A stretch of 33,047 nt of DNA, taken from assembly GCA_029558675.1 (NCBI GenBank), contig JAKQEF010000104.1, forward strand, positions 1-33,047. The letters run 5' to 3'. Made by a program: the position numbers and the translations under genes. This DNA comes from Bacteroidota bacterium. GTDB lineage: Bacteria > Bacteroidota > Bacteroidia > Bacteroidales > Tenuifilaceae. The notes beneath the pieces were generated by a model, which was not told where the DNA came from, did not search any database, and worked only from the letters and a program-made list of their open reading frames with translations. This document shows positions 1-33,047 of the stretch, piece after piece (positions within the stretch are counted from its first letter, which is position 1; every line of letters begins with the position of its first letter).

Positions 1-507
1 GTTCATAACAATCTCTTTGTATCCACCTACGGTTCCCTCGGAGAAATGGTTCACCTCATACTTCCAGCCCCTGTTCTCTATGTACTTGGTGTACATGCGG
101 AACAGGTCTCCGGCAAAAATGCTGGCCTCATCGCCGCCGGTTCCTGCGCGGATTTCCATCACGGCATTCCTGCTGTCCTGTGGGTCGGCCGGAATAAGCA
201 TAAGCTTAATCTCCTCTTCCAGTTGCTCTTGCTGTGTTTCAAGGGTTTCAAGTTCCATTTTGGCCATCTCGCGCATCTCCTCATCCTTTTCGGTGGTCAG
301 CATACTTTTGGCCGAAGCAATATTGCTGAGAATATTCTTATACGTCTCATAGGCCTCAACCAGTGGCTCCAACTCCCGGTATTCCTTGTTGAGGGCCACA
401 TACTTCTTCATATCCGACATCACATTGGGGTCGGTTATCTGTTGGCCAATCTCCTCAAACTTATCCCTCAGGCCCTTGAGTTTGACTAGTATGGTATTAT
501 CGCTCAT
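1..507 (-). CDS. prfA: Peptide chain release factor 1, N-terminal part (cut by window edge)
   Basis: This is the first 169 codons of release factor 1, which recognises UAA and UAG stop codons and triggers peptide release on the ribosome. The frame is open from the ATG at 505-507 to the window edge, although the ORF track lists only shadows here. The translation begins MSDNTILVKLKGL, continues through a charged coiled-coil-like helical domain, and reaches EIRAGTGGDEASIFAGDLF, the diagnostic RF1 stretch; RF2 has a different AGAGGTEA version. The tripeptide anticodon and the GGQ catalytic loop lie outside the window. A TAnnTTTG box lies about 20 bp upstream of the ATG, which supports this start. 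The product is certain by motif; only completeness is unknown. Confidence 0.95.
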   Translation of the reverse strand, partial: MSDNTILVKLKGLRDKFEEIGQQITDPNVMSDMKKYVALNKEYRELEPLVEAYETYKNILSNIASAKSMLTTEKDEEMREMAKMELETLETQQEQLEEEIKLMLIPADPQDSRNAVMEIRAGTGGDEASIFAGDLFRMYTKYIENRGWKYEVNHFSEGTVGGYKEIVMN

Positions 508-526
508 ATATCGTTTTTATCTGGTG

Positions 527-534
527 CAAAGGTA
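527..534 (-). promoter_or_regulatory. Bacteroidota-type -7 box of prfA
   Basis: On the minus strand this reads TACCTTTG, a full match to the Bacteroidota -7 consensus TAnnTTTG. An A-rich tract lies upstream, but I see no clear TTTG -33 element. Transcription would start about 12-14 nt before the prfA ATG, giving a very short leader. Confidence 0.6.
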
Positions 535-577
535 GAACTTTTTACTTTTTTCATGGAAGTTCAGGGGGTGGATATTT

Positions 578-610
578 AAAAAAACCCACTTAGGATTTGG
601 CTAAGCGGGT
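578..610 (-). terminator. Rho-independent terminator after tRNA-Phe
   Basis: On the minus strand ACCCGCTTAG pairs with CTAAGTGGGT (one G-T pair) across a 7-nt loop and is followed by a run of T. It lies 11 bp past the 3' end of the tRNA gene, as expected for a single-gene tRNA transcript. Confidence 0.8.
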
Positions 611-620
611 CTTTTGCAAG

Positions 621-693
<73 letters not shown>

Positions 694-710
694 AACTTTT
701 TTTTGCGCTG

Positions 711-738
711 CAAATATAATCTTTTTTCTTCACTCCAA
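711..738 (-). promoter_or_regulatory. Promoter of tRNA-Phe
   Basis: On the minus strand a TTGG sequence (738-735) is followed after 16-17 bp by TATATTTG (718-711), a full match to TAnnTTTG. Initiation would fall about 10 nt before the mature tRNA 5' end. Confidence 0.6.
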
Positions 739-779
739 TACGCAACGGCTCCAAAATGTCAATATTTTTCTGAGATTTA

Positions 780-1001
780 CGTTTGGGGGGAATAAACGTA
801 GCGGTGCTACGCACCTGATTTTTCGTTGGGTACCTTTCTGCTACAAATGATTTCAGGGCTAACGCCCCTTGTTCCCCTATTCCTCTATGACATTCCACGA
901 AGATTTTAGGGCTACGCCCCAGATGTACTATCAAATTGCGAATTTGCGTCCCGATAGAATTATCGGGATGACGAATTAACGAATACTTACACGTTTCCAA
1001 G
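780..1001 (+). repeat. 222-bp multi-hairpin intergenic repeat, copy 1
   Basis: The element starts CGTTTGGGGGGAATAAACG and ends ACTTACACGTTTCCAAG. In between are three short GC-rich hairpins with tri- or tetranucleotide loops: GGTGC-TAC-GCACC, GGGC-TAAC-GCCC and a third GGGC-TAC-GCCC type. A TCCCGATAgaatTATCGGGA palindrome follows. A second copy of the same length and orientation is at 11611-11832, and part of a reversed copy is near 28600-28746. No coding potential is evident; the track ORF at 659-1000 crosses the tRNA and is spurious. Confidence 0.8.
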
Positions 1002-1026
1002 CCTTTGCCTGCACCAACTCTTCACT

Positions 1027-1053
1027 CAAGGCTTGACTTAGAGTCAAACCTTG
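1027..1053. repeat. Interspersed palindrome CAAGGYTTGACT
   Basis: CAAGGCTTGACT and AGTCAAACCTTG form an inverted repeat (11 of 12 positions pair) around TAG. Related versions occur at about 10549-10575 and 28560-28588, each beside other repeat types, so this is a separate small family. Confidence 0.65.
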
Positions 1054-1101
1054 TGGAGACTTACCCTATCCTCAAAAAAGGAGGCGATTTGTGCATTCTA
1101 T

Positions 1102-1956
1102 TTAATTATCCTCCAGCCTTTTCAATATGTCGTTGACTTCAAAATTTATCTTGGAAAAAGCAAACCACTTCTTTCCCAAATCTTTTAAAGATGCACCAAT
1201 ATGATAAACTTCTTGGCTATCAATTATCAAAAAACGATCGTGAGCCTTGGAGAATAGTTTTATTTCAATTTCCGGATATTGTGAACTATATTTTTTTTGG
1301 TCAAGTTTGGTTTCTTTGGTAATTTGTGAAGTGTAAATTACGGCTTTTACATGCTTATGTCTTTTGGATAGCATTAACAAAACACTTTCATCTATGTAAT
1401 TGTCAATCAATAAAATTGATTTTTTTGCGGTTCGTATCAAATCGGTAGCAAAAACATAGGCATCAAATATTTGACCATCAAAGTATATTCCCTCTTTGGG
1501 TGGTAAACTGGTTTTTATTTGAAAATCTATTTCACTGAGTTTGCTTTTTATATCGTTAACATCATTTTCAATTCGCTCAAATCGCTGATTTACGGCATAA
1601 CCCCTCAAAAGATACTCCTTTAATACCTTATTTGCCCATATTCTGAATTGGGTACCTCTACGCGATTTTACCCTGTAACCTATTGAGATTATTACATCAA
1701 GATTATAGTACTCTATTTGTCTTTCAACGTTTCTTCCCCCTTCAACTTGAACTGTCGCAAAATTTGCGACAGTTGCACTCTTCTCCAGCTCACCCTCTTC
1801 AAAAATGTTATTTATGTGCTTCCCAACGGTTTTAATATCTCTGTCAAACAGGACAGAAATTTGCTGTCTGTTTAACCAAACGGTATCTTCATTAAGCCTT
1901 ACTTCAAGTCGCACTGACTCTTCATCTGCCTGATATACAACAATTTCATTTTTCAT
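1102..1956 (-). CDS. RhuM-family DNA-binding (virulence-type) protein
   Basis: The 284-residue protein carries the RhuM core. A winged-helix-like stretch (VWLNRQQISVLFDRDIKTV, about residues 26-44) is followed by YYNLDVIISIGYRVKSRRG and FRIWANKVLKEYL (about 83-115), the most conserved part of that family. The C-terminal third has HDRFLIID and YHIGASLKDLG, which recalls half of a phospholipase-D-type HxK fold with Arg in place of Lys, so nuclease activity is doubtful. RhuM proteins are annotated as virulence proteins, but their function is unsettled; many sit in mobile or defence regions. A TACTTTTG box lies 30 bp upstream and the repeat array begins just beyond it. The gene is more AT-rich than the core genes, suggesting transfer. 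Confidence 0.8.
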   Translation of the reverse strand: MKNEIVVYQADEESVRLEVRLNEDTVWLNRQQISVLFDRDIKTVGKHINNIFEEGELEKSATVANFATVQVEGGRNVERQIEYYNLDVIISIGYRVKSRRGTQFRIWANKVLKEYLLRGYAVNQRFERIENDVNDIKSKLSEIDFQIKTSLPPKEGIYFDGQIFDAYVFATDLIRTAKKSILLIDNYIDESVLLMLSKRHKHVKAVIYTSQITKETKLDQKKYSSQYPEIEIKLFSKAHDRFLIIDSQEVYHIGASLKDLGKKWFAFSKINFEVNDILKRLEDN

Positions 1957-1985
1957 TGATTTGCTTCGCTAATCCTTAACATAAG

Positions 1986-1993
1986 CAAAAGTA
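1986..1993 (-). promoter_or_regulatory. -7 box of the RhuM gene
   Basis: The minus strand reads TACTTTTG, a full TAnnTTTG match, 30 bp upstream of the RhuM ATG. No convincing -33 element is seen; that position is close to the edge of the repeat array at 2011. Confidence 0.5.
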
Positions 1994-2010
1994 CTTATTT
2001 TTAGTATAAA

Positions 2011-2510
2011 ACCTTCCATCGTGGAGAAGCCAACAAAATTGTTAATTGCACATTACTCATTGCTCATTGACGAAGTCCTAGCGGACGATGGAAAGTGCTG
2101 TCGCCCCATCCCGAGAAACCTTCCATCGTGGCGAAGCCAACAAAATTGTTAATTGCACATTACTCATTGCTCATTGACGAAGTCCTAGCGGACGATGGAA
2201 AGTACTATCCCCAAGAAACCTCCCATCGTGGCGAAGCCAACAAAATTGTTAATTGCACATTACTCATTGCTCATTGACGAAGTCCTAACGGACGATGGAA
2301 AGTGCTACCACCCCAAGAAACCTTCCATCGTGGCGTAGCCAACAAAATTGTTAATTGCACATTACTCATTGCTCATTGACGAAGTCCTAGCGGACGATGG
2401 AAAGTACTGCCACCCCCCAGAAACCTTCCATCGTGGCGAAGCCAACAAAATTGTTGATTGCACATTACCCATTGCTCATTGATGAAGTCCTGCGGACGAT
2501 GGAAAGTGCT
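2011..2510 (+). repeat. Five tandem units of a 100-107-bp palindrome-ended repeat
   Basis: Units begin at about 2011, 2118, 2218, 2320 and 2423. Each runs ACCTTCCATCGTGGCGAAGC, then CAACAAAATTGTTAATTGC, then ATTACTCATTGCTCATTGA, then GAAGTCCTAGCGGACGATGG and AAAGT. The ends TTCCATCGT and ACGATGGAA are inverted copies of each other, so each unit could form a large hairpin. Units differ by a few substitutions and by the short joining sequence. Single or partial copies occur at 6786-6867 and 11491-11602. The track ORF at 2095-2277 only reads through the repeat. Confidence 0.9.
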
Positions 2511-2555
2511 GGACCTAGCATATTTTAAAAGGTTTAGCCTACAAGAATAGACCGA

Positions 2556-2572
2556 CGGCGGTGTAACCGCCG
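2556..2572. repeat. GGCGG-loop-CCGCC hairpin downstream of the HD gene
   Basis: CGGCGGT and ACCGCCG pair around a GTA loop, 18 bp past the stop codon of the HD-domain gene. The same hairpin, with the same kind of flank (GGYTTAGCCTA on one side), lies past the Doc gene at 6940-6954. There is no adjoining T run, so it is not a typical intrinsic terminator. Confidence 0.65.
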
Positions 2573-2589
2573 CCGAAGGGGGGCTGGAT

Positions 2590-3654
2590 TTATTTAATTA
2601 GTTTAATATGAAGAATATTTTCAAACTCATCATCTTTATACACTTCAACTTCAGTCCATGTTTCCAAATCCATTATTTTTTTAAACCAATGTTCAGGGTT
2701 AATGCAATCATCAACTATCTTCAAAGAAATCAATTTGTTGTAATTAGATATTGAAAGTTCGATTTTTTCTAAAATACACTTTGGTTCAAACTGATTAAAG
2801 AATTTCACAGGCTCTATTGTGTCACAAATTGCAAGCATGCCTAATAACGAGTAACATTTAATTCTATCCTTTTTAGTTGAAAGCAATTCATCCAAACTAT
2901 AATTTTTAAAATCTGTATCTTGGTCTTTATCCTTAGACAACCAAACATTATGAGAAATAATTGCGTTTGCAGCTATCTCATAATAGATCTTATGGTCTTT
3001 TGACCAATGCAAATTTTTATAAATAAAATCGTCATTTTCTGCATTCAAAATACCATGGCGAATAGCTTCCTTTTTTTTTGATAAGTAATTTTTCCATAAT
3101 CTATCGTACAGTAAAATTCCTCCGACTATTCCATGGTTATGAAATCCATGCTTCTCAAGGCAAAATTTATAATAATTTTCAATCGTTTTTCTCTTATAAT
3201 TTAAATTCTTAGTTTCATCAAGAATGTTGTATTCAACTAATAATATATCTAAAATATCCCCCAATTGAAGTTTAGTATCAAAAACATCTTTCCTATTTTC
3301 AACATAGTATCCATAGTCATGATAAAGGCAAGCAAGAAGCCAGAAATACTTAAAATTTGGCTCCTTTCTGTTTCTTGGAATATAATTAATTGTTAGATTG
3401 TGGTTTAGTTGAAATAATGGTTCTAAGATTATTCCTAAAGTATATGTGGATAATGTATGGTTTACTCTGATTTTATCAAATTCAAAATCAAGGTCAAAAA
3501 CATTTTCTTTACCTCCTAATTTGAATTGCTCTTTAATAAAGTTTCTGCCTACATTATCATCAATAAACGGCATTTCTTGGTGACTGGCGTTGCTATAATA
3601 ACTGAAATTTGACATTTCAGAAAATACTTCCGTATATTTTTTTAGCATTTTCAT
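2590..3654 (-). CDS. HD-domain (metal-dependent phosphohydrolase-like) protein
   Basis: The 354-residue protein has residues spaced as in HD-domain proteins: H66 (VNHTLS), H112-D113 (LYHDYGYY), H174 (NHGIVGG), H235 (ISHNVW) and D278 (AICDTIEP). The order H...HD...H...H...D is the ligand set of metal-dependent phosphohydrolases acting on nucleotides or cyclic dinucleotides. No GGDEF, RelA or kinase domain is attached, and I do not recognise a named subfamily. There is no signal peptide, so it is probably cytosolic. The gene is markedly AT-rich, lies between repeats, and starts 51 bp after the PEGA/FGE gene. The substrate is unknown; a defence or signalling role is possible but unsupported. Confidence 0.7.
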   Translation of the reverse strand: MKMLKKYTEVFSEMSNFSYYSNASHQEMPFIDDNVGRNFIKEQFKLGGKENVFDLDFEFDKIRVNHTLSTYTLGIILEPLFQLNHNLTINYIPRNRKEPNFKYFWLLACLYHDYGYYVENRKDVFDTKLQLGDILDILLVEYNILDETKNLNYKRKTIENYYKFCLEKHGFHNHGIVGGILLYDRLWKNYLSKKKEAIRHGILNAENDDFIYKNLHWSKDHKIYYEIAANAIISHNVWLSKDKDQDTDFKNYSLDELLSTKKDRIKCYSLLGMLAICDTIEPVKFFNQFEPKCILEKIELSISNYNKLISLKIVDDCINPEHWFKKIMDLETWTEVEVYKDDEFENILHIKLIK

Positions 3655-3705
3655 AGTAGAGTGCGTTTTCTATCCTTGCCCCCAAATATCATATAAGAGC
3701 ATAAC

Positions 3706-6144
3706 TTATGGTTCCAAAACCACCCGAAAGCCGATGCTGCTATTACGAATGTGCGGGCTGTTGTTGTTGCGGTGCCATACTCGACAGCTCCTAGCAATGC
3801 CGTCCCAGCTGCCGCCACGCAACACACGGCCCGAGCCGCTACCGGGCCCCTGCGGGTTGGTCTGAGCTTGCGAGCTGTAACTGCCATACCAGTCGCTGCA
3901 CCACTCCCACACGTTGCCGCTCATATCGTATATACCCAACTCGTTGGGTTGCTTACCCCCCACAGGCTTAGTTTTGATATCATTGTTCTCGTTATACTCG
4001 GCAACCGCAACGAGACTGTTGCTACCACTGTACTTGTAGCCACGGCTCTGCAACCCGCCACGGGCGGCATACTCCCACTCCGCCTCGGTGGACAGGCGGT
4101 ACTTTTTGCCCGTTTTGCGGCTAAGCCACTGGCAGTAGGCCACCGCATTGTGCCAGTTCACACCAGTAATGGGGTGGCTGGTGTTGGACTCGGACATACT
4201 ACGCTTGGAATAGTAGGTCTTATCAACCCCGCTGCCCGTATATATATTGTTGCTACTACCCTTTTCCAACCACTCGGGCCAATGGCTATCAGTTTCCTTA
4301 CAGAACTGCAGGTACTGACCGATGGTCACCTCATACTTGCCCATATAAAAATCGCCTACGGTTACCCGGTGGGCAGGTTTCTCCCAGCCAAAGCAATCGC
4401 TGCCCTGCTCACCGGTGCAACCCATGGTATAGGTGCCGCCCTTTACGGCTACCATGTCAATGATTACGCCCGCCACACGCTCGGTAAAGTTTTTACCATC
4501 AAACTCTCTAACATCATACTCCCACCTGTTTTTACCCCCTTGAGTTATGGTTATTTGGTCTGTTACCTTCTTTTTGCCATTTACCAGCCTTAGACTGTGG
4601 CTGCCAAAAGAAAGAATGGTGGTTACGGGGGTTGAGCCTGCCGAAACCCCATCTATCCATAGCTGTGCCCCTGCAGGGGTACTAGTAATGGTAACCTCGG
4701 TGCCTTCCCTCACATCATACTCCCACCGTGCTTTGCCACCTTGGGTTATGTTTATTTGATCTTTTACTTCTTTTTTACCGTTAACCAACCTTAGGGTGTG
4801 GCTGTCAAAACTCAGGGTTGTGGTAACTGGGGTTGAGCCTGCCGCTGTGCCATCTATCCACAGCTGTGCGCCTGCAGGGGTGCTGGCTATGGTAACCTCC
4901 ATGCCACTGGGTAAGGTTTCATTCACATCAGTAGTTTTTCCCTCGGTAATGGTTACGGTTTTTGTAACGGTGCCATAGCCCGCTTTGGTAAGGGTTAGCG
5001 TATAATCACCCATCAGCACATCCTTTACCGTGTTGGGCGTAGTTCCGTAGTTCTTACCGTTTAGGGTTATGGTAGCATCAAAGGGGGTGCTGGTTATATT
5101 TAGCCTGCCCGTGCGTGGTTTTAGGTTGAGTTCAATGGTCTGCGGTTTGCCTGCCTCCACCACCAGCTGCCGCTCCTCGGGGTGGTGCTTGTCCAGCTCG
5201 GCCTTTAGGGTGTATATACCCGTGAGCATACGGTCGGTATGGGTGCCGGTGCCCTTTCTGTTGCCGTTAACCAGTATGCTCGCCGAGGGGCTGGTGGTAA
5301 CCGTAATATTGGCAAAGGCAGGCTCCATGGTAAACTGAGCATTGGTGGTTTGGCTATCGTTTACTGTAACCGATTTGGCCTGTGGCTGGTACCACTGGCT
5401 TATCAGTTTTACCGTATGAGCCCCACTGCTTACACCCTCCAGGGTTGTGGGGGTGGTTTTACCCGTATTCTCATCGTCTAAGTAAACCATCATCCCGCTT
5501 TCGGGGGTGGAGGATACGCTTACGTTGCCAAATCGGGGTCGGAGGGTAAAGTTTAAGGTTTCGCGTTTACCCTTTAGGGTAATCTTTCCCGCCTCGGCGT
5601 GGTAGCGGGGCAGCTCTATACGGTAGGCGTAGTCGCCCTCGGGGAGTTGTCCCGTATAGGGTGTGGTGCCCACCAGCCGCTCCTCAATAAACACATTGGC
5701 ACCGGCGGGCTCGGTGCTAATGGCCAACCATTGGGTTTCTATTTCGGCCTCTTTTACCACCACCTCCACCGTACCGGTTACCAGTTCCATTACATACACC
5801 GTAGCCGCCTGTATGGGTACGGGGTACTGATAATTTCGCAGTATGCCCAGCTTGTCGTGCTTTATGGTGAGGCGCTTGGCACCACGGGGTACGTAGAGCC
5901 AGTACTCGCCCACCTTGCGCTCGGCGGCGGTTATGCCCAGGGCATCGGGCTCCCAATCGAACCCTGTTTGGGTGGTAACCACTTTAATAATGGCGCACAC
6001 CTCGCCATTCTGGTCGCGCTTGGGGAAGTTTACCCGTGCGTCCATATCGTTGGGTATCACATCAAACGATTTTACACTGATGCCCTGCTGGGCAAAGGAA
6101 ACAAGGGTGGGTAGGGTAAGGAGTAGGAGTAAAAATTTCTTCAT
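3706..6144 (-). CDS. Exported PEGA-repeat protein with C-terminal FGE-sulfatase (SUMF1-type) domain
   Basis: The 812-residue protein begins with signal peptide MKKFLLLLLTLPTLVSFAQQ. About residues 140-560 hold roughly six PEGA-type beta repeats (motifs STPAGA, TTP, GDYTLTL). The last two are near-identical 67-residue units, a recent tandem duplication. About residues 575-812 form a formylglycine-generating-enzyme-like domain: GGTYTMG, YMGKYEVT, PITGVNWHNAVAYC, RLSTEAEWEYAARGG, NELGIYDMSGNVWEW and a C-terminal RGGSW...CRV...GFRVV. Many such domains are C-type-lectin-like binding modules rather than enzymes. The last 35 residues match the layout of retroelement-diversified variable regions (see findings). 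It is probably a surface or periplasmic binding protein. An FGE enzyme role is less likely. Confidence 0.85.
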   Translation of the reverse strand: MKKFLLLLLTLPTLVSFAQQGISVKSFDVIPNDMDARVNFPKRDQNGEVCAIIKVVTTQTGFDWEPDALGITAAERKVGEYWLYVPRGAKRLTIKHDKLGILRNYQYPVPIQAATVYVMELVTGTVEVVVKEAEIETQWLAISTEPAGANVFIEERLVGTTPYTGQLPEGDYAYRIELPRYHAEAGKITLKGKRETLNFTLRPRFGNVSVSSTPESGMMVYLDDENTGKTTPTTLEGVSSGAHTVKLISQWYQPQAKSVTVNDSQTTNAQFTMEPAFANITVTTSPSASILVNGNRKGTGTHTDRMLTGIYTLKAELDKHHPEERQLVVEAGKPQTIELNLKPRTGRLNITSTPFDATITLNGKNYGTTPNTVKDVLMGDYTLTLTKAGYGTVTKTVTITEGKTTDVNETLPSGMEVTIASTPAGAQLWIDGTAAGSTPVTTTLSFDSHTLRLVNGKKEVKDQINITQGGKARWEYDVREGTEVTITSTPAGAQLWIDGVSAGSTPVTTILSFGSHSLRLVNGKKKVTDQITITQGGKNRWEYDVREFDGKNFTERVAGVIIDMVAVKGGTYTMGCTGEQGSDCFGWEKPAHRVTVGDFYMGKYEVTIGQYLQFCKETDSHWPEWLEKGSSNNIYTGSGVDKTYYSKRSMSESNTSHPITGVNWHNAVAYCQWLSRKTGKKYRLSTEAEWEYAARGGLQSRGYKYSGSNSLVAVAEYNENNDIKTKPVGGKQPNELGIYDMSGNVWEWCSDWYGSYSSQAQTNPQGPGSGSGRVLRGGSWDGIARSCRVWHRNNNSPHIRNSSIGFRVVLEP
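4498..4899 (-). repeat. In-gene tandem duplication of a 201-bp PEGA unit
   Basis: Two 67-codon copies lie back to back inside the PEGA/FGE gene, offset by 201 bp (compare GTGGCTGCCAAAAG at about 4597 and GTGGCTGTCAAAAC at about 4798). Both encode STPAGAQLWIDG, LRLVNGKK and RWEYDVRE. Boundaries are approximate. Such a tandem copy could expand or contract by recombination. Confidence 0.7.
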
Positions 6145-6349
6145 GGTACAGCCTAATTCAAATTTGGGTTTGAAAGTAGCTATTATTTTGGAAAACGTAA
6201 TATTTTGGTTGGATTTGTTTTACGTTTGACGTTCTGGGTTCGGCGTTGACGTTACCTGAGCAGCCAAAGGCAACCATACTGCGCACCCAACAGCTGCAGA
6301 GCAGCGCAATATTTGTTGAACGTAAACTATACCCTCCTCCTTAAACCCG
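6145..6349. other. Intergenic stretch upstream of the PEGA/FGE gene
   Basis: No gene is seen. The minus strand has TACTTTCA about 30 bp before the PEGA/FGE start, one mismatch from TAnnTTTG, so the promoter may lie here. From about 6216 onward the sequence becomes repeat-like (CGTTTGACGTTCTGG and CAGCTGCAGAGCAGCGCAA). Confidence 0.4.
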
Positions 6350-6444
6350 CAGCGCGGCGAAACAACGGGTGGTTGCGGTGCGCTGCACCTTATGTTTGTT
6401 CTTAGTGTTGTTTGGTTACAAAGGTTGCGGTGCTACGCACCTGA
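6350..6444 (+). repeat. 95-bp direct repeat, copy 1
   Basis: It runs from CGCAGCGCGGCGAAACAACG to GGTTGCGGTGCTACGCACCT. By eye it is identical over all 95 bases to 6661-6755. It contains the hairpins GGTGC-GCT-GCACC and GGTGC-TAC-GCACC, the same type as in the 222-bp element. Upstream similarity extends in degraded form (CAGCTGC...GAGCAGCGC...ATATTTGTTGAA). Confidence 0.9.
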
Positions 6445-6483
6445 GTTCAAAGTTCATCAAGTGGAAAGTTTATAAAGTGGAAT

Positions 6484-6553
6484 GTTTGGCGTTTGGCGTT
6501 TGACGTTTGACGTTTGGCGTTTGGCGTTTGGCGTTTGGCGTTTGACGTTCTAC
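6484..6553 (+). repeat. Heptamer tandem repeat GTTTGRC
   Basis: Nine consecutive 7-bp units lie at 6484-6546, of which six are GTTTGGC and three GTTTGAC. They are followed by the degenerate unit GTTCTAC. Similar sequence (CGTTTGACGTTC) appears upstream near 6222, suggesting that the tract grew from a local seed. Confidence 0.9.
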
Positions 6554-6660
6554 GTTTCACTCTCGACAGCATTGTCGGGATCACGACTCACGCCATAAAC
6601 CCAATAGCTGCTGAGCAGCGCGATATTTGTTGAAAGCACTCCACACACTCACCCTAAAGC

Positions 6661-6755
6661 CGCAGCGCGGCGAAACAACGGGTGGTTGCGGTGCGCTGCA
6701 CCTTATGTTTGTTCTTAGTGTTGTTTGGTTACAAAGGTTGCGGTGCTACGCACCT
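6661..6755 (+). repeat. 95-bp direct repeat, copy 2
   Basis: This is the second exact copy of the 6350-6444 sequence, 311 bp downstream. A shortened relative (GTTGCGGTGCTCTGCGCCTT) occurs near 28967-28993. The track ORF at 6627-6839 only reads across this repeat. Confidence 0.9.
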
Positions 6756-6785
6756 ATTATATTCGATTTGAGGCGAAAAGCGTGT

Positions 6786-6867
6786 AGCAAATTTGCATCA
6801 AACAAAATTATTAATTGCACATTACTCATTGCTCATTGATGAAGTCCTACGGACGATGGAAAGTGCT
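6786..6867 (+). repeat. Single copy of the TTCCATCG-type repeat, left end replaced
   Basis: It contains TTTGCATCAAACAAAATTAT, CACATTACTCATTGCTCATT and GAAGTCCTACGGACGATGGA, matching the right two-thirds of the 2011-2510 units. The left end carries GCAAATTTGCATC instead of TTCCATCGTGGCGAAG, as do the copies at 10641 and 11491. Confidence 0.8.
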
Positions 6868-6910
6868 AGGAAGTTCGACTTTGGCTCCTGCCTAAGTCGA
6901 GCATATCTTG

Positions 6911-6954
6911 CTAGGCTTAGCCTAGAATAATAACCCGCTGGCGGTGCAACCGCC
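6911..6954. repeat. Two hairpins downstream of the doc gene
   Basis: CTAGGC-TTA-GCCTAG (6911-6925) is a perfect palindrome with a 3-nt loop. GGCGGT-GCA-ACCGCC (6940-6954) is the same hairpin type found past the HD gene. The second ends 13 bp before the doc stop codon on the minus strand. There is no T run. Confidence 0.65.
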
Positions 6955-6967
6955 GCCGAGCAGGGCA

Positions 6968-7411
6968 TTAGCTGTCATGATTTGAAATTGCTTCAAATAT
7001 TTTCAATTTTATTTCTTCATTTATCTCGGGCTCATTAATTACTGAGTTTATCACTTCAAAGAGCAAATCTTTGTCTATTGCACCTGATGCTACATGGTAA
7101 CTAATATTCTCCATTTCTCTGATAAATCTCGATACAATAAAAACGTATCCGTTTATTAGCAAGAAATGCGCTCCCAATGCAATTGCAATCCGTTTATTTC
7201 CATCGCTGAAACAATGAAATTTGTTAGAACAGAAAAACAAATGTGTCAACTTATCCACAAAATCAGGATAATAATCATCGTTTTGAATATGATCTAAAAC
7301 GCTTTCAAGTTTGCCTATATCAAGAATGCCATCATCGCCTCCACCACTTACTTCAACTGTTTTCCGATGAATCTCTTTTGCTTGTTCTATGATAATATAA
7401 AACAATCTCAT
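6968..7411 (-). CDS. doc: Doc-type toxin of the Fic/Doc family
   Basis: The 147-residue protein has the Fic/Doc loop H66-C-F-S-D-G-N-K-R74 (HCFSDGNKRIAIALG). This matches the Doc signature HxFx(D/N)GNKR, in which a Lys replaces the second Gly of AMP-transferring Fic enzymes. Doc toxins phosphorylate elongation factor Tu and arrest translation; activity here is inferred from family. The length is near the usual 125-150. The ATG overlaps the stop of the upstream gene by 4 bp (7408-7411), so the two are translationally coupled, as in toxin-antitoxin pairs. The partner is not a small Phd antitoxin but a 338-residue RhuM-like protein. Confidence 0.85.
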   Translation of the reverse strand: MRLFYIIIEQAKEIHRKTVEVSGGGDDGILDIGKLESVLDHIQNDDYYPDFVDKLTHLFFCSNKFHCFSDGNKRIAIALGAHFLLINGYVFIVSRFIREMENISYHVASGAIDKDLLFEVINSVINEPEINEEIKLKIFEAISNHDS

Positions 7412-8424
7412 TCTCTTTCTTTTAGGCGTTTAAAAACGTCTTTTGCTTCTGCAAGCCTTTCTGCTAATTCTTTGCTCTTTTCGCCTAAGAAACGTTCAAA
7501 ATCTCCTGCTGGTACGGCTCCAATGTATTCTTCTAATTGCTGATGCAAAACATCTCTAAAAGCAAGGTCTCGACTTGCCATTTTTCGCCTTGCTTTCTCA
7601 ATCAACGGAACCCATAAAGGCAATTGCTCAAATGCAGAGAAAAGATTGTCTAGTTCGAAGCTTGTAAGTTTTCTGCCTAGTTTATTGTATCGTTCTTCAA
7701 TTAGTTTTGCTAAGCCAAATTCATAACTTGAAATCAGGTCTAAAACCTCGCTGTACATCGTTTCACGAACGTTGTCCTTCTGGCTGAGTTTTAAAATCTG
7801 ACGGTATTCGGTAGAATGTTCTTTGAAAATGGATTGATAAATTTTATTTGTGTAGATAGCATACTTTGCATTTCCCATTGCAATGTAATTGCTTAAAGCG
7901 TCCGTAAACTCTTTTCTGTAACTTTCTTCTTTATAATAACTAAGAATAAAGTCTTCGTCTCGTTGGTTTATATATTTTGTGCTGCCACCCGTGCGTTTGT
8001 TGATGGTGTCAAGTACAATATCAAGAACAATGCTTCTGAGCGTTCTTGCTTTCTCGCTCTCTTTCAGAAGCATTCCGAGATTTAAAAACGCACGAAAATT
8101 GAACAAACCAAGGTTTCTAATTTTGTGACCGACATTTATGTCGCTCACACCCGATTCTTGCAAGACTAAAATAAACTCTTTCAGCTGCTTACCCCTTAAA
8201 ACCTCGTAACCATTTACCTTTAATTCCTTTTCGTGAACTTCGAGATAACGCTCTACAGTTCGTTCATCAATTTCGAAGAAAGATGCAATTTGACTTTTTA
8301 AAAATCGGAACTGATTATCAAACACGATTCCTTCAATCCCTACCGCTTTTTGAATTTCTTCAATTGCATAGTTGTTATTTAATATATTTTGCCGTGCTAC
8401 GGTCGAGTTTGTCAAATCTTTCAT
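7408..8424 (-). CDS. RhuM-like DNA-binding protein coupled to Doc
   Basis: The 338-residue protein has a helix-turn-helix-like stretch near residues 43-62 (LKSQIASFFEIDERTVERYL). It is followed by LGLFNFRAFLNLGMLLKES and ARTLRSIVLD, which parallels the RhuM core (YYNLDVIISIGYRVKSR...FRIWANKVL) of the 1102-1956 gene. The remainder is helical and charged, ending in a probable coiled coil (ELAERLAEAKDVFKRLKERE). There is no signal peptide. Position and overlap with doc suggest an antitoxin and/or autorepressor, although it is much longer than the usual Doc antitoxin. Function is inferred. The gene is AT-rich relative to its flanks. Confidence 0.7.
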   Translation of the reverse strand: MKDLTNSTVARQNILNNNYAIEEIQKAVGIEGIVFDNQFRFLKSQIASFFEIDERTVERYLEVHEKELKVNGYEVLRGKQLKEFILVLQESGVSDINVGHKIRNLGLFNFRAFLNLGMLLKESEKARTLRSIVLDIVLDTINKRTGGSTKYINQRDEDFILSYYKEESYRKEFTDALSNYIAMGNAKYAIYTNKIYQSIFKEHSTEYRQILKLSQKDNVRETMYSEVLDLISSYEFGLAKLIEERYNKLGRKLTSFELDNLFSAFEQLPLWVPLIEKARRKMASRDLAFRDVLHQQLEEYIGAVPAGDFERFLGEKSKELAERLAEAKDVFKRLKERE

Positions 8425-8614
8425 TCTAACTTAATGTCATATTAATTTTTAAAAGTCCACAATTTACTGATTTCTTTTCAACGAAGCAGGAGCATTGGCA
8501 AAAGAACTGTTTTGTGTGTTGGCTATTCATTGTTCGTTTTTTTTTGCCTTTAAGTAGCAAATTGGCTTCTGTGTCGTTGTTTTTTTACACTTGCGCCCAA
8601 CTAACGTTTAAACA
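8425..8614. other. AT-rich gap upstream of the doc operon
   Basis: No gene is seen. It has homopolymer runs and an imperfect inverted pair, TGTTGGCTA near 8518 and GCGCCCAAC near 8594. The promoter of the doc pair should lie here, but I find no full TAnnTTTG box on the minus strand. Confidence 0.4.
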
Positions 8615-10411
8615 CTAAAAATCACCCAGCCCATATATGCTACCATCCTCATTTTTTTCGGGTTGCCATGTGCGCACATGGATAACGGGCTGATCGGCAT
8701 CGTTCAGGTCAACCATCAGGAATAGGTAACCCGTGTCGCCATAGTTGGGTGAGAAGTAATCCTGCTTGATCTGTATGCCGTACACCTCATCGCCCCTACC
8801 CGATTTGCGGATAATATTATCCTCGAAACGGATGTTGATATACTCCTTGCTGGCAAAGGAGTGCCTTAAGTTTTGTATGTACTGCTCCTTGGTGTAGCGA
8901 TTGTATCGCACAATCTCGTTGTTGCGGTACGGGTTGTCGCCCGTGGTTTTGGGTTTCACCATCGAACCAACGATAATCAACGCATCATCGGCAAAAATGC
9001 TCTCGATATAGTCCAGTCGCTTCAGAGCATAGGCTGTTTTGTAGTTTTCCAAAAAGTTAATTATCACCAGTCTAACCCTTTCGCTCCACTTATCATTGCC
9101 AATAACATCTTTCAGGGCCTCTTGTCCCAATCCAAAGGTAATGTTGGAAATCTTCTTGCTCTCATCAAAAAAGAATATCACGTCCTCCACAAAGGTTTTG
9201 TTGTTATTGGCAAAGTGAAAACTCATGGGAAGTGCCCGGCACATCACACCGCCCTCAAAATGGGTATATTTGAGTTCGGGCTCACGGATAACCCTTGCCC
9301 TGCCATACTGAAGTATCTTCTGATATATTTCTAACCCCTCAGGGGTGAAAAGCGACGTTGCCGATTGGTAGTTACCCGATCTAATATGGCCTATCAGGCT
9401 GCGCATGGCTGCATTGTATGGTTCGGGATTGGCAACAGGGGTAAGGTTTCCTGACACCTCTCCGGCAGAGGACAATGCTTTGGCAGCAGCCACAGCCTGT
9501 TTTGCTCCAACGGGAACGGAGAAGTAACTATTTCGGAAGGGTACCACCTCCAGCTTACCCATTACATCGCGCAGCTCGTGGTCAATGGCGGTTTCGCCCT
9601 CAAAAACGTACTCGGCCTTAAAGCGTATCTCCATTTGGGGCGATTCGCCCAAAAACTCTGCAATACCCAATCCGTCTTTCACGCTATGCACATTGGTCCA
9701 GTCGCGCCCTGTCCAGTAGCAGTAGTCGAAATTCTTGGCGGGCTTCCCCTTGTAGGTTGCGTAAAGCGTGTGGACGGTAAGGTCGGACTCCTTTTTGCTC
9801 TCGGCGATAGTAAGCGATACCTCGCTAAATATGCTGTTAATCTGCATGGGAAGCCATGTGCTCATCAGGCGGCTTTGCCCTTGCCTATCGTTGCAAGTGA
9901 TATCGGAGGCGTTGGGGTGGCTGCGTAGCAGTGTGAGCGACCAGTAATAGTAACGCAACGCATCGGCCACTCTACCCGCCTCTTCTGCTTCAAAAGCATT
10001 AAGCGCAAATTCCTTGATTTTTTGCTCCCTATCGGCAAAAATTTTGTCCAAGTCATCCCGCCTGATATAACGAAACACCTTGGCATCGGGTTCGTTGCTC
10101 AACACTATACGCTCGGTGTTTCGCAGGGTGGCCTGCGAGTAGGTGTTTATCACGCCCTGAAAGGTCTCTTTGTAAGAATTGCCTCCTTCGGCCGTAGTCT
10201 CCTCTCGAAGAAGCGTAAACCGGCTCTCCACCTGGGTGGAAATCTGGTTAATAAGCATCCCTAGAGCCACTTGGTCAGCACGGTTGAGGGTTACCCCGGT
10301 ACCCTCGCCCCAGATATAGGTTTGTCTGTCGGCCTTAATCTGCTCAATGGTTTGGGCTTGGGTAAAAATGCAAAAGGATAGTAATAGTAAAGGGAGTACA
10401 AATTTCTTCAT
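8615..10411 (-). CDS. Exported LPP20-like protein with C-terminal NTF2/SnoaL-like domain
   Basis: I place the start at 10411, not at the ORF-track start 10450. The reason is that MKKFVLPLLLLSFCIFTQAQ is a signal peptide and the promoter boxes lie at 10430-10458, over the longer start. The 598-residue product begins with an LPP20-like segment (NRADQVALGMLINQISTQVES). The middle is unrecognised. The C-terminus (FLENYKTAYALKRLDYIESI, then FADDALIIVG) looks like an NTF2/SnoaL-like fold. There is no lipobox Cys, so it is probably periplasmic. Such proteins often accompany PEGA/FGE proteins in Bacteroidota, but here the two are separated by the doc pair. The function is unknown. Confidence 0.7.
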   Translation of the reverse strand: MKKFVLPLLLLSFCIFTQAQTIEQIKADRQTYIWGEGTGVTLNRADQVALGMLINQISTQVESRFTLLREETTAEGGNSYKETFQGVINTYSQATLRNTERIVLSNEPDAKVFRYIRRDDLDKIFADREQKIKEFALNAFEAEEAGRVADALRYYYWSLTLLRSHPNASDITCNDRQGQSRLMSTWLPMQINSIFSEVSLTIAESKKESDLTVHTLYATYKGKPAKNFDYCYWTGRDWTNVHSVKDGLGIAEFLGESPQMEIRFKAEYVFEGETAIDHELRDVMGKLEVVPFRNSYFSVPVGAKQAVAAAKALSSAGEVSGNLTPVANPEPYNAAMRSLIGHIRSGNYQSATSLFTPEGLEIYQKILQYGRARVIREPELKYTHFEGGVMCRALPMSFHFANNNKTFVEDVIFFFDESKKISNITFGLGQEALKDVIGNDKWSERVRLVIINFLENYKTAYALKRLDYIESIFADDALIIVGSMVKPKTTGDNPYRNNEIVRYNRYTKEQYIQNLRHSFASKEYINIRFEDNIIRKSGRGDEVYGIQIKQDYFSPNYGDTGYLFLMVDLNDADQPVIHVRTWQPEKNEDGSIYGLGDF

Positions 10412-10429
10412 AGCTACTAGATATTTGTT

Positions 10430-10458
10430 CAAAAATAACAAATATGGCATTATTTCAA
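10430..10458 (-). promoter_or_regulatory. Promoter of the LPP20-like gene
   Basis: The minus strand has TTG (10458-10456), an 18-bp spacer, then TATTTTTG (10437-10430), a full match to the Bacteroidota consensus. Transcription would start near 10423, just before the ATG at 10411, which rules out the longer ORF-track start. Confidence 0.65.
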
Positions 10459-10545
10459 TTATTTAGATGCCTTTGTTTAGGGTTTTATTGACAGAATTTA
10501 GTTTTTAAGAGGTGAATGGCATTATGGATGTGACTTTTTGGGAAC

Positions 10546-10670
10546 CCTCAAGGCTTCACTCTAAGTCAAACCTGGAGTGGAAAAGTGTAAGGCGTTAGGC
10601 TTAGCCCCCGAGCCCTCAGAGGGAGGCGTAAAGCGAATCTGCGAATTTGCATCAAACAAAATTGTTAATT
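10546..10670 (+). repeat. Repeat fragments upstream of the zeta-type module
   Basis: A degraded palindrome of the CAAGGYTTGACT family lies at about 10549-10575. GGAGGCGTAAAGCGAA then leads into GCGAATTTGCATCAAACAAA and ATTGTTAATT (10641-10670). That last 30 bp is identical to 11491-11520 on the other side of the zeta-type gene pair, but here it breaks off where the repeat normally continues. Nothing else is seen in the 10412-10744 gap. Confidence 0.75.
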
Positions 10671-10744
10671 AGATGCATCGGGGCTAATTATACAAATGGC
10701 TTAATATCTTTAGACAAAAAAGCGTATATTGCCACAAAAATGGC

Positions 10745-11305
10745 ATGCCAAATCTTTACATCATATCAGGGTGCAATGGGGCAGGGAAAACAACAGCATC
10801 ATACACAGTATTGCCTGAAATTTTGGAGTGCAAAGAGTTTGTCAATGCCGATGAAATAGCCAGAGGCATATCCCCTTTTCAGCCCGAGAGAGTTGCTATT
10901 CAAGCGGGTAGGCTAATGCTGAATAGAATAGCAAGCTTAATGGAAAAACGGGTTGATTTTGCTTTTGAAACCACGTTGGCCACAAAGTCGTATGTAAATC
11001 TAATAAGGAAAGCAAAAGAAAATAGTTATTTTGTTACGCTCGTTTTCTTTTGGTTAAATTCGCCCGAATTAGCATTGGAAAGGGTAAGGCTTAGGGTGCA
11101 ATCGGGCGGACACAACATTCCCCAAAAGGTGGTTTACAGGCGTTACCATGCAGGATTAAAGAATTTTAATAAGTTGTATCGTCCCATAGCAGACTATTGG
11201 ATGATTTTTGACAACTCCAGCCGCCCGGAGGTATTCGTAGCCGAGGGGTTTGGCGATAAAGAGGCGAAGGTTTACGTTCCCACAACTTTTAAAAAATTGA
11301 ACTAG
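10745..11305 (+). CDS. Zeta-toxin-like P-loop kinase
   Basis: The 186-residue protein opens with a Walker A loop (SGCNGAGKTTAS, residues 8-19). FVNADEIARGISPFQPE follows, typical of the zeta-toxin/COG4185 group, then DFAFETTLATKSY and LVFFWLNSPELALERVRLRV. Zeta toxins phosphorylate UDP-N-acetylglucosamine and so block wall synthesis, but chromosomal COG4185 members are largely untested. The length is near the minimal kinase size. It ends in TAG immediately followed by the ATG of a 53-codon partner gene. The pair is bracketed by 30-bp direct repeats. Classing it as a toxin is inference from the family and the layout. Confidence 0.8.
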   Translation: MPNLYIISGCNGAGKTTASYTVLPEILECKEFVNADEIARGISPFQPERVAIQAGRLMLNRIASLMEKRVDFAFETTLATKSYVNLIRKAKENSYFVTLVFFWLNSPELALERVRLRVQSGGHNIPQKVVYRRYHAGLKNFNKLYRPIADYWMIFDNSSRPEVFVAEGFGDKEAKVYVPTTFKKLN

Positions 11306-11467
11306 ATGGAGAATAGAGCAAACGAACTGCGAGAAAAAATTTTGCATGGTGTCAACCTTGCCTTTAAACGGCTGATGCAAACCAAGCAAAAAGAGGATGC
11401 TGAAGTGGCCATATCGAAAAATGGTAAGCCCGTTAGGGTAAAGGCTACTGAACTGCAGGAGGTGTAA
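11306..11467 (+). CDS. Small partner of the zeta-type kinase (putative antitoxin)
   Basis: This 53-residue ORF, too short for the ORF track, begins directly after the kinase stop codon (TAGATG) and reads MENRANELREKILHGVNLAF, then KRLMQTKQKEDAEVAISKNG and KPVRVKATELQEV. It is in frame, well formed and translationally coupled. A short helix followed by AISKNGKPVRV is common in small proteins next to COG4185 kinases. I infer an antidote role from position only. The toxin-first order is the reverse of the classical epsilon-zeta pair. Confidence 0.7.
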   Translation: MENRANELREKILHGVNLAFKRLMQTKQKEDAEVAISKNGKPVRVKATELQEV

Positions 11468-11490
11468 GATACAGATTTGTGAGGCGTGAA

Positions 11491-11602
11491 GCGAATTTGC
11501 ATCAAACAAAATTGTTAATTGCAAATTACTCATTGCACATTGCTCATTGATGAAGTCCTGCCGGACAATGGGAAGTCTTCACTTTCCATCGTGCCGAAGC
11601 CT
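11491..11602 (+). repeat. TTCCATCG-type repeat copy downstream of the zeta-type module
   Basis: It starts with GCGAATTTGCATCAAACAAA and ATTGTTAATT (identical to 10641-10670), continues CAAATTACTCATTGCACATT and GAAGTCCTGCCGGACAATGG, and ends with a second end-type sequence, ACTTTCCATCGTGCCGAAGC. It directly precedes the 222-bp multi-hairpin element. Confidence 0.8.
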
Positions 11603-11610
11603 CATGGAAG

Positions 11611-11832
11611 CGTTTGGGGGGAATAAACGTAGCGGTGCTACGCACCTGATTTTTCATTGGGTACCTGTCAACTACAAATGATTTCAGGGCTAACGCCCCT
11701 CATATTGCCTCTTCTTCTCTCTTTTTCTACGAAGATTGCGGGGCTACGCCCCTGATGTACTTTAATATCGCGGATTCGCAGATTCACGGATTCGCGAATT
11801 AACGAATTAACGAATACTTACACGTTTCCAAG
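11611..11832 (+). repeat. 222-bp multi-hairpin intergenic repeat, copy 2
   Basis: Same order and orientation as 780-1001: CGTTTGGGGGGAATAAACG, GGTGC-TAC-GCACC, GGGC-TAAC-GCCC, GGGGC-TAC-GCCCC, then ACGAATTAACGAATACTTAC and ACGTTTCCAAG. The segment between the second and third hairpins and the segment after the third differ from copy 1. Immediately after it, TCCTAACGGACTATGGAAAG (11832-11852) is an end of the TTCCATCG-type repeat. Confidence 0.85.
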
Positions 11833-11967
11833 TCCTAACGGACTATGGAAAGTGCTTTCCGCTTCAGCCTTTTACCTTTCTCGAACAATGAAAAGTGCTA
11901 CCGCCACCAAGAAACCGTCCATATTGGCATTGGAAACATTTAGATGATAATATTAAGCCCTTTACCG

Positions 11968-11999
11968 TTTGCTCATTCGGTTCATTTGCATTAGGTTTG
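11968..11999 (+). promoter_or_regulatory. Promoter of the M16 peptidase operon
   Basis: TTTG at 11968-11971, a 20-bp spacer and TAGGTTTG at 11992-11999 form one of the best consensus promoters in the window. Transcription would start near 12005, so the coding start must be 12018, not the ORF-track start at 11895. Confidence 0.75.
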
Positions 12000-12017
12000 C
12001 ACACTAATTTTTTGTCA

Positions 12018-13238
12018 ATGGAGTATCAACTACAAACCTTGTCCAACGGCATTCGTGCCGTGCATTTGCAAACGAAATCCAAGGTGGCGCACTGCTGCGT
12101 GATGGTCAACGCGGGCACCCGCGACGAGCTGAAGGATGAGTACGGATTGGCACATTTCATTGAGCATGTGATTTTTAAGGGTACTCGTAGGCGCAAGGCA
12201 TTCCATGTGATGAGCCGTTTGGAGGACGTGGGCGGCGAGCTGAATGCCTATACATCGAAGGAGGAGACTGTGGTACATGCTACTTTCCTTAAGCGCGATT
12301 TCTCGCGGGCGGTGGAGCTAATTGCCGATATACTATACCAGTCCACCTTTCCGTCCAAAGAGCTGGAGCGCGAAAAGGCTGTGATACTGGACGAAATCAA
12401 CTCGTACAAGGATTCGCCCTCGGAGCTGATTTTCGACGAATTTGAGGAGTTGATCTACCCCAATCACCCATTTGGCAGAAACATTTTAGGCTCAAAGAGA
12501 TGCCTTACCCGTTTTGGAAAAAACGATATTCTTCGTTTTATGGAGCGTACCTACAATACAGACCAAATGGTTTTCTGTTCGGTGGGCGATATTCCCATGA
12601 AAAGGGTGATGAGATGCCTTGAGGAGTGTTTCGGACGTATAGAGTCCAACAACCGTCCCTACCGGCGTACGCCAATATCGGCTTACGTGGCACGTTCTGC
12701 AGAAAAAAAGAAAAACACCTTTCAGGAGCACTGCATTGTGGGCTGTGCAACCTATAACCTTACTCACCCCAAGCGCATTGGGCTGCATTTGCTCAACAAT
12801 ATTCTGGGCGGCCCCGGGTTGAACTCGAGGTTGAATATGAGCCTTAGGGAGCGCAAGGGCTACGCCTACAACGTGGAGTCATCATACACTCCTTTTTCCG
12901 ATACCGGCCTGTTCTCAATATACTTTGGCAGCGACAGGGCAAACTTTGACAAATCGCTGTCGCTCCTGCACCGCGAGCTGAATATGCTGAGGACAAAACA
13001 GCTGGGCATACTCCAGCTATCCAAGGCCAAGCGACAGCTCATAGGGCAGCTGGCCATAGCCATGGAAAACAACGAAGCACTAATGCTGAATTTGGCGCGA
13101 AGCATATTGATATACAATGCATTTGACACTTTCGAGGCCATTAGCTCGCGAATCGAGAGCATTTCCTCTCCGGAACTGTTGGAGATTGCCAATGAGGTTT
13201 TTGCAATAGACAACCTTTCAACGTTGATTTATAAGTAG
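12018..13238 (+). CDS. M16-family zinc metallopeptidase
   Basis: I choose the ATG at 12018 (MEYQLQTLSNGIRAVHLQTK) because the promoter lies at 11968-11999 and homologues begin this way. The 406-residue protein has the inverted zinc motif H46-F-I-E49-H50 (AHFIEHVIFKG), with third ligand E126 in VILDEINSYKD, 76 residues on. The C-terminal half has LRERKGYAYNVESSY, the conserved Arg/Tyr region. Members of this size resemble mitochondrial processing peptidase beta and bacterial PqqL/YmxG-like enzymes that cut peptides. There is no signal peptide, so it is probably cytosolic. It abuts the O-methyltransferase gene (TAG then ATG with no gap), so the two are co-translated. Confidence 0.9.
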   Translation: MEYQLQTLSNGIRAVHLQTKSKVAHCCVMVNAGTRDELKDEYGLAHFIEHVIFKGTRRRKAFHVMSRLEDVGGELNAYTSKEETVVHATFLKRDFSRAVELIADILYQSTFPSKELEREKAVILDEINSYKDSPSELIFDEFEELIYPNHPFGRNILGSKRCLTRFGKNDILRFMERTYNTDQMVFCSVGDIPMKRVMRCLEECFGRIESNNRPYRRTPISAYVARSAEKKKNTFQEHCIVGCATYNLTHPKRIGLHLLNNILGGPGLNSRLNMSLRERKGYAYNVESSYTPFSDTGLFSIYFGSDRANFDKSLSLLHRELNMLRTKQLGILQLSKAKRQLIGQLAIAMENNEALMLNLARSILIYNAFDTFEAISSRIESISSPELLEIANEVFAIDNLSTLIYK

Positions 13239-13889
13239 ATGGAAGCAAGCAATTACTACCCGCACGAGCTGGAAGAGTACATCAGGAGGCATACAACTCC
13301 CGAAGATGATGTGCTTTACGAGCTTAACAGGCATACGCACCTGACGGAATACCATCCTCGCATGCTGTGTGGACAGATGCAGGGGAAGTTCCTCGAGTTG
13401 CTATGCAAAATGGTTAACCCATCACGGGTTCTGGAAATTGGAACTTTTACAGGGTATTCGGCCATCTGCATTGCGCGCGGATTATCGGAAGAGGGGCATT
13501 TGCACACCATTGAGATAAACGATGAGATTACCCAACAAACCCTTGATTTTTTCTCAAAGGCGGGAGTGGACCATAGAATAACCCTGCACGTTGGTGATGC
13601 TTTGGACATTGTGCCTGCCCTTGATGAGGTTTTTGATATGGTTTTCATCGACGGTGATAAGCGGGAGTATCCCCAATATCTGCATTGCTCGCTACCCAAG
13701 CTGAGAGCGGGTGGGTTTTTGGTGGCCGACAATGTGCTGTGGGGCGGAAAAGTGATTGACCCAAAGGCTGATGACCAATATACCCTTGCCGTAAGGCAAT
13801 TCAACGATCAGGTGGCACAGAATGAGGATTTGGAAAAGGTGCTTTTGCCTCTTCGCGATGGGCTAATCATTGCCCGAAAGGTGAAATAG
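13239..13889 (+). CDS. SAM-dependent O-methyltransferase (COMT/TrmR-like)
   Basis: The 216-residue protein has the SAM-binding loop LEIGTFTGYSA (from residue 65) and the metal-binding residues of the cation-dependent O-methyltransferase family: D138 and D140 in FIDGDK, and N165 in VADNVLWGG. The length fits the family (about 210-220). Characterised bacterial relatives methylate small catechol-like compounds or, as TrmR, the 5-hydroxyuridine of tRNA wobble bases. The substrate cannot be decided here. It starts directly after the M16 stop codon, an arrangement I infer to be an operon. Confidence 0.88.
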   Translation: MEASNYYPHELEEYIRRHTTPEDDVLYELNRHTHLTEYHPRMLCGQMQGKFLELLCKMVNPSRVLEIGTFTGYSAICIARGLSEEGHLHTIEINDEITQQTLDFFSKAGVDHRITLHVGDALDIVPALDEVFDMVFIDGDKREYPQYLHCSLPKLRAGGFLVADNVLWGGKVIDPKADDQYTLAVRQFNDQVAQNEDLEKVLLPLRDGLIIARKVK

Positions 13890-13988
13890 CGGCGGGTGCC
13901 TAACATTTTGGTAATTGGGAAAATACCCCAAATAAATGCAGCATCTGTTTGAACTAAAGAAGGCTTTGGCTGTTTATACACAAAAATC

Positions 13989-14888
13989 ATGGCCATGGCT
14001 TCCTATAGCATCAGGGAGATGTCGTTACTTTCGGGTATCAAGGCGCATACCATTCGGATTTGGGAGAAGAGGTACAACCTCTTTTCACCTCAGCGTACCG
14101 ATTCCAACATTCGCCGCTATAGCGACGATGATCTAAGATTGCTGCTCAACGTATCGCTATTGCTTTCCACCGGACATAAGATAAGCAAAATAGCCGAACT
14201 TTCGGTATCGGAAATTTGCAGCAGGGTAAATAGTATGGACGAATATCAGCAGGCGTCGTTGCTTCCCGGAATTCTGTTTGAGTCGGTATTGCATTTTAAC
14301 GAGGCAGAATTTTCAGGGAAAATCGATGATACCATAAACGAAAAAGGGTTTGAGTGGACATACGAGAATATGCTGGTTCCTTTTCAAAGGAAATTGGGAT
14401 TGCTTTGGCAAACCGGAGCTGTTCCCTCGCTGCAGGTGCATTTTGCATCTAATATTATCAGAGAAAAAATAGTAAAACACACGGCATCGCTTCCCCAATC
14501 AAATACCGGAGATAAAAGTATTCTTTTCTTTTTGCCCGATGGCGAGTTGCATGAGTTGGGATTGCTATATTTCAACTACATTGCCCGACAAGAGGGCTTT
14601 AATACGCTGTATTTAGGGCAGACAGTTCCCGTTGAAGCTCTTGTCGAACTTAAGAACAGGAGCGATATTGCAGGAATCGTGGTTTCTATCACCAGTTCAA
14701 TGAACAATGAAAACCTGAAAGCGATGTTTGCAATGTTGCGCGAAAATTTCCCCAACGCAGGACTAATGGTAACGGGTTTGCAGGTAGAGTTGAACCACGG
14801 ATTGGTGCCCAAGGAGGTTAAAATCCTTAAATCGGCACGCAGCTTCAGGGTTTACCTCGGTAAATTTAAGAATGGAAAGGGATTGTAG
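13989..14888 (+). CDS. MerR-family regulator with B12-binding-like domain (CarH/LitR type)
   Basis: The 299-residue protein has a MerR winged helix at residues 5-75 (IREMSLLSGIKAHTIRIWEK, then RRYSDDDL). A helical bundle follows, then a cobalamin-binding-like fold containing E186-x-H188-x-x-G191 (DGELHELG), as in AdoCbl light sensors CarH and LitR. The bundle has W-x9-VH where CarH-type proteins have W-x9-EH, so one upper-face residue is changed. No carotenoid gene is in the window, so the target is unknown. Two possible starts, 13989 and 13995, differ by two residues. It could act as a light- or B12-responsive repressor (inference). Confidence 0.85.
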   Translation: MAMASYSIREMSLLSGIKAHTIRIWEKRYNLFSPQRTDSNIRRYSDDDLRLLLNVSLLLSTGHKISKIAELSVSEICSRVNSMDEYQQASLLPGILFESVLHFNEAEFSGKIDDTINEKGFEWTYENMLVPFQRKLGLLWQTGAVPSLQVHFASNIIREKIVKHTASLPQSNTGDKSILFFLPDGELHELGLLYFNYIARQEGFNTLYLGQTVPVEALVELKNRSDIAGIVVSITSSMNNENLKAMFAMLRENFPNAGLMVTGLQVELNHGLVPKEVKILKSARSFRVYLGKFKNGKGL

Positions 14889-14998
14889 TTTATCCACTTT
14901 TTTAGGCATAATCAAGGATAATGTAAGGCTATTTATTTAATTTGGCACCTGTTTTTCGAAGCGATGCCTTACTTGTATAATTGTTCCATTGATTTGAT

Positions 14999-16111
14999 AT
15001 GAAAAAGATTAATATTCTCATGCTTTTGCTTGCCCTGGTTGGCATTGTTGGGTGTTCCGACAAATCTCCCAAAATTCTCGTAAATATTCAGGATTTAGAT
15101 ACTTCCAAAACGAGAATTATTCTCATGCATCCAACGGTAAGGAACCTAAAAACTTTCCTATACCTCACCGACGGGAAAATCTTTCCTGTGGATAGCAATT
15201 ATCAGATCGTAGGTGTTTTTCACAACCTTGGGGAGTATAACTATAAACAGTCGGTTAAGTTTATCGAAAATCAACAGCTGGAACATATCAGACTGGTTGA
15301 AGTTAAAGAGCGTTTAACTCCCGATTCGTTGTATGCCATAAACCGTTGCAGCCCGATTTTCAGGGAGCTTTTTAGAAAATCACGGGGTGCTCTCCTTTTT
15401 GGCGGCCCCGACATTCCACCCGCTACATATGGTAAGGCAACCCATTTGCTGACGGAGATAACCGATCCCTACAGGCATTACCTCGAAATTTCATACCTGT
15501 TCCATTTGCTGGGAGGGGCTCAGGATACTCTTTTCATACCTCTCCTGAGCGAGAATCCCTCATACGCTGTGTTGGGAATTTGCCTGGGTATGCAAAGCAT
15601 GAACGTGGCTACAGGCGGAACCATGATTCAGGACATCCCCCTGGAACTATACGGAATAAGCCATGTGGAAGAGGTGCTGGCACTGGACAACGACATGAAA
15701 CACCGAAATTATAATGCCAATCTTGGCATTGAAAAGGATTTGGCACCGGCCGCTTTTCATAGGATTAAGTATGAGAGCGGTACACTCTTCGATAGCCTCA
15801 ATGGCTATAATCCGTCGTTTCCGCACGTATGGAGTAACCATCATCAGTGTATCGATGTGCCGGGTAGGGGCTTGGTACCCATTGCCCGATCGATGGACGG
15901 GAGAATTATTGAAGCAGTTGTGCACTCCCATTTCCCCAATGTAATCGGCGTTCAGTTTCACCCCGAGGCGGAAGCAATTTACAGAACCGATGAAAAGATA
16001 AAGCTGGTAACGGGTCAGGAAGAAAAACTATCGTATCCTGAAATGTATCCCGGTTACGAGGGCGAATTGTTTCACCGTTCGTTTTGGCAATATATGGCCA
16101 AACGATTTTAA
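14999..16111 (+). CDS. Class I glutamine amidotransferase-like lipoprotein (peptidase C26 type)
   Basis: The 370-residue protein begins with a lipoprotein signal, MKKINILMLLLALVGIVGCS, with Cys at the lipobox. About residues 125-345 form a class I glutamine-amidotransferase fold: GALLFGGPDIPPATYG, the nucleophile elbow GICLGMQSMN (Cys) and GVQFHPEAEA with the His-Glu pair. GGPD...PxxYG with these motifs is typical of gamma-glutamyl-hydrolase enzymes (PuuD or peptidase C26). Lipid anchoring is unusual for PuuD, which is cytosolic. It likely cleaves a gamma-glutamyl bond outside the cytoplasm. The substrate is unknown. It stands alone, with gaps of 110 and 203 bp. Confidence 0.82.
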   Translation: MKKINILMLLLALVGIVGCSDKSPKILVNIQDLDTSKTRIILMHPTVRNLKTFLYLTDGKIFPVDSNYQIVGVFHNLGEYNYKQSVKFIENQQLEHIRLVEVKERLTPDSLYAINRCSPIFRELFRKSRGALLFGGPDIPPATYGKATHLLTEITDPYRHYLEISYLFHLLGGAQDTLFIPLLSENPSYAVLGICLGMQSMNVATGGTMIQDIPLELYGISHVEEVLALDNDMKHRNYNANLGIEKDLAPAAFHRIKYESGTLFDSLNGYNPSFPHVWSNHHQCIDVPGRGLVPIARSMDGRIIEAVVHSHFPNVIGVQFHPEAEAIYRTDEKIKLVTGQEEKLSYPEMYPGYEGELFHRSFWQYMAKRF

Positions 16112-16255
16112 CCTGTTTTGGAACGGAATTTGATACTGTTTTTAAATCATCCTTGTTATCCATAAGTTGTTAATATATAGATAATTAATTTAAAAAACAG
16201 GATGTTTTTTTGTTAAAAATGGTCGGTTGTTAACGCAATCTAATTAAATAGTTTT

Positions 16256-16263
16256 TACCTTTG
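16256..16263 (+). promoter_or_regulatory. -7 box of the M14 carboxypeptidase gene
   Basis: TACCTTTG fully matches TAnnTTTG and lies 52 bp before the ATG at 16315. The -33 side is weak (TTG at 16227, 26 bp away). It overlaps the ORF-track start 16261, so the longer reading frame is not translated from this promoter. Confidence 0.5.
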
Positions 16264-16314
16264 GGGCTCTCACAATTCAGAGTTTTTCATAATCAAAATC
16301 AAGATCAGGTAACA

Positions 16315-19300
16315 ATGAAACGTATTCAATTTCTTTTAATCGCATTAGCCTTTTCGTTTTTTCACCTTGGGGTAAATGCCCAGGAGTATTATATTAAGTT
16401 TCTTGAAAACGACAGGAATAAAATTAACACGATAGTTACTCAGACCGTTTCCATTGATAAAATTGACAACGGATTTGTTCTGGCATTTGCCAACGAGGGC
16501 GAATTGGAAAAGATTAAATCGTTGGGTTATACCCCCGAAATTCTTCCCTACCCCTCAACTGATGACAAGTCGATAATAATGGCAACCACAATTGACCAGA
16601 TGGCCAACTGGGACCGTTATCCCACCTACGAAGTGTACCGCACCATGATGAAGAAGTTTGAGCAGGATTACCCTAATCTTTGCAAACTGGACAGTGTGGG
16701 AACAACAGTGCAGGGGCGGAAACTTTACGTTGTTAAGATTTCGGATAATGTCCTGGAGGAGGAGGCCGAGCCCGATTTTCTTTTCTTAAGCACCATACAT
16801 GGCGACGAGACCACGGGATTTATTCTCACTCTCAGGCTTATTGACTATCTGTTGTCCAACTACGGAACCGACGACAGGGTTACCAGCATGGTGAATAATA
16901 TAGCCATTTATATTAACCCAAATCACAACCCTGACGGGACTTATTATTCGGGGAATCATACCGTCAGTGGTTCAAGGCGATATAATGCCAATAGCTATGA
17001 CCTCAACCGGAACTTTCCCGATCCGCGGACAGGCCAAAATCCCGGAGGGCCTTACCAGCCCGAAACCTTGGCCATGATGGCCTATGCCCAAACCAAAAAT
17101 TTTTCCCTGTCGGCCAATTACCACGGCGGTGCCGAATTGGCCAACTTCCCGTGGGATACATGGACAACCAGCCAAAATGCCCATGCCGACCATAATTGGT
17201 TCTACAACCTTTCACGGCAGTATGCCGATATTGTTCAAGCCAATTCCCCTTCGGGCTACTTTACCGATTATGGCGGAGTAACGCAGGGTGGCGACTGGTA
17301 CGTGATTACGGGCGGAAGGCAGGATTACATGAATTATTGGCACCATTGCCGCGAAATTACCATCGAGGTATCAAATGTAAAAACGCTTGCAGTTGAGCAA
17401 CTTGGAAACCTTTGGAACTACAATAAAGAGGCAATGCTCACATTTATTGAAAGGGTGAATGCAGGGATTCATGGATTGGTTACAAATCAGGACGGCGAGC
17501 CGTTGAACGCCACTATCACCGTGCTTGAGCACGATAAGGATAACTCTCATGTGGTTACAAAGCCAGCCACAGGGAGCTACCTGCGAATGATTGAGCCGGG
17601 AACATGGCAGGTATCCTACTCATGCGAAGGATATGTTACACAGGTTCATGCGATTACCGTTCCCAGCTACACTTCATCCATCGAAAAGAATGTTGAGATG
17701 GTGCAGGCCGGTCAAACCACCCTCAACGGATTTGTGAACGATGCCGAAACCGACTTTCCCATTGGCGGAGCCAAGATAGAATTGATTGGATCCAGCGTCA
17801 CCCCTGTGTTCACTAACTCTCAGGGCTACTATTCGTTTGGGTCAATCCCTGAGAATACCTATCAAATTAAAGCCTCAAAGGCTGACTACATGAGCCAAAC
17901 AGTGGTAGAAACTTTAGTTGGCGAGTCCAATCAGGTGGATTTCAACCTCTACCTTTCCAACGCCGAGAGCTTCGAATGGGATATCCCCGAAGGATTTACC
18001 TTCACAGGTGGCGATTGGACACGGGACAACAGCGTTGCCTACGAAGGGGATTATAGCATGAAATCGGCTGCCATTGGTCATGGTCAGAATACAACCATGC
18101 AGATTAACCTCAACGTTGCCGGTGCCGGAGAGATTTCGTTTGCGCGAAAAGTTTCTTCCGAGTCGAACTGGGATTTCCTCAAGTTTTTTATCGATGGTAC
18201 AGAAAAGGGCAGTTGGAGTGGAAATAGTGATTGGTTCGAAGTTAGTTACCCGGTAACGGCAGGCAATCATATTTTCAAGTGGCAGTACGTTAAGGATAAT
18301 TCAATGTCCAACGGGAGCGATTGCGGCTGGATTGATAACATCATCTTCCCACAAACACAGCATAGTGTAACATTTACCGTTAAATCGGGAGCAACACCCA
18401 TCAGTGGGGCCACCATAGAGTTCAGCAATCAAACCCTTACCACCAATGCATCGGGTAAAGTTACCTTTACCGGAGTGCCCAGGGGGAAAGACAAACCCTA
18501 TACCGTTTCAAAGGAAGGTTACCTCAACGCTTCAGGAAAGGTAAATGTGAAATACGTTGACGTAAACCTTTCGGTTGACATGGAACCATCGCCCAACTAT
18601 TACAACGTTACGTTTAATGTGTCCGGCACCGATGGCCCGATTGAAGGGGCTTCCGTAACCATTGCCGGGCACGAACTGCAAACCAACAGCGCAGGAGAGG
18701 CTTACTTCGAGCAAATAGCAGAAGGTGTTCATACCTATACGGTTGATGCCGAGGGATATATTCCCGTTGAGGATGAACTGAATGTGGACGAGGACAAGGT
18801 GGTTGATGTTATTCTTGAACCTCATGTTGAACCATTCTCCGTTACCTTCCATGTTTCTAACCCGGGATCCAACCCCATTGAGGGGGCCGTGGTTACGCTC
18901 AATGGCACCTCGTCTATCACCAATAATCAGGGAGAGGTGGTTTTCTCCGAAGTTCTGCCCGGTGTTTATGCTTATTCTGTGGCAGCCGAAGGGTATATCC
19001 CAATTCAGGGAAATGTGGTGGTGGATATGGATAAAACTGTTGAGGTGATATTGGAAGTGGAAACTCATCCCTTCAACGTCATTTTCGTTGTGAAGAACAG
19101 CGAGGGACTGCCTGTTGCCGGGGCATTGGTACAGCTCGATGGCAAATCGGCCTCCACAAATCAGAACGGTAAGGCATTCTTCATGGAGGTTGAACCCGGT
19201 ATTTATAACTACAGCGTGGAGGCTGCATCGTACAAAACAGTACAAGGAATCATCCTGGTGGACGATGATAAAAATGTTGAGATTACTTTAATGCCGCTTG

Positions 19301-19833
19301 ACCCGCTATATTCCGTTACTTTCTATGTTTACGACAAGCAGAACCAACCCATTGAATCGGTATCGGTAACTTTTAACGATGAAAACATAGCTACCGATGC
19401 GAATGGCAAGGCGCTATTCGTCGATATTGAGGAGGGTGATTATAGCTATCGGGTGTCAATTGAGGGATTCCATGCGCAGGAGGGTAACGTTCATATCGAA
19501 TCCGATACGACAATAATCATCAATCTCACACCTCAGGGGGTTCCCTTTATGACGAACAATTCTACTGTGGTTGAGATTTGGCCAAATCCATTTAGACAAT
19601 GGTTGAACATAAGGGTTGCCGTACCCTCTACAGAAAGTATTGCCATTGATATTTACAGCATTACCGGACAGAAGGTTGGCACCATTGCATCGCCTACGGT
19701 TATAAACCGCGAGTCAACCTACCAATGGCAGGGATTCGGAGAATCGGGGCACCTGCTGCCCGGAGGTTTGTACGTTGTTAAAGTGATAACCGGCCAAGGG
19801 GTGATCTCGGAAAAAGTACTTTTCATGCCATAG
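16315..19833 (+). CDS. Secreted M14 zinc carboxypeptidase with repeat region and type IX sorting domain
   Basis: The start is set at 16315 because MKRIQFLLIALAFSFFHLGV and NAQ is a signal peptide. The 1172-residue enzyme has an M14 catalytic domain at about residues 90-385: zinc ligands H162 and E165 (HGDE) and H270 (NYHGGAE), R232 in DLNRNFPD, and catalytic E351 in ITIEVSN. Two carboxypeptidase-regulatory beta domains follow, then a lectin-like jelly-roll (about 555-680) ending in CGWIDNIIFP. After it come five beta repeats of about 80 residues (SVTFxV...GYIPV...NVDxDKxVDVIL). The last 80 residues (VEIWPNPF...GLYVVKV) are a type IX sorting domain. It is exported and probably surface-attached, removing C-terminal residues from peptides. 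Own promoter; terminator at 19874. Confidence 0.93.
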   Translation: MKRIQFLLIALAFSFFHLGVNAQEYYIKFLENDRNKINTIVTQTVSIDKIDNGFVLAFANEGELEKIKSLGYTPEILPYPSTDDKSIIMATTIDQMANWDRYPTYEVYRTMMKKFEQDYPNLCKLDSVGTTVQGRKLYVVKISDNVLEEEAEPDFLFLSTIHGDETTGFILTLRLIDYLLSNYGTDDRVTSMVNNIAIYINPNHNPDGTYYSGNHTVSGSRRYNANSYDLNRNFPDPRTGQNPGGPYQPETLAMMAYAQTKNFSLSANYHGGAELANFPWDTWTTSQNAHADHNWFYNLSRQYADIVQANSPSGYFTDYGGVTQGGDWYVITGGRQDYMNYWHHCREITIEVSNVKTLAVEQLGNLWNYNKEAMLTFIERVNAGIHGLVTNQDGEPLNATITVLEHDKDNSHVVTKPATGSYLRMIEPGTWQVSYSCEGYVTQVHAITVPSYTSSIEKNVEMVQAGQTTLNGFVNDAETDFPIGGAKIELIGSSVTPVFTNSQGYYSFGSIPENTYQIKASKADYMSQTVVETLVGESNQVDFNLYLSNAESFEWDIPEGFTFTGGDWTRDNSVAYEGDYSMKSAAIGHGQNTTMQINLNVAGAGEISFARKVSSESNWDFLKFFIDGTEKGSWSGNSDWFEVSYPVTAGNHIFKWQYVKDNSMSNGSDCGWIDNIIFPQTQHSVTFTVKSGATPISGATIEFSNQTLTTNASGKVTFTGVPRGKDKPYTVSKEGYLNASGKVNVKYVDVNLSVDMEPSPNYYNVTFNVSGTDGPIEGASVTIAGHELQTNSAGEAYFEQIAEGVHTYTVDAEGYIPVEDELNVDEDKVVDVILEPHVEPFSVTFHVSNPGSNPIEGAVVTLNGTSSITNNQGEVVFSEVLPGVYAYSVAAEGYIPIQGNVVVDMDKTVEVILEVETHPFNVIFVVKNSEGLPVAGALVQLDGKSASTNQNGKAFFMEVEPGIYNYSVEAASYKTVQGIILVDDDKNVEITLMPLDPLYSVTFYVYDKQNQPIESVSVTFNDENIATDANGKALFVDIEEGDYSYRVSIEGFHAQEGNVHIESDTTIIINLTPQGVPFMTNNSTVVEIWPNPFRQWLNIRVAVPSTESIAIDIYSITGQKVGTIASPTVINRESTYQWQGFGESGHLLPGGLYVVKVITGQGVISEKVLFMP

Positions 19834-19839
19834 GGTATT

Positions 19840-19874
19840 TTTGGTAGCAACGGTATTGTTTTTTTATACTTTTG
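19840..19874 (+). promoter_or_regulatory. Promoter of the alkaline-phosphatase-like gene
   Basis: TTTG at 19840-19843, 23 bp, then TACTTTTG at 19867-19874, a full -7 match with a slightly long spacer. The last base of the -7 box is the first base of the terminator hairpin, so initiation would fall inside the left arm of that hairpin. Confidence 0.5.
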
Positions 19875-19905
19875 TGGGGAATCGGAAGCGATTCCCCACT
19901 TTTTT
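19874..19905 (+). terminator. Rho-independent terminator after the M14 gene
   Basis: GTGGGGAATCG and CGATTCCCCAC form an 11-bp perfect stem around a GAAG loop, followed by six T. It lies 40 bp past the M14 stop codon and 18 bp before the next ATG. Confidence 0.9.
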
Positions 19906-19922
19906 ATTCTTTGGTTAAAACT

Positions 19923-21581
19923 ATGAAAATCAATCGGTTTTTTTATACCCTTGTTCTTTTTGCCATTTTTTCTGCCAATAGGGCATATGCCCAACCCGCC
20001 ATCCCGCCCGAGAAGCCTAAACTTATAGTGCAAATAATCATCAGCCAAATGCGATACGATTACCTGCAGCGGTACTCTTCCAAAATCACTGATGATGGGT
20101 TGATGCACTTGGTAAACGAAGGAGCATTTTGCCGCAATGCGCGGTACAACTACCTGCTCACCCAGTCGTTACCCGGAATGGCTACCATATCAACGGGCTC
20201 AAACCCAAGCGTGCATGGCATCATTTCGGACAAATGGTTTTCGAGAATCAATGGGCAATCCGTTGATGCTGTGGCCGATGATAATGTTACAACCGTTGGC
20301 GGTAGCTTTTACAATGGAAAATATTCTCCAAAAAACTTAATAACCAGCACTTTGGGCGATGAGCTCCGCATGGTCGATCCCCGCTCGAAAGTAGTGGGGG
20401 TATCGTTGGATCCGGCTGCAGCCATACTTGCAACAGGCCACAATGCTAATGGGGTTTTCTGGATGGATGTTGAGCGGGGCAAATGGATAAGCAACAGCTA
20501 TTATATCGACAGCCTTCCCAAATGGGTTGATACGCTTAATGCAAAGGGGTTTGCCGATTTGTACACCAATCGCGATTGGAGTTTAACCAATCCCCTCGAT
20601 GAGTATTACGAAGCTGATATAGCCACCATAAAACAGCCTCAGGCCAAAAAGCGCATAGCTGATAAATTGAAAAGGCTGGCCGATGGGATTATTCTGGCCA
20701 AGAAACCTGCGCGCAACTACTCGCTTCTCCTCGAAACGCCATTTGGCATTACCTATACCAAGGATTTTGCCATTGCTGCCATAGTGGGAGAGGGGCTGGG
20801 TAAGGACGAACATACCGATTTAATCACCATTACCTTTACCCCAACCAAGCATATAGGGCAGAAATATGGTCCTCATTCCATTGAAATGGAGGATACCTAC
20901 TTGAGGCTTGACAGGGAGATGGCCCATTTTCTTGCTTTCCTCAATAGTGAAGTAGGAAGGCATAACTACTTGCTGATACTAACATCCGACCAGGGGGTGG
21001 CAGCCACTCCGGATCATCTTGAAAAATCGAAAATTCCCGGTGGGTACTTCGACCCGCGACAAGCCATGGCGCTGCTTGGCAGTTATCTCAACATATCGTA
21101 TGGTGTAGGGAATTGGGTTTTGGGCTACCACGAGAAGCAGCTTTTCCTTAACCGAAGGCTTATTGAGGATTCAAATCTGAACCTGTGGGATGTTCAAGAC
21201 AAGGTGGCCGATTTTATGCTACAGTTTACAGGGATTGCCTATGCTGCAACGGGGCATACATTACAGTCGGCCAATTTTACCGAGGGTGTCTTTTCAAAGT
21301 TTCAGAACAGCTACAACCAACGGCGCTCAGGCGACGTGATTATCAATTTTGAGCCGGGGTGGGTTGAGCGCAATGGTCATATTACCTCTGCCAACTCGCC
21401 CTACAGTTACGATGCACATGTCCCCTTGATTTGGTACGGATGGCGCATCAAACGCCGCCAGGTGTTGAATCCGGTTGATATGACGGATATCGCACCAACC
21501 CTTTCCACTCTCATAGGGATAAGCTGGCCCAACGGTGCCACGGGTAAGCCCATTAAGGAGATTATTGAGAAAAATCCATAG
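19923..21581 (+). CDS. Exported alkaline-phosphatase-superfamily protein lacking the metal ligands (probable pseudoenzyme)
   Basis: The start is set at 19923 (MKINRFFYTLVLFAIFSANR and AYAQ, a signal peptide). The 552-residue protein has the length and scaffold of PafA-type phosphatases: QMRYDYL, ISTGSNPSVHGI, SIEMEDTYLRLDRE, YDAHVPLIWYG and DMTDIAPTLSTLIG. The active-site positions differ. The first zinc-ligand Asp is S41 (ISQMR), the Thr nucleophile is S82 (TQSLPGM), the STDxxGH motif is PTKHIGQ (K309, Q313), the ADHG motif is SDQG (D356 kept, Q357), and the last His is A490 (TSANSPYSYD). The reading frame is intact, so this is not a decayed gene. It probably binds a ligand or protein in the periplasm rather than hydrolysing phosphate. 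Comparison is against remembered family motifs. Confidence 0.85.
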   Translation: MKINRFFYTLVLFAIFSANRAYAQPAIPPEKPKLIVQIIISQMRYDYLQRYSSKITDDGLMHLVNEGAFCRNARYNYLLTQSLPGMATISTGSNPSVHGIISDKWFSRINGQSVDAVADDNVTTVGGSFYNGKYSPKNLITSTLGDELRMVDPRSKVVGVSLDPAAAILATGHNANGVFWMDVERGKWISNSYYIDSLPKWVDTLNAKGFADLYTNRDWSLTNPLDEYYEADIATIKQPQAKKRIADKLKRLADGIILAKKPARNYSLLLETPFGITYTKDFAIAAIVGEGLGKDEHTDLITITFTPTKHIGQKYGPHSIEMEDTYLRLDREMAHFLAFLNSEVGRHNYLLILTSDQGVAATPDHLEKSKIPGGYFDPRQAMALLGSYLNISYGVGNWVLGYHEKQLFLNRRLIEDSNLNLWDVQDKVADFMLQFTGIAYAATGHTLQSANFTEGVFSKFQNSYNQRRSGDVIINFEPGWVERNGHITSANSPYSYDAHVPLIWYGWRIKRRQVLNPVDMTDIAPTLSTLIGISWPNGATGKPIKEIIEKNP

Positions 21582-21643
21582 GGTCCAACAGATGCATGGC
21601 AAAAATAACAGGAGCATGGAAAAAGGTCGATTTGCAGGTTGGC

Positions 21644-21707
21644 TTCCTGTTTAATATCATATTTAAATTACTGCCTTTTCCTTTGATAATTGGTTTTAAA
21701 ACAGGAA
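21644..21707. promoter_or_regulatory. Inverted repeat upstream of gdhA (possible operator)
   Basis: TTCCTGTTT (21644-21652) and AAACAGGAA (21699-21707) are perfect 9-bp inverted copies, 46 bp apart, 75-138 bp before the gdhA start. No clear TAnnTTTG box was found in this gap. A regulatory role is a guess from position. Confidence 0.3.
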
Positions 21708-21781
21708 ATTTACATCGTTTTTTGGGACATTTTAATTTCTACCACATTATTTTATCATAAACACTTAAAAATTTTTCAACT

Positions 21782-23122
21782 ATGGATGTAAATAAGTTGA
21801 TGGCCGAGCTTGAAGCCAAGCACCCTGGCGAAAAGGAATTTTTACAGGCTGTTCACGAGGTTCTTGAGTCTGTTAAGGAGGTTTACGACAAGAATCCAAA
21901 ATTCGAGAAGCACAAAATTATTGAGCGTATCGTTGAGCCCGATCGCGTTTTCATCTTCAAAGTACCCTGGGCTGATGATCAGGGCAACATTCATGTCAAC
22001 ATAGGATATCGCGTTCAGTTTAACGGAGCCATTGGCCCATACAAGGGAGGCATTCGTTTTCACCCCAGCGTAACCCTTTCTTCGCTTAAGTTTTTAGGTT
22101 TCGAACAAACCTTTAAAAATGCCCTTACAACACTGCCCATGGGTGGTGGTAAGGGAGGTAGCGATTTCAACGCAAAGGGTCGTAGCGACAATGAGATAAT
22201 GCGTTTCTGCCAATCCTTTATGCTTGAGCTTTGGAAACACATTGGCCCCGAAACCGACGTTCCTGCAGGCGATATCGGTGTTGGTGCACGCGAGGTTGGC
22301 TACATGTACGGAATGTATAAGAAGTTGGCAGGCGACCATACCGGTGTATTCACGGGCAAAGGCCTAAACTGGGGGGGGTCGCTCGTTCGTCCTGAGGCTA
22401 CCGGTTTTGGTGCCGTTTACTTCGTTAACCATATGCTTAAAACCCGTGGTATCGACATCAAAGGCAAGACCGTATCCATTTCAGGCTTTGGAAACGTTGC
22501 CTGGGGTGCCGCATTGAAAGCAACCGAACTGGGTGCAAAAGTGGTGGCCATTTCGGGTCCCGATGGTTACATTTACGACGAGGCAGGCGTTAGCGGAGAG
22601 AAAATTGACTATATGCTTGAGTTACGCCACTCCAATCAGGACATTGTGGCACCGTATGAAAAGAAATTCCCGGGTTCCAAATTCTTTGCAGGCAAAAAAC
22701 CCTGGGAGGTAAAGGTTGATATTGCACTTCCCTGCGCAATCCAGAACGAGTTGAACGGAAATGATGCCGCAATGCTGGTAAAGAACGGAGTCACCTGCGT
22801 TGGCGAGGTATCCAACATGGGCTGTACTCCCGAGGCCATTGAAACATTCATTAAGGCCAAGATTCTGTTTGGCCCCGGTAAGGCGGTTAACGCAGGAGGA
22901 GTTGCCACTTCAGGTCTTGAAATGAGCCAGAACAGCCTTAAGATGAGTTGGACACGCGAAGAGGTTGACATGCGCCTGAAGCAGATTATGGAAAGCATTC
23001 ACAAGGCATGCGTTGACCATGGAACCGGGAAGGATGGCTATATTAACTACGTTAAAGGAGCCAACATTGCAGGATTTATGAAGGTTGCCAACACCATGTG
23101 TGACTTGGGCCTGATCATGTAA
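21782..23122 (+). CDS. gdhA: Glutamate dehydrogenase (NADP-type, hexameric)
   Basis: The 446-residue enzyme interconverts glutamate with 2-oxoglutarate and ammonia in the cytosol. Visible motifs are GPYKGGIRFHPSVTLSSLKF, LPMGGGKGGSDF (catalytic Lys region), DVPAGDIGVGAREVGYMYG, FTGKGLNWGGSLVRPEATG and the Rossmann loop SGFGNVAWGAA. The length matches the 445-450-residue class I hexameric enzymes, which mostly use NADPH and assimilate ammonia. The first ATG is the natural start. It has a 200-bp upstream gap with an inverted repeat, and a strong terminator 25 bp downstream. Confidence 0.96.
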   Translation: MDVNKLMAELEAKHPGEKEFLQAVHEVLESVKEVYDKNPKFEKHKIIERIVEPDRVFIFKVPWADDQGNIHVNIGYRVQFNGAIGPYKGGIRFHPSVTLSSLKFLGFEQTFKNALTTLPMGGGKGGSDFNAKGRSDNEIMRFCQSFMLELWKHIGPETDVPAGDIGVGAREVGYMYGMYKKLAGDHTGVFTGKGLNWGGSLVRPEATGFGAVYFVNHMLKTRGIDIKGKTVSISGFGNVAWGAALKATELGAKVVAISGPDGYIYDEAGVSGEKIDYMLELRHSNQDIVAPYEKKFPGSKFFAGKKPWEVKVDIALPCAIQNELNGNDAAMLVKNGVTCVGEVSNMGCTPEAIETFIKAKILFGPGKAVNAGGVATSGLEMSQNSLKMSWTREEVDMRLKQIMESIHKACVDHGTGKDGYINYVKGANIAGFMKVANTMCDLGLIM

Positions 23123-23146
23123 TGGTATTTTTTTATAAAAAACCGA

Positions 23147-23170
23147 GGGGGCTTTACTGCCCCCTTTTTT
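23147..23170 (+). terminator. Rho-independent terminator of gdhA
   Basis: GGGGGC and GCCCCC pair around TTTACT and are followed by six T. The T run also supplies part of the -33 TTTG of the osmC promoter. Confidence 0.9.
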
Positions 23171-23200
23171 GTACCCATTTGCAAAAGATGCATATTTTTG
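23168..23200 (+). promoter_or_regulatory. Promoter of the OsmC gene
   Basis: TTTG (23168-23171), a 21-bp spacer, then TATTTTTG (23193-23200), matching the consensus. The ATG follows 20 bp later. Confidence 0.65.
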
Positions 23201-23220
23201 CATAAAAATACTCAAAAACC

Positions 23221-23631
23221 ATGGCAACAGCATCAATACTCTACCTGGGCCAACTGCGTACGCAGGCCATCCACAACCAGTCGGGCAACCGGCTTACCAC
23301 CGATGCCCCCACAGATAATCAGGGGAAGGGAGAATTCTTTTCGCCCACCGACCTGCTGGCAACAAGCTTGGGCTCGTGTATGCTAACCATAATGGGCATA
23401 TCGGCCATCACCCACGGTTTTAATATCGATGGGACGAAGGTTGAGGTGCAAAAAATTATGGGAACAAACCCCCGAAGGGTGGTGGAGGTGGTAGTGGAGC
23501 TAACCTTCCCGCATAACAACTACACCCCAAAGGAGCGTAAATTGCTCCAGTTGGCTGCCAAGGAGTGTCCCGTGGCCAACAGCCTTCATCCCGATCTTAA
23601 GCAAACCGTTAAGTTCAACTTTGCAGAGTAG
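23221..23631 (+). CDS. OsmC/Ohr-family peroxidase-like protein
   Basis: The 136-residue protein has both reactive cysteines of the family: C53 in TSLGSCMLTIMG and C116 in AAKECPVANSLHPDL. FFSPTDLLATSLGSC is the usual helix entry. OsmC and Ohr proteins reduce organic hydroperoxides with thiols in the cytosol. The SPTDLLA and CPVANSL variants point to the OsmC/YhfA side rather than Ohr. It has its own promoter just after the gdhA terminator, so it is expressed separately. The oxidant and reductant are unknown. Confidence 0.9.
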   Translation: MATASILYLGQLRTQAIHNQSGNRLTTDAPTDNQGKGEFFSPTDLLATSLGSCMLTIMGISAITHGFNIDGTKVEVQKIMGTNPRRVVEVVVELTFPHNNYTPKERKLLQLAAKECPVANSLHPDLKQTVKFNFAE

Positions 23632-23721
23632 CGTTCTCGCAATCCTTATCAAGCCGAAAACTCAGACTAACTTTTGGTTAGAAAGTTGTTACTCTATTGA
23701 TAAAACAAGGAAAATGCAAGA

Positions 23722-24042
23722 ATGGATAAAGAAGAGGTTATAAATAAAGTAAAAGAATACAGTATTTTGCTTAAAGAGCACATACCTCTTGAGAAAATAT
23801 ATTTATTCGGGTCGTATGCCACAAATACTAATCGAATGGATAGCGATATTGATGTAGCTATTGTTGTGAAAAAAATTGAGGGAGACTACTTTACAATTCA
23901 ACCTTTGTTGTGGAAGTTGAGGAGACAAATTGACCATAGAATTGAACCAATACTAATAGAAAGGGATAATGACCAGGGTGGATTTCTTGCTGAAATTCAA
24001 AGAAATGGAATTGAAATAACAAAAAGGTCTTTAGTTCCATAA
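23722..24042 (+). CDS. Minimal nucleotidyltransferase (MNT) domain protein
   Basis: The 106-residue protein has the nucleotidyltransferase signature FGSYATNTNRMDSDIDVAIV: a GS helix start followed by the DxD metal-binding pair. A third acidic site is probably E/D near RIEPILIE. Minimal nucleotidyltransferases usually pair with a HEPN toxin, which they block by adding AMP. No HEPN gene is adjacent: OsmC precedes it and the gcvP terminator follows. It may be an orphan antitoxin or serve another role. The gene is AT-rich compared with its neighbours. Confidence 0.8.
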   Translation: MDKEEVINKVKEYSILLKEHIPLEKIYLFGSYATNTNRMDSDIDVAIVVKKIEGDYFTIQPLLWKLRRQIDHRIEPILIERDNDQGGFLAEIQRNGIEITKRSLVP

Positions 24043-24063
24043 TTCCATTGCGGAGGCGAATTT

Positions 24064-24103
24064 AAAAAACAAATCGGGGCGAACCCGCAGGGCCGCCCCG
24101 ATT
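24064..24103 (-). terminator. Rho-independent terminator of gcvP
   Basis: AATCGGGGCG and CGCCCCGATT form a 10-bp perfect stem. On the minus strand it is followed by TGTTTTTT. It may also stop the convergent MNT transcript, although the T run on the plus strand is poor. Confidence 0.85.
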
Positions 24104-24127
24104 CTATTTAGATATTAACACTCAATT

Positions 24128-26995
24128 CTAAAGGTACTCCTCCATGGGTGCACAGGAGCACACCAGATTGCGATCGCCATAGCCCGAATCGATTTTTCCC
24201 ACTGCTGGCCAAAACTTGTTGTTGGCAATCCACGGTAGCGGGAATGCAGCTTTCCTGCGATTGTATGCATGGTTCCACTGGTCATCCGATACCTCCTCAA
24301 CAGTATGCGGTGCATTCTTAATCACATTGTCCTCTTTATCGGCCGTTCCTGCCTTAATCTCCTCCAGTTCTTTCCGTATCTCAATCATGGTTTCCACAAA
24401 ACGGTCCAGTTCCTGCAGCGATTCACTCTCGGTGGGCTCCACCATCAGGGTTTCGTGAACGGGGAATGATACCGTGGGAGCATGAAAACCGTAATCCATA
24501 AGCCTTCGCGCAATATCTCCGGCCTCAACGCCGTAGGTTTGCTTAAAGTGGCGGCAGTCTAAAATCATCTCGTGGGCCACACGACCTGTTTGACCGGTGT
24601 ATAGTACCTCGAAATGCCCTTTTAGCTTAACAGTCATGTAGTTGGCATTCAGGATGGCCATCTCTGTGGCATACTTGAGCCCCTTGGCACCAAGCATAAG
24701 GATATATCCAAAGGTGATGGGCAGTATGCTGGCACTGCCAAATGGTGCGGCAGCAACGGCAGAAATCCCCTTATCGCCTCCGGTTTTCACCACGGGATGC
24801 GAGGGCAGGAATGGCACCAGATGCTTGGCCACGCCAATGGGTCCAACGCCGGGACCTCCTCCGCCATGCGGTATCGCAAAGGTTTTGTGCAGATTCAAGT
24901 GGCATACGTCGGCACCGATAAATCCCGGACTGGTAAGCCCCACCTGAGCATTCATGTTGGCACCATCCATGTACACCTGTCCGCCATTGTCGTGAATAAT
25001 CTTGATCATCTCCTTAATATCGGCCTCAAACACTCCGTGGGTGGATGGATAGGTAACCATAAAGCTGGACAGGTTATCGCGATGCTGCTCGGCTTTGGCT
25101 TTCAAATCGTCAAGCGAGATATTGCCCTTGTCATCGCAGGCTACCACAACCACTTCCATGCCTGCCATCGCGGCAGTGGCGGGATTGGTACCGTGTGCCG
25201 AAGCGGGGATAAGCACCACGTTGCGGTGCCCCTCACCACGGCTGATGTGGTACTGGCGAATGACCATGATGCCCGCATACTCGCCCGCAGCGCCCGAGTT
25301 GGGCTGGAACGACATGGCGGCAAAGCCGGTGATTTCGGCTAAGAGAGTCCCCAGCTCATCAATGATTTCGAGGTACCCCTGCGCCTGGTCGGATGGCACA
25401 AACGGATGGATGCCACCAATCTCGGGCCAACTCAGGGGCAGCATCTCGGTGGCCGCGTTGAGCTTCATGGTACAGCTGCCCAGCGAAATCATGCTGTGGG
25501 TAAGCGATATATCCTTGCGTTCCAGCTTCTTAATGTAGCGCATCATCTCCGACTCGGAGTGGAACATGTTGAATACCTTACCAGTAAGATATGCCGATTT
25601 TCGCTTCAGGTTAGCAGGAATGGCATCAACCTCTGCAATGGATTCTATCTGCTTTGCAGGCTTGGATGCGGCCTGGGCAAAAATGGCGATGATATCGTTG
25701 ACATCGGCCACCGAGGTCAGCTCGTCGGTGCTGATGCCGATGGTGCCATTGGGTTTATAGTTGAAGTTAATCTCCTTGCCTAACGCAATGGTTCTGATGG
25801 TATCGGTAGAAATGCCGGATGGCAGCTCAATTTCGATGGTATCGAAAATATTCTTCACATTCTGCTTGTAGCCAAGTGCTTCGATTGCCTTTGCAAGGGT
25901 GACAGCCGCGCTATGGGCATGCTGTGCAACTTTTTTAATGCCCTCGGGGCCCTTGTAAACGGCATACATACCCGCCATGGTGGCCAGTAGTGCCTGGGCG
26001 GTGCAGATATTTGAAGTTGCACGCTCGCGCTTGATATGCTGCTCGCGGGTTTGGAGAGCCATACGCAGTGCCTTGTTGCCATGCTTATCAACAGAAACCC
26101 CAATGATACGGCCGGGGATATTCCTTTTGTATTCATCCTTGGTGGCCAAATATCCTGCATGGGGTCCGCCAAAGCCCATGGGAATACCCAAACGCTGGGT
26201 GGAGCCAACCACGATATCGGCACCCCACTCGCCCGGAGGGGTAATCAGGGCAAGGGCGAGGATATCGGCAATGACCGTAACGAAAAGTCCGGCTTCCTTG
26301 GCCCGGGCAGCGAAAGCTGCATAATCGCGAATGTTGCCCTTGGCCGAGGGGTACTGAACCACAACACCGTACTCCTTGCCGGTAAACTGATACTCACTGT
26401 AGCATCCGGTTACCACCTTTATGCCCAGCGGAGTGGCACGGGTTTCAATCACCTCAAGGTTTTGCGGAAATACGTCGCTATCCACAAACACCACATTGCG
26501 TTCCTCTTTCACGGCTTGCCGTGAGCGGAGGTTGAACATCATAATCATGGCCTCGGCAGCTGCCGTGGACTCGTCCAACAGCGAAGCGTTGGCAATCTCC
26601 ATCCCCGTTAGGTCCATCACTACGGTTTGGAAGTTGAGCAGTGCCTCAAGACGGCCCTGGCTAATCTCGGCCTGGTAGGGCGTGTAGGATGTGTACCACG
26701 ACGGGTTCTCAAGGATATTGCGAAGTATCACCGATGGCGTATGGGTATTGTAGTATCCCATGCCGATGAATGAACGGTAAAGCTTATTTTTTGCCGCCAT
26801 CCCCCTGATTTTATTAAGGTACTCATGCTCGGTGAGGGGTTCGGGCAGGTTCTGCATGCCCTTCATCCTGATATCCCTGGGCACGGTTTGGTCAATCAGC
26901 TCATCCAGTGATTTTACCCCAACAGCCTTAAGCATTTCGGGCAGTTCGCTTTCGCGCGGGCCAATGTGGCGATTTACAAAACATTCAGATTTCAT
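24128..26995 (-). CDS. gcvP: Glycine dehydrogenase (decarboxylating), P protein
   Basis: The 955-residue pyridoxal-phosphate enzyme decarboxylates glycine and passes the aminomethyl group to the lipoyl H protein. Both halves are present in one chain: N-terminal NRHIGPRESE and GYYNTHTPSVILRNILENP, then C-terminal LGSCTMKLNAATEM. The PLP-lysine motif is NLHKTFAIPHGGGGPGVGPI. GADVCHLN and PVVKTGG also fit. The length is standard for the fused form. The other glycine-cleavage genes (gcvT, gcvH) are not in the window, so it is a stand-alone gene here. A hairpin terminator follows. No clear TAnnTTTG box was found upstream. Confidence 0.97.
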   Translation of the reverse strand: MKSECFVNRHIGPRESELPEMLKAVGVKSLDELIDQTVPRDIRMKGMQNLPEPLTEHEYLNKIRGMAAKNKLYRSFIGMGYYNTHTPSVILRNILENPSWYTSYTPYQAEISQGRLEALLNFQTVVMDLTGMEIANASLLDESTAAAEAMIMMFNLRSRQAVKEERNVVFVDSDVFPQNLEVIETRATPLGIKVVTGCYSEYQFTGKEYGVVVQYPSAKGNIRDYAAFAARAKEAGLFVTVIADILALALITPPGEWGADIVVGSTQRLGIPMGFGGPHAGYLATKDEYKRNIPGRIIGVSVDKHGNKALRMALQTREQHIKRERATSNICTAQALLATMAGMYAVYKGPEGIKKVAQHAHSAAVTLAKAIEALGYKQNVKNIFDTIEIELPSGISTDTIRTIALGKEINFNYKPNGTIGISTDELTSVADVNDIIAIFAQAASKPAKQIESIAEVDAIPANLKRKSAYLTGKVFNMFHSESEMMRYIKKLERKDISLTHSMISLGSCTMKLNAATEMLPLSWPEIGGIHPFVPSDQAQGYLEIIDELGTLLAEITGFAAMSFQPNSGAAGEYAGIMVIRQYHISRGEGHRNVVLIPASAHGTNPATAAMAGMEVVVVACDDKGNISLDDLKAKAEQHRDNLSSFMVTYPSTHGVFEADIKEMIKIIHDNGGQVYMDGANMNAQVGLTSPGFIGADVCHLNLHKTFAIPHGGGGPGVGPIGVAKHLVPFLPSHPVVKTGGDKGISAVAAAPFGSASILPITFGYILMLGAKGLKYATEMAILNANYMTVKLKGHFEVLYTGQTGRVAHEMILDCRHFKQTYGVEAGDIARRLMDYGFHAPTVSFPVHETLMVEPTESESLQELDRFVETMIEIRKELEEIKAGTADKEDNVIKNAPHTVEEVSDDQWNHAYNRRKAAFPLPWIANNKFWPAVGKIDSGYGDRNLVCSCAPMEEYL

Positions 26996-27156
26996 ATTTC
27001 GGTACTTAATAAGTTAGTATGTTTTTATGCCGTTAAAATTTGATTGCGTCAATACCATTTTGGCAATAATTTCGATGTAAATTTAGATAATTGGTTACAA
27101 TTTATCGGGTGTTTTTCTCATTACAGCTAATAATATTACAAACAACGTTACAATCC

Positions 27157-27801
27157 CTATTGTTTTTGAAGGAAGGGATTATTCTTCCTCTCGTAACCAA
27201 TGGTGGAACTGTCGCCATGTCCGGGAAATACCTTCACCTCATCGCCCAAGGGCAGGATGCGGGTAATTATGCTGTCAATTAGTATATCATAACTCCCTCC
27301 CGGGAGGTCGGTGCGGCCTATGGAGCCGTTGAACAGGGTATCGCCGGTCAGGATGAAATTCCCTGCCTTGGTGTAAAGGCATATTCCCCCAAGGGAGTGC
27401 CCTGGTGTGTGAATAACCCGAAGGTGCGAATTGCCAAAGCTAATGGTATCGTCATGGTTAAGCGATTGGTCCAATGAGGGGACGCTATCAACGGACAATC
27501 CGAACATCAGTGCATGGGTTTGTGCCGTCTGGATTAGCATTAGGTCTTCGAAGTTACCGGCCAACGGGATGCCGTACTTCTCCTTCACAAAACCATTGCC
27601 CAGTACGTGATCCACATGCCCGTGGGTGTTGATGGCCAATCTGGGCGTAAGCCCATGTGATTCGATGAAATTGGTCAACTCTTCCTGCTCACCATCGGTG
27701 TAGCAGCCCGCATCAACTATCACGCATTCAAGGGTCTCGTCGAAAAGGACGTAGGTGTTTTCCTGAAAAGGGTTGAAGACAAACTGTTTGAGCTGTATCA
27801 T
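27157..27801 (-). CDS. MBL-fold hydrolase (glyoxalase II-like)
   Basis: The 214-residue protein has the zinc-binding motif THGHVDHVLGNG, then IHTPGHSLGGI, LTGDTLFNGSIGRTDLPGG and FPGHGDSSTIGYERKNNPF, in the order seen in glyoxalase II/YcbL-like enzymes. Such enzymes hydrolyse thioesters such as S-lactoylglutathione, but the YcbL group lacks the glutathione-binding C-terminus and its substrate is uncertain. It lies 21 bp after pcm on the same strand, so the two are probably co-transcribed. Confidence 0.9.
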   Translation of the reverse strand: MIQLKQFVFNPFQENTYVLFDETLECVIVDAGCYTDGEQEELTNFIESHGLTPRLAINTHGHVDHVLGNGFVKEKYGIPLAGNFEDLMLIQTAQTHALMFGLSVDSVPSLDQSLNHDDTISFGNSHLRVIHTPGHSLGGICLYTKAGNFILTGDTLFNGSIGRTDLPGGSYDILIDSIITRILPLGDEVKVFPGHGDSSTIGYERKNNPFLQKQ

Positions 27802-27822
27802 GGTTCAAATATTTTTCAATGG

Positions 27823-28479
27823 TTAGCGCTGTGTTCCCTTCAGCATGGGTACAAAGATAAACCGCCCATGGGCGGTTACCCTGGTTTCGGTTGGCGATAT
27901 TTTTTCCACCAATGTCATGTCCTGCCCCATGGTATCGCCCAGGGGAAGTACCATGCGCCCTCCTACCTCCAGCTGGTCAACCAATGCCTGAGGGATTTCG
28001 GGGGCTGCTGCGGTTATCAGTATCTTGGCATAGGGGCCGTACGATGGTTTGCCCTGGTAACCATCGCCATAGAAAAAGTGGGGGTTATAGCCCATCTGCT
28101 CAAGCAGAGCCTTGGACTTCAGGTAGAGTTCCCTCTGCCTTTCGATGGTGTAAACCCGCGCTCCCATCTCCAGCAGTACGGCCGTTTGGTATCCCGAGCC
28201 TGTCCCAATTTCCAGCACCTTATCCATGGGCCGCACCTCCAGCAGCTGGGTTTGAAAGGCCACCGTGTAGGGTTGCGAAATGGTTTGCCCTGCACCGATG
28301 GGGAATGCCGAATCCTTGTATGAAAAGTTGATAAACCCGCTTTCCATGAAAAGGTGCCTTGGCACTTTACCAATGGCAGCAAGCACCCTCTCATCGGTGA
28401 TGCCCTTGCGGCTGATCTCCTCAACCAGCTTGGCACGCAACCCCTTGTGCCTGTATGAGTCTTCCAGCTTACCCATCAT
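27823..28479 (-). CDS. pcm: Protein-L-isoaspartate O-methyltransferase
   Basis: This cytosolic repair enzyme methylates isoaspartyl residues of damaged proteins with SAM. Motifs are KGITDERVLAAIGKVPRHLF, the YKDSAFPIGAGQTISQPY active-site region, SAM loop VLEIGTGSGYQTAVL and GDGYQG. The ORF-track start is 28494, but the promoter box at 28499-28506 puts transcription start at about 28493. I therefore choose the in-frame ATG at 28479 (MMGKLEDSYRHKG), giving 218 residues, the usual size. It leads an operon with the MBL hydrolase. Confidence 0.93.
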   Translation of the reverse strand: MMGKLEDSYRHKGLRAKLVEEISRKGITDERVLAAIGKVPRHLFMESGFINFSYKDSAFPIGAGQTISQPYTVAFQTQLLEVRPMDKVLEIGTGSGYQTAVLLEMGARVYTIERQRELYLKSKALLEQMGYNPHFFYGDGYQGKPSYGPYAKILITAAAPEIPQALVDQLEVGGRMVLPLGDTMGQDMTLVEKISPTETRVTAHGRFIFVPMLKGTQR

Positions 28480-28498
28480 GCTGACGTTGTTCAATGCG

Positions 28499-28531
28499 CA
28501 AATATAGCTTCAAAGAAAGGAACTACCCAAA
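28499..28531 (-). promoter_or_regulatory. Promoter of the pcm operon
   Basis: The minus strand has TTTG (28531-28528), a 21-bp spacer, then TATATTTG (28506-28499), a full consensus. It argues against the ORF-track start at 28494. Confidence 0.65.
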
Positions 28532-28559
28532 AAAGGTTGCGAGCATTTCACACACGCTC

Positions 28560-28588
28560 TAGGTTTGACTTGGAGTCAAGTCTTGAGC
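28560..28588. repeat. Interspersed palindrome, third copy
   Basis: TAGGTTTGACTTGGAGTCAAG and the following TCTTGAG form a palindrome of the same family as 1027-1053. It starts the repeat-rich stretch upstream of the CPBP gene. Confidence 0.55.
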
Positions 28589-28599
28589 CTCTATCAAAT

Positions 28600-28746
28600 C
28601 TGTAAATTCGCGAATCTGCAAATTTGCGAATCCTCGAATCCACAATTTAATAGTACCTCAGGGGCGTAGCCCCATAATCTTCGTAGAATGTTACAATGGA
28701 ATAGAACAACAAGGGGCGTTAGCCCTTAAATCATTTGCAGAAGAGA
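28600..28746 (-). repeat. Partial multi-hairpin element, inverted copy
   Basis: Read on the minus strand it has AAATGATTTAAGGGCTAACG, CCCCTTGTTGTTCTATTCC, ACGAAGATTATGGGGCTACG and CCCCTGAGGTACTA, matching the middle and right parts of the 222-bp element. The left end with GGTGC-TAC-GCACC is missing. The edges are approximate. Confidence 0.75.
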
Positions 28747-29000
28747 TACATAGCATAATAATCAAACCCCGTAGTCCCGACAATAAAGATGTCGGGATGG
28801 CATTATGATATATGATCGATAATATCGCCCCTACAGGGCTTTTTTATAAACCCATTTTTGCTACCATCCCGATCGCGATCGGGATTTCGCCCCTACGGGG
28901 CTTTTGAGATGCAGCACAATAGGTCCCGCAGGGCTCTGCGCAGCCAATCATTGAACAGGTTTAATGTTGCGGTGCTCTGCGCCTTATGTTTGGGCTATCA
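28747..29000. repeat. Palindrome cluster upstream of the CPBP gene
   Basis: No gene is seen. It contains TCCCGACA...TGTCGGGA (28775-28797), GCCCCTACAGGGC followed by T6, a perfect 20-bp palindrome ATCCCGATCGCGATCGGGAT (28866-28885), GCCCC-TAC-GGGGC followed by TTTT, and a relative of the 95-bp repeat near 28967-28993. Two of the hairpins look like terminators but follow no gene. Confidence 0.7.
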
Positions 29001-29065
29001 GTCTAGGTCTAAAGGGTATGGAATCCTGTAACGAGCAAAAAGGATGAAGCATTAGGATTTTGCGA

Positions 29066-29095
29066 TTGGTACAGCCGATACTTTTTGTAGATTTG
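29066..29095 (+). promoter_or_regulatory. Promoter of the CPBP protease gene
   Basis: TTG (29066-29068), a 19-bp spacer and TAGATTTG (29088-29095) match the Bacteroidota consensus. Transcription would start near 29101, which favours the ATG at 29133 over the GTG at 29106. Confidence 0.65.
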
Positions 29096-29132
29096 TCAGC
29101 ATATTGTGATAACCAACTCAAAGAGCAAAACT

Positions 29133-29831
29133 ATGAGCACTATAAGGCGAATTTACATAGGATTGGCCATTACGGCAACAGTTTTTATGCTTTCCATAGT
29201 AGTTTCCAAATGGTATGACACGGGAATAGATTTTATACCCAACTCGTTTGTCACCCACACCGCCATGCTGATCCTATCCATTCTGGTGATTATCCTTTTC
29301 GGTCCACAGGTAAACTACGCCATCAAATGGCCTTCTCTGCGCAAAACGCTGATGCCCATACTTCTCGGAATCGTTGTTAGCATCGCCGTCAATATTATTT
29401 TAACGGTAATCACCAACGCCATTGGAGGAAAAGTGGAAGCTCATCCGGTATTGGCAAAAATATCCCCATTGCAAACTTTCCTCTTCGTGTTTATCTATGC
29501 AAGCATTGCCGAGGAGATGCTGTTCAGGGGCTTCCTGCAGAATATCCTTAAACCTTTGGCAAGCAAAGGGATATCAATATCCGGCCGCAAGATATCACTC
29601 CCCGTTATTATCAGCGCTGTACTATTCGGTTTATCGCACCTGATTTTACTCACAGCAGGCTCGGGTGCGATATTCGTTGCAAGGATCGTGATTTTTACCA
29701 TGACGCTGGGGGTTGTGGCGGGGTACTATCAGGAAAAGTACAACAACAACGCTTTTGCCATTATCGTCCACATGTCGGGCAACCTGATGGGAGTGGTGGG
29801 CTCGCTGCTGATGAGCCTCAACCCCCAATAG
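29133..29831 (+). CDS. CPBP-family intramembrane metalloprotease (CAAX-protease-like)
   Basis: The start is set at 29133 from the promoter position; the ORF track uses a GTG nine codons earlier. The 232-residue protein has about six hydrophobic segments. It carries the family motifs E127-E128-x-x-x-R132 (IAEEMLFRGFLQ), FGLSHLILL and a C-terminal HMSGNLMG. CPBP (Abi) proteins are membrane proteases related to Rce1, some processing bacteriocins or protecting against them. Neither role is shown by the context. It has its own promoter, and the next gene has a separate one. Confidence 0.85.
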   Translation: MSTIRRIYIGLAITATVFMLSIVVSKWYDTGIDFIPNSFVTHTAMLILSILVIILFGPQVNYAIKWPSLRKTLMPILLGIVVSIAVNIILTVITNAIGGKVEAHPVLAKISPLQTFLFVFIYASIAEEMLFRGFLQNILKPLASKGISISGRKISLPVIISAVLFGLSHLILLTAGSGAIFVARIVIFTMTLGVVAGYYQEKYNNNAFAIIVHMSGNLMGVVGSLLMSLNPQ

Positions 29832-29855
29832 CAATCAACGATTGCACCAATTTTT
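29831..29855 (+). terminator. Possible weak terminator after the CPBP gene
   Basis: GCAATC and GATTGC pair around AAC, directly at the stop codon, followed by ACCAATTTTT. The stem is only 6 bp and the T run is displaced, so this is tentative. Confidence 0.3.
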
Positions 29856-29958
29856 CAGGCCGTTAATGGTATATGGTGATTATGGAGAAAGGGTGGTTAC
29901 GATGGCAGTCAGCTGACAATTATTCAAAACAAAAACGGCAATGTATTGTATTACTGTG

Positions 29959-29966
29959 TATCTTTG
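29959..29966 (+). promoter_or_regulatory. -7 box of the flavodiiron gene
   Basis: TATCTTTG is a full TAnnTTTG match 58 bp before the ATG. No clear TTTG lies at the expected -33 distance. Confidence 0.5.
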
Positions 29967-30008
29967 AAATAAGCATAACATCTACAAAACATAACAAACC
30001 TATAAAGT

Positions 30009-30015
30009 AAAGGAG
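30009..30015 (+). promoter_or_regulatory. Strong Shine-Dalgarno site before the flavodiiron gene
   Basis: AAAGGAG ends 9 nt before the ATG at 30025. Most genes in this window lack any such site, as is usual in Bacteroidota, so this one stands out. Confidence 0.7.
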
Positions 30016-30024
30016 ATTAACACT

Positions 30025-31203
30025 ATGGCAAGAGAAATTAAGAAGAATGTCTATTTGCTGAAGGCCGCCGATTGGAACAGGCGGTTGTTCGACTCGCTGA
30101 TTCCCCTGCCCGATGGCACCAGCTACAATGCCTATTTGATTAAGGGAAGTCAGAAAACGGTGCTTATCGACACCGTTGACCCCGCCCTGGCCGACGTGCT
30201 GTTCGAACACCTTAAAGGGGTGGATAGGATTGATTACATCGTATCGCTCCATGCCGAGCAGGACCACTCGGGTACCATACCGCAGGTTTTGGAAAAGTAT
30301 CCCGAAGCCAAGGTGGTGACATCACCCAAGGGGAAAGAGCTGCTCATTACCCATTTGCTAATTGCCGACGATAAATTCATAACGGTTGAGGATGGCGAGG
30401 AACTTTCGCTGGGCGACAAGACCTTGAAATTCATCCATTTTCCATGGGTACACTGGCCCGAAACCATGTTGGCCTACATGAAAGAGGAGAAGATGCTATT
30501 CTCCTGCGACTTTTTGGGGTCGCATCTGGCCACCACCGACATGTATGTATCCGACGAGTGTCAGGTGTACGAGGCTGCCAAGCGGTATTTCGCCGAGATT
30601 ATGATGCCGTTCAGGGCCATCATCAAGAAGAACTTCCCCAAGCTGGATGGCTACGACATTGCCATTGTGGCACCAAGCCACGGGCCCATGTACGATAATC
30701 CCAAATTTATCATCGATGCCTACAACGATTGGCTATCGGATACTCCCAAGAATATGGTTGTGGTGCCCTACATATCCATGCATGGCAGCGTTGAGAGAAT
30801 GGTGAATCACCTTATCGATACGCTGGAAAACAAGGGTGTGAAAGCCTACAAATTCGATCTATCCGTTACCGATATCGGTAAACTGGCCATTACCCTTGTG
30901 GATGCCGCCACCATTGTGGTTGGCACACCCACAGTGCTGGGCGAGCCGCATCCGGTGATTGCCTATGCAGCCAAGCTGGCCAACGCACTCAAGCCCAAGG
31001 CAACCTTTGTGTCGGTGATGGCGTCCTACGCATGGGGTGGCAAAGCCATTGAAAAGGTGGCCGAGATGATTCCCAACATCAAGGCTGAGCTGCTTGAACC
31101 CGTGCTTGTAAAGGGCTATCCCAAGGCCGATGATCTGATTGCCATAGAAAGATTGGCCAACGAAATATTTACCAAACATTCAAATAATAAATTGCAGCCA
31201 TAG
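30025..31203 (+). CDS. Flavodiiron protein (oxygen/NO reductase, FprA/ROO type)
   Basis: The 392-residue protein has an N-terminal metallo-beta-lactamase-like diiron domain with HAEQDHSG (the H-x-E-x-D motif), then HFPWVHWPETM, CDFLGSH and PSHGPMY, which supply the remaining iron ligands. The C-terminal flavodoxin domain starts near residue 245 (VVVPYISMHGSVERM) and has VVGTPTVLGEPHP for FMN. There is no rubredoxin or flavin-reductase extension, so it is a class A enzyme of standard length. It reduces O2 or NO to protect anaerobic metabolism in the cytosol. The electron donor is not encoded nearby. It has its own promoter box, a strong ribosome site, and a terminator 38 bp downstream. Confidence 0.95.
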   Translation: MAREIKKNVYLLKAADWNRRLFDSLIPLPDGTSYNAYLIKGSQKTVLIDTVDPALADVLFEHLKGVDRIDYIVSLHAEQDHSGTIPQVLEKYPEAKVVTSPKGKELLITHLLIADDKFITVEDGEELSLGDKTLKFIHFPWVHWPETMLAYMKEEKMLFSCDFLGSHLATTDMYVSDECQVYEAAKRYFAEIMMPFRAIIKKNFPKLDGYDIAIVAPSHGPMYDNPKFIIDAYNDWLSDTPKNMVVVPYISMHGSVERMVNHLIDTLENKGVKAYKFDLSVTDIGKLAITLVDAATIVVGTPTVLGEPHPVIAYAAKLANALKPKATFVSVMASYAWGGKAIEKVAEMIPNIKAELLEPVLVKGYPKADDLIAIERLANEIFTKHSNNKLQP

Positions 31204-31240
31204 CCGTTAAAACTTTTAGAGGATTGGCAGTGGCGGTTTA

Positions 31241-31268
31241 CTGATTTGTTTGGAAATCAGCCTTTTTT
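31241..31268 (+). terminator. Rho-independent terminator of the flavodiiron gene
   Basis: CTGATTT and AAATCAG form a 7-bp stem around GTTTGG, followed by CC and six T. It lies 38 bp after the stop codon. Confidence 0.75.
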
Positions 31269-31401
31269 GGTATTGGTATGCCTGAATGGCAAGCAAAATC
31301 AGTGTAAAATACCGATTCCATTGAAACAAGTATTGAATCGGGGTAGGAGAGGACATTGCCGGATAAATGAAGTTTTTCAGCAGGATTAAAAAAATTAGCC
31401 G

Positions 31402-32817
31402 GTGAATAAAAGGCTTCATACTTTCAAGTACATTCTATTCGATTTATTAGGAACATCCGTTGCCTGGTTCCTATTCCACGTGTACAGAAAGGAGGTAATT
31501 GAGCCTAAGGTTTTTGGCGAGTTTGCCCGGTTCGATGTGGGAATAAATGTGATACTTGGGCTTATCCTCCTGCCCTTTTTCTGGTTATTCCTCTTTTATG
31601 TCAATGGCTTTTACAAGGATATTTACCGTCGGTCGAGGTTAAAACAGCTGGGAGCGAGTATTCTGGTCAACTTCTTTGGCGTTCTAATCATTTTCTTCAT
31701 GCTGTTGCTCGACGATTACGTGGCCAGCTACAAGAATTACTACCAGATGTTCCTTATGCTTTTTGCCCTTCAGTTTACCTTTACCTATTTCCCCCGTTTA
31801 ATCATTACCTCAGCAACCATCCGTAAGATCAGGAAAGGGATAATCGGTTTCCCCACCATCATTGTTGGCGACGACGAGCGGGCACTGGAGCTATACAACG
31901 ACATTACGAATCAGCCCAAATTGGGAGGAAACAGGATAATCGGATTTGTGAGCACCGGATTTAGAGATGAGCTGTCGCTGAATGGCATTACGCCGCATTT
32001 GGGAACTTACTCAACCCTAAGGAATATCATACAAGAACACAACGTTGAGGAGGTTTTAATAGCCATAGAGAACAGCGACAACAAGGTTGTCTCCCGGATA
32101 ACCAACGACCTGATTGGACTTGATGTGATTGTCAAAGCCATCCCCAGCCTTTACGATATGCTGACAGGGAGGGTTAAGATGACTGCAATTTTTGGAACTC
32201 CCCTGATTCAGGTTTCTTTCGATCTTATGCCCATGTGGCAGCAAAAGCTTAAACTCCTTTTCGACTTCACCTTCTCGCTATTGGCATTGATAGTTTTTAG
32301 CCCTTTAATCCTTGTTATTTCACTAATCATTAAAATCACATCCAAAGGGCCTGTACTTTTCAAGCAGGAGAGGATTGGTCGCTACGGCAAGCCGTTTATC
32401 CTCTACAAATTCCGCTCCATGTACATCAATGCCGAAGCCAATGGGCCCGCCCTGTCGAGCAAGGATGACGACAGGATAACGCCCATCGGAAGATTTTTGC
32501 GTAAAACGAGGCTGGATGAGATACCCAATTTCTACAATGTGATCAAGGGCGATATGTCGCTGGTTGGACCTCGCCCCGAGCGCCTGTTTTTCATTGAGCA
32601 AATTGTCGAAAAGGCACCACATTATCTTCATCTGCAGAAGGTTAAGCCTGGAATTACCTCGTGGGGACAGGTTAAATACGGCTATGCCGAGAATGTGGAT
32701 CAGATGGTGCAGCGCCTTAAATTCGACCTGCTTTACATTGAGAATATGACCCTTTTTGTGGATTTTAAAATTTTAATCTATACCCTGATTACCGTTTTCA
32801 GGGGGAAAGGCGTTTAG
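31402..32817 (+). CDS. Polyprenyl-phosphate glycosylphosphotransferase (bacterial sugar transferase)
   Basis: The 471-residue membrane protein starts with GTG (MNKRLHTFKYILFDLLGTSV); no nearby in-frame ATG fits better. Four hydrophobic segments fill residues 1-135. A CoA-binding-like Rossmann region follows (TIIVGDDERALELY, GNRIIGFVS), then another membrane segment near 295-315. The catalytic domain has FKQERIGRYGKPFILYKFRSM (K336) and the acidic pair D372-E373 in TRLDEIPNFYNVIKGDMSLV, then GPRPE and PGITSWGQV. Such enzymes move a sugar-1-phosphate from a nucleotide sugar to undecaprenyl phosphate, starting capsule, exopolysaccharide or O-antigen units. The sugar is unknown. No other glycan genes are visible here; more may lie beyond the window. 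Confidence 0.93.
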   Translation: MNKRLHTFKYILFDLLGTSVAWFLFHVYRKEVIEPKVFGEFARFDVGINVILGLILLPFFWLFLFYVNGFYKDIYRRSRLKQLGASILVNFFGVLIIFFMLLLDDYVASYKNYYQMFLMLFALQFTFTYFPRLIITSATIRKIRKGIIGFPTIIVGDDERALELYNDITNQPKLGGNRIIGFVSTGFRDELSLNGITPHLGTYSTLRNIIQEHNVEEVLIAIENSDNKVVSRITNDLIGLDVIVKAIPSLYDMLTGRVKMTAIFGTPLIQVSFDLMPMWQQKLKLLFDFTFSLLALIVFSPLILVISLIIKITSKGPVLFKQERIGRYGKPFILYKFRSMYINAEANGPALSSKDDDRITPIGRFLRKTRLDEIPNFYNVIKGDMSLVGPRPERLFFIEQIVEKAPHYLHLQKVKPGITSWGQVKYGYAENVDQMVQRLKFDLLYIENMTLFVDFKILIYTLITVFRGKGV

Positions 32818-32874
32818 CCTTTTTGCTTCGGATTAAATTACCCGATAAACCAAAAAAATGCCATCCATCCGTGG

Positions 32875-33047
32875 TTACTGACGTTCTACGGTCAATCCGT
32901 TGTTGTAAACGTATTTTATCAATCCGTATTTTTTGGCCACAAATATCTCTTTCACGGTAAATGGTCCCCAATCGGCTTCGAAATCTCTTAAAGTAAAATG
33001 GAGTACACCGGCATACTGAGCCTGATTAACGGTATATGAATCTAAAA
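32875..33047 (-). CDS. C-terminal end of an unidentified gene (cut by window edge)
   Basis: The minus strand is open from the window edge to TAA at 32875-32877, giving 56 residues plus a stop: LDSYTVNQAQYAGVLHFTLR, then DFEADWGPFTVKEIFVAKKY and GLIKYVYNNGLTVERQ. The ending KYGLIKYVYNNGLTVERQ resembles the end of small Bacteroidota lipoproteins of unknown function, but I cannot assign a family. It converges on the sugar-transferase gene with a 57-bp gap. The short frame could be chance, although codon use looks natural. Confidence 0.55.
   Translation of the reverse strand, partial: LDSYTVNQAQYAGVLHFTLRDFEADWGPFTVKEIFVAKKYGLIKYVYNNGLTVERQ

Follow-up and report, generated by a model that had tools for sequence, protein, structure and literature searches.

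Locus and gene organization

Within the window, the 33,047-nucleotide stretch of DNA that was analysed as a whole, a gene for an apparent pseudoenzyme related to the phosphatase PafA lies between an upstream M14 carboxypeptidase gene and a downstream gdhA. The features of the locus are as follows.

16261..19833, + strand: M14 carboxypeptidase with a T9SS sorting domain, the upstream neighbour, conserved as such in many relatives
19867..19874, + strand: Bacteroidota -7-box-like sequence TACTTTTG (pattern TAnnTTTG)
19874..19905, + strand: 11-bp stem-loop and T-run, directly 3' of the -7 box (folding energy -21.2 kcal/mol)
19923..21581, + strand: pseudo-PafA coding sequence, 552 aa (NF042991 PafA, 539 bits; PF01663, 106 bits)
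19923..19991, + strand: Sec-type signal peptide MKINRFFYTLVLFAIFSANRAYA followed by Q, with no lipobox cysteine (by inspection of the sequence)

The ORF at 19923-21581 is intact and in frame over 552 codons plus a stop, as the first-pass annotation of this DNA had read it. A lipobox-like signal was found in only 3 of 126 members of the dead set defined below. The M14 carboxypeptidase (16261-19833) contains several carboxypeptidase-regulatory-like repeats. The TAnnTTTG pattern also occurs 5' of the pseudo-PafA gene in related genera; in the window it continues directly into the stem-loop and T-run (19867-19905), ahead of the start codon. Equivalent stems of differing sequence occupy the same place in genera g1, g5, g7 and g8. 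The stem-loop at 19874..19905 could be the gene's own 5' stem, the terminator of the upstream gene, or both, and such stems perhaps insulate the pseudo-PafA gene from the gene upstream. The window's own genome (63.6% complete) has a single match, as does another genome of its genus that is 97% complete, so no active paralogue was found beside the window gene.

A PafA fold with a replaced active site

The window protein aligns with PafA over its full length at 35-36% identity, and a phmmer search of the PDB retrieves PafA (5tj3/5too) over residues 30-549 with an E value of about 1e-105. Its PF01663 (Phosphodiest) score exceeds the cut-off of 23, a match to the alkaline phosphatase superfamily profile, and its NF042991 score falls under the cut-off of 650, which leaves it outside the PafA equivalog. 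The AlphaFold2 model has a mean pLDDT of 90.5 and a pTM of 0.89, and its best PDB matches are wild-type and mutant PafA, headed by 5tj3 (TM 0.86/0.91), in line with the fold retention claimed in the first-pass annotation. The next-best structural match, PhoK/SPAP (3q3q, 5xwi; TM 0.78/0.81), shares the fold but is a catalytic enzyme with 22-23% identity to the window protein over the structural alignment. With PafA (PDB 5tj3; NF042991), the phosphate-insensitive alkaline phosphatase of Bacteroidota, the protein shares the fold, full length, signal peptide and scaffold motifs; it differs in the replacement of nine of ten catalytic or zinc residues and in a conserved signature of its own in segment 376-447.

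We take the zinc ligands of PafA to be D305, H309 and H486 for Zn1, and D38, T79, D352 and H353 for Zn2. This scheme matches that published for PorX, from the same superfamily (PMC11320123). The PDB title of 5too names T79, N100, K162 and R164. The alignment places the following residues at these positions.

20043..20045, + strand: S41, for Zn2 ligand D38 of PafA
20166..20168, + strand: S82, for nucleophile T79 of PafA
20229..20231, + strand: D103, for N100 of PafA (phosphate contact)
20409..20417, + strand: D163 and A165, for K162 and R164 of PafA (phosphate contacts; alignment and 5too title)
20847..20861, + strand: K309 and Q313, for Zn1 ligands D305 and H309 of PafA
20988..20993, + strand: D356 (kept, equivalent to D352) and Q357 (for H353), the Zn2 ligand pair
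21390..21392, + strand: A490, for Zn1 ligand H486 of PafA

D356 alone is kept among the ten catalytic and zinc positions. It is accordingly the only one retained of the six zinc ligands D38, D305, H309, D352, H353 and H486, and S82, D103, D163 and A165 stand where PafA has its Thr nucleophile and phosphate contacts. The seven correspondences read in the first pass (D38 to S41, T79 to S82, D305 to K309, H309 to Q313, D352 to D356, H353 to Q357 and H486 to A490) agree exactly with the alignment; its list of losses was incomplete, with N100, K162 and R164 also gone (now D103, D163 and A165).

In another genome of the window's genus (L002/L036), a 97% identical protein carries S, S, D, E, A, K, Q, D, Q and A at the ten positions, and all 23 distinct closest orthologues (at least 60% identity) are dead, so the loss is due neither to chance nor to an assembly error. 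In these orthologues S41, D356 and Q357 never vary, and position 309 holds either K or R in every one. The first-pass annotation asked whether the S/S/K/Q/Q/A set is conserved in an orthologous clade; the exact set is not conserved across the order, where the replacements are family-specific, and S41 and Q357 are invariant in the closest set only.

True ligands at other positions of the alignment, named beforehand as an outcome that would speak against a dead site, were looked for, and none emerged. The motifs align gap-free save for one residue soon after PafA H486 (A490), and the His nearest A490, numbered H486 in the window protein, is kept in 13% of the closest orthologues; we therefore reject shifted ligands. 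H335 is invariant among the closest orthologues but lies within the 320-343 helix. No substitute His/Cys set, clade-specific or otherwise, was seen in the pocket motifs. This last result bears on the idea that the same pocket has taken up an altered chemistry, with another metal or with metal-free hydrolysis or transfer. A few members do retain four of the six zinc ligands, and the superfamily offers a precedent in YejM, whose supposed inactivity is disputed following a report of Mg-dependent phosphatase activity (PMC7576196), but the replacements vary by family with no clade-wide residue set, and no new conserved His or Cys has appeared in the pocket, which makes such chemistry quite improbable. 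When the closest set is left aside, K or R at position 309 is only weakly associated with D356 (Fisher p 0.058); that this pair substitutes for the metal would be a guess.

Distribution of the dead site and selection on the scaffold

We sampled 246 Bacteroidales genomes with a homologue threshold of E<=0.001 and found a homologue, mostly single-copy, in 152 of them besides the window's own. Among 166 distinct rows, 129 lack the full residue set, and leaving out two partial sequences and L053 (PafA-like, N100D only) gives a dead set of 126. Counted by family label, the sampled families with a clade member number 58, of which 56 are entirely dead, keeping 0-5 of the ten residues, and two (f111, f113) keep 10/10; there are no intermediates between 5 and 10. 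The near-total loss of the metal site claimed for the window protein, which retains only the D352 equivalent of the six zinc ligands, is confirmed, and loss of the site extends beyond the claim to most of the order. Outside the clade, 34 rows of true PafA provide no independent test, having been chosen for the presence of the site; an independent control of 19 more diverged homologues from outside the order (27-34% identity to the window protein) keeps the site throughout, one of them ending before the last catalytic position. In a tree of 41 rows, the Bacteroidales clade is set apart from other PafA with support of 100/100, and the dead members form one side of a branch with weak support (26/41). 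Some Bacteroidales genomes have a distinct PafA-type gene that falls outside the clade (L053, L177, L056, L151, L180), and G028 and G473 have one in addition to the dead orthologue. BF0586, considered as a possible homologue, was rejected as an unrelated collagen-binding protein.

Close orthologue pairs have dN/dS values of 0.039-0.065. Intact sequences share 75 columns with conservation of 97% or more, of which 10 are catalytic and 65 belong to the scaffold; mean retention in dead members is 19% for the former versus 77% for the latter, and K162 and R164 are kept in only 3-4%. Catalytic columns being kept so much less than scaffold columns, one function has been lost, rather than the protein having decayed in general. 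In a single genome, active-site loss alone would look the same in a recent loss-of-function copy nearing removal, its open frame a leftover; the low dN/dS, full-length frames, order-wide retention and conserved synteny contradict this, and we give it almost no credence. That the window protein is a PafA-family pseudoenzyme kept by purifying selection is well supported at the sequence level, with its catalytic residues gone and the gene retained under such selection. The selected pseudoenzyme of the first-pass annotation is hence sustained by the dN/dS values, the mostly single-copy presence across Bacteroidales, the confidently modelled PafA fold and the site-specific loss.

The two new roles proposed with it, ligand sensing and protein binding, fare differently. 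In a ligand sensor, the old phosphate pocket would bind a phospho-compound or another small ligand with no cleavage, and the kept fold, together with the invariant S41, D356 and Q357 and the K/R at 309 of the closest orthologues, would suit such a protein. However, the pocket comprises the least conserved positions across the clade, changing fastest and with chemically unlike replacements, and the phosphate-holding K162 and R164 are nearly always lost. Ligand sensing is therefore disfavoured and appears unlikely, and a protein-binding or structural role is the better fit.

A conserved segment that may predate the loss of catalysis

The region that stands out is a segment which the model, between residues 374 and 449, builds from helices and strands.

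21048..21263, + strand: residues 376-447, candidate functional region, with higher conservation in the dead clade than true PafA shows

From PafA to the dead clade, conservation changes by +0.078 in this segment versus -0.189 in the rest, and the segment is above the rest in 20/20 equal-size subsamples; because it was picked after inspection of the data, the p of 1e-20 is descriptive. Of 16 clade-signature residues, 12 fall within it. Packing constraints could be behind its conservation.

In the three Bacteroidales orthologues whose site is intact, 14-15 of these 16 signature residues are present, and one of the three (L226) lies at the rng-HU-ssb-gldE-gldD-sfp-pcrB locus, as do dead copies. 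Since intact orthologues already have the conserved segment, one at the shared locus, these sequences suggest that a non-catalytic periplasmic role probably preceded the loss of catalysis.

Gene neighbourhood and the link to Lnb

The homologues occur in two main settings. The first is beside the gldE-gldD-sfp-pcrB cluster, often adjoining an M14 carboxypeptidase with a T9SS tail; the second, in Bacteroides-like families, is between lnb and secA, with secA downstream, a placement that hints at envelope or lipoprotein biogenesis. The lipoprotein N-acyltransferase gene lnb lies directly upstream of the homologue in 38 genomes in which adjacency was checked, and in a single case (G458; L209:2137-4911, - strand) Lnb and the pseudo-phosphatase share one 924-aa frame, which could be either a real fusion or the product of a lost stop. 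Genome-wide, lnb is present in 110 of 152 homologue-bearing versus 18 of 94 other genomes (Fisher p 1.6e-16, kinship ignored).

Linkage of the two genes is mixed: in many families lnb is unlinked to the homologue, and in the window's genome it is on a separate contig. Adjacency, fusion and co-occurrence would all be expected of a dedicated accessory subunit of Lnb, but several observations disagree with so strict a tie. Within the window's own family (f1; G000-G025), Lnb is found in g1, g5, g7, g8 and g9 and Lnt in g2, g3, g4 and g6, the two being nearly complementary (both in G023 only), and the homologue is kept in Lnb genera and in Lnt genera without Lnb alike. In G477 (L213) lnb adjoins secA and the pseudo-phosphatase is missing, and in the 18 genomes noted above Lnb occurs with no detected copy. 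Co-occurrence with lnb is thus not obligatory. Given retention in Lnt genera and the absence from G477, our best guess is an envelope role rather than that of an obligatory subunit of Lnb, and we regard a dedicated Lnb subunit as rather unlikely.

Proposed evolutionary path and analogous systems

Our preferred reading, to which we assign a probability of about 0.62, is that the window protein is a secreted periplasmic pseudo-phosphatase, the Bacteroidales orthologue of PafA, which, as the sequences show, has lost the two-zinc site, nucleophile and phosphate-binding residues while purifying selection held the fold. In the Bacteroidales ancestor, the protein probably still had enzymatic activity and, besides it, a second, non-catalytic function, putatively mapped to segment 376-447; once this second role sufficed, the catalytic site may have decayed along most lineages, by one or several losses. 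At present the protein would most likely serve cell-envelope or lipoprotein biogenesis as a protein-binding partner, structural or regulatory; we infer this from the lnb-gene-secA arrangement, the one lnb fusion and the proximity to gldD and gldE. More tentatively, and with the odds against it, one may picture a factor of envelope biogenesis, spread across Bacteroidales and originally a bifunctional PafA phosphatase, which took on an important protein-binding role via 376-447 and later lost catalysis along most lineages, with active and dead forms still at a shared locus.

A possible functional analogy is YejM/PbgA, in which a superfamily domain is joined to five TM segments and which regulates LPS synthesis through LapB. 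In it a periplasmic domain of alkaline phosphatase fold has an envelope-regulatory role by protein contact, as may be the case here, and the lnb fusion likewise attaches a 5-TM module to a domain of this kind. YejM/PbgA, however, belongs to an arylsulfatase/LtaS-like branch, and a TM domain is absent from the window protein, whose profile search matched PF01663 only, with no sulfatase-family or TM-domain match, which sets it outside YejM/PbgA. Another Bacteroidota alkaline-phosphatase-superfamily domain is the effector domain of the T9SS response regulator PorX, in which mutation of the nucleophile left much of T9SS function in place (PMC11320123); PorX differs in having a zinc site, phosphodiesterase activity and a fusion to a receiver domain.

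Implications for the PafA family

Work on PafA has treated it as an important route by which organic phosphorus is turned over. One large survey admitted a sequence only if it had the key residues (PMC8812569), so a dead family would stay hidden, and our literature search found no paper describing this pseudoenzyme family. Judged by their residues, most Bacteroidales copies appear incapable of PafA chemistry, and counting them as phosphatases would mislead. With a dead site common to most of the order yet the rest preserved, the protein has apparently been retained for a non-catalytic job. The analysis brings to light a conserved exported protein family with both active and dead orthologues. 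Because an active copy occupies the locus shared with dead ones, the order of events, second function first and catalysis lost later, is directly testable.
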